From: Chloroflexota bacterium
Lineage (GTDB): Bacteria; Chloroflexota; Anaerolineae; Anaerolineales; Anaerolineaceae
Length of the DNA: 64,000 bases
Reading direction: 5' to 3'
NCBI GenBank assembly: GCA_016887485.1
Contig: CP069394.1
Location: forward strand, 1,860,001 to 1,924,000
The notes under the pieces are model-generated. The model searched no databases and was not told the origin of the DNA. It worked only from the letters and a program-made list of their open reading frames with translations. Numbering within the stretch: position 1 is the stretch's first letter; each line of letters opens with the position of its first letter. This document shows, one piece after another, positions 1 to 64,000 of the stretch. A program made the translations under genes and the position numbers.

Positions 1-97
1 CGGACGTTTCCGTGGCGGTGGCGTTGATTTGCGGCGTAGGAGCAACACATCCTGAGAGCATCAGGACCAGTAAAAGCAGGTAGAAGGTTTTTTTCAT
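1..97 (-). CDS. Lipoprotein, N-terminal part only
   Basis: The window edge cuts this gene after about 32 codons. What is visible is a lipoprotein signal peptide: MKKTFYLLLLVLMLSGC, a short basic start, a hydrophobic core and a lipobox (LSGC), so the mature protein would be lipid-anchored at Cys17. After the Cys the sequence is Thr/Pro/Ala-rich, as is usual for a linker. The ATG lies one base past the stop of the upstream sulfatase-like gene, so the two are probably co-transcribed and translationally coupled. The function of the mature protein is not visible. Confidence 0.75.
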   Translation of the reverse strand, partial: MKKTFYLLLLVLMLSGCVAPTPQINATATETS

Positions 98-98
98 A

Positions 99-1631
99 TC
101 AATCCTGGGGACTGCAGAGGGTTTTCACCAGTGCGTCGATATCGGCGAGGTCATAGGTCTGCCAAACGTCATAACTGCGGTCGTTCAGCAGCCCATAGTC
201 CGAGCCAAAGAGGTCGTTGAAGAGCAGGCGGAAGACATTCACCAGCGAGATACCGTCATAAAATCCAGCATCCACCGGGTCAGTCCCCTGCGTATAGATG
301 GCAAAGAGGTTCTCAAAGCGTTCCTCGATCGGCCGCCCCTTGACAATTGCGCCGTGATCGCCCATGACGATGATGATCGGCGGCTTATCGGATTTTGCGA
401 TGATCTCCTCCAAAATCGCTGGGAGGACCGAATCAATATATTCGACCGATTCGACGTATTCTTCCGGGGTGATCGACTTGGTGTCATTGAACGTACCATC
501 CGTATGGAACACAAAGGGGTCATGCGTGACCAATAAATGGGCATAGACGAATTTATTACCGGGCATCTCCACTTCCGGCAGGGTTGGCAGGGTATCCAGC
601 GCGTAGAGAGTATCGCGGTAGTGGCGCAGATAGAGGTTGTCGTCAAAAGGATAGGCCCACGCATCCGGGAAAGCGCCATCCATATCGATCAGAATCCGCA
701 GGATGGAGGTATCCACAATCAGCCGCTCAAACTCTGTGATGCTGCCGGTGAAGGTGCCCTCTCGGGCATAGCGGATGTCATCGTTGATGTTGAAGTGGGC
801 AAAGACGAAATTCTGAAAGGTGATCGTCTGGTAATCATGATCGTTAAGCGTCTTGAAGACCGTGCTCTCATTCAAAGGCGGCAGCACAAGATGATCGCTG
901 TCCTCATAGAGGTGATGGAGGTAATCCAGCCCAAACATGGATGCGGTGGAGAGATAGGTGATCGGGTAATTTGAAGTGGAACAATCCGCCACCCAAAATC
1001 CGAGGTCTTCCAGCTCGCTGACAAACTCGGAATTATCCAGCCCGTAAACCTCCTCGAGCACATCCGATCGGGTATACCCATCCACCAGGATCAGATAGAT
1101 ATCCGGCAGGTTGGCAATGCTCTCTGCGGAAAGGGCGGAGGCCAGTGGTGCGCTATCCTCATCCAGGCTTGCCTGGGTGTGATAGACCTTGTATTCATAG
1201 ATCCCAATCGATACGGCCAGATAGCCAATGATCGCTACAACGCCCAGCTCAACGGCCGAATTCAGGCCGCGGGCATCTTTGACCTTGAAGATGATCAGCC
1301 CGACAATCAGCAGGTAGAGGGCCAGAATAACAGGCAGCAACCAGCGATGATTCACCACATCGCCCAAACGCGCCGTTAATATCAGATAAAGGTTGCCATA
1401 AAAAAGCAGCAGGAAGGCTAAAATCCCCGAAAGCAACCCCGCCTTGATCGGATCCCGGAGGAATAGGAAATAGAGCAGATAAAAAACCGCCGTGACGCCC
1501 AGTGTGATGAGCAATGGCCGGTAGAGCGCTGGGATATTGACAAAATCAACGTTGTTTTGCGCGAGAGAAAGAATTGGGAATACGGCTAATAAGACTGGCG
1601 TGAGATATTCATACCACTTTGCTTTGTTCAC
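99..1631 (-). CDS. Membrane-anchored sulfatase/phosphoglycerol-transferase-fold protein
   Basis: 510 residues. About five hydrophobic segments lie in the first 150 residues, followed by a large domain predicted to be extracytoplasmic with alkaline-phosphatase/sulfatase-fold motifs: a metal-binding start at DIYLILVDGYTRSD (about residue 175), a candidate nucleophile region with Thr/Ser in NYPITYLSTASMFG, and a late IIIVMGDHGA motif supplying Asp/His metal ligands. This layout matches LTA-synthase-like and arylsulfatase-like envelope enzymes that move or remove phospho- or sulfo-groups on lipids or glycans. The substrate cannot be told. It is followed after 1 nt by a lipoprotein gene. Confidence 0.75.
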   Translation of the reverse strand: MNKAKWYEYLTPVLLAVFPILSLAQNNVDFVNIPALYRPLLITLGVTAVFYLLYFLFLRDPIKAGLLSGILAFLLLFYGNLYLILTARLGDVVNHRWLLPVILALYLLIVGLIIFKVKDARGLNSAVELGVVAIIGYLAVSIGIYEYKVYHTQASLDEDSAPLASALSAESIANLPDIYLILVDGYTRSDVLEEVYGLDNSEFVSELEDLGFWVADCSTSNYPITYLSTASMFGLDYLHHLYEDSDHLVLPPLNESTVFKTLNDHDYQTITFQNFVFAHFNINDDIRYAREGTFTGSITEFERLIVDTSILRILIDMDGAFPDAWAYPFDDNLYLRHYRDTLYALDTLPTLPEVEMPGNKFVYAHLLVTHDPFVFHTDGTFNDTKSITPEEYVESVEYIDSVLPAILEEIIAKSDKPPIIIVMGDHGAIVKGRPIEERFENLFAIYTQGTDPVDAGFYDGISLVNVFRLLFNDLFGSDYGLLNDRSYDVWQTYDLADIDALVKTLCSPQD

Positions 1632-1935
1632 CTGTGAGTCCTTGTGCGCTGGTGAGGTTTCGACTGAAAATTATTATACTGTCAGTCCTCAATCCCTTCA
1701 AATAGCCCTGTGGGATGGTTTAATCGCTTTTACGCGTTGTAAATCAACACCTAAAAGGGTATGCTGGGGTTAAATAATGCACCTGTCTCCCACTTGAAAC
1801 CCCGAACCTCTAAAATAAGCAAAAAAAATTTTGAGGCAATTTGATTTTTTTGTCAGATTGAATATTGCGAATCAAGTAGAAATGTTCGGCCAATTCTGGA
1901 GAGCTTTCATCCAGATTTGAGAGCCATATTGGTAA

Positions 1936-2050
1936 TTAAGGCTTCTCCTCGAGGAGAAGCTGTCTGCTTCGCAGACTGATGATGTGGTAAAAATTGAATA
2001 TTCACCTCATCCGGCACCTCGTGCCACCTTCTCCTCATGGGGAAGGCTTG
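1936..2050. repeat. Dispersed repeat, two copies in inverted orientation
   Basis: This intergenic stretch (1632-2109 has no other gene) holds two copies of one repeat family facing each other. Copy A (1936-1987, minus orientation) reads on its own strand CATCATCAGTCTGCGAAGCA, then CAGCTTCTCCTCGAGGAGAA and GCCTTAA. Copy B (2003-2049, plus) is a diverged version: CACCTCATCCGGCACC, then CACCTTCTCCTCATGG. A third member lies at 42277-42360. Each unit contains small internal hairpins (GTCTGC-GCAGAC; CTTCTCCTCGAGGAGAAG). No ORF or transposase is present, so this is a non-autonomous or REP-like element. Confidence 0.7.
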
Positions 2051-2109
2051 TCGGGAATATGAATTTAGTCCTTATTAATCAGACGAAATTATTACTAGAG
2101 GTGAATGAT

Positions 2110-2673
2110 ATGTCCCCAGAAATGAAGTTAACCACTCCCCAACAGGCTGAACTGTTTAATACATTACAGGCCCGCTTTGAGGCCAACCCCACCCGCCACG
2201 CGGGCATCACCTGGGCCGACGTGCAAACCCGGCTGGAAGCTCACCCGGAGAAACTATGGTCACTGAATGAGATGGAACGCACCGGAGGTGAACCGGACGT
2301 GGTAGACCTGGATGCTGACACCGGTGAGGTGATCTTCACCGACTGCGTGCCGGAAAGCCCCGAGGGCCGCAGAGCGCTCTGTTATGACCAGGCTGCGCTG
2401 GAAGCCCGCAAGAAGAACAAGCCTGCGGGCAGCGCTATGGGCATGGCGGATGAGATGGGGGTGACACTTCTGTCGGAAGCTGAATATCGCGCACTCGAAC
2501 AACTGGGGGCATTTGACCTCAAGACCTCAAGCTGGGTGTTGACCCCCGCAAAAGTCCGTAACCTGGGCGGCGCGCTGTTCTGTGACCGGCGCTTCGACAC
2601 CGTCTTCGTCTATCACAACGGCGCCGATTCCTATTACAGCGCTCGTGGGTTCAGGGCCTCGCTGCGGGTGTGA
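2110..2673 (+). CDS. DUF4256 family protein
   Basis: 187 residues from the ATG at 2110, chosen because AGAGGTGA precedes it at normal spacing; the reading frame runs further upstream only into repeat DNA. The protein matches DUF4256 along its length: LTTPQQAELFNTLQARFEAN near the start, the WSLNEMERTGGEPDVV block, and a C-terminal FCDRRFDTVFVYHNGADSYY block. Soluble, with no signal peptide. The family has no established function. It stands alone between a repeat and a convergent aldolase gene. Confidence 0.85.
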   Translation: MSPEMKLTTPQQAELFNTLQARFEANPTRHAGITWADVQTRLEAHPEKLWSLNEMERTGGEPDVVDLDADTGEVIFTDCVPESPEGRRALCYDQAALEARKKNKPAGSAMGMADEMGVTLLSEAEYRALEQLGAFDLKTSSWVLTPAKVRNLGGALFCDRRFDTVFVYHNGADSYYSARGFRASLRV

Positions 2674-2688
2674 GTAAATAGCAAATTC

Positions 2689-3387
2689 CTAATGGCTAGG
2701 TGCTTTGCTGTCAACTTTACCTTGGCCAGTTACCACTTTTTTCTGATCTCGACGGATCTTGGCAATGACCATCTCCCGGATAGCGAGCGGAACCTCACTC
2801 ACTTCATGGTCAGTACAAAGGGCCAGCAGATAAGCCAGCGAGCATTTCTCCAAAATCGCCACGTTATGAACCGCTCGCTCCATAGTAGACCCAAAGATCA
2901 AAGCCCCATGATTCTTCATGATGAAAGCGTTACTGACATTTTGCACATGATTGGCTATGGTATTCTTCAATTCGTCAGTTCCAGAAAAGGCATAAGGGAT
3001 GATGTCCACACTGGGGCCTAGGAAAAGGGCCTGCTCATCAAACAGGGTGGGGATTGGCGCATCAATTAACGCCAAGGCACTGGCATAGACCTGGTGGGTA
3101 TGGATAACGGCATTCACATCCGGCCGCACCTGGTAGATGGCACCATGCATCCCACTCTCAATGGAAGGCTTATGCTTTCCTGCAATTGGGTTGAGATCAT
3201 AATCAAGGACACAGACATCCCCTGATTTCATCTGCATGTAGTCAAAATTTGAGGGCGTAATGGCAAACCTATCCTGTCCCGGAATGCGCATTGAGACATT
3301 ACCCCCAGTCGCCATCAAAAATCCTTTTCGGACCAATCCTTGGGTGGTTTGAACAATTTGTTCCCGTACTATCTGGATGGAATCCAT
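2689..3387 (-). CDS. Class II aldolase/adducin family protein (fuculose-P aldolase type)
   Basis: 232 residues, full length for the family. Zinc-site residues are visible: His96 and His98 in VIHTHQ and His160 in MKNHG, with Glu77 (SIESGMH) in the position of the catalytic acid. The N-terminal TGGNVSMR loop is the usual phosphate-binding region. Members cleave or epimerise sugar phosphates (L-fuculose-1-P, L-rhamnulose-1-P, L-ribulose-5-P). The exact substrate is not decided by the sequence. It stands alone, convergent with the DUF4256 gene, with no sugar kinase beside it. Confidence 0.85.
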   Translation of the reverse strand: MDSIQIVREQIVQTTQGLVRKGFLMATGGNVSMRIPGQDRFAITPSNFDYMQMKSGDVCVLDYDLNPIAGKHKPSIESGMHGAIYQVRPDVNAVIHTHQVYASALALIDAPIPTLFDEQALFLGPSVDIIPYAFSGTDELKNTIANHVQNVSNAFIMKNHGALIFGSTMERAVHNVAILEKCSLAYLLALCTDHEVSEVPLAIREMVIAKIRRDQKKVVTGQGKVDSKAPSH

Positions 3388-3669
3388 TTTTCGCCTCCGA
3401 ATAAAAGTTTTTCATGAAAAATTATAGTTGGGCAGTTTATCCATGTCGAGGTTCTTCACAAAAATGGGGGAGTGCTAATGTTAATCAGATTTTATTGGAC
3501 ATCATTATTCTCTGCAACCAGGAATTACTCACCGCAATAATAATTAGTCGATATCGGCATTAAATTAAAACATATAATAAAAGTTGGCAAAAATCGTAGA
3601 CAACCAAACTCAAAAACAACCATTTACGTCTCGTTCTTCTAAATCAACTTATCAAAGGATATTGAATCC

Positions 3670-4569
3670 GTGATGATCTCTTCTTCTGAGCGCAAGATTC
3701 GAGCAAGTTTACGTTTCATTCGCATGATGCAAAACGTTCTCTCGCCCGCATTGGCAAACAGGCTTAACAAAATTGGCACAACCAAAGTCGAACTCGAACC
3801 CGATATAACCCAAGAGGTCATCAGCGCTGACGGGGTGCCCTGTGATTGGCTCATCCCCCAAAACTTCAACCCGGACCAGGTCTTGCTCTATCTTCACGGC
3901 GGCGGCTTCGTTTACGGACAAACCCCAATTCACCTGCAAATGGGGGCCTATCTGGCAAAGAAACTGGGCTTCCGGCTATTGATGGTGGATTACCGAACCG
4001 CACCGCAACACCCCTTCCCGGCCGCCCTGGATGACTGTGTGACAGTCTATGGATGGCTGCTGAGACAAGGGACCAAGCCTCATAATATGATAATTGCAGG
4101 AGATTCAGCCGGTGGAAGCCTGACCCTCGCCATTCAGTTTAAATTGCGCGAAGAAGGCCATCCCCTCCCCGCTGCTGCAGTCTGCCTCTCCCCAATCACT
4201 GACATGACCCCGGAGGCCAAAAGGCGTGAAGGGTTTAAGGATCCCATGCTGCCACCCAAAGCAATGGACTTTTACATTCAGGCTTATTTGGCTGGTCAGG
4301 ATCCACATAATCCACTCATCTCCCCCATTTTTGGTGACCTCAAAGGTCTGCCGCCCATTCTGCTGTTTACCGGTGATGAAGAAATCTTGCGCGAGGACGC
4401 TATTCATTTCACCAGGGCAGCAGAGGCTGCAGGTGTTGACGTGCGGCTGGAAATCTATCCCCGCATGTGGCATGTCTGGCAGCTATTCCTCTCACTGCCC
4501 CAGGCAAAGCAATCACTGGATGAGATGGCGGAGTTCTGTAAAAAACTTCTGCTGGGAAGTGCCTCCTGA
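3670..4569 (+). CDS. Alpha/beta hydrolase, hormone-sensitive-lipase family esterase
   Basis: About 299 residues. The HSL-family signature is complete: oxyanion-hole HGGG at residues 76-79 (YLHGGGFVYG), nucleophile elbow GDSAGG near 145, a late acid in the GDEEILREDA region and the His in MWHVW near 268. It is a cytoplasmic carboxylesterase acting on short acyl esters; the natural substrate is unknown. Translation starts at GTG 3670 or ATG 3673; AAAGGA at about 3654 suits the former slightly better. Confidence 0.88.
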   Translation: MMISSSERKIRASLRFIRMMQNVLSPALANRLNKIGTTKVELEPDITQEVISADGVPCDWLIPQNFNPDQVLLYLHGGGFVYGQTPIHLQMGAYLAKKLGFRLLMVDYRTAPQHPFPAALDDCVTVYGWLLRQGTKPHNMIIAGDSAGGSLTLAIQFKLREEGHPLPAAAVCLSPITDMTPEAKRREGFKDPMLPPKAMDFYIQAYLAGQDPHNPLISPIFGDLKGLPPILLFTGDEEILREDAIHFTRAAEAAGVDVRLEIYPRMWHVWQLFLSLPQAKQSLDEMAEFCKKLLLGSAS

Positions 4570-4595
4570 ATCAACTTATCCTCAATTATTAGAAT

Positions 4596-4660
4596 TAAAA
4601 AACCGCTCGAGATAAACTCGGGCGGTTCGTGTACCCCTAAGGCGACGTGTTCCGAACGAA
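4596..4660 (-). repeat. Decayed duplicate of the tRNA-Arg 3' end plus its terminator hairpin
   Basis: Reading leftward, this stretch repeats the tail of the tRNA-Arg gene at 5881-5953. GGGTACACGAACCGC (15 nt) is identical and covers the end of the acceptor stem plus flank, followed by a hairpin (CCGCTCGAG/CTCGGGCGG) and a T-run, just as after the intact tRNA. Further into the tRNA the match weakens (GCGAC and CGAACG are kept with an insertion). With the intact copy it brackets a 1.2-kb AT-rich segment. The rest of 4570-4886 holds nothing I recognise. Confidence 0.6.
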
Positions 4661-4886
4661 ACCCTTCCCTATTTCTAGGGGAAAATAAAGCTCAATCGTG
4701 TTACTTGTTCAGAATCTTAGTTTGAATAAATGAAATCGTCAAGGAACACTGGCGTTACTTGACTGGGCGGAATCTTCTCTTCATGCTTAGATGAGAGTAA
4801 AATGGTGCAAGGACATACTTAGCCCGAGACGAATTCCCTGTTGGGCGACCAAAATAATGAACAATAGAACATGAGAGAAGAAAACC

Positions 4887-5618
4887 ATGATTACTGAAGA
4901 AATCAAAGAACATTCACTTTGGCAGTCAATCTTCTGGCATTTGCTTCCAGGTATCCTCGGCGGAATTGTATACTTCTTAACAGTAGACCTTGTAAATGAC
5001 TTGGGATTCCCTTCAATAGTAGCACTGATCCTAGCTGGAATTTTTACTCTCGTTCCAATTCAATTAGGTGTATTGATCTATCAGAGTAGAAAAAATAAAC
5101 AAAAACTATTTGGTGAAATCGTCAGGTATTTTGAGCCATTGGAAATTTGGGAATATTTCCTTTGGGTATTCGTAATAGTCATTGCATCTGGGCTGATCAT
5201 GGGAGGGTTAGGGCCGGTCTCAGAATTTTTCCACCAAGAAATATTTAGTGGGATACCAAGTATAGATATGGGGCTGAGTACTAATTATTTAAAAACTAAT
5301 TTGATTATCACATATGTTTTTGTTCTTCTATTTGTCGTTTTAATAGTGCCAACCGTTGAAGAACTCTACTTTCGGGGTTATTTATTACCTAGAATGCCAA
5401 AAAAATTAAAGAAGCATCAATTAATTATTCACACGACTTTATTTGCTGTTTACCATTTGTGGTCACCGTGGATGATCGTTTCTAGAATATTTGGGGTATT
5501 ACCATTGGCTTATGTAGTGATGAGGAAACGGAATATCTACCTTGGAATAATTGCACATTGCTTAATAAATTCGATAGATTTCTTCATAGGAGTGGTATTC
5601 ATTACAAAGATGATTTAA
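4887..5618 (+). CDS. CPBP family intramembrane glutamic endopeptidase
   Basis: 243 residues with six or more hydrophobic segments. The CPBP/Abi motifs are present in order: EExxxR as VEELYFRG (Glu158-Glu159, Arg163), FAVYHLW with His near 189, and AHCLINS near 224. These residues form the active site of Rce1-like intramembrane proteases, which in bacteria include bacteriocin self-immunity and maturation proteins. The gene is clearly more AT-rich than its neighbours, lies between duplicated tRNA-Arg 3' ends and has no bacteriocin gene next to it. Acquisition by transfer is likely. Confidence 0.85.
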   Translation: MITEEIKEHSLWQSIFWHLLPGILGGIVYFLTVDLVNDLGFPSIVALILAGIFTLVPIQLGVLIYQSRKNKQKLFGEIVRYFEPLEIWEYFLWVFVIVIASGLIMGGLGPVSEFFHQEIFSGIPSIDMGLSTNYLKTNLIITYVFVLLFVVLIVPTVEELYFRGYLLPRMPKKLKKHQLIIHTTLFAVYHLWSPWMIVSRIFGVLPLAYVVMRKRNIYLGIIAHCLINSIDFFIGVVFITKMI

Positions 5619-5747
5619 AAATTGACTTATCCAATCCAACATCGACACAGACCTGCTAGGACCACGCTCCAAATACAAGCTTTGGCTATAATCCAATACA
5701 ATCCAAGCAAGGATGGTAGTGAGATTGGGCTGAGAAAAAATAAAAAC

Positions 5748-5760
5748 TGCGACTCGAACG
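5748..5760 (-). repeat. 13-nt copy of the tRNA-Arg T-arm
   Basis: TGCGACTCGAACG here is identical to 5890-5902 inside the T-arm of the tRNA-Arg gene, in the same orientation. The flanks do not match. The rest of 5619-5844 is AT-rich with no convincing gene; the 67-codon frame at 5622-5825 has no recognisable product. The match could be a relic crossover site of an element inserting at this tRNA, or chance. Confidence 0.4.
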
Positions 5761-5844
5761 TTTTTTGCGAAAAATTCTTTAGGAATCTAACTGAAAATCA
5801 GGTAAATCATCCAACTTGTGCCTAGTGGGGAACTGGATCATAAA

Positions 5845-5874
5845 CAAAAACCGCTCAGGATCAATCCTGAGCGG
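5845..5874 (-). terminator. Rho-independent terminator after tRNA-Arg
   Basis: On the minus strand an 11-bp perfect stem, CCGCTCAGGAT/ATCCTGAGCGG with a 2-nt centre, is followed by TTTTTG. It starts 6 nt past the tRNA 3' end and ends the transcript containing the tRNA. Confidence 0.85.
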
Positions 5875-5880
5875 TTCGTG

Positions 5881-5953
5881 TACCCTCGGTGCGACTCGAA
5901 CGCACAACCTACTGCTCCGCAAGCAGTTGCTCTATCCATTAAGCTACGAGGGC
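5881..5953 (-). tRNA. tRNA-Arg (anticodon GCG)
   Basis: A 73-nt cloverleaf folds on the minus strand: acceptor GCCCTCG/CGAGGGT, D-arm GCTTAATGGATAGAGC, anticodon stem ACTGC/GCAGT around the loop TTGCGGA, T-arm GTGCG-TTCGAGT-CGCAC, discriminator A. The anticodon read from the loop is GCG, decoding CGC/CGU. C35 and A20 in the D-loop agree with arginine identity. CCA is not encoded. Most bacteria use ACG (inosine) for this box, so GCG is worth noting. Confidence 0.9.
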
Positions 5954-5995
5954 TTTCTTACAGGCGTTAAATTCTAGTCCATATCACGCAACAGG

Positions 5996-7433
<1,438 letters not shown>

Positions 7434-7479
7434 CTTTACTTTTCTTTCCTATCTCTTATGCTCTCAAAAGATTTGTTGA

Positions 7480-8424
7480 TTAAGCCTCTTCGGCGTTCTC
7501 GTCTTCTTCGGCCTTTTCAGAGGCTTCAGAATCACCAGATTGAGTTTCGACCTCATCCTCGCCGATTTCCTCATCTTCGTCTTCATCATCGAACTTGGGT
7601 TTCTTGCCGGTGCCCATGTGCTTGAGGGTTGATTCACCCAGCAAGGCTTCATCTTCCAGCTCATCGTCATCCATAAAACGGGTGACTTCAGCGGGCATGG
7701 CAACATCACCCAGCTCATCTTCGTCAGCATCCTTAGTGCGGATGGTCATACCTTCCATCACTGCATCAGCGATCTTGCCGACCAGCAGCTTGATGGCGCG
7801 GATGGCATCGTCATTTGAAGGGATCACATAATCGACATCTTTGGGGTTACAGTTGGTGTCCACCAGGGCGATGACGGGGATACCCTTGACGTTGGCTTCA
7901 TGCACGGCGGTGTCTTCACGGTTGACATCAACCACAAAGAGGATTTCCGGCAGGCCTTTCATATTGCGAACACCGGAGAGACGTTTCTCCAGGCGGGCGA
8001 TCTCGCGTTCGATCATAAGGCCTTCTTTTTTGGTCAGAAGGTGGATCTCGCCGCTATCGCGTAGGCGTTCCAGCCGTTCGAGTTCGAATATACGTTTCTG
8101 GATCGTGAACCAGTTGGTCAAGGTGCCGCCCAACCAGCGTTCAGTGACGTAGGGCATACCACAGCGGGTGGCCTGCTCTGCAATTGTGTCCTGAGCCTGG
8201 CGTTTTGTGCCAACAAAGAGGACTGAACCGCCATTAGCAACGGTGTCCCGGATGAAATCATAAGCATCATCCAGCAATTTAACAGTTTGCTGAAGGTCAA
8301 TGATATGGATTCCATTGCGTTCAGTGAAGATATACTGACGCATTTTAGGATTCCATTTATTGGTCCGGTGACCAAAATGGACGCCGCTTTCGAGAAGCGC
8401 TTTCATAGTAACTACAGATGACAT
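7480..8424 (-). CDS. rpsB: 30S ribosomal protein S2 with acidic C-terminal extension
   Basis: 314 residues. The first 230 or so are standard S2: [39 protein letters not shown], and [12 protein letters not shown]. The last 80 or so form an extension of Glu/Asp-rich low-complexity sequence not found in S2 of about 250 residues. First gene of rpsB-tsf-pyrH; AAAGGAG lies just upstream of the ATG at 8424. The extension is probably disordered and solvent-exposed on the ribosome. Confidence 0.95.
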
Positions 8425-8520
8425 GCGAATATACTCCTTTGCGTTTTAGCCTCCGCCTCTTTTAGCTCGTCCCTAACCCATCATATGGGCACGCAGAACA
8501 AATCCAGAGGCGTGTGAAAT

Positions 8521-8555
8521 AGGCTGCCAAGCGTTTTGGCAGCCGAATTAGTATA
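8521..8555 (-). promoter_or_regulatory. rpsB promoter -10 and leader hairpin
   Basis: On the minus strand TATACT (8550-8555) is a good -10 box, with a poor -35 (TTCCCT) 17 nt upstream. Just downstream, the leader begins with a strong hairpin, GGCTGCCAA-AACGC-TTGGCAGCC (8521-8544), about 95 nt before the rpsB start. Ribosomal-protein leaders often carry such structures for autoregulation; the match to any known S2 leader class is untested. Confidence 0.4.
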
Positions 8556-8621
8556 TCATATCGAGGATGAAAAGGGAATAGGTTAACCTCTCAGCAGCGG
8601 TTCTGAATTATGCTTTATGAT

Positions 8622-8656
8622 GAAAAATGAGAGGCTACCCAGTACAGGTAGCCTCT
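8622..8656 (-). terminator. Rho-independent terminator of the cohesin locus
   Basis: The minus strand has a 10-bp stem AGAGGCTACC/GGTAGCCTCT followed by CATTTTTCATC, directly after the stop of the last gene of the secreted-protein locus (8675). It marks the end of the 17.9-to-8.6 kb transcription unit. Confidence 0.8.
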
Positions 8657-8674
8657 AGCCAAACGGGGGAGCGG

Positions 8675-9817
8675 CTAATAGCTTCTAAAATAGAAGACTG
8701 GGAGATAAAACTTGGCCTTCGGCAAGATCGAGATATTGACCTTTGCAATATTTCCTGCCAAATCATAAGTATCAATACACTGGAAATCAAAATAATCCGG
8801 ACCACTGTAATTAAGGTCTGCCGTAAATGTCAGATCCGGTGGTGTCCACGGCAATATTCCATGGTTAGGGGTCGTGACCAGGACATAGCTAAAACTATCC
8901 CCATCCTCATCGTAGCATGAGACTGAAAACTCAACAAAATCACCTTGCTCAACTTCAATCTCATTCGGCAAAGCCACCGGTGCATCGTTCACATCAGAAA
9001 TTTGAATTGTAAAAACCTTATCGTAAAATTTTCCACCCGCATCAGTCACCCGTATATTGATCGTATAAGTGGATTTCACCTCATAATTGAAAGGTACATG
9101 AGTCTGCAGAACATCACCAACGATCGAAAAACCGAGATTGTCGGGATAAGTGACAACATCAACCAGACTATAAGTAAAGGTGTCGCCGGTATCCAGGTCC
9201 GATGCGCTCAAAGTTCCAACCATCGTCCCTGCAGGTTCGTTCTCGGGAACCGAATTATTTGAAAGCATAATGTTTGTGGGCGAACAGGATTCAGTGGAGA
9301 CAGTCCCATCGACAACCGTAAAGGGAATCTCAAAAGCATCCGGCCAATCAACTAACATGCTGTTCACAGGGTCGATCGTGATATCTGTGCTCATATTCCA
9401 GGTCACCGCTTCGAAGGTGATCAGAATCAGATTGCCGGTACCGGATTTTGGCGTCATTGAGAAACTGGCATCATTTTGCTGCACCATACCAAACACAATT
9501 TTCCCATTAATGTTATCAATAGTGTTCGTAGGCTCATAGAAAACGTTTTCCAAGGCATCGTCCAGAAATCCGCCGTTGACCACATCGGTAACCTGTATGG
9601 CTGCCGGGTCAAACCCAATTTCCAGGTGATAGCCTGTCAGATCCACCACATCCTGGACTTGGATCGCGATTGTTTGGTTCAAACAGGTTTCAACCGATGA
9701 ACTGGTGGGTTCAACGGATATCACCGTTTCTATCAAAGCCTGGGAGTAACCGTTTTTCGGCAAATTGATTAATAAAAAGAATAAAACAACAATCCCAACT
9801 TTGAATCTACGTCCCAT
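8675..9817 (-). CDS. Secreted cohesin + cadherin-like + Ig-like protein
   Basis: 380 residues with a signal peptide. Residues about 35-175 form a cohesin-type domain (VQDVVDLTGYHLEIGFDP, then GKIVFGMVQ and a final FTVVDGTV strand). Residues about 180-275 are a cadherin-like repeat (NSVPENEPAGTMVGTLSASD), then a VCBS/Ig-like domain (NDAPVALPNEIEVEQGDFVE). It ends in KFYLPVFYFRSY, resembling the FIPVFLH end of the protein at 11775. No transmembrane anchor. The cohesin should bind a dockerin; one is encoded at the head of this locus. Confidence 0.8.
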   Translation of the reverse strand: MGRRFKVGIVVLFFLLINLPKNGYSQALIETVISVEPTSSSVETCLNQTIAIQVQDVVDLTGYHLEIGFDPAAIQVTDVVNGGFLDDALENVFYEPTNTIDNINGKIVFGMVQQNDASFSMTPKSGTGNLILITFEAVTWNMSTDITIDPVNSMLVDWPDAFEIPFTVVDGTVSTESCSPTNIMLSNNSVPENEPAGTMVGTLSASDLDTGDTFTYSLVDVVTYPDNLGFSIVGDVLQTHVPFNYEVKSTYTINIRVTDAGGKFYDKVFTIQISDVNDAPVALPNEIEVEQGDFVEFSVSCYDEDGDSFSYVLVTTPNHGILPWTPPDLTFTADLNYSGPDYFDFQCIDTYDLAGNIAKVNISILPKAKFYLPVFYFRSY

Positions 9818-9845
9818 CCTAAAGTTCCCTTCTATCTAAACCTCT

Positions 9846-10685
9846 TTATTTATGTGTTTTTCTCTGGTATATAACCAGGAAAACAGCACCGACAATGATC
9901 GGCAACAATACCCACCAATAGCTCAATAGATTGAATCCAGATGCTGCGCCGGAAGTACCGGATTCAGCTTGACCCTGATCCGCATCGGCAGTGTCAGCAG
10001 AATTCAAAGATGGATTCGAATCATTCTCTGTTTCAACTTTTTCTTCAGCCGCAACAGTCGGTGTAATGGTTGGCGTTAGGGTTGGCTGGGGGGTCGGAAT
10101 CAAAATGGATTCCTCTGGATCTTGTACAGGAATGGGTGTCGATTCCACCGGCACGTAACTCTCCACCACATCAATAGAAGCATTTTGCAACTCAACCGGG
10201 ATGGCATCGCCGGTGCGACGGGCCAGCTCCAAGAACGTCACCTCAAGCTGGCTTGTCCCAACATTGATCCCCCGGAGGTAAATCACCAATACCACACCGC
10301 TGCCAGTTTTCCCCTCGCTGGGATTTACTTGCGTCATCACAAAGTGAATGGTGCCATTGTTATTATCAACTGTGTTATACAGTACAAGCCCTGCATCCAG
10401 AAAAGTACCAATCGCAATCTGAATCCCACCCGTATCAGGGTCAGCATCTTCAACCTGAAGAATGGTGGGGTCAAATTGAATTTCAATATCCATTGCATAA
10501 AGCTCTTCTACATTCCTGATTTCCACAGGAACTTCGATGACTTCCCCTGGGGCCACAGCGTTTGAATCAAATACACCACCCTCGGCTCCATCACTTGATT
10601 GAGCCTGGACTGTCAAGAAGCATATTCCAGCTAAGACAGACACCACAACTAAAGACAATAAGAAGGTAAAACCAAATTTCCTCAT
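9846..10685 (-). CDS. Membrane-anchored cohesin-domain protein
   Basis: 279 residues from the ATG at 10685, which overlaps the stop of the upstream gene as ATGA (coupled translation); the frame extends further up but that part lies inside the neighbour. Signal peptide (FGFTFLLSLVVVSVLAGICF), one cohesin domain (VEELYAMDIEIQFDPTILQV; GTIHFVMTQVNPSEGKTGSG), a Pro/Thr/Gln linker, and a C-terminal transmembrane helix (YWWVLLPIIVGAVFLVIY) followed by basic residues. It would display a cohesin outside the cell, tethered to the membrane. Confidence 0.82.
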   Translation of the reverse strand: MRKFGFTFLLSLVVVSVLAGICFLTVQAQSSDGAEGGVFDSNAVAPGEVIEVPVEIRNVEELYAMDIEIQFDPTILQVEDADPDTGGIQIAIGTFLDAGLVLYNTVDNNNGTIHFVMTQVNPSEGKTGSGVVLVIYLRGINVGTSQLEVTFLELARRTGDAIPVELQNASIDVVESYVPVESTPIPVQDPEESILIPTPQPTLTPTITPTVAAEEKVETENDSNPSLNSADTADADQGQAESGTSGAASGFNLLSYWWVLLPIIVGAVFLVIYQRKTHK

Positions 10686-11698
10686 AGCAGGTAATCGTCG
10701 TCCTTTCGTTTTTTGTTTCGATGGATGAGGGCAATGAAAAAGATTCCTTCCAAAAGCAGTGCCCCGCCAAGAAAAGCCCAAACCAATCGAGTTATTCGTT
10801 CCTCACGGGTTTGTGCCCTTTCTGTGGTTTTTTCAACAGTATTGGCATAAAAATTAGATCCATTTACCTCGATCGTTGGTTCTGTTTTATCGTTACCATC
10901 ACCAATGACCTCAGCCTTCTCCTCAGTGGTTTCCGGCCCCTCAGTCAGACTCGGTTGGATATCCACTGCTGTCGGCTCATTGTTATTCGGTACACGGGTA
11001 GCCGTGGATGTTTGGGTTGGTACGCTATCCAGCGCACTAGTTTTAGTAACAGTCGGAGTCGCTGTATCTGTAGTAGTCGGTGTCGGCGTCATCGTGGCCG
11101 TCGCAGTCGGCGTTTGGGTTTGGGTGGCCGTCGGCGTCTTTGTCACTGTTGGAGTGGCAGTTTTCGTTACAGTAGGCGTAGAGCTGGGGACCTGATCCAA
11201 CACCACAGTCAGCGACCCATTCTCAGTCGCCGGATAAGATTTTTGTCCCGTCGAATCGGCGAAGATAGCTTCCGTGATGTTAATGTTCGAACTTCCCTCG
11301 CCAACCCCTAAAAAGGTCAGCTTTAGCAGCACACCATCACCCGATACTTCAGGCTGCGCGATCTGGGTGGCCGCCACTCGCAGCGTGCCGGGTTGGTTTG
11401 ACTGGTAAACCACGGCCAGGCTGGTCAAATAAGACCCTTTCTCCCATTTTGATAGGGAGAGAATTGCGGGATCATACGTCACTGTGACATCAAACGCGTT
11501 GACGTTGACCCCACCCGAGACCCACAGCGATAACTGCACCTCGTTCCCAAGGCCAACCTCAGCAGAGGCGGGAGAGACGGAGAACACCGTTCCTCCCTGG
11601 GCTTGGGCAACACTAAAAGAAAATAATAAGGCCACAACCGCAACTACCAGTAACAGCCCCACCCAACTACCCTTGAAAAATTTTTTTCTAAATTTCAT
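10682..11698 (-). CDS. Membrane-anchored cohesin protein with Thr/Pro linker
   Basis: 338 residues: signal peptide (GLLLVVAVVALLFSFSVAQA), cohesin domain at about 35-170 (VNAFDVTVTYDPAILSLSKW, GVLLKLTFLGVG), then a long low-complexity Thr/Pro linker (repeats of TPTVTKT and TPTATAT, about 175-255), a charged segment, and a C-terminal transmembrane helix (LVWAFLGGALLLEGIFFIAL) with a basic tail. The linker looks like a glycosylated stalk that holds the cohesin away from the membrane. It overlaps the next gene by 4 nt. Confidence 0.82.
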   Translation of the reverse strand: MKFRKKFFKGSWVGLLLVVAVVALLFSFSVAQAQGGTVFSVSPASAEVGLGNEVQLSLWVSGGVNVNAFDVTVTYDPAILSLSKWEKGSYLTSLAVVYQSNQPGTLRVAATQIAQPEVSGDGVLLKLTFLGVGEGSSNINITEAIFADSTGQKSYPATENGSLTVVLDQVPSSTPTVTKTATPTVTKTPTATQTQTPTATATMTPTPTTTDTATPTVTKTSALDSVPTQTSTATRVPNNNEPTAVDIQPSLTEGPETTEEKAEVIGDGNDKTEPTIEVNGSNFYANTVEKTTERAQTREERITRLVWAFLGGALLLEGIFFIALIHRNKKRKDDDYLL

Positions 11699-11774
11699 TC
11701 AATAAAATCCACTTTATAAATTTTTTTTAGATTAAAAGCCATTGGCCATTTCGCCACCATGCTGCCCCCCCTTA

Positions 11775-12329
11775 TTAATGGAGGAAAACAGGGATGAAAG
11801 CCTCAAAGCCAGGCTCCGCGTCACCAATTTTCACATCACCATCCTGAGATGTAAAAGGGATGGCACGCCCATTTCTATCCACCAATCCAGGATCATCTAC
11901 CGTAGGCTCAGATATTGAAAGATAAGTGTAGGCTTCTTCTTGTTTAGAAACAAAATTAATTTTGAACAAAGTACCACTACCGTATTTTGGCGGTTCACCA
12001 TCATTTTGTGTATTAATACATTGGATTTCGTCTGGAGAATCTTCCACCTCACCACAGCCAAAAGATATTCCTTGACTTAAAAAATCTCCAAGTTCAGCGG
12101 ATATGAAAGTTAAATAATCAATATCATAACTAACTGTGATATCAAAAGCCCACAACTCTTCAATATTTGCTACCATGACATCCACTGAAAATGGATTGCC
12201 CGGTTCAACTTCCGTGAGCGCGGGATACACATAAACCATTGTCCCGGTTTGCGCGGCGGCGCTGCCGTTTAAAGGCAAAATCGCCAGGAAAACCAGGCTA
12301 ATAAGGAGAAGGAGCCGCGCTTTCTTCAT
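11775..12329 (-). CDS. Small secreted cohesin-domain protein
   Basis: 184 residues: a signal peptide and a single cohesin-type domain (VEPGNPFSVDVMVANIEELW, FDITVSYDIDYLTFISAELG, GTLFKINFVSKQEEAYTYLS). It contains a Cys pair (FGCGEVEDSPDEIQCI) that could form a disulfide. It has no membrane anchor and ends EAFIPVFLH, like the C terminus of the protein at 8675. It lies between the giant dockerin protein and the anchored cohesins. Confidence 0.75.
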   Translation of the reverse strand: MKKARLLLLISLVFLAILPLNGSAAAQTGTMVYVYPALTEVEPGNPFSVDVMVANIEELWAFDITVSYDIDYLTFISAELGDFLSQGISFGCGEVEDSPDEIQCINTQNDGEPPKYGSGTLFKINFVSKQEEAYTYLSISEPTVDDPGLVDRNGRAIPFTSQDGDVKIGDAEPGFEAFIPVFLH

Positions 12330-12357
12330 AAGTTATAAATCCAAATAATGCCAGGAT

Positions 12358-12385
12358 GCAGGCTGGGACATAGGTCCCAGCCTGC
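12358..12385 (-). terminator. 12-bp intergenic hairpin after the giant gene
   Basis: GCAGGCTGGGAC-loop-GTCCCAGCCTGC is a perfect 12-bp stem with a 4-nt loop between the stop of the 1826-residue protein and the next cohesin gene. On the minus strand it is not followed at once by a T-run, so it may be an attenuator or mRNA-stabilising element rather than a full terminator. Confidence 0.55.
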
Positions 12386-12406
12386 GATCAAGTCTAAAGA
12401 ACTAAA

Positions 12407-15400
12407 TTAGGGGATCACCGTGACATGGAAAGTGCTATTGTAAGAGAGGTTGCTGTCATCCAGCACCGTTACAATCACGATAGCGTCACCAGCCATAAGG
12501 CCAGTTAACTCGCCAGTCAGCATGTCAATTTCTGCAAAATCTCTGTCATTGACATAAATAGCCCAGCGAACGGGGCGGTCAGGCGCAACGCCGTCCAGCA
12601 AAACATCCAGGTCAATCGTATTGCCAACACTGACCGACGCATCTCCCACAACAGTAACTGTGCCCACAGGTGCGAGCGGTGCATCCATTGCAAGCCAGCC
12701 CTCAAAGTTACCCATCAGGGTCCCATAGAGACGAGCAGTGTAAACAGATGTGCATGTGATCTCAGCATAAAGGAAATCCATCCCCATAGCGTTGATCGTG
12801 CCATCGATAGCGCAACCAGCAAAATCGCCACTTACAATAGGTCCTGAAAAATCTGTCAGGTTGGGCCCTGCAGGAACACCAAAACCCGTCATTGAGAAGT
12901 CGTAAGCGCCATACATTTCAGCCGTGAAAGCTCCGGTATGATTATCAAATTCAAATGTACCAAAGACTTCAGGGTGTTCAGCCGTTGGCCAATCTGCATA
13001 GGCCGCTTCAGAGGTCAGCAAATAGTTACCGCCAACCAATGCCAGGTCCTGAATATTGACCCGATCATCGAAGTTGACGTCGCCATCATCAAAGATTGGT
13101 TCACCGTATTGACTACCGACATAAGATGCGTCAGAGAGATCAATTACATTGTCGGTCCAAACGGCGTTACCGCCTTTCAGTTCCAGATTGGGCAAAACAT
13201 AATCATCATTGATATCCAGCAAACGATCCAACTCTACCGACACGTTCAGGTAGCGGGGCTGGTTCGTCGTGAATTGATAGATACCTGCATTGACATTCAT
13301 AAAGGCATAGTTATCGCTGATTTCGAACGTCGAGGTAATATCGTTGTCAACATACCCACCCGAAACATCCGTGAGCGTCATCGGCACACCAGAGCGAACC
13401 GTGCGGCCCTGCATCGCAACTGTACCGGAAACCGTAAAGTCACCCAGAGCGGTGAAGGTCTCATAGTCGGAGGCCAGCAAGGTGTCAGGGTCGGGTGTCA
13501 GGTCAAACAAGTAAACCGTGATATCATTGGGGCCTGTGGTGTCGAAGATGATCCGGAATTCAACAACCAGTGAACCATCAGATGCCAACGCACCCAAATC
13601 CGTAAGATCCACGAACGGAACCCAAGCCATACTACCATAATCATAGTATTCAAGAGTTGCGCCAGCCGGCAGGTCGAAACTCAGCCCTACACTAGCCAGA
13701 TCATCGCCATCGGTGTTGTCGATTTCCACTGTGAATTCATCAGGAATTCCAACGTAGGTTGAACCACTGGAGGGAACGATTTCCACAGTCGGGTACGCAT
13801 TCACTTCTATGTCGGTGATATCCGAAAGGCAAGCGGCATAAATGTTCGTGGAAATGCTACCTGCACCAGCAAACATTGAGAAGACATCGGAGTCTTCATC
13901 CAGGTTCAGGATCAAGTCTGTCCCAATTGCGTTGCCCTCGAATACCATAGAGAAAAGGATCTGATCTGAAACGGTTAGGGCGCTGCTGGAAATCTGATAG
14001 CCAACGAAATGGACTGTATTGCCAAGCACCTCTATCTCTTCATAATCAAAGAGCCCGGGCAGCGTATTATCTACATAGGTCAGCTCTGCGGGGAATTCAA
14101 CTGTTACATCAACACCCATCACATTTACCAGGTTACCGAAGACGTCAAAGGTGATATCCTCGCCCAGATAAACGCTGTTGGGATAATCGGTCAGGTCGGA
14201 TTCCATGTAAAGCTCCACATGGGTCCAGGGATTGAAATCCACATCGGAGCTAACATCAAGCCCCACAAGAGGCGCATCATATGAACCCCAGGCGTTATAT
14301 TCAGCGGGAAGATCACCCAAGCCACTAGGGTTATTGTTTAAAATCCCAAAACCAACATTATCCATGATCAGGTTTCCCTGGATCTGGACGGTTCCGACAG
14401 GTTGATTTTCGAAGTATAAACCGTGACCAGAGAGGCCGTGAATATACATATCAGCGATGTTCAGGTCCGTCACCACACCGGCGAAGTTGATCCCGTTGGT
14501 CCCATCTGCGCCATCGATCTCGAGCCCTTCGATGACAATATTGGTCAGACCGGCAGCCACATCGATACCATTCGAGCCGCTGGTCGGGACACAAACAGCA
14601 CCTAGGGGCGTTTCTGCATTAATCGTAGTGTAATCAGCATTAATCACAAAACAGGGCGAATTATTTTCAATATGTGCTCCATCGGAAAGCAAGATGGTCA
14701 CACCGCTTGAATTGACGACAAACCCGCCAGTACCAGTATACGAACCTGCAGGGATCACGACTGTTGAGCCACTCGGTGCGTTATCAATCGCGGTTTGGAT
14801 TTCTTCCTCGGTGACACCAGGAGGTAAGACAATTTCTCCTTCAGCATTAGGCATGAATGTCGTGCAATCTTCATCTCCGCACCAAGGCGTAAATTCAACG
14901 CTGCCAACAACTTGTCCAGAATCTGGACCAGCAGCGCTGCCCCACCAGTTCGGGGAGGCGTCAACTTCTTCGCCCGCGCCGTAATTAATATCAACGCCAT
15001 TGCCAAGAATTTGGTTCTCTTCTAAGGAAACAACAGCTCCCACCGGCAAATTGCCATAGGTCATCGTATTGAAGTCATAAATGCCGACCCCGTTGAGGAA
15101 TCCGGTGATTGTATTGCCTAAGATATCCAGGTTGGCAGAAGAAGAAATTGGACCCCAATAGCTATGGTCAGTGCCTAAAAGAACACCAGTTGTCGGAGGC
15201 AAATCAACTGAAGCGCCGCCAACATCCCCGCCACTGAATGTGTTATCAGCGAAGGTTAGGTTAGTCAATGGCCCTCTAACTAACAACCCGTAATTCGAGA
15301 CATCAAAGGTTCCGGAGAACGAAAGGCTGTTGCCAGTAATATTGATTTGGCTGGTCGGTGATTCACCGGTCAGGCGGAGGTCGATCAGCGAAACGCCGTC

Positions 15401-17887
15401 ACCATTGATAATTTTTTCGCTTTGAACAAAGGTGTTATTGGTGATATTCAAAGGACCTTCAAGAATTGTCGCATGGCTGACATCTGTCCACCAATCAGCC
15501 ATAAACCGGATGGCGCTTGAATAAATAGAATTGGTGAACGTGTTATCATCAATCGTCACATTTGTGATCAAGCCATCATCAGCATAATCCCAAACATAAA
15601 GGCCACGGCAATAGGATGTGAACGCATTGCCAGAAACCGTCAGATCATTAATCGTATAGAGTGTGGGGCCATCACCAAAATAGATCCCTGCTGCGGCTGC
15701 CTGACAATCGTTGATATCCATCGGGCCAAACACATTGTCCTGAATGGATACACCATCCAGATAACCATTGATATAGACCCCAACAAATACATTCTCGAAT
15801 GTACTATTTGTGATCGAGAAATTGGAGGCGGTGTTTGGTTTTGAAAGGAAGACACCAATCCCGCGGGTATAAGCACCAGGATCAGCGCCATACACATTAA
15901 GATTATCGGCTGTAAACCCGTCAAAACTACCAAGGAAATTCACGCCTTCTGCATTTCCAACCGTCGGTGTCAGGTTTGTGATGGCGATATCCTGAAGAGT
16001 TAGGTTAGCTGTAGCCCCGTCAACCCGGATAGCCTCATCCAACGCGACAGGATCTGTAATGCCCACACCTTCAATATAGACATCATTCGCAGAAACTGTG
16101 ATGACAGGGAAAGCCGGTGCCGAAAGAATAGTTGACCCCATACCCGCGCCGATGATGTTCACCTGTTTGTCAATAGTGATGTTTTCAGCATAGCTGCCAC
16201 CAGCCACATACACTGTGTCCCCTGCAACAGATTCATCAATACCTGTCTGAATCATCGAGTAAATTTCCACCGGCCAACTGGTTGTGGTCACAGCCTTATC
16301 AAAGGTGTTTGCCCCAAGAACCGGCGAGAATTCAACTTCGCTCATCGTTCCACCCAGGAACTGATAATAGTTATTTGTGAATGTATTACCAATTATGGCT
16401 GCGTTCGTAACTGTGGCTGATGTGGATGAGAAACGGAAACCAGCCGTCTCATTATCATGGAAATTATTTCCTGTAACAGACACTGTATCCACAGTGAGGT
16501 TCTGGACATTAAAGCCCATACCACCATAACCAAAATCATTTGCAGTAACATTGACATTGGTCATCGTTGTCGCAGGCGCATTACCTGACAAACGGATGCC
16601 ATTTCCTGCATCAGTAGTGGTGTTATTTGCGACCAAGACATTGTCAACAACGCCACTGTAGTTCATGATGCTGATGCCAATGTCAACACCCAAAGTTCCG
16701 CCAACAATCGTATTTGATGATACTTCCACATTCGAGGCGTTAACAACCATTATGGCTGAGCTTGCCCAGCTATCGGTTAGCGGTGCGCCATGAATTGTAT
16801 TGCCGACGACTCTCGATCCATCGCCGGAAACCTGGATCCCATTTCTCAGGTATCCATTATATGGAATGACGATGTTATTCAGAACATGGAACTCTGTTCC
16901 AGCATGGTTGCCCATACTTTGAACGATGCCATTTTCAGTAAAATTCTGAACTGTGAAGCCATCAAAGATAAGGGTTCCCATGCCAGATAAAGCCCAAACA
17001 CCTGATGTCAAATCCCCATAAGGAGAATCAATTATTGTGACTTCAGGGCCCCCTGTTGACTGAACAGTGATGTTTGGTGTGCTTAGAATTATTTCCTCAG
17101 CATAGGTGCCTGGTTCAACCAGGATTGTGTCCCCATCACCGGCAGCTTCAATAGCTGCTTGGATAGTAGCATAAGTAGCGTTAGTGGTAAGGTTCTTAAC
17201 TGGCCCCTCTGCCGGTGTTAGAGTTACCCTATAGTTACCTGATCCTAAATCTTCAACACTTACATCAAAGCCAGGATATTCGAGCGGCACTGCCTCGCTT
17301 CCCCAACTCCAATCCATATCCCAATATCCAGCACCACCACCATGAGAGGCTGCCATGCCAGGATATTTTGCGGTGCCTGTTCCAGGGAGATAGGCACCGA
17401 CATCCGTTTCTTCAGCATACATGGTACCCCAGTGCATACTTCCGGACATTGGAACGCCCATTGGTGCAGTAGCGGTTGTATACCATGGATCAACTTCTGT
17501 TGCTCCTGCATGATTGCGAAGTGCCCACTTTTGCACACCGGAGTCTTCATATAACACCAAACTATATTGATACCAGTCCGGCGTATCTGGAGTCCAAGTT
17601 GGCCAAGCATCATGATCTGCGCCAATCAACTGTGCGGCATCATCAAAATAAGCATCAGCCCCTTCTTTTGCGAAGATGTCGAAGCCCCAACCAACCTTTG
17701 CTGGGATAACACCGGAATATGTCCCATCCGGGTTCTCCGTAAGAGTGTATCCTGGCTGAGATTCAAATACGATCTCTGCGCTTGCAATATCATTCGCTTT
17801 GACCCCTCCCACTGGCAGCATGGCCAACAACAATGCAACCGCCAGCACAAAACCAAATATTTTAATTAACCTGCGTTCTATACTCAT
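12407..17887 (-). CDS. Giant secreted beta-helix protein with cohesin, dockerin and Big2 domains
   Basis: 1826 residues. Signal peptide (about 1-31), an unrecognised N-terminal domain to about 225, then three right-handed parallel beta-helix blocks opening with the same signature: YATIQAAIEAAGDGDTI (about 236), a second near 545 and EEIQTAIDNAPSGSTVV near 1042, with many Asn-rich GNTF-type coils between. A cohesin-like domain lies at about 1230-1345 (VMGVDVTVEFPAELTYV), a carboxypeptidase-regulatory-like fold precedes a dockerin at about 1570-1620 (loop 2: DVNFDDRVNIQD; loop 1 degenerate), and a bacterial Ig-like Big2 domain closes it. No glycoside-hydrolase active site is evident. Probably a surface adhesin or scaffold; first gene of the locus. 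Confidence 0.85.
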   Translation of the reverse strand: MSIERRLIKIFGFVLAVALLLAMLPVGGVKANDIASAEIVFESQPGYTLTENPDGTYSGVIPAKVGWGFDIFAKEGADAYFDDAAQLIGADHDAWPTWTPDTPDWYQYSLVLYEDSGVQKWALRNHAGATEVDPWYTTATAPMGVPMSGSMHWGTMYAEETDVGAYLPGTGTAKYPGMAASHGGGAGYWDMDWSWGSEAVPLEYPGFDVSVEDLGSGNYRVTLTPAEGPVKNLTTNATYATIQAAIEAAGDGDTILVEPGTYAEEIILSTPNITVQSTGGPEVTIIDSPYGDLTSGVWALSGMGTLIFDGFTVQNFTENGIVQSMGNHAGTEFHVLNNIVIPYNGYLRNGIQVSGDGSRVVGNTIHGAPLTDSWASSAIMVVNASNVEVSSNTIVGGTLGVDIGISIMNYSGVVDNVLVANNTTTDAGNGIRLSGNAPATTMTNVNVTANDFGYGGMGFNVQNLTVDTVSVTGNNFHDNETAGFRFSSTSATVTNAAIIGNTFTNNYYQFLGGTMSEVEFSPVLGANTFDKAVTTTSWPVEIYSMIQTGIDESVAGDTVYVAGGSYAENITIDKQVNIIGAGMGSTILSAPAFPVITVSANDVYIEGVGITDPVALDEAIRVDGATANLTLQDIAITNLTPTVGNAEGVNFLGSFDGFTADNLNVYGADPGAYTRGIGVFLSKPNTASNFSITNSTFENVFVGVYINGYLDGVSIQDNVFGPMDINDCQAAAAGIYFGDGPTLYTINDLTVSGNAFTSYCRGLYVWDYADDGLITNVTIDDNTFTNSIYSSAIRFMADWWTDVSHATILEGPLNITNNTFVQSEKIINGDGVSLIDLRLTGESPTSQINITGNSLSFSGTFDVSNYGLLVRGPLTNLTFADNTFSGGDVGGASVDLPPTTGVLLGTDHSYWGPISSSANLDILGNTITGFLNGVGIYDFNTMTYGNLPVGAVVSLEENQILGNGVDINYGAGEEVDASPNWWGSAAGPDSGQVVGSVEFTPWCGDEDCTTFMPNAEGEIVLPPGVTEEEIQTAIDNAPSGSTVVIPAGSYTGTGGFVVNSSGVTILLSDGAHIENNSPCFVINADYTTINAETPLGAVCVPTSGSNGIDVAAGLTNIVIEGLEIDGADGTNGINFAGVVTDLNIADMYIHGLSGHGLYFENQPVGTVQIQGNLIMDNVGFGILNNNPSGLGDLPAEYNAWGSYDAPLVGLDVSSDVDFNPWTHVELYMESDLTDYPNSVYLGEDITFDVFGNLVNVMGVDVTVEFPAELTYVDNTLPGLFDYEEIEVLGNTVHFVGYQISSSALTVSDQILFSMVFEGNAIGTDLILNLDEDSDVFSMFAGAGSISTNIYAACLSDITDIEVNAYPTVEIVPSSGSTYVGIPDEFTVEIDNTDGDDLASVGLSFDLPAGATLEYYDYGSMAWVPFVDLTDLGALASDGSLVVEFRIIFDTTGPNDITVYLFDLTPDPDTLLASDYETFTALGDFTVSGTVAMQGRTVRSGVPMTLTDVSGGYVDNDITSTFEISDNYAFMNVNAGIYQFTTNQPRYLNVSVELDRLLDINDDYVLPNLELKGGNAVWTDNVIDLSDASYVGSQYGEPIFDDGDVNFDDRVNIQDLALVGGNYLLTSEAAYADWPTAEHPEVFGTFEFDNHTGAFTAEMYGAYDFSMTGFGVPAGPNLTDFSGPIVSGDFAGCAIDGTINAMGMDFLYAEITCTSVYTARLYGTLMGNFEGWLAMDAPLAPVGTVTVVGDASVSVGNTIDLDVLLDGVAPDRPVRWAIYVNDRDFAEIDMLTGELTGLMAGDAIVIVTVLDDSNLSYNSTFHVTVIP

Positions 17888-18037
17888 TTTTCATTCCCTC
17901 CAAATAGAAAACTTAGAAATTTCTCCTTCAAAAAACGCGTTCGATAATGCAATAAGCCCTCCTAAACTTAAAAGACAGATAGATCACCCAGGTTAAATTC
18001 AACAAGGGTGAAAAATTTATTGGATTATCTTGTAACT

Positions 18038-18202
18038 TGCCATCGGGGAATCTGCCTCAATTCTGAGTTGGGCAATCAAAAACACAGGTGTAAGCAGATA
18101 TCTCCATGTCCCCCGTTTTGTACTTCCCACCTCAGACCCAATTTGGGTACCGAGGCTGTGCGCTGGGGAGTCTTCTTTCAGGGCAACATTGCTGATGCCA
18201 AT
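18038..18202 (-). promoter_or_regulatory. Candidate structured 5' leader of the cohesin/beta-helix locus
   Basis: On the minus strand the sequence about 150-315 nt before the giant gene can fold into one closed element: an outer helix TTGGCATC/GATGGCAA with one mismatch, an inner CGGGG/CCCCG helix, an ATCTGC/GCAGAT helix stacked on it across a bulge, and a side hairpin around ACCCAAATTGGGT. No ORF fits. I could not match it to a riboswitch class I know. This is inference from base pairing only. Confidence 0.3.
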
Positions 18203-18320
18203 AGAGTGGTTAAGCGTTATTTGTTTTTCTCCCTATTAAGCTCCCTTCCGAACTCTTTATTATCCGATTCTTTCCTGCGAACTTTCTGAATTTCTCAAAA
18301 CAGCAGCGTTATCGCATAAT

Positions 18321-18350
18321 AAACAAAAACTGGCCCAGATTGCAGGCCAG
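18321..18350 (-). terminator. Minus-strand terminator in the intergenic region
   Basis: The minus strand reads CTGGCC-loop-GGCCAG followed by TTTTTGTTTATT, a good terminator shape. No recognisable gene lies upstream of it on this strand (18351-18686). It could end an untranslated RNA starting in the AT-rich block at 18540-18610, or control read-through into the 18 kb locus. Apart from this and the candidate leader, 17888-18660 holds nothing I recognise. Confidence 0.5.
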
Positions 18351-18663
18351 CCGAATCAGAACCACATCAAGGTGGTGGTATAAATCAAATTAATAGAATG
18401 GACGTCAGAACAAAACATTTTTTATTACGGTCGATATCTTTATGTTGACTAGTTTTATAGCCCCAGGAGTCGAACAGATTAAGACCTGGCATTCCCACCA
18501 ATATTTGCAACATCTATTCTAATGGTATTCTTAATTTCTGACAAGTCATATTTATATCAATTTAACAATATAATTTAATACACTCTTAGATATTAATATC
18601 GAGTATTATTATTGCCTAGCATTTCATAAAGTCTATGAAACATAAATATCGTGGGTTTTGCTC

Positions 18664-18692
18664 TTGCTGAGTTTCTTCGGGCATGGTATAAT
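18664..18692 (+). promoter_or_regulatory. rplS promoter
   Basis: TTGCTG (18664-18669), a 17-nt spacer and TATAAT (18687-18692) with an extended -10 TG (TGGTATAAT). It lies 55 bp before the rplS start. A small hairpin CGTCT-GGGA-AGACG (18702-18715) follows in the leader. Confidence 0.75.
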
Positions 18693-18747
18693 CCCTCTTC
18701 GCGTCTGGGAAGACGTGGTATTTATCATTGAAATAAAGGATCGTAAG

Positions 18748-19098
18748 ATGAATCATGCTGAACTCTTAAAATCAGTTGAAGCGCCAGTAAACGAGAACAT
18801 TCCTGAACTGTTCCCTGGCGACACCGTCAGTGTACATGTCTTGATTAAAGAAGGTACTCGTGAACGTGTTCAGGTTTTCAAAGGCACAGTTTTGTTCGTT
18901 CGTGGCAGCAAGAACGATGCATCCTTCACCGTGCGGCGGATCGCCAGCAACGGGATCGGTGTTGAGCGTACTTTCATGACTCGCTCACCCCGTGTCCAAA
19001 AAGTGGTTGTCGAACGGCACACCAAAGTTCGCCGTGCTCGACTCTATTTCTTGCGCGAACGCACCGGCAAGAGCGCCCGGCTAAAACAGCGCTTCTAG
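18748..19098 (+). CDS. rplS: 50S ribosomal protein L19
   Basis: 116 residues from the ATG at 18748, preceded by AAAGGATCGTAAG; the frame is open upstream to 18658 but that includes the promoter, so the longer form is excluded. L19 signatures: FPGDTVSVHVLIKEGTRER, FTVRRIASNGIGVERTF, and KVRRARLYFLRERTGKSAR. It bridges the ribosomal subunit interface. Here it stands alone, without the rpsP-rimM-trmD neighbours common elsewhere. Confidence 0.96.
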   Translation: MNHAELLKSVEAPVNENIPELFPGDTVSVHVLIKEGTRERVQVFKGTVLFVRGSKNDASFTVRRIASNGIGVERTFMTRSPRVQKVVVERHTKVRRARLYFLRERTGKSARLKQRF

Positions 19099-19155
19099 AA
19101 ATACCCTTAATTGGATGTTGGATTGGCAGGTGAATTAACCCTTCACCCGCCGAAT

Positions 19156-19214
19156 ACCTCATCAGGATTCTTATCAACTTTGCCTTATTGGTTGATGATT
19201 CCTGATGAGGTTTT
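19156..19214 (+). terminator. Terminator after rplS
   Basis: Long stem ACCTCATCAGGA/TCCTGATGAGG with a nested ATCAAC/GTTGAT stem, followed by TTTTAATT, between rplS and the amidotransferase gene. Confidence 0.75.
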
Positions 19215-19231
19215 AATTATCAGGAGGGTCC

Positions 19232-19969
19232 ATGCCCATATCATCCCATCCCATCATCGGTATCACAGGCGGTAACGTCAAAAATAAGACGGGGAGCTAC
19301 GCCTTCAATGTCGGCCAGGCTTATGTGACCGCCATTCGGCACGCGGGCGGTATCCCCCTCCTGATCCCATTGGGAACCGGGAAAGCCGACCTGCACAGGA
19401 TCTCCCAGTTGGTTGATGGCGTTCTTTTCACCGGCGGTGGGGATATTGAGACCAAACGCTTCAACGGGCAGGGCCATCCCCGGGTCTATGGTATCTCCCC
19501 ACTGCGGGATAAACTGGAATTCACTCTGATGGACATAGCCCTCAAGGATCACAAGCCCCTGCTGGCGATCTGTCGCGGGATCCAGGTGCTCAATGTGACT
19601 TTTGGCGGCGGTCTCTACACCGATATCGCAGACCAGCTGGAAAACGCCCTCAAACATGACTGGTACCCCAATTACCCCCGAGATAAACATGCCCATACCG
19701 TCAGCTTGAAGCAAGACAGCATCCTGCACGAGATCTTCCAGGCGGATGACGTCCCCGTGAACAGCCTCCACCACCAGGGCGTGGGAAAAGTCGGTGATGG
19801 TCTGGAAGCCGTCGCCTTCGCGCCGGATGGACTGGTTGAGGGACTGTTTGTCAAAGACCAAAACTTCGCAGTCGGCGTCCAGTGGCATCCGGAATGCCTG
19901 CCGGATGATTCGCCAATGCAAGCACTCTTTAAGGCCTTCATCACCGCCTGCCAAAATCCCATCGAATAA
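19232..19969 (+). CDS. Gamma-glutamyl-gamma-aminobutyrate hydrolase family (class I GATase-like)
   Basis: 245 residues, start supported by CAGGAGGGTCC before the ATG. Class I glutamine-amidotransferase fold: the nucleophile Cys in PLLAICRGIQVLN, the oxyanion FTGGGDI segment, and the His-Glu pair in GVQWHPEC. The PuuD-like peptidase C26 branch hydrolyses gamma-glutamyl amides such as gamma-Glu-GABA. No putrescine-pathway genes are nearby, so the substrate is open. Confidence 0.88.
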   Translation: MPISSHPIIGITGGNVKNKTGSYAFNVGQAYVTAIRHAGGIPLLIPLGTGKADLHRISQLVDGVLFTGGGDIETKRFNGQGHPRVYGISPLRDKLEFTLMDIALKDHKPLLAICRGIQVLNVTFGGGLYTDIADQLENALKHDWYPNYPRDKHAHTVSLKQDSILHEIFQADDVPVNSLHHQGVGKVGDGLEAVAFAPDGLVEGLFVKDQNFAVGVQWHPECLPDDSPMQALFKAFITACQNPIE

Positions 19970-20009
19970 AACAGATCGCAACCAACCTTCCCAATCCGGG
20001 CATCAATGT

Positions 20010-20015
20010 TAGAAT
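20010..20015 (+). promoter_or_regulatory. Probable galE -10 box
   Basis: TGTTAGAAT gives an extended -10 (TAGAAT) about 38 bp before the galE start. No good -35 lies upstream, which extended -10 promoters tolerate. Confidence 0.35.
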
Positions 20016-20052
20016 GGGAGGGTCAAAATTCATTCCAAAAGGAGTGTGCTCA

Positions 20053-21072
20053 ATGAAGGTATTGATTACCGGAGGCGCCGGCTATATCGGCAGCACCATT
20101 TGCTCCGCCCTCGAAGACAACGGCCATACCCCCATCATTCTCGATTCGCTGGTCACCGGCCGCAAAGAATTCACCAAAGACCACATCTTCTATCATGCGG
20201 ATATCGCAGATAAAGAGGCTGTCCAACAGATCTTCACTGACCATCCGGACATCGCCGCCACCATCCACTGTGCGGCCCTGATCGTCGTCCCCGAATCCGT
20301 CTCCCGGCCTTTCGATTATTATCGCGAGAATGTGGTTAAATCAATGGGGTTCTTTCACCAGCTTTCCGAACTGGGTTTCCCCCGGGTGGTGTTCAGCTCC
20401 TCTGCCGCCATCTATGATGTCGTGCCCGATTTCATGGTGACGGAAGAATCCCCGCTGAAACCCAGCAGCCCCTATTCCCGCACCAAATACATGATGGAAA
20501 TGATCCTACAGGACTTCGCCCACGCTTATGGGCTCAAGGCCATTGCCCTGCGTTATTTCAACCCGATCGGCGCTGACCCGCAGATGCGCTCCGGGATGCA
20601 CATCAAAGAACCCAGCCATATCCTGGGCAAACTGGTCTCCGTTGCAATGGAAGAAGAACCTGTCTTCAACATCACAGGCACCGGCTGGCCCACTCGGGAT
20701 GGCACGGGCATTCGGGACTACATCCATGTTTGGGATCTGGCTCAGGCGCATGTCAAAGCCGTTGAAAACTTTGATGAGGTGATTGCCAAAGCCGCCGACC
20801 CCGAGACCCCCTATGCCGTCATCAACCTCGGCACAGGTAAAGGCGTCACGGTGCGCGAATTGGTGGATGCCTTCCAGAAGGTCTTCGGTCATCAGATCAA
20901 TATTGAAGAGAAGCCGCCTCGCCCGGGTGATGTCGCCGGCGCTTATGCCAACGCAGACAAAGCCAAGAAATTCCTGGGTTGGGAAGCTGAATTACCTATC
21001 GAAAAGGGCATCGAAGATGCGCTCAAATGGGGCGAGATCAGAGAACAAATCCTGGATTTCAGCAACGACTAA
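20053..21072 (+). CDS. galE: UDP-glucose 4-epimerase
   Basis: 339 residues from the ATG at 20053 (AAAAGGAG upstream). Extended short-chain dehydrogenase: NAD-binding TGGAGYIGS at the N terminus, FSSSAAIYD supplying the catalytic Ser, YSRTKYMME with Tyr and Lys, and ALRYFNPIGADP. The late DGTGIRDYIHVWDLAQAH block is typical of GalE. It interconverts UDP-glucose and UDP-galactose; with galK at 29.8 kb this gives part of the Leloir pathway, though the genes are not linked. Confidence 0.93.
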   Translation: MKVLITGGAGYIGSTICSALEDNGHTPIILDSLVTGRKEFTKDHIFYHADIADKEAVQQIFTDHPDIAATIHCAALIVVPESVSRPFDYYRENVVKSMGFFHQLSELGFPRVVFSSSAAIYDVVPDFMVTEESPLKPSSPYSRTKYMMEMILQDFAHAYGLKAIALRYFNPIGADPQMRSGMHIKEPSHILGKLVSVAMEEEPVFNITGTGWPTRDGTGIRDYIHVWDLAQAHVKAVENFDEVIAKAADPETPYAVINLGTGKGVTVRELVDAFQKVFGHQINIEEKPPRPGDVAGAYANADKAKKFLGWEAELPIEKGIEDALKWGEIREQILDFSND

Positions 21073-21091
21073 CTCTCCAATTATCCAAAAA

Positions 21092-21146
21092 GATTGCTTC
21101 TCTCTCCGTTCCACTCCCGGGACGATGGCGCAAGCTCGTAATGACA
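21092..21146. repeat. Dispersed GATTGCTTC...AATGACA repeat, single unit
   Basis: GATTGCTTC at 21092-21100 and TCGTAATGACA at 21136-21146 match the two ends of the left arm of the inverted-repeat element at 37952-38035. It lies directly after galE and has no coding capacity. Confidence 0.5.
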
Positions 21147-21151
21147 AAATC

Positions 21152-21180
21152 AGAGCCGGTGGTCACCACCGGCTCTTTCT
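21152..21180 (+). terminator. Terminator between convergent galE and ThuA genes
   Basis: AGAGCCGGTG-GTCAC-CACCGGCTCT followed by TTCT. The perfect 10-bp stem could serve both converging transcripts. Confidence 0.75.
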
Positions 21181-21202
21181 ATTCTCCTATTTATTTATCA
21201 AA

Positions 21203-21931
21203 TCAATCTAATGGCTCAAGCGGCTCAGGTACATGCCCGAATTCTACAGTATGCTGTTTGTGATCCGCCGCCCAAAGACAGGCATTCGTAATCACCTGCT
21301 GGATATTTTTGTCATAATAGATCGGGAAAGTCTCATGGCCCGGGGCGAAGTAGAACACCCGCCCAAAGCCCCGCTGCCAGCAGCAGCCGCTGCGGAAGAC
21401 ATCGCCACCTGCGAACCAGCTCACAAAGACCAACACATCCGGCTCGGGGATGTCAAAATACTCACCGTACATTTCTGTGTGAGGCAGCTCAAAATGCAGG
21501 CCCACGCCCTTGGTGATCGGATGCCCGTTGGCGATGGTCCAAATGCGTTCCTTTTCGGCGGCCTCCCGCCAGCGCAGGTTACAGGAAGTCCCCATCATCC
21601 GTTTGAAGATCTTTGAGAAATGTCCGGAATGCAGCACGATCAACCCCATACCGTTCAGGACCCGCTCCTGCACCCGATCCACAATCGCATCCTGGACTTC
21701 ACCGTGCGCCATGTGTCCCCACCAAATCAACACATCGGTATCATCCAGCACTTCCTGGGTCAGGCCGTGTTCGGGTTCATCCAGCGTGGCTGTCCGCACC
21801 TGGAAGCCGCCAGTGCGCAGGAAACCCGCAATCGCCCCATGAATGCCTTCCGGATAAATCGCCAGGACTACGGGGTCGGCTCTCTCATGGCGAAATTCAT
21901 TCCAAACCGTGACTTTAGGTTTATTATCCAT
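21203..21931 (-). CDS. ThuA-like domain protein
   Basis: 242 residues matching the ThuA family: [11 protein letters not shown] at the start, [34 protein letters not shown] and the terminal [14 protein letters not shown] block. The fold is amidotransferase-like and the family is linked to trehalose or other sugar-derivative use, often beside Gfo/Idh/MocA oxidoreductases. Here the upstream neighbour is exactly such a gene, but broken, so the pathway it served may be decaying. Confidence 0.88.
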
Positions 21932-21943
21932 TCGCTCTCCTGT

Positions 21944-22284
21944 CTATTTCTCAATTGTCGCAATCTGGCCGCCATTTTGCGCGGACAGGCGAATCGCATC
22001 ATAGAGCCGGATCATTCGCAGACCCACCTCCGGCGGGCTGGGGTTCCCAATCTTCCCGGCGCGGACATTCAGGAATGTATCCCATACTGGTGATGCCGGG
22101 TGGACGGTGTTTGCCGCCAGGTGCCGGCAGCGACAAACCCCTCAGCGAGCTTGTCTATGGATGGCTGATAGGGGTCACAAAGACCGACAACATCTGCTTG
22201 TTTGTTCTTGTATATATTATGGATATGAAAATGACTGATTTTCCCGCAGCCAACAACCCCCGCACGGATCTTCTTAGGGGCCAT
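21944..22284 (-). pseudogene. Gfo/Idh/MocA oxidoreductase, internally deleted and frameshifted
   Basis: The start is intact: GGAGG before ATG 22284, then the NAD(P)-binding IRAGVVGCGKISHFHIHNI and VVGLCDPYQPS, about 60 residues. The normal C terminus is also present but in a different frame: LAANTVHPASPVWDTFLNV, then a GLRMIRLYDAIRLSA end and a TAG at 21944. Between them nearly all of the substrate domain (some 250 residues of a 350-residue family) is missing. The join near 22110 shifts frame, so the intact 5' part reads to a stop at 22069. Confidence 0.85.
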
Positions 22285-22348
22285 ACTGCCTCCTCGCAAA
22301 AATTAATTTACGAAATTCACTCCCCCCTTTTTACACCAGTCAGAAAAG

Positions 22349-23242
22349 CTAATCCCGTTCAATAATCGCCATCTGAATGGCTGTGGTGTGCTCGGCCAAA
22401 ATACCCAGTAGGAAAGCGAGAATGCTCAGCACAAACAGGATCACGCTGGAATTTGGCACATAGAGCCTGGCGTTTTGGATGATGCTGATGATCATGCTTA
22501 CCAGCCCCAGCAAGAATGAAACAATCGTTACCGGCAGGAACACCCGCATCGGCTCAAAGAGCAGGATGATCTTGAAAATGATCGTCGTAAAGCGGAAACC
22601 ATCCCGGAAGAGTCGGATCTTGCTGGCACCGGCTTTGCGTGCCTGGATGTTGATTGGCACATACTTGATGTTATAGCCACCCTTCAACAGAGCCAGGGTA
22701 CTGGTTGTCGGATAGGAAAAACGCTGAGGAAAAAGGTAATAAAATTTCTTGACCACATCCGCTTTGAAAATTCGGAAACCGGAGGTCAGGTCTTCAATCT
22801 TGAAACCTGTCAATTGCGATGCCAGGCCGTTATAGAACTTATTGGCCAGGTTGCGGTACCAGGTGCCATCGGATTTGAAAGGACGAGCACCCACCACCAG
22901 ATCATATTCGCCCAGGTAGGGCAGCATCTTGAGGATATCCTCAGGGTCATGCTGACCATCACTATCCATGCAAATGATGGCGTCGCCGGTAGCCGTCTTG
23001 ATCCCGGTCTTGATAGTTGCGCCATTGCCCTTATTGTAAGGATGACGAACAACTTTGAGTGCACTAGGGTAATCAGCTTGTAAGGTCTTCAGGGTTTCAT
23101 AACTGTTATCCACTGAGCCATCATCAACGGCCACAATCTCCCAATCCATATCCATCCTGACAAAGAGCTCAATGATTTTAAGAATTGAGGAGGAGATAAC
23201 CTCTTCTTCGTTATACACCGGCAGGACAATTGAATATTTCAT
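22349..23242 (-). CDS. Family 2 glycosyltransferase, DPM1/ArnC-like with C-terminal membrane helices
   Basis: 297 residues. GT-A domain first: IVLPVYNEEEVI, VDDGSVDNSY, and CMDSDGQHDPEDI with the DxD metal site. Two transmembrane helices follow near the C terminus (VFLPVTIVSFLLGLVSMIIS; SVILFVLSILAFLLGILAEH). Such enzymes transfer a sugar from a nucleotide donor to polyprenyl phosphate, making the donor for outward-facing GT-C enzymes. It lies beside a methyltransferase and two multi-helix membrane proteins, which could form one envelope-glycan unit. Confidence 0.88.
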   Translation of the reverse strand: MKYSIVLPVYNEEEVISSSILKIIELFVRMDMDWEIVAVDDGSVDNSYETLKTLQADYPSALKVVRHPYNKGNGATIKTGIKTATGDAIICMDSDGQHDPEDILKMLPYLGEYDLVVGARPFKSDGTWYRNLANKFYNGLASQLTGFKIEDLTSGFRIFKADVVKKFYYLFPQRFSYPTTSTLALLKGGYNIKYVPINIQARKAGASKIRLFRDGFRFTTIIFKIILLFEPMRVFLPVTIVSFLLGLVSMIISIIQNARLYVPNSSVILFVLSILAFLLGILAEHTTAIQMAIIERD

Positions 23243-23259
23243 AGGACTTCCCTTACTGA

Positions 23260-23949
23260 CTATTTCGCTTTCACCTGAAATTGACCAATTAAATTGAGCA
23301 GGACCAACCTGTTTGGAAAGAAGGCTGTCCGCTCCAGCCTGAAACCATTATCCAATATCCCTTGCTTCAACAGATAGACATTGTTCCGATGGTACTCATG
23401 GTATTTATTGTAACCGACCATGAAGCGGCCGATCTTATATAACGTGCTTTCCGTCGGGCCTGACATAATCAACCTGCCGCCCGGTTTCAACTTGCGGGCA
23501 ATCAACTGGATTCCCGCCGGCAGGTCATCCAAATGTTCCAGCACTTCCACCGCATAGAGCACATCCAATGAACCATCCGGGACTGAATCCAGACTGGTGG
23601 AAAATTCAACAGGCAGGTTCAGCTCTTCAGCCACAGCCTGCGCATATTGAGGGAACAAATCCACAGCATACACTTTGGCAGTATGCTCCACCAGGGTCGG
23701 CAGGAAAGCACCAAACCCGCAGCCGAATTCACATACGACCATCTCCGGTTTAAGCGCAAAGAGCTGAAAGACCCCGTCATAACGCCGCCAGAAGATCTCC
23801 CGGATCAGTGGATTTTTATTTAGGTAACTTGGGATAGCCATTTCCGCCTGGTCGGACTCTGAGATTTCACCAGTTAAATTTGATGTGTTAATAATCTTCT
23901 CAACCAGCGACTGATCAATACGCTCAATCCGTGGGTTCCCTTTTTTCAT
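23260..23949 (-). CDS. Class I SAM-dependent methyltransferase
   Basis: 229 residues from the ATG at 23949 (AGGAAAGC upstream; the 17-residue longer start lacks this). Motif I MVVCEFGCGFGAFLPTL, the acidic end of beta2 (YAVDLF), LDVLYAVEVLEHLDD as motif II, and KLKPGGRLIMSGP as motif III. It is a type-11 methyltransferase of unknown acceptor; the position 17 bp upstream of a glycosyltransferase gene suggests a lipid or glycan target. Confidence 0.85.
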   Translation of the reverse strand: MKKGNPRIERIDQSLVEKIINTSNLTGEISESDQAEMAIPSYLNKNPLIREIFWRRYDGVFQLFALKPEMVVCEFGCGFGAFLPTLVEHTAKVYAVDLFPQYAQAVAEELNLPVEFSTSLDSVPDGSLDVLYAVEVLEHLDDLPAGIQLIARKLKPGGRLIMSGPTESTLYKIGRFMVGYNKYHEYHRNNVYLLKQGILDNGFRLERTAFFPNRLVLLNLIGQFQVKAK

Positions 23950-24032
23950 TGCTTTCCTATTTATACATGAAATTTCTGATTGTTCTTTGCCGCTTGGCAT
24001 AGTCTTATATATTTACTCTAGATAATTTTTAT

Positions 24033-25490
24033 TTACAATTCTGTCTTAGGTAATGTTCCGTTACAAGAATAATTGGAACTAATTTTTAATGCCAAGAAGA
24101 AGATCATAAGCGGCAGAATATGGATATACATTCTATTCGCACTGTCATACCAGAGGCTGTGATAATTTCCCTTAATGTATCCAAGAATCACGATCATGCT
24201 GAAAAAGGCAAAGATAAGGATATTGAAATATTTGACCAAAATTTCACTTAAACAACTCTTCCTAGCCTTCACGAGTAAAAGCAGAAAAACAACACCCCAA
24301 AAAGTAGCATACCATTTGCCTGTAGCAAACATGGTCTGGAGGTTGTCCCATACATCAAAGAATATCTTTTCCGATTTGAGTAGGAACACTCCAACAAGGA
24401 GTATGCTGATTCCGATCACGAGTAAAGGGTTTATCACAGATAAAATTTTATCTCGTACCCAACGGTTTCCTGTTATTATGACAAAAATGACCAGGGCAAC
24501 CAGACCAATTATAACTAAACGTAACTGAGAAACATTCATCAAATTTGAGAAAGCTATCGGATTGATCCGGATCATCACCATATTCCAAATGATCTGAAAA
24601 ACCAGATAGGGCAGAAATACCCATAATGACTTTCGATAAGAAATATGACGTGTAGCTAAGGTGAGGACAATCACCAATGATGCAAGGATCACATTCTCAG
24701 AACGCGTCATTCCCAATAGAATTAAGAAGATCGCAGTGATGCCCAGCCAGGAATCGTTGTTTTCTCGAATTGCAAAATATAGCGAGGCAACAACCAAGAA
24801 AAAACTGAGGCCGGTATCAAGATTGGTATGGATGTAAAACTGAGCTATCCAATACAGATTGGATGAAACCAATAATCCAACGCTTAAACCGGCAAGTAAA
24901 TAGGGAACAAGCTTGGATTCCGTTAAGCCGCGACTTGCCTTAAAAACCATATATCCAAAAACAACCAAAAATGTAAAACTAATAATGGGTTGGATGAACC
25001 AGGTGTATTCATAACCAAACAGCATGCCAATTGTCTGGATAATTGGGACAAACGCACCCCACTGCAGAGGGGATGCGAAATACCACTCGGCAAGTCCCGT
25101 TTGCAGGATGTTCTTACTCATGACAATTAAATATAGGGAATCTGGCGAAGCAAAAACGTAGCCCTTTTGAAAAAAGAATTTGCTTCCCAAAACAAAAAAA
25201 GCGCCACTAAACAGGTACCAAAGATTTCTCCATTGCAGTTTAAAAAATGTTTTTCTAGAAATAATCCATTTGGATATTAGAAGCAAGACAATTTCAAAAC
25301 CCATCAAAATGGAGAGAATTTGAATGGATAGGGCAACCTGAAACATCGTTAATAATACGGCGGTAATAAAATAGCCAAATAATCCTAAAAGGATAGCCAG
25401 AAACGAAAGAAAGAAATCCGTAATCTTTTCCCTGAAATGGACTGCAATAGCACAGCCCAGCAAGAAAATTTCAATCAAAAATAAAATCAT
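24033..25490 (-). CDS. Polytopic membrane protein, possible GT-C glycosyltransferase
   Basis: About 485 residues with around 12 hydrophobic segments and few polar loops. No family motif is certain. Conserved-looking spots are a first extracytoplasmic loop after GYVFASPDSLYLIVM and the loop GMTRSENVILASL, which would suit an oligosaccharyl- or mannosyl-transferase-like GT-C protein. The start at 25490 (MILFLIEIF) is favoured; a longer form from 25511 is possible. It overlaps the end of the upstream membrane-protein gene, so the two are coupled. Lower GC than the flanks. Confidence 0.65.
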   Translation of the reverse strand: MILFLIEIFLLGCAIAVHFREKITDFFLSFLAILLGLFGYFITAVLLTMFQVALSIQILSILMGFEIVLLLISKWIISRKTFFKLQWRNLWYLFSGAFFVLGSKFFFQKGYVFASPDSLYLIVMSKNILQTGLAEWYFASPLQWGAFVPIIQTIGMLFGYEYTWFIQPIISFTFLVVFGYMVFKASRGLTESKLVPYLLAGLSVGLLVSSNLYWIAQFYIHTNLDTGLSFFLVVASLYFAIRENNDSWLGITAIFLILLGMTRSENVILASLVIVLTLATRHISYRKSLWVFLPYLVFQIIWNMVMIRINPIAFSNLMNVSQLRLVIIGLVALVIFVIITGNRWVRDKILSVINPLLVIGISILLVGVFLLKSEKIFFDVWDNLQTMFATGKWYATFWGVVFLLLLVKARKSCLSEILVKYFNILIFAFFSMIVILGYIKGNYHSLWYDSANRMYIHILPLMIFFLALKISSNYSCNGTLPKTEL

Positions 25491-26970
25491 TGAACAATCC
25501 CAGATCATCAAGTTGTTCTTCAGGAATCAGTAATATATCATCCAGATATGTAAATACGACTATGGGTGTTGTGACGGCAAGTTCAGCCTTATAGAAATAG
25601 AATGTACCATCCCGACCCCTATTCCAGGTGGACCAATCATTCAATTGCAGTAAGCGTTCATAGTCTTCAATTGAAAGCTCACCCGGGTAATCCAATATGT
25701 ATATATTTTCATGGTAATTAATGCGGTTCAATCGGGCAACATTTTCATCCTCTGCAAGGAAAGAACCTTGGGCCAAAATGAGCTCACTATCCCGCAATTG
25801 CTGGAAAAAGCCCAATGACATAACAGTTGTATCGCTTGGGTAAACTATCCTCACCAATCTATTAAACGTCCTGTCATCAACATTTCTGACCCGTAAAGTG
25901 ATCTTATCAAACCAAATATAATGCGCAAAAATATTAACGAGGAGAATTAGGCTAAACAGGACAATTGATAATGACGGCACAACCCAATAAATTATCTTCA
26001 GAAGTAGATAAAAAAAACTGGGCAAAACAATGTACAGGTTTTTTGTTAACGTATCAGGTCGATAAGCTCTAAACACAATAGCAAACAGAATTAAAACCCC
26101 ACTCAAAATCAAGTAGTCACCTAAGTAGCGCAGAGTTTCCCAGTGAACAATCCTGTAATGAAAATCGCTTTTCTTTAAAATTAAATATCCAGAACCCAGT
26201 ATTAGAATAAGCGTCAGGAAGAGGCAGACCCATTCATTTATTTTTACGGCCAACAATAAAAATTGGCTTGGTTTTGGAAGAATCCCTAGAGAAGTGGAAT
26301 CCATCACCAAATCAATTTTGACACCAACGGGTATTGGTACGACAGTCTTAACCCCATCCCAAACGACAATGGCTTCAGAATCCTTTTCCGATGTTGAGAG
26401 CATGAAGGAAAGACCACCCGTCATTTCCCTGGAATAAAACAATTCACCTCCAGGGGGAATCGTCACCGAATCCATATAAATTGTTCCATCGAAAGTGACA
26501 TCCGTCCAGGGAATACTTGTCTTAATTGGGCCTATAAAATTCTCAAACACTACTGGCCCAGAATCAGGCGTGATGGACACTTCTAATGTATGGAGTGTTC
26601 TAACGCTGAATTTTTGCACCGGGAGCAAAATATAAAGGACCCCAGTAATAACCAGGCTAATAAAAACAATGATTAAACAAAGTTTTCGCTTTGCCTTCAA
26701 ACCATTGAGAATTGGCGTAATAACAAAGAGAGACACTATGAAGAAAAAAGTGAAAATGCTGATGAAAACGAAGATTTTATTAATTGTTGGTGTAATAAAA
26801 AAATCCAGGAATCGCACAAAAACAAACAGGGTTAGTGAAGCAGCAAAAAACACATTATAGATGGATGTCCACTGCCAGAATCCTTTGAATAAATCCTGCA
26901 ATTGCCGTATTTTGGTTTTGCTTTTTTGTCGATTAGGAACCATATCGGACATTATAACATTACTCACCAA
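25471..26970 (-). CDS. Large membrane protein of unknown function
   Basis: 499 residues. Three or so transmembrane helices lie in residues 35-125, then a beta-rich extracytoplasmic domain (about 130-220, with DSGPVVFENF and PPGGELFYSREMTGGLSFML), four to five more helices (about 225-355), and a soluble C-terminal domain (TFNRLVRIVYPSDTTVMSLG). I do not recognise the family. The overlap with the next membrane protein and nearness to a DPM1-like glycosyltransferase suggest a role in assembling a surface glycan. The N-terminal start is ambiguous among three Met. Confidence 0.6.
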   Translation of the reverse strand: MVSNVIMSDMVPNRQKSKTKIRQLQDLFKGFWQWTSIYNVFFAASLTLFVFVRFLDFFITPTINKIFVFISIFTFFFIVSLFVITPILNGLKAKRKLCLIIVFISLVITGVLYILLPVQKFSVRTLHTLEVSITPDSGPVVFENFIGPIKTSIPWTDVTFDGTIYMDSVTIPPGGELFYSREMTGGLSFMLSTSEKDSEAIVVWDGVKTVVPIPVGVKIDLVMDSTSLGILPKPSQFLLLAVKINEWVCLFLTLILILGSGYLILKKSDFHYRIVHWETLRYLGDYLILSGVLILFAIVFRAYRPDTLTKNLYIVLPSFFYLLLKIIYWVVPSLSIVLFSLILLVNIFAHYIWFDKITLRVRNVDDRTFNRLVRIVYPSDTTVMSLGFFQQLRDSELILAQGSFLAEDENVARLNRINYHENIYILDYPGELSIEDYERLLQLNDWSTWNRGRDGTFYFYKAELAVTTPIVVFTYLDDILLIPEEQLDDLGLFNDFIFD

Positions 26971-27032
26971 AGCACTTGAACTTCAAGTTCTTTCGTCATA
27001 GGAAAGGTACTTTCTCTCTGAAAAATCCAATC

Positions 27033-27668
27033 CTATTTCATTAACTTGTCTATAAACGGCAGCCGCAAAGCCATTAAGGCCAACAGGATCGCACCTAAAA
27101 TCAGCGGCAGGGCATATTCTCCTTGAAGGGTCAAAAGATTTCCTTTGACCGCCAGCAGGAAATGTGCGATGACCAATATACCCGCCAAATAGGTCAGCCG
27201 ATGCAGCCGGACCCAACCCTTACCAATCTTGCGCTGAAGAATGCGGAAAGACGTTACGGACAACGCCAACAAAATTAATAATGCGATCAGGCCAATGATG
27301 ATGAAGGGCTTAGTCTCGATTTCCGCCCAGATCAGCCCAAAATCCAGCCCGTAGTCCCACCAGACAAAAATCAAAAAGTGCAAAACAGCATAAAATGCGG
27401 CATAGAGGCCGAGAGGTTTTCGCACGTGGCGGATGAGAGGGAAGTGAAATAGTCTGCGAATCGGCGTGATAGCCAGGGTCAGCACAAGGAAGACCACCGC
27501 AATCTTACCAGTTGTTTGCAGGGCAGCCTCGATGGGATTGAAGCCCAGCTCACCCCGGACATAAGAACCAATCAATAAAACCAACGGCAAGACACCGGTG
27601 ATGTTAGCCAACACTTTCATTTGAAAGCGTTGGGATTCCTGCCTGCGGTCTTCAGTCTGTTGGTTCAT
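27033..27668 (-). CDS. msrQ: MsrQ, heme-binding membrane subunit of periplasmic-type Met-sulfoxide reductase
   Basis: 211 residues with about six transmembrane helices of the ferric-reductase-like (YedZ) family. Heme-ligand His candidates are in LYAAFYAVLHFLIF and RLHRLTYLAGILVIAH. MsrQ passes electrons from the quinone pool or flavin reductase to MsrP. It lies 33 bp downstream of msrP in the same direction. Confidence 0.88.
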   Translation of the reverse strand: MNQQTEDRRQESQRFQMKVLANITGVLPLVLLIGSYVRGELGFNPIEAALQTTGKIAVVFLVLTLAITPIRRLFHFPLIRHVRKPLGLYAAFYAVLHFLIFVWWDYGLDFGLIWAEIETKPFIIIGLIALLILLALSVTSFRILQRKIGKGWVRLHRLTYLAGILVIAHFLLAVKGNLLTLQGEYALPLILGAILLALMALRLPFIDKLMK

Positions 27669-27701
27669 ACATCCCTATCCTTGATGTGAAATTTTTCTCT
27701 A

Positions 27702-28673
27702 CTAGAAATATACCGTAAGGTCCATCTCTTCATAGAGATAATCCACCTCATCAGCATAACCATTCATATATAGCGTATCCCGTCTTTGGTTCTCACCAAT
27801 CCGGATCTCGGTTCCCTGAGACCACCGGGGGTGATCCACGTCCGGGTTTACATTGGCATAAAAGCCATATTCCGACGGTGCGATGGTGTTCCACATCGTG
27901 TCAGGCTGGTCGGCCACGAGTGCAATTTTGACAATTGACTTAATGCTCTTAAAGCCATATTTCCAGGGCACCACCAGACGGATCGGTGCACCGTTTTGGG
28001 GCGGCAGCGATTCATTATACAACCCGGTCGCCAGCAGGGTGAGATCATTCAGGGCTTCATCCAACCGCAAGCCTTCCTGATAGGGGAAAGGAAAACGCGC
28101 TGAATTCACACCATCCATCACCTCCGGCAACACAGCCGTCTGGAATGCCACATACTTCGCCTCTGCGGTCGGCTCAACTTCTTCCAATAGCTGGCGCAGC
28201 GGGAATCCGTTCCAGGGGATCACCATTGACCAGCCTTCCACACAACGCATCCGGTAGATCCGTTCCTGCTGATCAAACTTCTCCAGAATCTCTGCCAGCG
28301 AAAAAGTCTGCGGCTTATTCACCAAACCGGTCACTTCCACAGACCAGGGGCCCGGTACGAAATCCGCCGCCAGGTCATCCACTTCTTCCTTATTGGTCGT
28401 AAATTCGTAGAAATTACAATACCCCGTCACGGCGCTGTAATCCGTCAATGGCGCACCCAACTCATCGGTCAGGCCGCTGAGCGTTGCCACGCTGCTGGGT
28501 GCGGTCTGGGTGGCTGTCTGAGTGGGAGAAGTCCGCGGTGCGCAACCCGCGAGGGCAGCACCTAAGCCTACAATCCCCATTTTCTTGAGGAAATCGCGCC
28601 TTGAATCATAAATGTGTTTGGGGGTGATTTCATTCTTGCTTAGCCGAACGGAACCTTGCTCTTTACGGGTCAT
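27702..28673 (-). CDS. msrP: MsrP, molybdopterin-dependent protein-methionine-sulfoxide reductase
   Basis: 323 residues from the ATG at 28673 (GAGAGGTACTGAA before it). Tat signal SRRDFLKKMGIVGLG followed by ALAGCAP, so it may also be lipidated. Sulfite-oxidase-fold catalytic domain with the Mo-ligand Cys in YRMRCVEGWSMVIPW, PLRQLLEEVEP, and the late VPWKYGFKSIKSIVKI. It repairs oxidised methionines in exported proteins, with MsrQ as partner. Confidence 0.92.
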   Translation of the reverse strand: MTRKEQGSVRLSKNEITPKHIYDSRRDFLKKMGIVGLGAALAGCAPRTSPTQTATQTAPSSVATLSGLTDELGAPLTDYSAVTGYCNFYEFTTNKEEVDDLAADFVPGPWSVEVTGLVNKPQTFSLAEILEKFDQQERIYRMRCVEGWSMVIPWNGFPLRQLLEEVEPTAEAKYVAFQTAVLPEVMDGVNSARFPFPYQEGLRLDEALNDLTLLATGLYNESLPPQNGAPIRLVVPWKYGFKSIKSIVKIALVADQPDTMWNTIAPSEYGFYANVNPDVDHPRWSQGTEIRIGENQRRDTLYMNGYADEVDYLYEEMDLTVYF

Positions 28674-28822
28674 TTCAGTACCTCTCAGTCCTTCAACCAT
28701 TATTCTGTTCGTCTATTGAAAAATTACAGGAACGGGGCTGCAACAACTGGGGTTAATTATACCTTTTCTGTCATAATACTCCCAAACCCCCGTTTGAATA
28801 TTTTTGGGGTTCTTCCCCATGT

Positions 28823-28828
28823 TATAAT
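28823..28828 (+). promoter_or_regulatory. Probable -10 box of the M50 protease operon
   Basis: TATAAT 40 bp before the M50 gene; upstream TTGAAT is 23 nt away, longer than ideal, so only the -10 is convincing. Confidence 0.35.
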
Positions 28829-28867
28829 CGACACGAGTTGAGCCTCCACTAAAAAAGTCGCCCTCAA

Positions 28868-29515
28868 ATGCTATTTAACCTCGAACCCCCTATCATCATA
28901 TCCAGAATTATCACCTTGTTCATCGCGTTCACCGTGCATGAATTTTCGCACGCCGCAATCGCAACCCTATTCGGCGACCCAACGCCAAGAGACGCCGGGC
29001 GGCTGACCCTTAACCCCCTGAAGCACCTGGATATCTTCGGCACGCTCATGCTGTTGGTGGCCGGTTTCGGCTGGGCCAAGCCCGTTCCAATCAACCCCTA
29101 TGCCATCAACCAGAAGAATAAGGCCGGTGTGATGCTGGTCTCACTGGCAGGGCCCGCTTCCAATTTCCTCTTGGCCTGTTTCGCTGCCATCCCACTCCGA
29201 TTTAATTGGATCCCACTCATCAAAGGCGCCAGCGACATCTTCCCATCCTGGGGAGAGTTCGTTCTGGAGTTCGTCTTTATCAACCTTGCTCTGTTCTTGT
29301 TCAACCTGATCCCACTGCCGCCTCTGGATGGTGAGAAGATCGTTGCCTTCTTCCTGCCGGAACATTGGGTGGAAAAGTTAGAGAAGATCCGCCCCTACAG
29401 TTCCTATATCCTGCTGTTTGTAGTCTTCATCCTGCCAAGAATCGGCTTTGACGTGATGGATATCATCCTCAATCAACCATTGATCTCCCTCACCCGCTTC
29501 CTGATTGGCCTTTAG
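28868..29515 (+). CDS. Site-2 protease family (M50) membrane metalloprotease
   Basis: 215 residues with about five transmembrane helices. Zinc motif HExxH as [10 protein letters not shown] and the third-ligand motif [28 protein letters not shown] is the usual conserved loop. This short form lacks a PDZ domain, so it is not classical RseP; its substrate is unknown. The GIY-YIG and galK genes follow closely in the same direction. Confidence 0.9.
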
Positions 29516-29529
29516 GGAAGAACAATCGG

Positions 29530-29799
29530 ATGGCCTACTTCTGTTACATCGTCCACTGCGCAAATAATACTTACTATACCGGATGGACGACCGACCCCAA
29601 ACGGCGGGTCAAGGAACATAACGCCGGAAGAGGTGCCCGCTATACCCGCATGAACGGCCCGGTGGAATTGGTCTATGTGGAAGAAGTTGAGGACCACAGC
29701 ACAGCCTTGAAACGAGAGATTCAGATCAAGCGCTACAGCCATGCCCGCAAAGCTGCTCTGGCCGAATCATTTGAGATGCTGCCTGATTTTATTGATTGA
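29530..29799 (+). CDS. GIY-YIG domain protein, YhbQ-like
   Basis: 89 residues, essentially one GIY-YIG nuclease domain: YCYIVHCANNTYYTGWTTDP supplies the two-part motif (YIV...YTG), then the Arg in KRRVKEH, ARYTRMNGPVELVY, and a final ALKREIQIKRYSHARK. Stand-alone members such as YhbQ are DNA-damage-linked nucleases with unclear biology. It lies 14 bp after the protease gene. Confidence 0.9.
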   Translation: MAYFCYIVHCANNTYYTGWTTDPKRRVKEHNAGRGARYTRMNGPVELVYVEEVEDHSTALKREIQIKRYSHARKAALAESFEMLPDFID

Positions 29800-29811
29800 A
29801 GAGGGATTAAC

Positions 29812-30954
29812 ATGCCGTCATCAGACCCCAAAACCAGTACACAGACCATCCTTTCTCCTGGCCGGGTCAACTTGCTGGGCGAGCATGTCGATTATAACGA
29901 AGGCCCCGTACTGCCGGTGGCTATTGACCTGACCCTGACCCTCAAAATTTCCCCCCTGAACTCAGACCAAATCATCCTGCACGCCATCGACCTGGGTAAG
30001 ACAGCCCGTTTCTCCTTAGCGGATTTGGATAACAAAGTGGATCTTGAGGGACAACCCCTACCCCACTTTGCGCTCTACCCGGCTGGCGTCGCCTGGGCCT
30101 GCCAGCAGGCCGGGCTCCCCGTGCACGGTCTGGAAGCCTCCTACTCTTCAAACATCCCCATCGGCTCAGGGCTCAGTTCCTCAGCCGCTGTGGAAGTAGC
30201 CTTTGCGCAGGCCTTCAAGACCCTGGGCAAATGGGATATTGACCGGATGAGCCTGGTGAAACTGACCAAGCAGGCGGAAAACGACTATGTCGGCGTGCAA
30301 TCCGGCATCATGGACCAATTTGCCGTCCTGTTTGGACAAAAGGATCATGCTCTTTATCTGGATACCGCCACGCTGGCCTGGGAAGCTGTCCCCTTGCCCC
30401 CGGATGTCGCCATCATCGTCGCCGATTCCCAGGAGCCGCGGGAATTGGCCGGTTCAGCCTACAACGACAGGCGCAATGCCTGCCAGCAAGCGGTGAACGC
30501 TCTTCAAAACCACCTGCCAGAGATCAGATCCCTGCGCGAGGTTTCACCTGAGGCCTTCCATCAATATGGCCGGGAGCTGCCAGCGATAATCCGGATGAGA
30601 GCCCAACACGTTGTGGAGGAGATCGCCCGGGTGGAAGAATCGGTCAAGTTATTACGAGCGGGAGACGTCACCGGCTTTGGCAAGCTGATGATCCAGGGAC
30701 ATGAGAGCCTGCGTGACCTCTATGAGGTCAGCACACCGGAACTCAACGCCCTGGTGGAGATTGCCCTTTCGCAGCCCGGCTGCTATGGCGCGCGGCTGAC
30801 CGGGGCGGGCTTTGGCGGTTGTACCGTGAACCTCGTCCGGGATGACCAGGCTGAAGTCTTCATCAAGAATGTGGAATCTCAATATCATGAGCGCACGTGT
30901 AAAACCACCAAGCTCTACCACTGTCATGCCACGCAAGGCGCTCATCTGACCTGA
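29812..30954 (+). CDS. galK: Galactokinase
   Basis: 380 residues. GHMP-kinase motifs: SPGRVNLLGEHVDYNEG (sugar binding), IPIGSGLSSSAAVEVA (ATP loop), QSGIMDQFAVLFG, and the C-terminal GARLTGAGFGGCTVNL. It phosphorylates galactose at C1, the first Leloir step. A 12-bp gap follows the GIY-YIG gene and a strong terminator ends the unit. galE is 9 kb away; no galT was seen in the window. Confidence 0.93.
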   Translation: MPSSDPKTSTQTILSPGRVNLLGEHVDYNEGPVLPVAIDLTLTLKISPLNSDQIILHAIDLGKTARFSLADLDNKVDLEGQPLPHFALYPAGVAWACQQAGLPVHGLEASYSSNIPIGSGLSSSAAVEVAFAQAFKTLGKWDIDRMSLVKLTKQAENDYVGVQSGIMDQFAVLFGQKDHALYLDTATLAWEAVPLPPDVAIIVADSQEPRELAGSAYNDRRNACQQAVNALQNHLPEIRSLREVSPEAFHQYGRELPAIIRMRAQHVVEEIARVEESVKLLRAGDVTGFGKLMIQGHESLRDLYEVSTPELNALVEIALSQPGCYGARLTGAGFGGCTVNLVRDDQAEVFIKNVESQYHERTCKTTKLYHCHATQGAHLT

Positions 30955-30982
30955 CCACTCCGCCCTGTCCTCATACCAATAG

Positions 30983-31016
30983 AAAAAGCCGCCTTTATGA
31001 GGCGGCTCGATTTTTT
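30983..31016 (+). terminator. Bidirectional terminator galK / CAP-LysM gene
   Basis: AAAAAGCCGCC-TTTATGA-GGCGGCTCGATTTTTT: a 7-bp GC-rich stem with an A-run on one side and a T-run on the other, between convergent genes. Confidence 0.85.
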
Positions 31017-31028
31017 ATTGAGGCCGGT

Positions 31029-32021
31029 TTATCTCAACCGGGAGGAAGTGAACAGCAGCAAGCCGATTCCAAACAAGCTGACTACCACCAGTCCAATGCC
31101 CACCCAGAGGGTATCCCCACTGAAGATATTGGTCAGGAAGTTATTGCGTGGTTCCGGTGTGGGTGTGGGGGTTGCCATCACTTCTGTTTCCACGGATTTC
31201 TCTGTTGGCGTGGGAGTCAAGGTAGGTTCCGTAAGGACTTCGGTCGGTGTGGGGGTCGGTGTCTCACCGGTGCCCTGTACAATGAGCAACTGCTCATCCG
31301 GATAAATAGCCGAATCTTCGGTCAGTCCATTCAGTGCCAGCAGATCAGCCAGGGAAATGCCATATGCCTCAGCGATACCCCACAAGGTCTGCCCATACTG
31401 CACGACATGGATAATGGTGCCATCCGGGGCAGGGGTCGATGTGATGAGCGCATAAATGACCGGCCCGGTTGTTGCGGTTGGGCCTGTGTCAACATCACCG
31501 GTTGTATCCGTAGCGTCACTGGGTTGTGAATTGTTGGTATCGTAATTGCTGAAATTCACCACATAAACGGTGAAACCGCTATCATCCAGAGCGACCCCTG
31601 CGCCAAACTCTTTCCGGTTGGGGTCCAGCATGTTATCCCAATGGTCCGGGTCGTCCCACATGACATAGATGCAGTTATAAACCGTCAGGCCTGGGCCGCG
31701 CGCCCAGTTCTCGGTCACAATCGCGCCCGTATAGCCCACGGCATGGGCCCGGTCGGTCGCCGTGCTGCCATCGTCTTCATAGTGACTGCCAATCCCCGTC
31801 TCAGCAATCCAATCGGCATGGTTTTGCGCGGAGAGGTTGAGGTAATAGTTCTCTTCCATTGGCGCAAGGCCATTGGCGGCCCTAAGGCTGTTGATCTCTG
31901 CCAACATTTCCCAGGCGGTACCGGCCTGAGCCTGCACCGGTTGGGGCTTAATGAAACCCAACAGCAGGAAGCTCAGGAGAGAGATCACTGTCAGGAAGGG
32001 GGATTTTCGATTTGGTTTCAT
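31029..32021 (-). CDS. Secreted CAP/SCP-domain protein with LysM and C-terminal anchor
   Basis: 330 residues from the ATG at 32021; upstream codons of the frame overlap nothing protein-like. Signal peptide (VISLLSFLLLGFIKPQPVQA), CAP domain at about 35-165 (EINSLRAANGLAPM; NHADWIAETG; TENWARGP; WDNMLDPNRKEFGAGVA), LysM at about 200-245 (VVQYGQTLWGIAEAYGISLA), a Pro/Thr linker, and a transmembrane helix near the end. LysM binds peptidoglycan-type glycans; the role of the CAP domain in bacteria is uncertain. Confidence 0.88.
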   Translation of the reverse strand: MKPNRKSPFLTVISLLSFLLLGFIKPQPVQAQAGTAWEMLAEINSLRAANGLAPMEENYYLNLSAQNHADWIAETGIGSHYEDDGSTATDRAHAVGYTGAIVTENWARGPGLTVYNCIYVMWDDPDHWDNMLDPNRKEFGAGVALDDSGFTVYVVNFSNYDTNNSQPSDATDTTGDVDTGPTATTGPVIYALITSTPAPDGTIIHVVQYGQTLWGIAEAYGISLADLLALNGLTEDSAIYPDEQLLIVQGTGETPTPTPTEVLTEPTLTPTPTEKSVETEVMATPTPTPEPRNNFLTNIFSGDTLWVGIGLVVVSLFGIGLLLFTSSRLR

Positions 32022-32154
32022 ATCATTTTCTTGAGGTTTCACATGGACATCCAATCGGATTAGTGAATGACCTGCAACAGCTCTAAACGGCTGAATTTTA
32101 CTCAAATTTGTGGATTTTATCAAACGTTCGAGGTTAACAAGGCTACGCGAAGGA

Positions 32155-33219
32155 TCAGCCCAACACCGTGATCCGGTCCCCGGCAACCACCTCACCGATT
32201 TCCCAGGCCGGTTGGTTCATCTCGGCCGCCTGCTTCAAGAAGTCACTAATCTTCTCAGCGGGGACGCCCAATAACAGGCCGCCGTTGGTCTGCGGGTCAA
32301 ACAGCAGCATCTGGAACTCTTCCGGGATTGTGTCGACAAAATTCACATGATCGCCGAAGAATATCTGGTTGTCCGAAGCGCCTCCGGGGAAGCGCCATTG
32401 GCTGGCATGTTTCTTTGCGCAGGAGATGAAAGGCATCCGGTCAAATTGGATCCGCAATCCCAGTCCAGCGCCTTGTGCCATCTCCCAGGCATGACCGAGG
32501 AAGCCAAACCCAGTAATATCGGTGGCTGCCCGCAGGCCAAAGGCCAGCGCTAGTTTCGCTGCGTCCCGATTGAGCCGCTTCATCCATCCCACCACCTCAG
32601 CCACGTCTTCAGGCGGAGCTTTCTGCTGCTTGAGAGCCGTGGTGGTCACACCAAACCCGAGCGGCTTGGTAAGCACCAGCCGGTCGCCCACCAACAGACC
32701 ATCCTTGCGCAGGAGGGTCTTTTCTTCGCCAAAACCAAGCGCAACAAGACCGATCTTGGGCTCCTTATCCTGGATCGTATGGCCGCCAACAATCACCGTG
32801 CCGGACTCAGCCGTCTTTTCGGCCAGGCCGCGGATGATCTCCCGCGAAATCTCCAGCGGCAGGTCGGGCGGCAAAGCTGCCACCGTCAGCGCGGCAAATG
32901 GCGTCGCACCCATAGCATAGACATCCGAGAGGCTGTTGGCCGCGGCAATCGCGCCATAATCATAGGCATTATCCACGACGGGGGTGAAGAAATCCGTCGT
33001 CACGATGAGAGCACGCCCATCTTCCAGCCGCCAAACAGCCGCGTCATCAGGATCGTCCAGGCCGATCAATAAATCGGGGACAGTCATATTTCGATAGGTT
33101 TCCATAATTGGCCGCAGGACCTGCGCCAGCGCTTCAGCGCTTAACTTGGACGCTCAGCCAGCACAGCTGGAAAGGGTGGTCAGGCGAATCTCACGGCCTG
33201 AGGGGTTATGTTCTGTCAT
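32155..33219 (-). CDS. selD: Selenide, water dikinase (selenoprotein; in-frame UGA = Sec22)
   Basis: 354 residues if the TGA at 33154-33156 is read as selenocysteine. The uninterrupted frame begins only at 33105 and lacks the N-terminal catalytic loop. Upstream and in frame, from ATG 33219 (AGGTGACGAG before it), the sequence reads MTEHNPSGREIRLTTLSSCA, then G-Sec-ASKLSAEALAQVL: exactly the SelD loop, with UGA at the Cys/Sec position. Then come LDDPDDAAVW, TTDFFTPVVDNAYDYGAIAA, VGGHTIQD and the DITGFGFLGHA motif. It makes selenophosphate from selenide and ATP for Sec and selenouridine synthesis. Confidence 0.92.
33120..33156 (-). promoter_or_regulatory. Bacterial SECIS-like element after the selD UGA
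   Basis: Twelve nucleotides after the UGA (33154-33156) the mRNA can form AGCGC-UGAA-GCGCU (33128-33141), extendable by a CC/GG pair across a 6-nt bulge. The position matches the spacing of the E. coli fdhF SECIS that SelB recognises. Fold-based inference. Confidence 0.6.
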
Positions 33220-33238
33220 CTCGTCACCTATAATTTGT

Positions 33239-33278
33239 CCTGCCGCAAATGGGTGGCTTCACCCCATATGCCGGCAGG
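33239..33278 (-). promoter_or_regulatory. Two-part hairpin in the selD 5' leader
   Basis: On the minus strand an outer 7-bp stem CCTGCCG/CGGCAGG encloses an inner stem ATGGG(G)TG/CACCCAT with loop AAGC. It ends about 20 nt before the selD start, close to its ribosome-binding site, with no T-run. It could control selD translation; no known class was recognised. Confidence 0.45.
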
Positions 33279-33370
33279 TTCATTAATCCATCACTGGGAT
33301 AATTATACTCAACCAGGTCAAACATTTTTATTCCCTCGCTGTTGTTGTTCACCCAGCTAAAAATCCAAAT

Positions 33371-33404
33371 AAAAAAAACCGGCGAATCAGGGCTGATTCG
33401 CCGG
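33371..33404 (-). terminator. Terminator after the LamG-like lipoprotein gene
   Basis: Minus strand: CCGGCGAATCA-GCCC-TGATTCGCCGG followed by eight T. It ends the gene at 33436 and insulates selD. Confidence 0.88.
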
Positions 33405-33435
33405 TCATTTCTGCTAAGCTCCCAATAAATGACGT

Positions 33436-34185
33436 TTAGGGCTCAGTCACTACAAAGTTATCAAATGAGAAGGTCGCTGTGGGAGCGCTGAATGTCCCGC
33501 CATCCAGGCCAACGTCACCATCTACAAGGGATGAATCGGTGGCTGTGGCAACCAATACACCGTTGATATAGAACGACAACTCACTGCCAATACATGTCGC
33601 CTGCAGATAGTTGGTGGCATAACCCTGGTTGATCGCGTCCGTATATTCCATCTGGTCGCTGGAAAGCAAGGTTGATGATCCATCAATCGTTTTACCTATG
33701 CTTGCATAGCCATCGCTGCTGATATAGAAAAAGTAAAAACTCGGAGAGGCGGGCTCACCGGAATAGCGGCAAAGGATACCATAGTTGTCATCCAATTCGC
33801 CGGCCACCTTAGTCACTTCCACTTCAACGCTGACATCCCCACCAAAGTATCTATATGGGTTCGCCCAGACATCATGGTTATCGGTCTTGACCACAATCTG
33901 ATAAGCGCCATCTACATAATCTGTGAAGCCATTATCCCAGTCATTCCGATCCCAACCACTGTTAACATCTGAGAAATCATCCTGGAAAAGGACTACGACG
34001 GAATCACCAATCGGCACTTCTTCAGTCACCACTTCTTCAGCTACTGCCTCTTCTGTAAAAGCTGGCTGTAGGACAACTTCTTCCGTTTCCTCGGTGAAGT
34101 AGTTCGTCACAGCTGAAAAAAGGCCGCAGCCAAGGGTGCTGAGCAAGGCCGCAGTAAGTAAGATAATAAGAGAAATTTTCTTCAT
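33436..34185 (-). CDS. Lipoprotein with concanavalin/LamG-like domain
   Basis: 249 residues. Lipoprotein signal with lipobox LSTLGC (Cys20), an acidic Glu/Val-rich linker to about 65, then a jelly-roll domain typical of LamG/DUF1080-like lectin folds: FQDDFSDVNSGWDRNDWDNG at its start, AYQIVVKTDN, YGILCRYSG, ELSFYINGVLVATATD, and a final FSFDNFVVTEP strand. Probably a surface glycan-binding protein. Single-gene unit with its own terminator. Confidence 0.8.
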   Translation of the reverse strand: MKKISLIILLTAALLSTLGCGLFSAVTNYFTEETEEVVLQPAFTEEAVAEEVVTEEVPIGDSVVVLFQDDFSDVNSGWDRNDWDNGFTDYVDGAYQIVVKTDNHDVWANPYRYFGGDVSVEVEVTKVAGELDDNYGILCRYSGEPASPSFYFFYISSDGYASIGKTIDGSSTLLSSDQMEYTDAINQGYATNYLQATCIGSELSFYINGVLVATATDSSLVDGDVGLDGGTFSAPTATFSFDNFVVTEP

Positions 34186-34278
34186 TGATGGTCCTTTCGG
34201 GTATGTGTAATGTAACTACAGTATACACAAAAATCTTCGTAAATACCCCTAAATAGACCCAAAATTCGATCGAATTTT

Positions 34279-35445
34279 TTATTTTGCCAGGATATGCGTT
34301 GCCACCGTGGCGGCCATTCCACCAACGCTTTGAATCATCCCAACTCGGGCATCCTTCACCTGGTTGGCCCCTGCCTCACCTCTCAGCTGCAGGGTAGCTT
34401 CAACCGCCTGATAGACACCGGTCGCACCCAAGGTGTTTCCCCGAGCCTTAAGGCCGCCAAAGGTCGCCACAGGGATCTGTCCCTTCAAGCCGATCACTTC
34501 CGGCTTGGCCAGCATCCAGCCCTGTCCCTGGGAAGCGAAACCTGCTGTCTCCAAAGCAATCGCAGCGTGCAGTGAGGTTGCATCATGGTATTCAAAGAAA
34601 TCCAAATCCTTGGGCAGGATGCCAGCGTTTCGGCAAGCCCGTTCCACCGATATGCGCGCGGCATCCCAGACCAGAGGTGCATGCCGGTCATGGATGGATA
34701 GGGTATCAATCACCAGGCTGGAGCCGATCAGCCGTACCAGGGGTTTCTTCCAGCCCTTTGGCAAGGCGGATTTGCGAGCCAAAATGACGGCTGCCGCGCC
34801 ATCAGCATATGGCGCAACATCAAACAGGTTCAAAACCTCAGCAGCTTCCGCTGCGCGCAAATAAGCGCCTTCGCTCATCGCCTTTTGAAACATGGCATTG
34901 GGGTTGGTTGCGCCATTGGCATGCGCCACTTCAGGGAAGCCAGCAAAAGCCTTGTGATCCGCATCATATTCCTGTAAATAACGGTGGAACAACAGCCCGG
35001 CCAGGCTGAGCGGTGTCAACCCTTGCGCAGCTTCAAAATCAGCATCCAGCATTTGAGAAAGATAAGTCTCGGATTCCGGCCCGATCACGTCGGTCCACTT
35101 CTCAACACCGACCACCAAAGCCACATCCACTGCGCCGGAAAGCACAGCGAGGTAACCTGAGCGCAGCGCGGCCCCACCGGAAGCATCGGCAGCTTCCACA
35201 GTCACGCCCTCAATCCCTGCCAGACCGACATCATCCGTCAGCAAAGCCCCCAAATTGGCCTGACGGGAAGCCGTGGCCGCCAGCATATTACCGATATACA
35301 TCACCTGGGGGCGCAGTCCCTCGGCGTCCTTCAGCGCAGCCAGGATCGCCCCAGCCGCCATTTGTCGCAAGGAGGCATCCCAATGTTCGCCAACAGGAAT
35401 CTGCCCGACTCCCGCAATAACCACATCCGCCTGTTTCGTATCCAT
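34279..35445 (-). CDS. Thiolase-fold protein with catalytic residues replaced
   Basis: 388 residues from ATG 35445 (GTGAGGACGGGC upstream); a GTG start overlapping the HMG-CoA synthase stop is the alternative. It belongs to the archaeal/SCP2-type thiolase branch that pairs with HMG-CoA synthase. The nucleophile segment reads VEAADASGGAA, with Asp87 where the family has Cys, and the GHPxGATG motif reads GNTLGATG (Asn337 for His). HDAT is kept. The chemistry of acetoacetyl-CoA formation needs the Cys, so it is probably not an active thiolase; a partner subunit of HMG-CoA synthase is plausible. No DUF35 gene accompanies it. Confidence 0.85.
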   Translation of the reverse strand: MDTKQADVVIAGVGQIPVGEHWDASLRQMAAGAILAALKDAEGLRPQVMYIGNMLAATASRQANLGALLTDDVGLAGIEGVTVEAADASGGAALRSGYLAVLSGAVDVALVVGVEKWTDVIGPESETYLSQMLDADFEAAQGLTPLSLAGLLFHRYLQEYDADHKAFAGFPEVAHANGATNPNAMFQKAMSEGAYLRAAEAAEVLNLFDVAPYADGAAAVILARKSALPKGWKKPLVRLIGSSLVIDTLSIHDRHAPLVWDAARISVERACRNAGILPKDLDFFEYHDATSLHAAIALETAGFASQGQGWMLAKPEVIGLKGQIPVATFGGLKARGNTLGATGVYQAVEATLQLRGEAGANQVKDARVGMIQSVGGMAATVATHILAK

Positions 35446-35453
35446 GCCCGTCC

Positions 35454-36533
35454 TCACTTCATTGCGATCTTGCCGCGGAAGCGGACATAAGTGGCATAGT
35501 CAATTTCCGTTCGCCGGGCAATATAATCCTGAGTGCTTAGGGCAGCCTTCCGGCGTTCAGGCAATGCCTCCTGAGCCGTGAGCACAAAGGAATCCGAGCC
35601 AGCCCCGGACCCATAGGAAGTGATCAGGATCTTATCACCCGGTTCCGCCAGGTCTAAAACAGCCGTAAGACCGATCAGCGATGCTCCGGCATAGGTGTTC
35701 CCGATCACCGGGGAAAGCAGACCGGCGTTGATCTGTTCCGGGGTGAAGCCCAACTGTTTGGCTACCCGCTGGGGGAATTTCTTATTTGGTTGGTGGAAAA
35801 CAGCGAACCTAAAATCCGCCGGCTTCATTCCGAGTGCATCCATCAGGTCACTCGAGGCCGAGGCCACATGCTGGAAATATGCCGGTTCACCGGTAAAACG
35901 CTGCCCATGCTCGGGATAGATCTGGTGCGCCCGCCGCCAGAAATCCGGTGTATCGGTCACATAGGAATATTGAGCATCTATCGTCAACAGGGCATCTTCC
36001 GCCGGACCAACGATAAAGGCCGCCCCACCGGAAGCCGCGGTATATTCCAGAGCATCACCGGGTTTCCCCTGCGCGGTATCCATCCCAATCGCCAGGGCAT
36101 ATTCACCCATCTGTGACCCAACCAGGGCCATCGCCGCCACCAGAGCTTCCGTTCCGGCTTTACAGGCAAATTCCCAGTCACCGGCCTGAATGTGTACCGG
36201 GGCACCAATAGCCTCCGCCACGATGGTGCCGCTGGGCTTGACGGCATAGGGGTGCGACTCGGAACCCACCCAAACAGCCCGCAGCTGTGAGGCATCAATC
36301 CCGGAGCGTTTCAAGGCGTTTCGGGCAGCCTCAATCGACATAGTGATCACGTCCTCATCCAGCCCGGCCACAGCCTTCTCGATCACCGGACCGGGGGATT
36401 CCTCACCCTTCCAGATCCGCGAGATTTCCTTATTGGGCAGCCGGTAGCGGGGGACATAGGCCCCATAACCCACAATACCAACCGGACGCGCCGGTCGATT
36501 CACGATGCCTTCCTGATGTTCATGTTCGGTCAT
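35454..36533 (-). CDS. Hydroxymethylglutaryl-CoA synthase (archaeal type)
   Basis: 359 residues from ATG 36533, 7 bp past the HMG-CoA reductase stop; a longer frame runs back inside that gene and is rejected. Catalytic residues are in place: Glu92 in [14 protein letters not shown], Cys124 in [10 protein letters not shown], and His247 in FHQPNKKFP. It condenses acetyl-CoA with acetoacetyl-CoA to HMG-CoA in the mevalonate pathway. Its size and motifs match the archaeal-type enzyme rather than the longer eukaryotic/Firmicute form. Confidence 0.9.
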
Positions 36534-36540
36534 TTGCTCT

Positions 36541-37824
36541 TCAACTCCATTCTGCCATGATCTCCCGTGCCCGGTCGATCCGTACAGTTTTTTCTTCAAC
36601 AAGTCGTTCCGCCAGCGTCTCCACCTGGTCGCCTTCTGCCCCAGCCGCAATAGCCACCTGCCGGGCATGCAGCGCCATATGGCCGCGCTGGATCCCTTCA
36701 GTTGCCAGTGCCCGCAGGGCTGCAAGGTTCTGCGCCAGCCCAACGGAAACGATCACTTGAGCCAGATCCGCCGAGGTGGTCACGCCCATCAATTTGAGCG
36801 CGGCCTGTGCGCCGGGGTGAACGCGGGTGGCGCCGCCCACGATTCCGGCCGCCATCGGCATTTCAAGCGTCCCGGCCAGGTTACCATCCTCATCCTGATA
36901 CCAGGTAGAAAGGCTGGTATAGCGCCCGGATCGGGCAGCATAGGCATGGGCGCCGGCTTCTATGGCACGCCAGTCATTGCCGGTCGCCAGAATCACGGCA
37001 TCCACACCGTTCATAATACCCTTATTATGGGTGGCCGCGCGGTAAGGGTCCGCCGCGGCAAAAGCCCAGGCCTGGATGATACCATCCCGGACAGTCTCAC
37101 CCGAGAAATCGCCAAATGCCAGGTCAGCGGTGCGGATGGTCACTTCCACACGCGCCAGCCGCCGATCTGCCAAATTGGATAGGATTCGCAGCAGCACCCT
37201 TCCGCCGGTGATCGCTTCTATCCGGGGGGCAAGCCGCTCCACCGCGGTATTCACCGCATTGGCGCCCATCGCATCCCGCACGTCATAGATCAGGTGCGCC
37301 ACAAGAAATGCACCAATCGGGGAACCTTCGATCAATCGAAATTCCAGATCTCGCGGGCCTCCGCCCAGACGCTTGAGCACCGGATCAACCTCTGCGACCT
37401 GAGCTAGCAAGGCGGCTTTCTCTGCCAGGAGCTTTTCACGCGCTACTGCCGGGTCATCCAGGTCCAGAATCTGAATTTGACCGATCATTTCCGGCGCGGT
37501 GGTGGTGGCTGTGAAGCCGCCGCTGGGTTGCGCCAGTTTCGCCATGAAGGACGCCCCGGCCACGATGGACGGCTCTTCCACCACCATGGGAATCGAGACA
37601 GGCTGACCGTTAATCACAAAATGACGGGCAATCCCCACCGGGAGGGCATAGGTACCGACCACGTTTTCGATCATGTGCTCTGCCTGGTCAGCGGTCAGGC
37701 CCGCCGCGCCGCTGAGTGCAGCGATATCGGCATCAGATAAATCGGATTCGGTTTTGAGTTGCGCCAAACGTTCCTGACGGGTGAGGTTGTAGAATTTATT
37801 TTTGTTTGTCTTGCCGGATCCCAT
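36541..37824 (-). CDS. Class II hydroxymethylglutaryl-CoA reductase
   Basis: 427 residues, the size of the Pseudomonas mevalonii class II enzyme. [14 protein letters not shown] (about 53), catalytic Glu83 in [24 protein letters not shown], the Asn-Lys [11 protein letters not shown] motif and Asp in [15 protein letters not shown], then the His region GHMALHARQ. It reduces HMG-CoA to mevalonate (or the reverse) with NAD(P)H. First gene of a three-gene unit with HMG-CoA synthase and the thiolase-like gene. Confidence 0.93.
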
Positions 37825-37951
37825 CGTGAGGCTCCTTTTTTATTTATTTTAATCATAAACAGCAGGAAAATGCGAAAAAGAGTGCTGCGAAGATTTAATA
37901 TACCGGGAGGACTCTCCCAAAAGCTATCAAATTGAGAAAAATGAAATGATA

Positions 37952-38035
37952 GATTGCTTCCTCCGCCTTCGGCTCCGTCGCAATGACAAGATATTGATTA
38001 TTTTCTTTTTGTCATTGCGAGCTTGCGAAGCAATC
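37952..38035. repeat. 84-bp inverted-repeat element (MITE/REP-like)
   Basis: Left arm GATTGCTTC...TCGCAATGACA and right arm TGTCATTGCGA...GAAGCAATC are inverted repeats (11 and 9 bp perfect blocks) around an AT-rich centre. A single-arm relative lies at 21092-21146. It has no ORF. It occupies the 384-bp gap between the HMG-CoA reductase gene and the histidine kinase gene; the remainder of that gap shows nothing I recognise. Confidence 0.7.
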
Positions 38036-38208
38036 CCTTTTTCCAGTGTGTGAATCTGGATAATTAGATATCCATCACATTCCGATTTGCTTACCGCTCT
38101 GCTTCGGGCACCTTGTCCTCCGCCTACGGCTTCTTCGCAGCCTCAAAATACCCCGCTCACTTTTCACCTCACACGCCTCTTATCATTTCAGGGTAAAATT
38201 AGCCCGCA

Positions 38209-39918
38209 ATGAACAGTGAACCTAAGAAACCCTGCGAACAACTTGAAGAGCGCCTGGCGGCCCTGCATTTGGCCAGCCTGGAGCTGGTTCAGGATATCTC
38301 CCTCGATTCACTTCTAGAGCGGATCGCTCGGATCGCCTGTGACCAGTCCAGCGCCACCTACGCGGCGATCGGCGTCCGCGCCAAGGATGGCAGCATCTCC
38401 AATTTCATCACCGTGGGCATGCCGGATGAGGATGTCGCCAAGATGGCGCACCCACCCATCGGCAAGGGGCTGATCGGCGTGATCGCCGCGGCGGAAGGAC
38501 CTATCCGCGTGGATGATATCAGTAAGGATCCACGCCGTGCTGGTTTCCCGGAGGACCACCCCGAAATGACCTCGCTCCTGGGTGTGCCGATCCGATTGGG
38601 CAAGCAGCGCCTGGGCCAAATCTACCTGACCGATAAGGTCGGTGATGGCGGTTTCACCGAAGATGACGAACGCGTGATCGAAACCCTGGCAGCCTATTCC
38701 GCTGTTGCGATTTACAATGCCCGTTCCTATTCCGAACTGCGCGAACGAGACCGCACGCTAACCCGCCGCAACCAGGACCTGGCCCTATTGAACAATCTGG
38801 CCTCTGCGCTGGCGTCAATCACTGAACTGGATGAATTGCTTGAAATTGCTCTGGAACGAGTGATGAATTACTTCAAGCTTGAAGTGGGCGAGATTTATCT
38901 CTCCGATGAGAATATGAGCACCCTCCATAAAGTTCTCCATCAGGGCGGTGCGATCAAAGCCCTTTGGGAAAAAGATCGTTTCAACCTTAACGAAAGTCTG
39001 GTTGGCAAAACAGCCTGGGACGGAAGAACCGCCCTGGTCACGCTACCTTTCACGGAAGATCCCTACCTCCTCGGCGCTGAAGCCTACGAAGTCGGCATCC
39101 GCCAGATCGCCTGCTTCCCGCTCACCAGCCGCAGCGAAGTGCTGGGCGTGCTATGCATCGCCTCCAATCAGGATGAACCGTTGGAACCGATGGACCAGCA
39201 GCTCCTAAGCTCCATCGCCTCCTGGGTCGGCACAACATTTGAAAACGTCCGGCTCAATATCCAGGGGCGCCGTCTAGCCGTTCTGGAAGAGCGAGAGCGG
39301 ATCGGGATGGACCTGCATGACGGCGTGATCCAATCCATCTATGCCGTTGGGTTAACACTCGAACATGCCAACCTCCTTCTGGTAGAGGAGCCCGAGCAGA
39401 CCCGCAAACGGATCGATCAATCTATTGAAGACCTCAACAGCACCATCCGGGACCTGCGCGCGTTCATCATGGACCTGCGCCCCCGTCAGCTTTATGAAGA
39501 AGATCTGATGGACGGCCTCCAAAGGCTAATTAACGAATTTCGCGCCAATTCACTGGTAGAAGCCAAGCTCTCCGGCCCCAAGGATGGGTTGGATGACCTG
39601 CCCGATCCCCATGCCATTGCCCTTTTCCATATCTGCCAGGAAGGGCTGGCCAATATTGCCAAACACGCCCAGGCCAAGAAGGTTGAAGTGACCGTCTGGA
39701 CCACATCGGACCGTGTCCTGATGGAAATTCACGACGATGGTAAGGGCTTCGACACTCAAAAAGTACAACTCACGCTGGGCCACGGCATCTCCAATATGCA
39801 GACCCGCGCCCGGAACGTTGGCGGTGACCTCGAACTCACCAGCGAACCCAACGAGGGGACGACCGTCCTGGTCTGGATGCCCCATGTCCAGGAACCAAAG
39901 AAGCAGGAAGAGGAATAA
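38209..39918 (+). CDS. GAF-domain sensor histidine kinase (NarL/LiaS type)
   Basis: 569 residues, no transmembrane segment, so cytoplasmic. GAF 1 at about 15-175 (LLERIARIACDQSSATYAAI; LLGVPIRLGKQRLGQIYLTD), GAF 2 at about 200-350, then the HisKA_3 dimerisation helix with the phospho-acceptor His370 in ERIGMDLHDGVIQSIYAVG, and a HATPase_c domain with N-box CQEGLANIAKHA and G-box DDGKGFD, GHGISNMQTRA. No response regulator lies next to it; the partner must be elsewhere. It is 2 bp upstream of a methyltransferase gene. Confidence 0.92.
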   Translation: MNSEPKKPCEQLEERLAALHLASLELVQDISLDSLLERIARIACDQSSATYAAIGVRAKDGSISNFITVGMPDEDVAKMAHPPIGKGLIGVIAAAEGPIRVDDISKDPRRAGFPEDHPEMTSLLGVPIRLGKQRLGQIYLTDKVGDGGFTEDDERVIETLAAYSAVAIYNARSYSELRERDRTLTRRNQDLALLNNLASALASITELDELLEIALERVMNYFKLEVGEIYLSDENMSTLHKVLHQGGAIKALWEKDRFNLNESLVGKTAWDGRTALVTLPFTEDPYLLGAEAYEVGIRQIACFPLTSRSEVLGVLCIASNQDEPLEPMDQQLLSSIASWVGTTFENVRLNIQGRRLAVLEERERIGMDLHDGVIQSIYAVGLTLEHANLLLVEEPEQTRKRIDQSIEDLNSTIRDLRAFIMDLRPRQLYEEDLMDGLQRLINEFRANSLVEAKLSGPKDGLDDLPDPHAIALFHICQEGLANIAKHAQAKKVEVTVWTTSDRVLMEIHDDGKGFDTQKVQLTLGHGISNMQTRARNVGGDLELTSEPNEGTTVLVWMPHVQEPKKQEEE

Positions 39919-39920
39919 GC

Positions 39921-40658
39921 ATGCCCGAACCAAGCAATCTGGATAAGGCCGCCTTGCGGGGCGAACCTTCATGGGTCTGGCGGGATGGCCAGCGTCGCCG
40001 TCTCGAAATGATTCAGGAAGCTGCCGGGGACCGAATCGGCGGTCAATTACTGGTGGATGGCTGCGGCGTCGGCATGTATCTGCATCACCTCAGCCCACAA
40101 TTCTCGCCTGCGGTGGGGCTGGATATCGAATTTGAGCGCCTGCAGGAAGCTCATGCGCTTGAACCCAATGTGGTCAATGGCGTGGGTGAATACCTGCCGT
40201 TCCCATCCGGCACTTTCGACCTTATCCTCAGCCACGAAGTGCTGGAACATGTGCAGGATGACCAGCTTGCAATCAACGAGGCTGTACGTGTGCTCAAACC
40301 CGGTGGTCGGCTGGTCCTGTTCTGCCCGAACCGCGGTTACCCCTTCGAAACCCACGGGATCTACCGGCGGGGGAAATATCACTTTGGCAACAAACTCTTC
40401 GTCAACTATCTGCCGCGCCGCTGGCGGGACAAGCTCGCCCCCCATGTTGAAATCTACACCCGGCATGACCTGGACAAGCTCTTCAAGGGTTTACCCGTGA
40501 AATTCATCACCCGCGCCACCGTATTTGGCGCCTATGACAACATCATCGCCAAACGTCCCAAGCTGGGCAAGTTCCTGCGGTCTTTCCTGCAATGGCTGGA
40601 AAAGACCCCCTTCCAGCGCCTGGGGCTGTCGCATTTCTGGGTGGTTGAAAAGGTCTAA
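39921..40658 (+). CDS. Class I SAM-dependent methyltransferase
   Basis: 245 residues. Motif I in QLLVDGCGVGMYLHHL, beta2 acid in VGLDIEFERL, LILSHEVLEHVQDD as motif II and RVLKPGGRLVLFCPNRGYPF as motif III. The start follows GAGGAATAAGC, which overlaps the end of the kinase gene, so the two are coupled. Acceptor unknown. Confidence 0.85.
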   Translation: MPEPSNLDKAALRGEPSWVWRDGQRRRLEMIQEAAGDRIGGQLLVDGCGVGMYLHHLSPQFSPAVGLDIEFERLQEAHALEPNVVNGVGEYLPFPSGTFDLILSHEVLEHVQDDQLAINEAVRVLKPGGRLVLFCPNRGYPFETHGIYRRGKYHFGNKLFVNYLPRRWRDKLAPHVEIYTRHDLDKLFKGLPVKFITRATVFGAYDNIIAKRPKLGKFLRSFLQWLEKTPFQRLGLSHFWVVEKV

Positions 40659-40778
40659 CCGCCCCCCCTCTAACGTAATCCATTTTTATATTTCGCTAAC
40701 ATTCCTTTGATGTTGCTCAGACACGCGCATCTTATCCTTTAAGTTAAGTAAGAAAACTATTATTCATGGAGGATAAAG

Positions 40779-41270
40779 ATGACAAACTTAATTCGACGTG
40801 ACCCTGTTAGTGAAATGCTTTCCTGGAACCGCGCGATGAACCGGATGCTTGATCGGTTCTATGATGAAAATGATGCGGCCTTCCCCGATCAGTTCAACCT
40901 ACGCGTCCCGCTTGACGTGATTGAGAATGATAATGAATTCGTCGTCAAAGCGGATGTGGCTGGGCTGGACCCGGACAAGATCGACATCACCTACACCAAT
41001 AACAACCTGACCATCAAGGGTGAGCTGAGTGACGAAAGCGAAAAGACCGAAGAAGAAGGCCGCTACCACATTCGTGAGCGCCATTACGGCAGCTTCTCCC
41101 GCACAATCTCAATGCCTGGCACGGTTGATGTGGAAAATATAGAAGCCGAGACCAGGAATGGCGTACTCGAACTGCACCTGCCCAAGAAAGAAGAAATCAA
41201 ACCAAAGCGCATTGCCGTGAAAGTAAACTCCGGTGATAAAGTGGTTGAAGGAAGGGCTAAAGACAAATAA
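40779..41270 (+). CDS. Hsp20-family small heat-shock protein
   Basis: 163 residues from an ATG with an ideal GGAGGATAAAG. Alpha-crystallin domain at about 45-145: VPLDVIENDNEFVVKADVAG, LDPDKIDITYTNNNLTIKGE, and the GVLELHLPKKEEIKPKRI end with the conserved GxLxLxLPK. It is an ATP-independent holdase chaperone forming oligomers. No CIRCE element is visible upstream. A terminator follows. Confidence 0.93.
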   Translation: MTNLIRRDPVSEMLSWNRAMNRMLDRFYDENDAAFPDQFNLRVPLDVIENDNEFVVKADVAGLDPDKIDITYTNNNLTIKGELSDESEKTEEEGRYHIRERHYGSFSRTISMPGTVDVENIEAETRNGVLELHLPKKEEIKPKRIAVKVNSGDKVVEGRAKDK

Positions 41271-41289
41271 ATAGAGAACCACAAGCGAA

Positions 41290-41319
41290 AAGGGTTGGCA
41301 GAATTGCCAACCCTTTTTT
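41290..41319 (+). terminator. Terminator after hsp20
   Basis: AAGGGTTGGCA-GAAT-TGCCAACCCTT followed by TTTT; an 11-bp perfect stem. Confidence 0.9.
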
Positions 41320-41446
41320 ACATCGGTAAATTTTCGGTTATATATATAATCACAGGTGTCTTAGTGATAAAACAAAATATAATATTTTTAGATTAACAAC
41401 TTACTCCTGGAGATTCATAGCGGATGGCATTTAGGGAGACATGACC

Positions 41447-42118
41447 ATGATTTTAGTAGATGACAATACTTATTACGAAACGCTTGAAATCTTAAGAGGG
41501 GATAAAAAACTACCGGAAATTTTCATTGAATTAAAACAATGGCTTTATGAAGAATACGATATTCATGCCTACAACTTTGAATTTAAAGAAATTTTTCCCA
41601 ACTCACCAGCTCACAAGTTTAGATTGTATATTATGCTTCAATCTCGGGATGAATTTTTTTCAATGTTTAAGGGATATACCTATGATAGCAAAAAACAGAA
41701 AGCCATTGCTGATAAATTATTCGACTTAGCGAAAAAATATAATTTGGAAAGCATTAGCAATTACAAAGATGTATTTGTGGCATATGTCGATTTCTTAGAT
41801 GAAATGCGGTTTGATTATTTTAAACAAGCCTATAGACTCATCAGAAAACCTTTGATTGAGAAATATCAGATTTATTCTGTTTGGACGTTATTCAATAGGT
41901 TTTCTCAGCTAACCGTATTCTATCAGAACGAAATAAATGGAAAAACAAATGAGTTTATTGGAATATCCAAACAAATTAAAGATGAGTTTTATGAAACGCT
42001 CCATATGTTGGACGAATTTAATGTATTTACTTACGATAACTTTGATGTGCACTTTGATAGCAAAGAAAATCTAGATAATAAATTTGAGGGAAATTTGTTT
42101 TATTACTGGAAAAGTTAA
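41447..42118 (+). CDS. Hypothetical protein, AT-rich
   Basis: About 223 residues. I do not recognise the family. It is soluble, rich in Lys, Glu, Asn, Phe and Tyr, mostly helical by appearance (DKLFDLAKKYNLESISNYKD; QAYRLIRKPLIEKYQIYSVW), with no signal peptide. The ATG at 41447 fits the GGGAG spacing better than that at 41441. Codon use is far more AT-rich than in its neighbours, which points to recent transfer; small AT-rich singletons of this kind are often immunity or defence proteins, but nothing here proves that. Confidence 0.6.
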   Translation: MILVDDNTYYETLEILRGDKKLPEIFIELKQWLYEEYDIHAYNFEFKEIFPNSPAHKFRLYIMLQSRDEFFSMFKGYTYDSKKQKAIADKLFDLAKKYNLESISNYKDVFVAYVDFLDEMRFDYFKQAYRLIRKPLIEKYQIYSVWTLFNRFSQLTVFYQNEINGKTNEFIGISKQIKDEFYETLHMLDEFNVFTYDNFDVHFDSKENLDNKFEGNLFYYWKS

Positions 42119-42276
42119 ACGCGAAAGAATAGAAGATGTTTCGGCTTGTGGATAAAAACCCTATGAGAGAGATTAAAACTAACCAACATCTCTACAAACA
42201 ATTACTTTGGGAAGGGTAAAGACTAATTCTAATAAGGGTGGTGGCGCATAGTCCTCAAAGATAATAGGGATGATCC

Positions 42277-42360
42277 CACCTCATCAGTCTGCTCCGCAGC
42301 CAGCTTCCCCTCAAGGAGTAAAACGACGCCATCCCCGAAGGGGGCAAGGGGAAGCCTTAA
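42277..42360 (+). repeat. Dispersed repeat, third copy, with internal insertion
   Basis: CACCTCATCAGTCTGC, CAGCTTCCCCTCAAGGAG and GGGGAAGCCTTAA match the repeat at 1936-1987, with about 30 bp inserted that forms a CCCCGAAGGGGG hairpin. It occupies most of the gap at 42119-42458, which has no gene. Confidence 0.65.
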
Positions 42361-42372
42361 TAAGATCTCGTA

Positions 42373-42402
42373 GGGGAGCCCCTCTGTGGGCTCCCCATTT
42401 TG
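42373..42402 (+). terminator. Hairpin with weak T-run
   Basis: GGGGAGCCC-CTCTGT-GGGCTCCCC followed by ATTTTG, just after the repeat and 55 bp before the convergent glutamine cyclotransferase gene. Confidence 0.5.
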
Positions 42403-42458
42403 TCAATTCTATGTATCACATTGTGATGCACGAAGTAATCTGTGTTATCACTTAAACC

Positions 42459-43313
42459 TCACTCACCTTCAACGGACACCAACCGAATCTCATAAACTTT
42501 TGGCCAGAATTTCCCCGTAACGAACAGGCGGTTGGTTTGTGAATCAAAGGCAATCCCATTCAGGACATTGGTCTCTGGTGTCCGCTCTTCCTCGGGCAGC
42601 AGGCCGCTCATGTCAATCCAGCCCAACACCTCTCCGGTATCCGGATCAATCCGGATAATGTCATCCGTCAGCCAGATATTGGCAAAAACTTCGCTGCGGA
42701 TATATTCCAACTCGTTAATGTTCACAAGTTCCTGGCCCTTATCAGTAACCGTCACCGTTCCGATGACCTCAAATGTATCAGGATCCAGAAAACTCAGCGT
42801 GGATGTGCCGTCACTCATAATCAGGCGCTCATCATCCTGGGTCAGCCCCCAGCCCTCGGTCAGATAGTCAAAGGTGCCCGTCGGGGTGAATTCATCCTTG
42901 TCATAGACAAAGCCCTGATGTTCCTGCCAGGTGAGCTGAACCAGGCTGTTTTCCCAATTGGTGAGCCCCTCTGCAAAATACTGCCCGGGTAAATCCTCTT
43001 GCATCAACACCTCACCCGTCGCCACATCCACCTTTCGCAGAGATGACTCCCCATACAAACCGGTACTCTCATAAAAAACCCCATCCTCATAGATCAACCC
43101 CTGGGTAAAGGCCGCCGGATCATGCGGGTAGGATTGGATGACTTCATAGGTCATCTGGAAGGTCATCTCCCTGGGGATTGCACCTTCGTCCGCCCGGGAT
43201 TCCACCCATTTCCAAAGGCTAAAAATGGAGAGCCCAGCGATAACAATAACCGCAAGGATCAGCGGCCATAAGGACGTATATGTTGACCGGCCAGGTTCAT
43301 TCGCAATAGGCAA
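42459..43313 (-). CDS. Glutaminyl-peptide cyclotransferase (plant/bacterial type)
   Basis: 284 residues. One N-terminal transmembrane helix (LWPLILAVIVIAGLSIFSLW), then a five-bladed beta-propeller: SYPHDPAAFTQGLIYEDGVF is the family hallmark with catalytic Glu, STGLYGESSLRKVD, QLTWQEHQGFVYD, EGWGLTQDDERLIMSDGTST, and NELEYIRSEVFANIWLTDDI. It converts N-terminal Gln to pyroglutamate in exported peptides and acts outside the membrane. Stands alone. Confidence 0.93.
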   Translation of the reverse strand: MPIANEPGRSTYTSLWPLILAVIVIAGLSIFSLWKWVESRADEGAIPREMTFQMTYEVIQSYPHDPAAFTQGLIYEDGVFYESTGLYGESSLRKVDVATGEVLMQEDLPGQYFAEGLTNWENSLVQLTWQEHQGFVYDKDEFTPTGTFDYLTEGWGLTQDDERLIMSDGTSTLSFLDPDTFEVIGTVTVTDKGQELVNINELEYIRSEVFANIWLTDDIIRIDPDTGEVLGWIDMSGLLPEEERTPETNVLNGIAFDSQTNRLFVTGKFWPKVYEIRLVSVEGE

Positions 43314-43499
43314 AGTCAGCCTCCAGGTTTACCGCGAGTTAATCTCTTTGAACAATCATCCACCCCTGATGAACATTATACGCTAACTAAGCCTTTATTA
43401 AGTGCCCAACAGTGCAGACCCACACGGCACTCTGGCAAGGGCCTGGCTGGAACTTGCTTACTCAAAATGTTACAATAGCTTAGCGAGAAAGGCAAAATA

Positions 43500-43952
43500 A
43501 TGAATAAAATACTGGTACTTTATCATTCGCAGCAATTTGGACATTTACACATGATGGCGGAGGCCTTCGCAGAGGGCATCCAAAAAGCAGGCGGAGAGGC
43601 AACGCTCCATAACACCAATCACAGCCGGTATAACATTGAGGAGTACCGCCAATTTGACGGTGTGGCAATCGGTTCACCGGACTATTTCAGCTATATCGCC
43701 GGCACCCTGAAGACATTTCTCGATGATTGGTTTCTGGCTAAATCCAGAGAGCCACAGGGCCTCACCCACAAGCCCTACGTCCTGTTCCTCAGCTATGACC
43801 ATGTCGGCCAGGCCAGACAGGCGCTGGAGATGCTCTTCAGCCGGCTTGGCACCCAGGTCGGCAGCATCGTAGAATGTGACGGGGAACCGGATGAGGCAAC
43901 CCTGGCTGCCTGCCGGGAACTCGGCGCAAAAATCGTTCAGGCGATAGATTAA
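43500..43952 (+). CDS. Flavodoxin-like FMN protein
   Basis: 150 residues with flavodoxin fold: ILVLYHSQQFGHLHMMAEAF is the FMN-phosphate loop region, FDGVAIGSPDYFSYIAGTLK the second FMN loop, and a final EATLAACRELGAKIVQAI helix. Likely an NAD(P)H- or ferredoxin-linked flavoprotein oxidoreductase in the cytoplasm; partner not visible. Confidence 0.82.
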   Translation: MNKILVLYHSQQFGHLHMMAEAFAEGIQKAGGEATLHNTNHSRYNIEEYRQFDGVAIGSPDYFSYIAGTLKTFLDDWFLAKSREPQGLTHKPYVLFLSYDHVGQARQALEMLFSRLGTQVGSIVECDGEPDEATLAACRELGAKIVQAID

Positions 43953-44008
43953 CTGCCTGCACCATCAGACACTATCAAACCTATTCAATGACACCTTGAG
44001 AGGAACCC

Positions 44009-45235
44009 ATGCAACCCGTTATTGATCGTTTCTTACGCTATATCAAAATCGACACGCAATCCGCCCGAAAATCTGATACCTTTCCCAGCACTGAAAAACA
44101 GCTCGACCTGGCGAAAATCCTGGTCAGGGAACTTTTGGAAATGGGGCTGAATGACGCAGGTATGGACGAATATGGCTATGTGACCGCCACACTGCCTGCC
44201 AATATTGACCGGGAGGTCCCCGTGGTTGGCTTCCTGGCGCACATGGACACCAGCCCTGACCTGTCCGGTGAGAACGTCAATCCGCAGTTCATCGAAAATT
44301 ACGATGGCGGCATGGTGGTTCTGAATGCCGAAAAACAGATCCTGATGGACCCGGAAGAATTCCCGGACCTGAAGAAATACATCGGCAAAACCCTGATCAC
44401 CACCGACGGCACAACCCTGCTGGGCGCGGATGATAAAGCCGGCGTGGCTGAGATCATGACAGCCATCCAAACCCTGCTGGACCACCCGGAGATCCAGCAC
44501 GGCACGATCCGGATCGGTTTTACGCCGGATGAAGAAGTTGGCGCAGGGGTGGATCATTTCGATGTGGAGAAATTTGGGGCGGACTTCGCTTATACGGTGG
44601 ATGGCGGCGAGATCGGCGAGGTGCAATACGAGAACTTCAACGCTGTCGGCGCAGAGCTGGTGATCCACGGCCGGAACGTGCACCCCGGCAAGGCCAAACT
44701 CAAAATGCACAATGCCCTGCTGATCGGCATGGAGCTCAATGACATGCTACCGGTCTTCGAACGGCCGGAATTCACTGATAAATATGAAGGTTTCTTCCAT
44801 ATATACGAGTTCAATGGGACCGTGGAAGAAGCGACCATGGCCTATATCATCCGCGACCATGACCGCGAGAAATTTGAAGCTAAGAAACAACTGATCCAGT
44901 CCGCAGTAGATTTCATCAACCAGAAATACGGCGAAACGGTAATCGAGCTGACCCTGGAAGACCAATATTTCAACATGCGCGAGATGGTAGAACCCCGACC
45001 TGAGATCATGGGCATCGCTTTGCAAGCCGTGAAAGCTCTGGGAATTGAACCGCTGGTCGAACCCGTGCGCGGCGGGACAGATGGCAGCCGCCTCTCCTAT
45101 ATGGGCCTGCCTACACCCAATTTATTCACCGGCGGGCATTATTTCCACGGAAAATTCGAGTTTATTCCGACTTTTGCCATGGAAAAAGCGGTTGAAACGC
45201 TGGTGGCAATCGCCCAATTGGTTGCGGAAAAATAA
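44009..45235 (+). CDS. pepT: Peptidase T (tripeptidase)
   Basis: 408 residues. M20 metallopeptidase with the PepT signatures: RFLRYIKIDTQSARKSDTFP at the start, zinc ligands in FLAHMDTSPDLSG, GTTLLGADDKAGVAEI, GFTPDEEVGAGVDHFD, and the C-terminal RGGTDGSRLSYMGLPTPNLF and GGHYFHGKFE. It removes the N-terminal residue of tripeptides in the cytoplasm. Size equals family norm. Confidence 0.95.
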   Translation: MQPVIDRFLRYIKIDTQSARKSDTFPSTEKQLDLAKILVRELLEMGLNDAGMDEYGYVTATLPANIDREVPVVGFLAHMDTSPDLSGENVNPQFIENYDGGMVVLNAEKQILMDPEEFPDLKKYIGKTLITTDGTTLLGADDKAGVAEIMTAIQTLLDHPEIQHGTIRIGFTPDEEVGAGVDHFDVEKFGADFAYTVDGGEIGEVQYENFNAVGAELVIHGRNVHPGKAKLKMHNALLIGMELNDMLPVFERPEFTDKYEGFFHIYEFNGTVEEATMAYIIRDHDREKFEAKKQLIQSAVDFINQKYGETVIELTLEDQYFNMREMVEPRPEIMGIALQAVKALGIEPLVEPVRGGTDGSRLSYMGLPTPNLFTGGHYFHGKFEFIPTFAMEKAVETLVAIAQLVAEK

Positions 45236-45292
45236 CAGGATTGTAATAGGTTTCCGATTGGAAAACTTACGGAAAGTGTCTATAATAAAATT

Positions 45293-45697
45293 ATGACGAA
45301 ACTAAAAGTCGTTCTTTTTATCACATTGGCATTCATGCTGGCTGGTTGCGCGGGGCAGCCCACTCAAACCGCAGAGGTGGTTGAAACACAAAGCCCCGTT
45401 GCACTGGAAACCACTGCCCCCGAACTGGAAGTCACAGCCCAGGAAGAGGTAGCAGCAGCCACCGAATGCCCCGGAGATGAGATCAACCCCCTCGGGGAAT
45501 CCATCGCCGCAGATTACGGTTTTGCCAGTTATGACCAGGTGATGGCCTGGTTCTGTGATGGCGCCGAATTTGAAGACATCCTGGTAGCCCTGGAAACCCA
45601 GAGTCTGACCGGAGAACCGGCGGGCGATATGCTGCAGATGCTCGCGGATGGCCTGACCTGGGATGATATCTGGCTGCTGGTCGAGCTGGACGACTGA
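45293..45697 (+). CDS. Lipoprotein with unnamed two-Cys helical domain
   Basis: 134 residues. Lipobox LAGC (Cys19) and an acidic Thr/Val/Glu linker to about 58, then a compact domain (about 60-132): ECPGDEINPLGESIAADYG, DQVMAWFCDGAEFEDILVAL, WDDIWLLVEL. The same pattern (Cys, PL..IA..YG, VM...C.G, DI..AL.T, W..IW) recurs in the next gene. I know no named family for it. The start of the next gene is 27 bp away, so they form one operon of exported proteins. Confidence 0.75.
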   Translation: MTKLKVVLFITLAFMLAGCAGQPTQTAEVVETQSPVALETTAPELEVTAQEEVAAATECPGDEINPLGESIAADYGFASYDQVMAWFCDGAEFEDILVALETQSLTGEPAGDMLQMLADGLTWDDIWLLVELDD

Positions 45698-45724
45698 TTA
45701 GAAGGGACTTGAAAGGAGTACCCC

Positions 45725-46366
45725 ATGAAAAAGACTCTGACTTCCCTATTGCTCGTTTTATTGATTGCACTGATGACCGTAGGGTCTGTCTCTGCTCAAA
45801 GAAATAAAATCAACCTCAAAGGCGAGGTCATCTCTTTTGATGGCAGCATCCTGATCGTCGAATCCAATAAGGGTGAGACAGTCGAAATCGTCATTCCTGA
45901 AGGCTTTGAGGTGCCGGAACTTGTAGCAGGTGATTCCGTGCTGGTCAAAGCGGAGGCCGGCGAAGGTGGCGAATGGATCGCCGAGTCGGTCAAACTTGTG
46001 GGTCACCAAAACACTGAAGAGAATCAGGAAACATACGAGTACCGCTTCACTAATGCCTATTGCGTCGATGGCAAGAAGGAATCAAACCATCCCCTGGCCG
46101 CCAAGATTGCCGAACGCTATGGCGTTGATGAAGAAACCGTGATGACCTATTACTGCCAGGGTTACAGCATCGGCGAAATCATGCTTGCCCTCAAAACCAG
46201 CCAAATGGAAGGTGTCGAAGCCTCCTTTGAAGACATCCTGGCCGGCCTGGATGGCCCCGACGCATGGGGCCAAATCTGGCAGGATATGGGGCTGATCGGC
46301 TGGGAGAAAAATGAGACACCCCCGCCCGGACAGCTGAAGAAAATGGAAACTGACGGAGACGATTAG
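45725..46366 (+). CDS. Secreted protein with DUF5666-like and unnamed two-Cys domains
   Basis: 213 residues. Signal peptide (SLLLVLLIALMTVGSVSAQ), a beta-barrel domain of DUF5666 type at about 27-95 (INLKGEVISFDGSILIVESN; VPELVAGDSVLVKAEA), then the same helical domain as the preceding lipoprotein: YCVDGKKESNHPLAAKIAER, ETVMTYYCQGYSIGEIMLAL, WGQIWQDMGLIGW. No anchor, with a polar tail. An excellent GAAAGGAG precedes the ATG, and a terminator ends the pair. Confidence 0.75.
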   Translation: MKKTLTSLLLVLLIALMTVGSVSAQRNKINLKGEVISFDGSILIVESNKGETVEIVIPEGFEVPELVAGDSVLVKAEAGEGGEWIAESVKLVGHQNTEENQETYEYRFTNAYCVDGKKESNHPLAAKIAERYGVDEETVMTYYCQGYSIGEIMLALKTSQMEGVEASFEDILAGLDGPDAWGQIWQDMGLIGWEKNETPPPGQLKKMETDGDD

Positions 46367-46390
46367 TTCCTCGCTCGAAAAGTAAAATTA

Positions 46391-46422
46391 AATCCCGCAT
46401 CCTAAGTGGTGCGGGATTTTTT
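46391..46422 (+). terminator. Terminator after the two-Cys domain operon
   Basis: AATCCCGCA-loop-TGCGGGATT with a T6 run. Confidence 0.88.
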
Positions 46423-46489
46423 CTATTAGCGGGAACAACACCATTATTGACTATAATTAGCTTAGCTCTCAATAATTGAAAGGCCAGCG

Positions 46490-47764
46490 ATGAACGCCAG
46501 AGAACGCATCCGAACTGCCCTTGCCCACCAGGAACCTGACCGTGTCCCGCTTGATTTGGGTTCCAGCCCAACAACCGGCATGCATGTCTCCTCGGTTTAT
46601 TTATTGCGCCAGGCGCTGCAGCTCGACCCACCCGGCACACCGGTGAAGGTCACTGAGCCTTACCAGATGCTGGGAGAGATCAAGCCAGACCTGATGGACG
46701 TGTTAGGGGTGGATGTGGTCGGCCTGAGCAATCCCAATACGATGTTTGGCTACCCCCTGGCGGATTGGAAGCCCTGGACCTTCTTCGATGGGACGCCAGT
46801 CCTGGTGTCGGGCTGTTTCAATACCCAACCCGAAGCCAACGGCGACATCCTGATGTACCCCGAAGGCGACACCACCGCACCACCCAGTGGGAGGATGCCC
46901 TCTGGCGGCTTCTATTTTGACGCCATCGTCCGCCAACCTTCGTTTGATGAAGAGCATTTGGACCCGACGGACAACTGCGAAGAATTCCAGCCAGTCTCCG
47001 AGGCTGACCTGGATTTCTATGATAAGGAAGCGGAAGGTCTCTTCAATCAAACTGACCGGGCGATCCTTGCCAATTTCGGCGGCACCGGCTTTGGCGACAT
47101 CGCACTGGTCCCCGCCGTGCAGCTAAAAAATCCCCGCGGCATCCGCGACATGGAAGAATGGTATATGTCCACCGTAATACGGCGGGACTACATCTGGGCG
47201 GTCTTTGAGAAACAATGTGAGATCGGTCTGGAAAACCTGAAAAAGATCTATGAACGGGTCGGTGACAAAGTGGCCGTGGTCTACATTTCCGGTGCGGATT
47301 TTGGCGCCCAAAACGGCCCTTTCATCTCACCCAAGGCCTACCGTGATCTCTACCAACCCTTCCACAAGATCATCAACGATTGGGTGCACGCCAACACCGG
47401 CTGGAAGACCTTCATCCACTCCTGCGGTTCTGTGGTCAAGCTGATCCCGGATTTTATCGAGTCCGGCTTTGATGTCCTCAATCCGGTGCAAACCTCAGCA
47501 GCCGGCATGGCACCGGAGGGGCTGGCTGAGCGCTTTGGTGACCAGGTGACCTTCTGGGGCGGCGGGGTGGATACCCAACAAGTTTTGCCTTTTGGAACGC
47601 CGGAAGAGATTAGGGCACAGGTGCAGGAACGCATGCAGATCTTTGGCCGTGGCGGTGGGTTTGTTTTCAACCCAATCCATAACGTTCAGGCTCAAGTGCC
47701 GGTGGAGAACCTATTAGCGCTTTATGAAGCTGTGGCGGAATATAGGGATTATTCATTGAAATAA
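46490..47764 (+). CDS. Uroporphyrinogen decarboxylase (URO-D) superfamily, MtaA/CmuA-like
   Basis: 424 residues. URO-D fold: RERIRTALAHQEPDRVPLDL at the start, and the zinc motif of methylcobamide:CoM methyltransferase-type members, His-x-Cys-Gly in TFIHSCGSVVKLIPDFIESG, then DVLNPVQTSAAGM and FVFNPIHNVQAQVP. Such proteins move methyl groups between corrinoids and thiols rather than make heme. No corrinoid protein is adjacent, so the substrate is unknown. Single-gene unit. Confidence 0.82.
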   Translation: MNARERIRTALAHQEPDRVPLDLGSSPTTGMHVSSVYLLRQALQLDPPGTPVKVTEPYQMLGEIKPDLMDVLGVDVVGLSNPNTMFGYPLADWKPWTFFDGTPVLVSGCFNTQPEANGDILMYPEGDTTAPPSGRMPSGGFYFDAIVRQPSFDEEHLDPTDNCEEFQPVSEADLDFYDKEAEGLFNQTDRAILANFGGTGFGDIALVPAVQLKNPRGIRDMEEWYMSTVIRRDYIWAVFEKQCEIGLENLKKIYERVGDKVAVVYISGADFGAQNGPFISPKAYRDLYQPFHKIINDWVHANTGWKTFIHSCGSVVKLIPDFIESGFDVLNPVQTSAAGMAPEGLAERFGDQVTFWGGGVDTQQVLPFGTPEEIRAQVQERMQIFGRGGGFVFNPIHNVQAQVPVENLLALYEAVAEYRDYSLK

Positions 47765-47785
47765 AGACGACCCCTTTATATAGAC

Positions 47786-47810
47786 AAAAGCCATCCTTGG
47801 GATGGCTTTT
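47786..47810 (+). terminator. Bidirectional terminator URO-D / SIS gene
   Basis: AAAAGCCATCC-TTG-GGATGGCTTTT is symmetrical, with A- and T-runs on both sides, between convergent genes. Confidence 0.88.
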
Positions 47811-47836
47811 GCGTTGGAAGTATATCGAAGCCGAAC

Positions 47837-48982
47837 TTACTTCTTCGTCACCCACTTATCCTCTTTCATGATGTATGAAAAGGCTTCTTTGAATTCGGGT
47901 TTATCCATGGAAAGGCGGTCAGGATGAGTCCCGTTACCCAGCAGGCCAAAGTGATAGCCAATCTGCCATAGCGGCACCATATAGGGGATGGCGGAAATTA
48001 GGTCGGGGATGCCCGCAGGTAATTCAACCAAATAATCGACTGCTGGAGCCTGCGTGCCTTTGGGGGCCAATAACACGGTCCTGGCGCCAATAGTACGGGC
48101 GGCTGCCATCATGCCAAACATCCGGTTTTCTAATGCGGCGGTCGGCGCAATTCCAATCACACCGGCGTCGGGCGTGAGTCCCTGCATGGGACCGTGGATA
48201 TAGTTTTCCATCTCATAACGCAGGGTGGGGATCCCACTGGACTGATTAAATGCCATTGCTGCTTCACCTGCATTCGCCCAGTTCGGACCAAAACCCACAA
48301 TCAACTGATAGCGGCGGTCACTGAGAAGGTTCACAACCTTTGGCGCTTCGATCTCAAATGCCGCCATAAAACCCTTCACCTGCTCAGGCAGTGCCAGAAG
48401 GGCCTCCTTATATTCATCCGGGTCGTCCACAACCTTCAAAACTTCAGCCAGGGCCTGCACAAGGAGCTGCAGCCGGTAAATGGCCGTTGCATAGGTCCGG
48501 GAGGCGGGCAGTTCAATCTTGGAGCCGCCCGGCCCGATCAGCAATTGATCCACCGCTTCGGCCAGGGCGGATCCTTTGATATCAGTCACGCCAACCGTAT
48601 AGGCGCCCAAGGCCTTGACTTGTTCAACCACGCGGAGGTCGCCTTCGGATTTCCCTGAGTGGGAAATGAAAAAGACGGCGGTCTTGGAATCACAGCCTTC
48701 GTAGGGATATTCCTGAAAGACATTGGTCACATAACAGCTGGCTGGGATCTTCGTTAGTTTTTCAAACAAAGACTCCACCGCAAGGGCAGCAAAGTAGGAA
48801 GACCCACGTCCCAACATAATCAATTTTTTGATCCCACGCTTTTGGAAATCCGTCGCTATTTTCTGGATATCCGACTGTACCTCACCTTCGAGGCACTCAT
48901 TTAATAATGCCGGGATCATCTGGAGCGAATCCCACACATGGTAGGGATGTTGGGTACGATAATGATCTTTGTTTTGTTCCAT
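47837..48982 (-). CDS. SIS-domain sugar isomerase/deglycase (GlmS-C/FrlB/AgaS type)
   Basis: 381 residues from ATG 48982 (AAAGAGGTTGAG upstream). Two SIS domains: IKKLIMLGRGSSYFAALAVE and FFISHSGKSEGDLRVVEQVK in the first, YQLIVGFGPNWANAGEAAMA and YEMENYIHGPMQGLTPDAGV in the second. The glutaminase domain of GlmS is absent. Relatives isomerise or deglycate amino-sugar phosphates. It lies downstream of the DeoR regulator and the PTS genes, so it probably acts on the imported phosphorylated sugar or a by-product. Confidence 0.85.
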   Translation of the reverse strand: MEQNKDHYRTQHPYHVWDSLQMIPALLNECLEGEVQSDIQKIATDFQKRGIKKLIMLGRGSSYFAALAVESLFEKLTKIPASCYVTNVFQEYPYEGCDSKTAVFFISHSGKSEGDLRVVEQVKALGAYTVGVTDIKGSALAEAVDQLLIGPGGSKIELPASRTYATAIYRLQLLVQALAEVLKVVDDPDEYKEALLALPEQVKGFMAAFEIEAPKVVNLLSDRRYQLIVGFGPNWANAGEAAMAFNQSSGIPTLRYEMENYIHGPMQGLTPDAGVIGIAPTAALENRMFGMMAAARTIGARTVLLAPKGTQAPAVDYLVELPAGIPDLISAIPYMVPLWQIGYHFGLLGNGTHPDRLSMDKPEFKEAFSYIMKEDKWVTKK

Positions 48983-49024
48983 CTCAACCTCTTTCAAACA
49001 AATTGGCTCAGCCACTCTGATCAA

Positions 49025-49034
49025 TTTGTCATTT
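49025..49034 (+). promoter_or_regulatory. Candidate DeoR box upstream of the SIS gene
   Basis: TTTGTCATTT differs by one base from ATTGTCATTT found upstream of the DeoR gene. Single box, so weak evidence. Confidence 0.3.
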
Positions 49035-49161
49035 CTCAAATTTGTTTTTTCAAATGAGCATAATTTTCAGAACCATCAAACGCGTCTCAAATAACCGGCA
49101 CCGCCAGTGGCAGTCCGTTACAAAATAACGTATCTTGCTGGTTGTCAATCGTGAATATTAA

Positions 49162-49950
49162 TTAAGCCCGAATAACCTCTGGTCCTAATTGTCGAATGGC
49201 ATCTGCCTCTTCAATGGGCAGACCGGTATCCGTGACAATCACTGATGTGCGTTGAATATCCGTAATAGATAGCAAACAAACTTTCCCAAATTTGGAAGAG
49301 TCCGCTGCCACGATCAGGTCCTTGGTCACGGCGACCATCTGACGCTTGATCATCGCCAGGCCCGGGTCAACCGTCGTGAAGCCGCTGGTCCGTGATACAC
49401 CATCCACACCCAATATCGTGTGCTCTGGCTGGAAACGTTTGATCGTATCCAATGCAATTTCACCAAAGGTGTCTTGATATTCACGGCGCAACGTGCCACC
49501 GGTCAGATAAATGGTCGCATCAGGAATTTCCGATAAAACCGGAAATAAAAACAGCGATGTCGTGACGATCTTCAAATTGCGTTTCTTGCGAAGTTCCAAA
49601 GCCACAAAATAGTTCGTCGAGCCGCCATCCATCATGACCGAATCGCCATCACTGATCAAGTCTGCAACAGCCTTACCAATCCGGATTTTTTCTTCTTTTT
49701 TGGTTTCAACTCGCAATTGCAGTAAATTCTTTTCTAAGACAAAATCTTCCGTGGAATCCTGCACCAAAATTGCGCCGCCATGCGTCCGAGAAATAAGTCC
49801 TCGGGTCTCAAGCTCTGCCAGGTCCAGCCGGATCATTCCAGCACTTTTATCAAATTTTCTTGTCAGCTGATCCACAGAAACGCTTTTTTGTTCAAAAAGC
49901 ATTTCCATGATCATGCGTAAGCGTTCTTCACGAAATACTTTCTTCTTCAT
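49162..49950 (-). CDS. DeoR/GlpR-family transcriptional regulator
   Basis: 262 residues. N-terminal winged HTH (ERLRMIMEMLFEQKSVSVDQ; MIRLDLAELETRGLISRTHG) and a C-terminal sugar-phosphate sensor domain of DeoRC type (SDGDSVMMDGGSTNYFVALE; IYLTGGTLRREYQDTFGEIA; VAADSSKFG). Members repress sugar catabolism genes until a phosphorylated sugar binds. Position between the PTS operon and the SIS gene, and repeated boxes at 49988, 50028, 55590 and 55620, make it the likely local regulator. AAGGTGAG precedes the ATG. Confidence 0.92.
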   Translation of the reverse strand: MKKKVFREERLRMIMEMLFEQKSVSVDQLTRKFDKSAGMIRLDLAELETRGLISRTHGGAILVQDSTEDFVLEKNLLQLRVETKKEEKIRIGKAVADLISDGDSVMMDGGSTNYFVALELRKKRNLKIVTTSLFLFPVLSEIPDATIYLTGGTLRREYQDTFGEIALDTIKRFQPEHTILGVDGVSRTSGFTTVDPGLAMIKRQMVAVTKDLIVAADSSKFGKVCLLSITDIQRTSVIVTDTGLPIEEADAIRQLGPEVIRA

Positions 49951-49982
49951 AGACTCACCTTAGGATCAACAATTAGACTCCA

Positions 49983-50037
49983 ATTATATTATCATTTCAA
50001 TCTAACCCGCAATAATTGATAATGTAAATTGTCATTT
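49983..50037 (-). promoter_or_regulatory. deoR-type gene promoter with two operator boxes
   Basis: Minus-strand TATAAT (49983-49988) with a weak -35 TTGCGG 18 nt upstream. On the plus strand ATTATCATTT (49988-49997) and ATTGTCATTT (50028-50037) are 40 bp apart, about four helical turns, with an inverted relative AATTGATAAT (50014-50023) between them. Consistent with autoregulation. Confidence 0.5.
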
Positions 50038-50100
50038 CGCGATTTAACGATAAGGCAATTTGGCGACGGGCACACTTTTCCTATAGCTAAAAGATTAATC

Positions 50101-50137
50101 AAGGCACCATGAACACGAGGTCCATGGTGCCTTTTCA
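50101..50137 (-). terminator. Terminator after the PTS operon
   Basis: AAGGCACCATG/CATGGTGCCTT, an 11-bp stem with an 11-nt loop, 15 bp after the IIC stop. The T-run is better on the plus strand than on the minus strand. Confidence 0.6.
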
Positions 50138-50149
50138 TGTGAGCAGCTC

Positions 50150-51181
50150 TTAGAGAGCTTCCGCAGCAGATTCTTCTGCAGCAACTTTGGGTTTGAGGGC
50201 AACCAGCACCAACGCACCAACCACACCACCGATCAGGATGGAGAGGATGAACAAAATTGGTTTATTAGCAAGAGGCAGCACGAAGAGGCCACCATGGGGA
50301 GCCGTCATTGTCACACCGAGGGCCATGCTGACGGCGGAGCCAACAGCAGAGCCAGCGATGATGGAGGGCAGCACCCGGGCAGGATCACCAGCAGCATAAG
50401 GAATAGTGAATTCGGTGATAAATGTGGCAGCGCCAATGAAGCAGCCAGCCAGACCACCGCGTTCGGTCTCTGTGAATTTGTTCTTGGCAATCAACATGGC
50501 CAAAGCAATAACTAAAGGAGGAACCATACCGCCAACCATGACAGCAGCAAGGGGGGCATAGTTGCCAGCGGCTTCAACAACGCCAAGGGCGAAGAAGTAA
50601 GCAGCTTTGTTCACAGGGCCACCCATATCCAGGGCCATCATACCACCGAGTAGAGCACCGAGGAGTAAGGCACTTCCAGTCCCAATGTTGTTCAGGAAGT
50701 TGCTCATAGTGGTGTTCAACCAGGCTACAGGGCCGCCGATGACGTAGATCATCAACAGGCCAACAATTGTGGTTGCGAACAAAGGAATGATGAGCACAGG
50801 CATCAGAGAGCGCAGCCAGCCAGGAACGCTGATTTTCTTGATGGCTTCGACGATATAGCCAGCCAGCAAACCGGCGATGATGCCACCGATGAAACCAGCG
50901 CCGATTCGATCAGCAACAATACCACCCACAAAACCGGGGGCGATGCCAGGGCGATCAGAAATGGAGTAGGCAATGTAGCCAGCCAGGACAGCGACCATCA
51001 AACCAAAGGCGTCTTTACCAAGGAAAAACAGTTGGGCAGCAAAGCCAGAGCCTTCAAACACATAGATGCCACCGAACAGGAAACCCAGGGCAATCAAAAT
51101 ACCACCGGGAACAACGAATGGGATCATGTACGACACACCGGTTAAGAGGTGCCGCTGCAAATCGGATAGGAACTTTTTCAT
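50150..51181 (-). CDS. PTS fructose-family transporter subunit IIC
   Basis: 343 residues with eight or more hydrophobic segments. Matches the EIIC of the fructose/mannitol superfamily: LTGVSYMIPFVVPGGILIAL at the start, GIAPGFVGGIVADRIGAGFI, DMGGPVNKAAYFFALG with the conserved GGPxNK, and MTAPHGGLFVLPLANKP. It forms the membrane channel that takes up and phosphorylates the sugar with the IIB and IIA encoded just upstream. EI and HPr are not in the window. Confidence 0.94.
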   Translation of the reverse strand: MKKFLSDLQRHLLTGVSYMIPFVVPGGILIALGFLFGGIYVFEGSGFAAQLFFLGKDAFGLMVAVLAGYIAYSISDRPGIAPGFVGGIVADRIGAGFIGGIIAGLLAGYIVEAIKKISVPGWLRSLMPVLIIPLFATTIVGLLMIYVIGGPVAWLNTTMSNFLNNIGTGSALLLGALLGGMMALDMGGPVNKAAYFFALGVVEAAGNYAPLAAVMVGGMVPPLVIALAMLIAKNKFTETERGGLAGCFIGAATFITEFTIPYAAGDPARVLPSIIAGSAVGSAVSMALGVTMTAPHGGLFVLPLANKPILFILSILIGGVVGALVLVALKPKVAAEESAAEAL

Positions 51182-51248
51182 TACAACTCTCCTTTTATAA
51201 CAAAAATAAAAATTGGATTTAGAGACCTAAGATGACTGCTGATTTCGC

Positions 51249-51563
51249 TTATGCAAATCCTCCTTTCTCTTTTGCATGCAAAAGAGACTCATCCGGTTTA
51301 CCAATAAATTGACCGGGATCCATCATGATCACATTCTTATCTTTGAAGCGATCCTTCTCACGAATATTGATATTGGTCACAAACAGAACCAGATCCGCTT
51401 CATCAATATCTTTTTGATTGAGACGGTGCTCAAGACCCATTGACCCCTGGATCTCGACCTTGATCTCATCGCCAGCTTTTTTTGCACTCTTTTTGAGGCC
51501 TTCTGCTGCCATATAGGTATGTGCAATACCTGCACTACAAGCGCTCACTGCTACGATCTTCAT
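51249..51563 (-). CDS. PTS fructose-family subunit IIB
   Basis: 104 residues, the size of one IIB-fructose domain. The phospho-accepting Cys9 is in AVSACSAGIAHTYMAAEGLK, the fructose IIB signature, followed by KVEIQGSMGLEHRL and ADLVLFVTNINI. It carries phosphate from IIA to the sugar. Encoded as a separate protein, whereas IIB is often fused to IIC. Confidence 0.94.
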   Translation of the reverse strand: MKIVAVSACSAGIAHTYMAAEGLKKSAKKAGDEIKVEIQGSMGLEHRLNQKDIDEADLVLFVTNINIREKDRFKDKNVIMMDPGQFIGKPDESLLHAKEKGGFA

Positions 51564-51586
51564 AATAAAACTCTCCTTTTTTTGGT

Positions 51587-52078
51587 CTAATCCATTAGAT
51601 ACTGCTCACATTCGATAATTGCAGAAATGACGTCATCATAATTGGACGCCAGCATAAGGGCTTCCCGAAATTCTTCATGAACCAACAAACGAGCTAATTT
51701 GGCCAAAACAGCCATATAGGCGTCAGGAGAAGTGCGGTCTGGAATGGCCAGGAGAAAAACCAGTTTGACATTGGCTTTATCATTCTGAGAAATATATTCA
51801 AAGCCATCCATGCACCGGCCGAAAGCGATCCCTGCCTCACGAACCCCAGGACTTTTCCCATGGGGAATTGCGATATCAAAACCCATGTAGGTGGAACCCA
51901 TATCCTCCCGTTCATAAACGGATTGGATATAAAGGTCCTTATCCACCAACAAACCAGCCTCATCCAGCTTTTTGGCCAGACAGGCAATCACATCATCCTT
52001 GCTGTGAATACCCTGTAACTCAAGGTCAATGGCTGATGGTTGAATAACTTCGCTGATCCGCATTTCCTGGAGATCCAT
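51587..52078 (-). CDS. PTS fructose/mannitol-family subunit IIA
   Basis: 163 residues from ATG 52078 (GAGGAG upstream; the longer frame overlaps the previous gene). The active-site His is in GFDIAIPHGKSPGVREAGIA, with the VYEREDMGSTYMG block before it and VKLVFLLAIPD after. It receives phosphate from HPr. It lies 4 bp after the stop of the dehydrogenase fusion gene. Confidence 0.93.
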   Translation of the reverse strand: MDLQEMRISEVIQPSAIDLELQGIHSKDDVIACLAKKLDEAGLLVDKDLYIQSVYEREDMGSTYMGFDIAIPHGKSPGVREAGIAFGRCMDGFEYISQNDKANVKLVFLLAIPDRTSPDAYMAVLAKLARLLVHEEFREALMLASNYDDVISAIIECEQYLMD

Positions 52079-52082
52079 GCGA

Positions 52083-53795
52083 CTACTCCTCTTCTTTTTC
52101 GATGAGCATGGGGGCCAATGCTTCGATTGCGAATTGGCAGGCTTTGCCAACTGTATCCGTGCAGCCGTTTGGTCCATGCCCGCCAGCTTCTTCAAAAGCA
52201 ACCGATTCCGCTTTCACACTCAGGTCATATGGCCTGCCATATTTCACTGTGTGGATATGGACGCAGGTAATCCCACCGAATTCAGTCGTGAATTTTTCAT
52301 AGAGTTGTTGAACGAGATCGAAATTCTGATACTTGGTTTCACGATTGCCATCAAAATGTTCTCGACGGCGGTTATAGATATTACCAATCGCCAGAACCGC
52401 GCCGGTGAAGGCGGAGCAGGTGTTATTATTTTTTAGACCGATCCCGCCGCAAAGCCCAGTGGCCGCTTTAAACACCTCGGGGTCAAATGTGCCCAGAAGT
52501 TCAGAGATGGCCGCATAGGAAGACTGACCACAGCCATGATAGACTGATTCATATTTAAAACCGAGATCATAGGCTTCTTTGGCTTTCTTCCGCCAGTCAA
52601 TTTCTTTTCCAGCCTGCTGATAAGCAGCTTTGATAGCTTCCATGAGTTTCTTTTCCAAAGGGTCCTCTCCAAGACTGGTAGCAGTCTTGAGGGCTGCCTC
52701 CAAGCCGTGATCTTCGATATCATCGGTTAATTTTATGGAATTTGGGTCATCCTCAGTGCGAAAATGCAGTGCATAAGCAATCGCTCGAACCAAATACTTG
52801 GGGTCAACGCCGTTTTTCAGGCAAAGCAATGAAGGCCCAATCAACCGGTCAGTTTTTTTGAGCTTCCGCAGCGGGTCAGCAGCCATGCGAGCCACAGTGT
52901 CACCAATGCTCGGGTTATTCGTCTGGTCAATGACGCCCTCAACCCATTTAGCCATCGCTTCCGCTGTGAAACCATATTGATTTTGGAGCGCGGTGCTGAC
53001 CTCATTCAACGCGCCTTCAGCTTCAGTCCGTAATTTTGGATCCGCCAGGCAATCCACCAGCAATTTGTAGCCATCCTGATAGCCCTGGTAACCCAGAACG
53101 GCATGGCACATATTATAGGTGTACATCTTCCGTTGTTCTTCGGCCCGCATATCGGTCACCAAGCGGAAGGCAGCAATCTGAGGTGGTTCGGCCTTGAAGG
53201 CACTCGCGTCCACCGGGAACTCCGCATAACCATTGGTCCACACGACCAAGGGATCTTTTTCAACCTCAGCTGCGGGGGCTGGCGGCGCCATCCGAATAAT
53301 CAGTGATTCAACCACACCAATTTTCTCGTCAAAATAGGCTTGTTGTTCTGCATCAAGTCCCTGATACAACGCCGTGGAGAAAACCGGCCCGGCATGCACC
53401 AGATTGGTGCAAATAATAATATCCAAGGGATCATTCGGCCGAACGCTGCGACGCGCGAGGATCAATTTTTGTAATTCTACAGCAACTGCCTCAAAGACCT
53501 TGGGGAAAGTCGCAATGGCGATCACATCCACTTCATTGACCAGCTTCTGCAGGACATCCTTTTGCGAAACGTGATAGGCCTTAAATTGACTTACAGGGAT
53601 GCGCTGGATATTATCCGCGCCAAACGCGCGAACCACCGTATAGACACCCTGCTCATTGAGCAAGTCCACCAGGGGCTGAGCGGCATCAACAAAATTCAGC
53701 TCATATCCCGAGTCGGCAAAGATGTCACCGATGAAACCACGGCCAATTCTACCGGCACCCCAGATGAGGATTTGTTTTTCGCTATTATTGCTCAT
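52083..53795 (-). CDS. Mannitol-1-phosphate dehydrogenase fused to a C_GCAxxG_C_C redox domain
   Basis: 570 residues. Residues 1 to about 390 are a long-chain mannitol dehydrogenase: ILIWGAGRIGRGFIGDIFAD for NAD, the catalytic-Lys block KMYTYNMCHAVLGYQGYQDG, and DTVARMAADPLRKLKKTDRL. Residues about 415-565 match the C_GCAxxG_C_C family: YHGCGQSSYAAISELL, GLCGGIGLKNNNTCSAFTGA, with Cys at 422, 449, 460, 511, 545 and 553. The dehydrogenase oxidises a polyol phosphate to a ketose phosphate; the added domain may bind a redox cofactor. The ATG overlaps the upstream stop (ATGA). I know of no such fusion. Confidence 0.88.
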   Translation of the reverse strand: MSNNSEKQILIWGAGRIGRGFIGDIFADSGYELNFVDAAQPLVDLLNEQGVYTVVRAFGADNIQRIPVSQFKAYHVSQKDVLQKLVNEVDVIAIATFPKVFEAVAVELQKLILARRSVRPNDPLDIIICTNLVHAGPVFSTALYQGLDAEQQAYFDEKIGVVESLIIRMAPPAPAAEVEKDPLVVWTNGYAEFPVDASAFKAEPPQIAAFRLVTDMRAEEQRKMYTYNMCHAVLGYQGYQDGYKLLVDCLADPKLRTEAEGALNEVSTALQNQYGFTAEAMAKWVEGVIDQTNNPSIGDTVARMAADPLRKLKKTDRLIGPSLLCLKNGVDPKYLVRAIAYALHFRTEDDPNSIKLTDDIEDHGLEAALKTATSLGEDPLEKKLMEAIKAAYQQAGKEIDWRKKAKEAYDLGFKYESVYHGCGQSSYAAISELLGTFDPEVFKAATGLCGGIGLKNNNTCSAFTGAVLAIGNIYNRRREHFDGNRETKYQNFDLVQQLYEKFTTEFGGITCVHIHTVKYGRPYDLSVKAESVAFEEAGGHGPNGCTDTVGKACQFAIEALAPMLIEKEEE

Positions 53796-55522
53796 GACAG
53801 TTGGCTCTCAAAAAATGCTGCTTCAGCGGCGGCGTTCCAGGTATCGTTCTCGCCCAACAGCTTGGCGACGTCTGGCAGTACTTCTCCAAGTTCGGTCAGG
53901 CCTGTGAGCGGGAGGTCCGAAAATTGCGGAAAGATCACGATCTTGCCAGGGTAAACCGAATCCTTCATCGCCCGGATGCCATCCGGGATTTCCATCAGCC
54001 CACCAATGGCGGCAACGGAAAGATTAGTATCCAATTGGCTAGCCAGGCACCGATCAACAACTGCTTTTTGGTCGTCAAGACCGGAGCCGCTATGACCAAT
54101 GAAGCGGATCTGACGTTCACCGGCGATCAGCATGGGATCCACCGCCAGGCTCACGCCTCGTTTCATCCCGGCAAAAATGTTGATCATGCCGTCCTTGGCG
54201 ACATATTGGCAAGCATCCCCAATGATAGCAGGAATGGTGACCATGACCTCAACATCATCAACGCCGCCCTCGTCCAAGATTTTTTCCATTTCCTTGCGAT
54301 AACCAGCATCATCTTCCACCGGGTTGAGCAGGACCAGCTCTTTGCCATATTTTTCAGCCAAGGGACCAAAGAAGGTTCGGATAGATTCCAGGCGGACATC
54401 TGTCACCTCGGTCACAATGATCTTGCGAGGACCAACCTGCGATTCAATCGCCCGTTGCACGTGCATCCGGCCCATCGGACCGCCGCCGCCCAAAATCCAG
54501 GCGATGCCGCCTTCCAGGAATTCCACCCGGGCGGGATTCCGGTCATAAGCCTCACGGAGGTTCAAGCCATCCGTACCAACGTATTGGTAGTTATCATAGT
54601 GGAGGCGACCCAGGTCAATGGACACCTGCTCAACCATGCCGGCATTCAAATAAAAACTAATTACGGCATTCTTTGCCAGTTTCTCAGCCAGATTAGTCAG
54701 TTCATTTGCACCCAGATCCAGGAGCAGCAGGTCATCAAAGCTCTCTTCCGCATCCTGAAGTTCAGCGTGGGAGCAGGCCTTGAAGGAAATGCCTTCTTTT
54801 TTGCAAAGGGCTTCAACACGCTCCACTAAATCCGCGGGCAGGTCACAAACGAAAATTTCCGCCGGTTTGTTGGCAGCGACCCAATCGTCATCCAGAACAA
54901 AACCGGACCGTGTCCCCTCACCGCCCACGATCAGCATTGAGCCGCTAGCTTTCAGGTGGCTGCGATAGCCCATCCGATAAGCAGCTTCCACGCACGCCCA
55001 GGGCTCGGTGATGGCAGCAGCCGCATGGGTCATCTCACTAGGCACCGAAATGAGGTAATTACCGGCGTCACCGTTGAGGATGCGGTGATCAATCACGGCG
55101 AATTGGCGATAAGCGCCGTCCATCCCAAAGGAGAAGGGAATGCTCTTGCCATCCACCCAGACATCCGGCTGGATGGTGTAACGCTGTCCGACTTGATATT
55201 CATCCTTCAGGTTATCCCCAACCTTGATAACCGTCATACTTAGCTCATGACCGGGCACAATTGGATTTTCCTGCAGGTTACGATCTTTCAATCGGGGGTG
55301 GTTATCGCCCAGGGAGATTTCCTTGACATCCGTGTAACATAAACTGACGGCATCAATTCGCATCAGCAATTCATCAGCGGTGATCTCAGGGATTTCACGT
55401 TTAACCGGTTTGCCATTCAAACCGAGTTTTTCAATCCCGGCGCCATATAAGGGCCAGGCATATTGACTTTCAGGAATGGGGTTTTCAACATTCTGATACT
55501 GCTGCAACGCATTGGAATTCAT
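53792..55522 (-). CDS. Zinc-dependent MDR sugar/polyol dehydrogenase, double-Rossmann form
   Basis: 576 residues from ATG 55522 (GAGG about 11 nt upstream; 55531 is also possible), against about 350-420 for the family. GroES-like catalytic domain with Zn ligands Cys in SLCYTDVKEI, GHE in IVPGHELSMTVI, and Glu in TEPWACVEAAYRM. Then two nucleotide-fold-like segments: a first with GSMLIVGGEGTRSGF and VCDLPADLVERVEALC, and a second with the real glycine motif AWILGGGGPMGRMHVQ. Resembles L-sorbose-1-phosphate reductases. First gene of the PTS operon, with a strong promoter. Confidence 0.82.
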   Translation of the reverse strand: MNSNALQQYQNVENPIPESQYAWPLYGAGIEKLGLNGKPVKREIPEITADELLMRIDAVSLCYTDVKEISLGDNHPRLKDRNLQENPIVPGHELSMTVIKVGDNLKDEYQVGQRYTIQPDVWVDGKSIPFSFGMDGAYRQFAVIDHRILNGDAGNYLISVPSEMTHAAAAITEPWACVEAAYRMGYRSHLKASGSMLIVGGEGTRSGFVLDDDWVAANKPAEIFVCDLPADLVERVEALCKKEGISFKACSHAELQDAEESFDDLLLLDLGANELTNLAEKLAKNAVISFYLNAGMVEQVSIDLGRLHYDNYQYVGTDGLNLREAYDRNPARVEFLEGGIAWILGGGGPMGRMHVQRAIESQVGPRKIIVTEVTDVRLESIRTFFGPLAEKYGKELVLLNPVEDDAGYRKEMEKILDEGGVDDVEVMVTIPAIIGDACQYVAKDGMINIFAGMKRGVSLAVDPMLIAGERQIRFIGHSGSGLDDQKAVVDRCLASQLDTNLSVAAIGGLMEIPDGIRAMKDSVYPGKIVIFPQFSDLPLTGLTELGEVLPDVAKLLGENDTWNAAAEAAFFESQLS

Positions 55523-55575
55523 ACTGATCATGACCTCGATGTGTAATTAATGTCTGTTTACTAATTATTAACGTT

Positions 55576-55604
55576 ATTATATAGATTTAATTGTCGTTTG
55601 TCAA
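55576..55604 (-). promoter_or_regulatory. Consensus sigma-70 promoter of the PTS operon, with operator box
   Basis: Minus strand: TTGACA (55599-55604), a 17-nt spacer, TATAAT (55576-55581); both boxes match the consensus. ATTGTCGTTT at 55590-55599 (plus-strand reading) lies in the spacer and touches the -35, and a second copy lies at 55620-55629, exactly 30 bp away. A repressor here would block transcription. Confidence 0.8.
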
Positions 55605-55619
55605 TTATTTTTTGCGTTT

Positions 55620-55629
55620 ATTGTCGTTT
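55620..55629 (+). promoter_or_regulatory. Second ATTGTCGTTT operator box
   Basis: Identical to 55590-55599 and three helical turns away, so both faces point the same way. It lies between the two divergent promoters. Confidence 0.6.
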
Positions 55630-55660
55630 TATGATATTATTGGGGTATGAAACCTCGCCT

Positions 55661-55692
55661 AAATTATCATAATGATAATTTGAGCCTATAAT
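55661..55692 (+). promoter_or_regulatory. Aldolase promoter with palindromic operator
   Basis: AAATTATCAT-A-ATGATAATTT (55661-55681) is a perfect 10-bp inverted repeat. Its left half supplies the -35 (TTATCA, 55664-55669), 17 nt before TATAAT (55687-55692). Binding of a dimer would occlude the promoter. Confidence 0.7.
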
Positions 55693-55716
55693 TGTTAACA
55701 AATTGGAGCTATAAAA

Positions 55717-56514
55717 ATGAGTGAAATTGGAAAAGAAGTCCGTTTATCGCGGCTATTCAACAAGCAAAGCGGAAACTCAGTCATGGTTGCCATGGATCAC
55801 GGCGCTGCGGTCGGCCCGATCAAAGGAATCGTTGACCCCGAAAAAACCGTTTCCATTCTGGCAAAAGAAAAACCCGAGACGTTCTTTATGCCGGTTGGCA
55901 TCATCAAGAAGGTCTATAAACATTTCATCGAAAATGACATCCCCTACATTGCCGCCATCGATTCGGTCACTTTCATCGGGCCGGAACCAGATTACTTCAT
56001 CGTGAGCGACACCGTTGAACATGCCATGATCTATGGCGCAACAGCTGTCTCCGCCCACATCTTCGTTGGTCCGAAAAAAACCAGCGAAATGATGAAGGGG
56101 CTCTCCGCCATCGCCCGGGAATGTGACCGGTTGGGAATGCCCCTCCTGGCGATCATGTACCCCAATGGATTCGAAAACGATTACGACGTCAAATTAGTCA
56201 AGCACGTCGCCCGGATGGCTGCTGAATACGGCGCAGACATCGTCAAAACCTACTACACGGGCTCAAAAGAAAGCTTCCAGGAAGTGATTGAGGGCAGCCC
56301 CCTCCCCGTCCTGCTTTCAGGTGGTGACAAAACCGATAACCCGCGGGACTTCCTCGGCGTACTTAAAAACTGTATGGATGCCGGTGGCAGAGGGGTTGCT
56401 GTGGGCCGCAATGTCTGGCAGGCTGACGACCCAGCTAGGATGCTGCAGGCAATTAAGAAAGTTGTTCATGAAGGCATGACCCCTGAAGAAGCACTGGCTA
56501 AATCATCCATTTAG
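55717..56514 (+). CDS. Class I aldolase, DhnA/FbaB/LsrF-like
   Basis: 265 residues of the archaeal-type class I aldolase fold: VMVAMDHGAAVGPIKGI at the start, GATAVSAHIFVG, the Schiff-base Lys in GADIVKTYYTG, PVLLSGGDKT, and the phosphate-binding end GGRGVAVGRNVWQ. Relatives cleave fructose-1,6-bisphosphate, or act on deoxy- or seco-sugars (LsrF, ADH synthase). Divergent from the PTS operon and sharing its control region, it probably cleaves the phosphorylated ketose made there. Confidence 0.88.
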   Translation: MSEIGKEVRLSRLFNKQSGNSVMVAMDHGAAVGPIKGIVDPEKTVSILAKEKPETFFMPVGIIKKVYKHFIENDIPYIAAIDSVTFIGPEPDYFIVSDTVEHAMIYGATAVSAHIFVGPKKTSEMMKGLSAIARECDRLGMPLLAIMYPNGFENDYDVKLVKHVARMAAEYGADIVKTYYTGSKESFQEVIEGSPLPVLLSGGDKTDNPRDFLGVLKNCMDAGGRGVAVGRNVWQADDPARMLQAIKKVVHEGMTPEEALAKSSI

Positions 56515-56544
56515 TATTCCATCTTTTCTCCGTACTCCCCAAAT

Positions 56545-56584
56545 AAAAATCAGCCACTCGATATGAGTGACTGATTTTTATTTT
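56545..56584 (+). terminator. Bidirectional terminator aldolase / DUF92
   Basis: AAAAATCAG and CTGATTTTTA flank a CACTC-GATAT-GAGTG stem; convergent genes on both sides. Confidence 0.88.
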
Positions 56585-56599
56585 CACAACAGATTTAAA

Positions 56600-57448
56600 T
56601 TATTGGATAAGTAAAGTTATAACAACAGCTGCCATGGCTGCACTGAGCGTACAGGCCGCATTGACCCAGTCGTTCTGCAGCCACTTTATTCCCCGCACGA
56701 GGGTCGTCTCCCTACCGCAGCTATGCAGCGGGTGCCGTTCGGTATCCTTTTGGCACGCCGGACAATGATACATCGCCTGAACCCAGGCGCCTAAAGCCGA
56801 ATCGACCATCGCTCCCAGTAAACCCGCCAAAGAAATGAGCACAAATTGACCTCCCAGGCTTAATCCACCTGCAGGCGCCCACCCGGCCAGGCCGGTCAGC
56901 ACAGCCACCCCAGCGACTACTCCTGAGCCAGCCAAAGCCGCAAGCGTGCCAACCCAACTGATCGCGCCCGAAGTGCCCCCTGGAACCCGTTGAAAAGTGC
57001 GCAATGAAATCGGCTGGTGGGAGTTCAAAACGCCCAGTTCAGTAGCCCAGGTGTCAGCATTCGCTGCTGCCAGGCTGGCCGCAAAGCCCAGCCAAAGCGC
57101 CGGCAGGAGCGGATGCTGGGGGGTGACCATATAAAGTAAAAAATATCCAAACGCCAGTGCACCTGAGATACCGCCATTTGCCGCGACCTGCCCGGCATCC
57201 CGGCGGGATCCCTTGGCAAAATCATCGGCGATTCGGGATTTGCGCCCCTTGAAAATCACAGATAGTCCGCTGGCTGTGACGAAAAAGGTTAGCAGAACCA
57301 ACGCCCAGGCCACGCCGCCCAGGCCAAAGACAATCGTCCCCAGCACGCCTGCGGCGATCGCGCCGCTCAGGTCCAATGACCGCGCTCGATAGGCCAGGGC
57401 AGCAATGCCCACCCCAGCGATTAGTCCAATCAGTAATTTAACAATCAT
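56600..57448 (-). CDS. DUF92 family membrane protein
   Basis: 282 residues, six to seven transmembrane helices. Family motifs: the LSGAIAAGVLGTIVFGLGG opening, KGSRRDAGQVAANGGISGAL, AANADTWATELGVLN, TPGGTSGAISW-like VPGGTSGAISWVG and GALGAWVQ. Plant relatives (VTE6) are phytyl-phosphate kinases, so a prenyl-phosphate kinase role is possible but unproved. It lies 18 bp after the PH-domain gene. Confidence 0.88.
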   Translation of the reverse strand: MIVKLLIGLIAGVGIAALAYRARSLDLSGAIAAGVLGTIVFGLGGVAWALVLLTFFVTASGLSVIFKGRKSRIADDFAKGSRRDAGQVAANGGISGALAFGYFLLYMVTPQHPLLPALWLGFAASLAAANADTWATELGVLNSHQPISLRTFQRVPGGTSGAISWVGTLAALAGSGVVAGVAVLTGLAGWAPAGGLSLGGQFVLISLAGLLGAMVDSALGAWVQAMYHCPACQKDTERHPLHSCGRETTLVRGIKWLQNDWVNAACTLSAAMAAVVITLLIQ

Positions 57449-57466
57449 GGGTCTCAGATAAAGTGA

Positions 57467-58351
57467 TCAAAAAATAAATATCAAACTGCTAATCAATAAA
57501 AGCAGCCCGGTAAGGCCGGAAGCGCCCCAAAGGAGATAGGCCGCCAGTGGCATGTCCCCACCCCGGGGGAAGAGCAACATCCCCATCACAAGGTCAACCA
57601 GCCAGATCAGGCCATCCAAAACCGGCAGCAGCAACAATCGTTCCGCAGGTGCAGTCGTTCCTGCGCCGATCCAGGGAATCACGTCCAGCCTGGTCACGGC
57701 GATCGCATCCACCGCCAACAGCACCAAACCAATGATGAAGCTGATCATCACCAACATTCTGGCCCTTCTGTCTTCCCAAACCCGGCCGATCAGCAAGGTT
57801 GGATAGACGGATTGGGCCTCCAGTGGCGCCAGACTGCCCAACTCGGTCATCTGTTGAAACAGCATCATAAAGGCACTGGTATTCTCGGGTGAAATGGCAA
57901 AGACCCTTTCGGGCGTGGCGACCAACAGCATATGCGCCATATCCGCGGACATAAACTCCACAAGGCCCAACTCGGACACCTTTCGGTTGCCTATCAGTGA
58001 CCCAGGCCAGCGCAGCCATGGCAGCGGCAGCCGGAACCCCATTTCATTCGCCGGTCTGATCCATTCAATGTCATTGAGAGGTACGTCTTCTCTGCGCAGC
58101 CCCCAGCGAATCCGCAGCCCATCCCGACGGAGCGTGTACGACGACGAAACCAGGGCATAGAGGCGATAGAGGATCACCGGGAGAGGGGCTAGCAGTACCA
58201 GGGCAATCACCATGTGCAGCATGAAATCCAGACCGGCCTGATCCTGTACGGCAATAAAGAAGAAATATCCCCCCGCGGCCAGGAACCAGAGCGCCATTGC
58301 GCCCTGGATCAAAACACCTGTTCTGCGGGGAGGGAGAAACTCGGTTTCCAT
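57467..58351 (-). CDS. PH-like-domain membrane protein
   Basis: 294 residues. Two transmembrane helices at about 15-70, then a bacterial PH-like domain (SSSYTLRRDGLRIRWGLRRE; VPLNDIEWIRPANEMG; FVEFMSADMAHMLLVATPER; FAISPENTSAFM), then three more helices toward the C terminus. Function unknown; such proteins associate with the cytoplasmic membrane. Co-directional with the DegT gene upstream and DUF92 downstream. Confidence 0.75.
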   Translation of the reverse strand: METEFLPPRRTGVLIQGAMALWFLAAGGYFFFIAVQDQAGLDFMLHMVIALVLLAPLPVILYRLYALVSSSYTLRRDGLRIRWGLRREDVPLNDIEWIRPANEMGFRLPLPWLRWPGSLIGNRKVSELGLVEFMSADMAHMLLVATPERVFAISPENTSAFMMLFQQMTELGSLAPLEAQSVYPTLLIGRVWEDRRARMLVMISFIIGLVLLAVDAIAVTRLDVIPWIGAGTTAPAERLLLLPVLDGLIWLVDLVMGMLLFPRGGDMPLAAYLLWGASGLTGLLLLISSLIFIF

Positions 58352-58365
58352 CAGAAAATAACAGC

Positions 58366-59565
58366 CTACGCCATCTTTTCGGCGGCTGGTAGGACTTCCG
58401 CAATGCGCTGGCAGACTTCCACCACTTCCTCTTCCGTCATTGCGCCGGAGAAAGGCAGCGCCAGGCTGCGGTTACCCAGATCTTCCGTCACGGGATAATC
58501 GCCCGCCTGAGTGCCGAACATCTCCATCATATACGGCTGAAGATGGATTGGGGCAAAATAGGGTCGCACGGGCACGCCCTTCTCCACCAGGATTTTCGCA
58601 AAGCGATCCCGGTCGATCTGAGGTGCCACCCGGATGACATACACAAACCAGGAGACACGCGTGGTGTTTGGGACCAATTGCGGAGGGGTGACCCCTTCAA
58701 TGCCAGCCAGGTGTTTGGCATACCAGTCCGCTACCCGGGACCGATGTTTAAGGAGGTCTTCCAAACGGCCGATCTGGGAAAGCCCCAGAGCCGCGCTCAT
58801 CTCATCCATCCGGTAGTTATAGCCCAGGAAGGTGTGTTGGAGCCAGGTATCACCCACAGCCCGTCCCTGGTTACGCAGGGCACGCATAAAGTCGGCGGCC
58901 TCATCATCATCCGTGACGATCATCCCACCCTCGCCCGTGGTGATCTGCTTATTGGGATAAAAGGCAAACACACCATAATCAGCTAGTGTACCGGCCGGTT
59001 TTCCTTTATATTCACCGCCCAGCGCTTCACAGGAATCTTCGATCACGGTCAGACCATGCTGATTTGCGATCGCGTTGATTTGATCAAAATCCGCCGGCTG
59101 GCCAAACACATCCACCGGCAGCAGCGCCTTCAGTTTGCCCACCTTTCCCTCGTTGAACTCGGGCAGCTTTCTCGGCATCCATTTTTGCGCCGCCTCACCG
59201 CCCAGAGAAAGATCTTCCACAGCTTTCCTAAGCAGGTCCGTGTCAATATTGCCCGTGACGGGATCAATGTCGACAAAGATCGGGATCGCTTTCTCGAAGA
59301 GGATGATATTGGTTGAGGCCACAAAGGAGAATGGCGTGGTGATTACCAGGTCGCCAGGGCCAATCCCGCTGGCTCGCACGCAGAGATGCAGGCCCGCCGT
59401 CCCGGAGTTCACGCCAATGGCGTGCTTCCGACCGGTCAGATCACAAAAAGCCTGTTCAAAGGCGGCAATCTTTGGCCCCATACTGAGATTGGGTGTGTTC
59501 ACAACATCCAGAACAGCCTGACGGTCGTCCTGATTAAGTTCCGGAGATGACATTCGTAATTTCAT
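58366..59565 (-). CDS. DegT/DnrJ/EryC1/StrS family aminotransferase
   Basis: 399 residues from ATG 59565 (GGAAGGTACT upstream). PLP fold type I sugar aminotransferase: HAIGVNSGTAGLHLCVRASG, VITTPFSFVASTNIILFEKA, VIEDSCEALGGEYKGKPAGT, the Schiff-base Lys in FAFYPNKQITTGEGGMIVT, and GYNYRMDEMSAALGLSQI. It transaminates a nucleotide-activated keto-sugar for surface glycans. No adjacent dehydratase, so the sugar is not known. Confidence 0.92.
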   Translation of the reverse strand: MKLRMSSPELNQDDRQAVLDVVNTPNLSMGPKIAAFEQAFCDLTGRKHAIGVNSGTAGLHLCVRASGIGPGDLVITTPFSFVASTNIILFEKAIPIFVDIDPVTGNIDTDLLRKAVEDLSLGGEAAQKWMPRKLPEFNEGKVGKLKALLPVDVFGQPADFDQINAIANQHGLTVIEDSCEALGGEYKGKPAGTLADYGVFAFYPNKQITTGEGGMIVTDDDEAADFMRALRNQGRAVGDTWLQHTFLGYNYRMDEMSAALGLSQIGRLEDLLKHRSRVADWYAKHLAGIEGVTPPQLVPNTTRVSWFVYVIRVAPQIDRDRFAKILVEKGVPVRPYFAPIHLQPYMMEMFGTQAGDYPVTEDLGNRSLALPFSGAMTEEEVVEVCQRIAEVLPAAEKMA

Positions 59566-60112
59566 AGTACCTTCCATAGGTTATCATCTGAAATAAGAAT
59601 ATTTTTCTTTTTCAATGTTCGTCCTGCAACCAATTTGCAGGGGTGCCCTAATTATAACGGGTAATGCTTAACAGCCAACCATGTCCATCTTGGGCAAAAA
59701 ATTATTGACGGCGTGATGGCAGCATATATCAGGGCTCGGAATCGTTCATTCCCTTAGTCCTGCGATTAACCATGCGAGGCTGATTCCCCGATAAACCAAC
59801 ACATCTTTGCCGAAATAACCTTAAACAATTATTTCTCTTTTGATAATTGCAGGCTTTATAATTCATGGCGTTCATAAACGCCAATCCATTAAATATCACC
59901 CCTATTCCACCTGTTTTTAATCCTGATTAATCCAAATTTCATCCCAGGAGAGGTTTACAGTTCCTTTAAGCCAACTAAAGAATGATACACTATTTATCAT
60001 TCAATTTAGGATGAGATAGAAAGAGGCAATCCCTGCACCCACATGGGGGAATCCGCTTTTTCCCGCCCAGCATTCAACCTACATAGAAACAAACAAGTCT
60101 ACAGAGTACATT
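59566..60112. other. Intergenic region with an AATGATA...TTATCATT inverted repeat
   Basis: 547 bp without a gene between divergent units. The only structure seen is AATGATA-N6-TTATCATT at 59981-60001, about 110 bp before the permease gene, which could be an operator or overlap its promoter. The rest is AT-rich and unremarkable. Confidence 0.4.
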
Positions 60113-63100
60113 ATGCCTATGATGTTAAAACACAGTACCAAGAGTGTCCTTCGCTCCCCTCTCAAGAGCATTTTATTCGTCTTGCTGCTTTCCGCAGCGA
60201 TCCTATTTGTAAGCCTCGGCAGCAGTATGCTCTATTCTGCTGACCGGATGCTGCAACAAGCCGACGAGCAGTTCACCACAACCATCTCCCTGAAATATGG
60301 CGGCCTGCATGATGAAAACGGCGCTTGGGCGGACCAGGCTTTCCAGGAAACCCTCGCCCAACTGGACTTTGAGGGCATGGTTAACCATCCAGCGGTCATG
60401 GCTGTCGATACGGAACGTGATATCTTCGCCTATGCCGGTGATGACACCGATATCGTTCAAAAGGCGTCCCCCTTTTCCTATGTCAATATTTTCACCTTTG
60501 CGCCGCGCTATTTTGACGACGATGACACCTGGGTCGTGATGTCCCACGAGTCCATATTTGGGGATGAGGTCGGCGATTTGATTCTCGTTAAAGTAAATCC
60601 CTTGACGATGAATGGTGAAAATATCCCCGATTTCGAATCCGGTCATGTATATTTTGGCGCAGCACTGATCACCTATGTCAACAACACCCGTGTTGCCACC
60701 TTTATCAAAGCCTCCGACTTGACCAATCACACGCTTGGCGCACTGGATTCCGCACCGGAAATCATTGACATCACCGACCGCCCCGATTATTTCGATTCAG
60801 AAGAAGGGGCAATGTGGAACCAACTGATCCAATCGATCAAGATCATTGACGAATCCTTCTCCGTCACGGTTTCCTCCTATCTGCCCATCATGGCCGCTTT
60901 CCACCAGAATCAGACCTGGCTGACGGATGGCGAATTTGAGCTCACTGATGGCACACTTGAAACCGTGGACCAGGACGTCTGCTATATCAGCGACCGGGTC
61001 GCCGCCTTATTGGGACTGGAAGTTGGCGACACCTGGCCTCTGAAACTCCATTACACGGATCAGGGCGACCCTGCATTCAGCTATTGGGAGGAAGACGGTT
61101 TCATCTATGACGGTAATATCCGCATCGCCGGTATCTTCAATGAGGTGCCAGGCCTATCCTTCACCGTCTATATGCCCTTCCCCAGTTGGGTGGAGAAAGC
61201 ACCGGATAATTACGAGTTCCTTCGAGTCCAGATTGACAACAAAGAAGTCGAATCTTATCTGAATCACATCAAGGGCTACCTCACCGAAATCATTGAAGTC
61301 ACTGTGGAAGACCAGGGCTATGCCAATGCGATCAAACCGGTCGAAACCCTGAAAAGCCAGGCAATCACCCTCACGACCATCAGCGCCGTTGCCGGTGTGG
61401 CTGTTTCCATCCTGTTCTCCTATCTGTTCATCAGCCGTCAGCGGGAAACCGCACAGATTATGATGATGATGGGCACCGGTCGTCCCAAGACGGTTTCCTA
61501 TCTACTTTATGGGATCCTGCTGGTAGCTTTAATCGCGACAATCGTCGGCTCACTGATCGCAGGTGCCTTTGATGTCCAGGTGACGGAAACGGTCTGGCAG
61601 GCCTTGCAGGACGCTCCTGGGCAGGATGAACGTTACAGTGAACGGGCATTGGGCATCCCAACGACCTTTGTGCCGGAAATTGCCACCGCTTCCTGGGTAA
61701 GGTGGAGTTCTGCCGGCGCACTGATCCTGATCATCCTGATCATCACCATTATCTTTGCCCTGACCACCCTGCGTAAACCCAAACGTAAAAAGGTCAAAGA
61801 ATTCAAGGCCCCCAAGCTGCATGTCGGCAAAGGCATGGCCTTTGTCAACATGCCAACTGTTAGTCTGCGCTTTGCGCTCCGGTCCATCCGCCGCAATTTC
61901 CTACGCAGCCTGATCGTACCGGTCACGGCCTTTCTATTGGCCGCTTTCATTATGGCTCTTGGGCTCATCACCCACCAACAGGAATTGAATGCTGTGACAG
62001 TCTACGACGATGTCCCAACCACAGCGTATATGACCACCTTTCTGGGTTATTCCAGAGAAGTACCCTTGCAATTACAGGCCAATATCTTCAGACTTTTAGA
62101 CCCGGACTATACAGCCAGAAATTCCTGGACCATGATCCGCAACCCACTGCCAAAAGGCGCGCTATTGTCCATTCGTGAAGATCTCACGGAAGACAGCGAT
62201 TTCTTTGAAGATGTCATGTTGACCTCAAAAATGCACTACACACTGATGGGGCTATCCTCCGACGCCGAAGGGCACACCTATAACCTATCGCGCCGGCCAG
62301 AAGTCCCCTACCACTCCAATCGCTTTGGCTACGACTGGTTTGAAGATAAAGTCCGCCAGATGCCTTTCATCTATTTCATTGATAGCTTCGCCGGCGTGCC
62401 GGAATTCAGCGATGCCCTGCTGACCGATACGGTCTGGCTGGAAGGCTATAGCAACGACTCTCTCAAAAATTTAGAATACTTTGCCGTTCTCCCCGATCGC
62501 TATGCTGACGAAAATGGTATTGAACTAGGAGATACAGTACGGCTCGCCCTTTACCTGACGATCCCGGATCGCGGCGTATTGATGGAAGCTTATGACTTTG
62601 TGGTGGCAGGCACCTATTATCAGGGCAGCCGTCCGCCGGTCATCTATACCCCCTGGGCAGTGATTACCGATATCCCGATCATATATGATTATATGTATGA
62701 AGAGCTGATGATCTATGACGGCGAAATTCCTGAGGATGCCAGATATTCTAACGAATATCTGGCGGATACTATCAACTCCGCCACATTCCTAATGAAGAAT
62801 ACTCAGGAACTCTCCGATTTCCGGGACTATCTGGAAGATAACTATTACAGCCAAATCGGCAGCATCAACCGGAACAGGCTGGCTGTCGTGATCGAAGATA
62901 AAGCACTGATGGATGCCATCGAATCCATTGATCAGCACCTGGCCTTTATGAACATCATCCGGCCCGTCATGCTGGCACTCTCCACGGTGATCGGTTTCAT
63001 CCTTTCCTACCTGCTGACCCGCAACCGTCTGCACGAATTTGCCGTCATGCGCAGCCTGGGCACCAAGCGCTTCCATGTGTACAGCGCGTTCTTCCTCGAA

Positions 63101-63286
63101 CAATTGCTATTGTTCCTGCTGGGGATCGTACCAGTTTTAATCATTCTGTTAGTGAATCCCGCCTGGATCGCCTACTTTGGCCTGAGCCTGATCGGCTTCA
63201 TCCTGCTCTATGCATTGGGTATTACGATCGCCATTTACTTGATGAGCAGGGCCAAGATATTGGATATCCTCTTCATTAAAGAATAA
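60113..63286 (+). CDS. FtsX/MacB-type ABC transporter permease
   Basis: 1057 residues. One helix at the N terminus (SILFVLLLSAAILFVSL), a large extracytoplasmic MacB-PCD-like region to about 415, three helices (about 420-560: AITLTTISAVAGVAVSILFS; LLYGILLVALIATIVGSLIA), a second N-terminal-type helix near 600 (LIVPVTAFLLAAFIMALGL), a second extracytoplasmic region, and three final helices with the FtsX signature LTRNRLHEFAVMRSLGTKRF. Works with the ATPase encoded 31 bp downstream. Substrate (peptide, lipoprotein or signal) unknown. Confidence 0.88.
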   Translation: MPMMLKHSTKSVLRSPLKSILFVLLLSAAILFVSLGSSMLYSADRMLQQADEQFTTTISLKYGGLHDENGAWADQAFQETLAQLDFEGMVNHPAVMAVDTERDIFAYAGDDTDIVQKASPFSYVNIFTFAPRYFDDDDTWVVMSHESIFGDEVGDLILVKVNPLTMNGENIPDFESGHVYFGAALITYVNNTRVATFIKASDLTNHTLGALDSAPEIIDITDRPDYFDSEEGAMWNQLIQSIKIIDESFSVTVSSYLPIMAAFHQNQTWLTDGEFELTDGTLETVDQDVCYISDRVAALLGLEVGDTWPLKLHYTDQGDPAFSYWEEDGFIYDGNIRIAGIFNEVPGLSFTVYMPFPSWVEKAPDNYEFLRVQIDNKEVESYLNHIKGYLTEIIEVTVEDQGYANAIKPVETLKSQAITLTTISAVAGVAVSILFSYLFISRQRETAQIMMMMGTGRPKTVSYLLYGILLVALIATIVGSLIAGAFDVQVTETVWQALQDAPGQDERYSERALGIPTTFVPEIATASWVRWSSAGALILIILIITIIFALTTLRKPKRKKVKEFKAPKLHVGKGMAFVNMPTVSLRFALRSIRRNFLRSLIVPVTAFLLAAFIMALGLITHQQELNAVTVYDDVPTTAYMTTFLGYSREVPLQLQANIFRLLDPDYTARNSWTMIRNPLPKGALLSIREDLTEDSDFFEDVMLTSKMHYTLMGLSSDAEGHTYNLSRRPEVPYHSNRFGYDWFEDKVRQMPFIYFIDSFAGVPEFSDALLTDTVWLEGYSNDSLKNLEYFAVLPDRYADENGIELGDTVRLALYLTIPDRGVLMEAYDFVVAGTYYQGSRPPVIYTPWAVITDIPIIYDYMYEELMIYDGEIPEDARYSNEYLADTINSATFLMKNTQELSDFRDYLEDNYYSQIGSINRNRLAVVIEDKALMDAIESIDQHLAFMNIIRPVMLALSTVIGFILSYLLTRNRLHEFAVMRSLGTKRFHVYSAFFLEQLLLFLLGIVPVLIILLVNPAWIAYFGLSLIGFILLYALGITIAIYLMSRAKILDILFIKE

Positions 63287-63317
63287 ATAAGTTATCATTC
63301 CATTGCGAAAGAAGGTC

Positions 63318-63986
63318 ATGACTGTGAACCCAATCATTGAAATTGAAAATGCCACTTACAGCTACACCAATAAATACCAATCCGTCCCCGCCATCCAGGA
63401 CGTCTGCACTTCCTTTGAAAAAGGGCGGCTCTATGCCATCATCGGCAAATCCGGCTCCGGCAAGACCACACTGCTCTCATTGATGGCCGGGCTGGCCCTG
63501 CCGGAAAAAGGCCAGATACTGTTCCAGGGCGTGCCGACGGATTCCTTTGACCTGGATCAATACCGGCGCGAAAAAGTGGCGGTGATCTACCAGTCCTTCA
63601 ACCTTTTCCCCTTGATGACCTGCCTGGAAAATGTGTGCTATCCCCTCGAACTGAAGGGCTATAGCCCCAAGGAAGCTGCTGTGGTCGCCAAAGACTACAT
63701 CAAGAAGGTAGACCTGCCGGATACGGTCTATCACCGTTTCCCCAATATGCTCTCGGGCGGTGAACAACAGCGGATCGCCATTGCCCGCGCTTTGGCCAGC
63801 GGCGCTCAGGTGATTTTGGCAGATGAGCCGACCGGCAACCTCGACGTCGCCACCGGCAAACGGATCGTCAAGCTGCTCTCAGACCTGGCACACGTGGAGA
63901 ACTACACCGTGATCATCGTGACCCATGACATCAGCATCGCTGATATCGCCGATGACGTGCTGCAAATGCAGGATGGACGATTGTAA
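63318..63986 (+). CDS. ABC transporter ATP-binding protein (LolD/MacB type)
   Basis: 222 residues from ATG 63318 (AGAAGG upstream; a TTG at 63303 is less likely). Walker A AIIGKSGSGKTTLLSLMAG, Q-loop VIYQSFNLFPLMTCLENVCY, signature NMLSGGEQQRIAIARALASG, Walker B VILADEPTGNLD, and the switch His in IIVTHDISIA. Forms a dimer that powers the FtsX-like permease. Confidence 0.95.
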   Translation: MTVNPIIEIENATYSYTNKYQSVPAIQDVCTSFEKGRLYAIIGKSGSGKTTLLSLMAGLALPEKGQILFQGVPTDSFDLDQYRREKVAVIYQSFNLFPLMTCLENVCYPLELKGYSPKEAAVVAKDYIKKVDLPDTVYHRFPNMLSGGEQQRIAIARALASGAQVILADEPTGNLDVATGKRIVKLLSDLAHVENYTVIIVTHDISIADIADDVLQMQDGRL

Positions 63987-64000
63987 GAGAAAACACCATC

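Follow-up and report, generated by a model that had tools for sequence, protein, structure and literature searches.

The window, i.e., the whole stretch of 64,000 nucleotides that was analysed, corresponds to C1:1860001-1924000, contig C1 of its own genome (G000), whose closest named relatives are Anaerolineaceae and Brevefilum MAGs. On its minus strand, three genes follow one another in the order HMG-CoA reductase, HMG-CoA synthase (HMGS), and a thiolase-like gene whose product we call THLA; the HMGS stop lies 8 bases ahead of the THLA start. The genes and codons, in positions of the window, are the following:

36541..37824, minus strand: HMG-CoA reductase, the gene before HMGS (TIGR00532, 405 bits, cut-off 260)
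35454..36533, minus strand: archaeal-type HMGS (TIGR00748, 500 bits, cut-off 353)
34279..35445, minus strand: THLA, a thiolase-fold protein of 388 aa with Asp87 for Cys and Asn337 for the GHP His; ATG start, TAA stop
35185..35187, minus strand: THLA codon 87, GAT (Asp), site of the catalytic Cys
34585..34587, minus strand: THLA codon 287, CAT (His of HDAT, the HDxF motif), retained
34435..34437, minus strand: THLA codon 337, AAC (Asn), site of the GHP His

The gene adjoining THLA encodes an HMGS of archaeal type, as shown by its TIGR00748 score over cut-off. Its best PDB chain is 6esq_I (E 3.1e-120), and it retains EFACKAGT and SESHPYAV, which we take to contain the Cys114 and Glu82 named in PMC6392133.

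A Thiolase-Like Protein without Its Catalytic Residues

Two Pfam models exceed their cut-offs in THLA (PF22691 at 127.5 bits and PF00108 at 47.9 bits, i.e., Thiolase_N plus Thiolase_C_1), and the top NCBIfam model is PRK06064.1 (NF004720), with 340 bits, under its curated cut-off of 420. The catalytic thiolases of the archaeal/SCP2 branch require the Cys of VEAAC(A/S)SG, the GHP His, and the HDxF His, of which THLA possesses the last one (His287). The absence of the other two had been proposed from the sequence alone (VEAADASGG and GNTLGATG), and it is borne out by both the codons and the phmmer alignment, in which Asp87 stands opposite the Cys, and Asn337 opposite the GHP His, of 7YVY and 6ESQ chain A. 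A nucleophile at another position, which would have spoken against that proposal, is ruled out for the motif, whose alignment to 7YVY and 6ESQ contains no gap.

The AlphaFold2 model of THLA (115 sequences) has a pLDDT of 95.8 and a pTM of 0.95. Its top VIA-align matches are two thiolase chains of the M. thermolithotrophicus complex, 6ET9_C (Z 60.5) and 6ESQ_A (Z 60.2), with an rmsd of 1.5 Å and 33% identity, followed by 7YVY of P. furiosus (Z 58.2, 46% identity), while by Foldseek E-value and by phmmer the top match is 7YVY and not 6ESQ. By its Pfam matches over cut-off and its Z of 60.5 to 6ET9_C, THLA classes as a thiolase-fold protein.

Distribution of the Cysteine Loss in Chloroflexota

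Among the 147 genomes of the source family (f1), 142 matched THLA or a paralog. The Cys is absent from all 81 distinct operon thiolases of this family, THLA included, and from all five of f2, a family of the same order (82 and 5 rows, respectively, before duplicate removal). As the relatives share the loss, sequencing error and chance are ruled out as its cause. It extends to 23 of 24 further distinct operon thiolases from named MAGs, L073 being the one that retains Cys. At the level of the class, an HMGS search of 298 genomes gave 292 matches, from which 40 regions were fetched; 39 of them hold a readable thiolase, L200 being cut by a contig end. For the phylum, 53 of 251 genomes matched at E 1e-60 and 20 regions were fetched, namely L203-L216, from 14 of the 24 non-Anaerolineae genomes that matched, and L217-L222, from six genomes of Anaerolineae. 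All 14 operon thiolases of the former group lack Cys; in the latter group, only that of L221 does. After deduplication, Cys is present in 24 of the 144 Anaerolineae operon thiolases and absent from 120 (11 of 34 when f1, f2, and the named-MAG set are set apart). Altogether, 135 of 164 distinct HMGS-operon thiolases in Chloroflexota are without Cys, in a sample weighted to the source family, so that this proportion is not a frequency.

The sequence-only reading had called for a search for the same substitutions in relatives. The Cys loss is indeed found throughout the family and is common to the genus, unlike the loss of the GHP His, which is patchy within the genus (His present in L015-L019, L021, and L024; absent from L020, L022, L023, L025, and THLA). 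The operon copy of genus g9, only about 40% identical, has Gly for Cys as well. Among the 120 Cys-less Anaerolineae copies, position 87 is occupied by Gly (66), Asp (25), Glu (24), Gln (2), or Asn, Ala, and Ser (one each), and never by Arg, Tyr, Phe, or Trp, though a single base change in a Cys codon would suffice for these. This choice of small, acidic, and amide residues may reflect restricted packing space where a helix begins rather than chemistry. In the same copies, His is found at position 287 in 50 cases and at position 337 in 12. In one locus of the survey (L055), a partial THLA-like stretch (2009-2434; 29% identity over residues 2-127) directly precedes the full THLA gene (2485-3642) and is perhaps a remnant of duplication.

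The DUF35 Partner and the Other Thiolases of the Genome

The DUF35 protein that accompanies thiolase and HMGS in archaea had been thought to be missing here. This is not the case, since a lone DUF35 gene is located at C1:2391473-2391871, about 0.5 Mb from the THLA operon, and the DUF35 partner expected of an archaeal-type complex is thus encoded. Its best PDB chain is 6esq_E (E 1.1e-29), and it is 72-95% identical, over its full length, to family orthologs, many of which come after THLA. Among operons with enough flank, 68 of 117 with a Cys-less thiolase and 20 of 24 with a Cys-bearing one carry a DUF35 gene directly downstream of it, at most 1.5 kb away; in the source genus, DUF35 is located outside the operon, so that its expression together with THLA is not guaranteed. 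The DUF35 proteins of L194, L195, and L188 are 69-74% identical to the lone one, against 53-66% for most other loci of the class, and the operon thiolases of these three loci are Cys-less too. A tie between this similarity and the Cys-less state is doubtful because the DUF35 proteins of L219 and L220, whose thiolases bear Cys, reach 70-71%.

A second, intact thiolase, which the sequence-only reading had advised looking for, is present. THLB, a solo archaeal-type thiolase 45% identical to THLA, possesses Cys89, HDAF, and GHP (C1:723985-725154), and a PhaA-type thiolase with the CASG, NEAF, GHP, and CVG motifs lies about 36 kb from THLA (L013:7618-8829, i.e., C1:1931618-1932829). A further thiolase, of SCP2 type and accompanied by its own DUF35, is encoded on contig C2 of this genome. 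There, the region G000:C2:38000-54000 (L011) contains, with names given by eye, genes for a branched-chain-type ABC transporter, the SCP2-type thiolase, DUF35, and KAS III-like, CoA-transferase-like, and SDR proteins. This cluster, on a small contig, is a second thiolase/DUF35 module.

Repeated Losses and Selection

The Cys state undergoes at least seven changes on the HMGS tree of 77 rows and at least eight on that of 69 rows; on thiolase trees, the minimum is four with operon rows or five with all rows, the latter also when motif columns are removed. These counts carry no direction; we read the changes as losses because 7YVY and 6ESQ carry Cys. A single origin of the losses is rejected on the HMGS trees (p-AU of 1.2e-14 with 77 rows and 0.0025 with 69 rows) and, only weakly, on a thiolase tree of 49 rows built without the motif columns (p-AU 0.036). 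The strongly decayed copies group together on thiolase trees, which may be due to long-branch attraction or to a single ancient dead lineage followed by swaps. The family's solo THLB genes cluster in a clade apart, adjoining the operon copy L168, which retains Cys. In L177, L183, and L198, as well as in L016 of the genus, Cys is lost and both His are retained, a pattern suggesting that Cys may often have been lost first; L190, with Cys present and the GHP His absent, shows the opposite order.

The dN/dS ratios range from 0.043 to 0.104 for THLA (five pairs, dS < 1.4) and from 0.034 to 0.073 for HMGS (six pairs), the ratios of the many pairs with saturated dS or dS > 1.4, including all THLB pairs, being left out. 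By these values, THLA is under purifying selection; in most of the pairs compared, its rate of evolution exceeds that of HMGS. The 24 Cys-bearing copies share 128 conserved columns, of which 51 keep the same residue at ≥95% in 108 Cys-less copies and 32 relax, including 87, 287, 290, and 337; Asn149 is replaced by Ala in 95-98% of Cys-less copies. Seven columns shared by operon copies as opposed to solo THLB were considered as contact sites and set aside, kinship explaining them equally well.

Retention with HMGS and Co-Occurrence

In 59 of the 60 HMGS-first regions from the class and phylum searches, a thiolase gene lies at most 2.6 kb downstream, the exception being the truncated L200. Over all Anaerolineae loci, 144 of 147 distinct HMGS genes have a downstream thiolase and the other three are cut, a count that includes loci found via THLA itself. 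Four family genomes (G013, G035, G133, and G143), which are all those at least 90% complete and at most 5% contaminated without a strong HMGS match, show neither a THLA-level match nor a full DUF35 ortholog. G013 has a weak HMGS match, which the search counted among its 61 matches of 64; for G133, the THLA result comes from Thiolase_C, whose matches there are a PhaA-type thiolase, THLB, and one 420-aa frame only. THLB is retained in G035, G133, and G143.

In most family genomes, THLA occurs together with a THLB-level match, while G095, G093, and G105 have HMGS and THLA and no such match. Cys, HDAF, and GHP are kept in 31 of the 32 aligned solo THLB copies, a count in which one gene may appear twice, as L076 and L156. 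The copy that departs from this is the sole THLB-lineage one of G078 (L160, G078:C8:101500-105500; gene 1210-2382, minus strand), which reads IEAGDASGA (no Cys) and GNPIGAS (no GHP His) and sits on a long branch.

Of the tested genomes, 38 of 39 with a Cys-less operon copy and 19 of 23 whose copy bears Cys have a PhaA-type thiolase, called by Thiolase_C at E ≤1e-30. Among the Cys-less genomes, it is found in all 16 from the rest of the class, in all 14 from beyond Anaerolineae, and in eight of nine of the family, the exception being G105 (90% complete). In four Cys-bearing genomes (G256, G261, G286, and G430), the operon thiolase is the sole Thiolase_C match. The difference (Fisher p 0.059, kinship uncorrected) is suggestive only of a link between PhaA-type thiolases and Cys-less operon copies.

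Comparison with Known Systems

The thiolase/HMGS/DUF35 complex of M. thermolithotrophicus (PDB 6ESQ/6ET9) is reportedly the work of Vogeli 2018. The genes studied here belong to the same three families; this complex supplies the best PDB match for HMGS and for DUF35 and the highest VIA-align Z for the THLA model, and the order HMGS-thiolase-DUF35 is found in many relatives of the source genome. They differ from it in that the DUF35 gene is located elsewhere in the source genus and in that THLA, the thiolase subunit expected to bring the catalytic Cys, has lost this nucleophile together with the GHP His; therefore, the intermediate is not made inside the complex by known chemistry. DUF35 holds thiolase and HMGS together in the archaeal complex and the CoA site is shared (PMC12329534), CoA being bound in 6ESQ by residues of all three proteins (PMC6392133).

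PMC6392133 also describes PhlABC (PDB 5M3K), which is composed of HMGS-like, thiolase-like, and DUF35 subunits and in which one condensing-enzyme subunit is dead: Gly takes the place of Cys in the HMGS-like PhlA, and activity nevertheless requires the whole complex. PhlABC is, however, a mirror image of our system, with a dead HMGS-like subunit and a live thiolase, and it is not known to have a mevalonate role. The Ltp2-ChsH2(DUF35) and Sal-Shy(DUF35) aldolases, as presented in PMC12329534, provide another case of a thiolase fold bound to DUF35, with no thiolase reaction. THLA shares neither the catalytic Tyr/Tyr nor the Tyr/Cys of these enzymes, and their partner is a hydratase, not HMGS. At the HDxF site, where that paper, in our reading and not by an alignment, places the aldolase Tyr, THLA has His287, and Tyr occurs in three of 153 operon rows, duplicates included. 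Two other thiolase-like proteins, ST0096 of Sulfolobus tokodaii (4YZO) and TbSLP (5AB4-5AB7), are 28% and about 22% identical to THLA, respectively, and in ST0096 the position aligned with the Cys holds Ser. We know of no HMGS link for either of them.

Possible Roles of THLA

Taken together, the nucleophile loss, the conservation of the fold, the constant place of the gene, the purifying selection, the DUF35 gene, and the intact thiolases lead us to propose that THLA is probably a catalytically dead thiolase retained as a structural subunit of HMGS. THLA oligomers would be the core where DUF35 docks HMGS, and THLA would line the CoA site shared among the subunits, so that HMGS would still require it. 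If THLA is dead as a thiolase, acetoacetyl-CoA must come from another one; this would be the PhaA-type enzyme about 36 kb away and/or the solo THLB, and synthesis would no longer take place inside the complex. The logic of PhlABC, reversed, could explain such an arrangement, with a live HMGS and a dead thiolase yet needed for the complex and the CoA site. Past gene content and selection, we infer these scaffold-type steps. A scaffold or regulator of HMGS, or a new reaction, had been envisaged from the sequence alone. The scaffold fits best, given the constant place after HMGS, the purifying selection, the joint absence with HMGS and DUF35, and the VIA-align fold; the new reaction loses ground with the variation of the pocket residues among relatives.

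It is unlikely that THLA rather acts as a regulator, which would keep a CoA or acyl-CoA site and tune HMGS by feedback or acetyl-CoA sensing. Such a role would agree with the non-random set of residues at position 87 and with TbSLP, which is among the structural matches and was, by its entry titles, solved with acetoacetyl-CoA and malonyl-CoA; however, small and acidic residues at 87 may only suit a helix start, and the pocket varies between close relatives, unlike a conserved ligand site.

Ketosynthase and chain length factor form a heteromer, and THLA could similarly pair with its intact paralog THLB, which would catalyse the reaction. We consider this improbable, even though the two co-occur in most family genomes. 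Indeed, three genomes with THLA show no THLB-level match (divergent or missed copies being possible), the sole THLB-lineage copy of G078 lacks Cys itself, THLB persists where HMGS and THLA were not found (G035, G133, and G143), and, considering the family only, no THLB was found in an f1 operon.

There is also little likelihood that THLA catalyses another reaction, i.e., a retro-aldol cleavage like that of Ltp2 and Sal, or a decarboxylation, the reaction of Cys-to-Gln ketosynthases. The existence of DUF35-bound thiolase-fold aldolases devoid of thiolase chemistry (PMC12329534) and the Asp or Glu found at position 87 in many relatives go in this direction, but the would-be acting residues vary (seven different ones at 87, and His in a minority at 287 and 337), and the neighbours of THLA are HMGS and HMG-CoA reductase, with no hydratase beside it. 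That THLA would still be a thiolase using another nucleophile is very improbable: His287 is retained, but no conserved Cys or Ser replaces the Cys at the motif, and the GHP His is lost as well. Finally, a decaying gene without function, which the lost catalytic residues and the faster evolution relative to HMGS might evoke, is hardly credible in view of the low dN/dS, the lack of internal stops in any listed family match, and the presence of the gene in every readable HMGS-first region.

Returning to THLA as a structural subunit of HMGS, we more tentatively put forward a broader history, as one possibility. An archaeal channelling complex may have turned, several times independently in Chloroflexota, into an uncoupled HMGS whose thiolase survives only as a donor to the CoA site and a docking platform for HMGS, this change recurring once another thiolase can supply acetoacetyl-CoA. 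Pseudo-subunits of DUF35 complexes were already known, as were the fold and the operon. In the literature searched, we found no description of a Cys-less thiolase in an HMGS operon, nor of the widespread and repeated loss of the nucleophile there with the gene retained, which does not by itself establish their absence from print. The two possible roles of the thiolase in archaeal-type complexes, i.e., synthesis of acetoacetyl-CoA and formation of the shared CoA site, become separable via natural variants that seem to retain only one of them, and whether an archaeal-type HMGS works without its thiolase partner becomes testable. Moreover, "thiolase" genes in the mevalonate operons of Chloroflexota cannot be taken for the source of acetoacetyl-CoA, and pathway engineers may gain a natural uncoupled version of the complex.

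A Candidate Selenoprotein Gene in the Window

The window also encodes selD (selenide, water dikinase; 32155-33225, minus strand), which contains an in-frame TGA at 33154-33156, in LTTLSSCAG-U-ASKL, upstream of the listed ORF start. The Rfam scan of the window returned one tRNA only and, at the gathering threshold, no SECIS. SelD proteins carry Sec or Cys at the site of this TGA, and the selD product is likely a selenoprotein.
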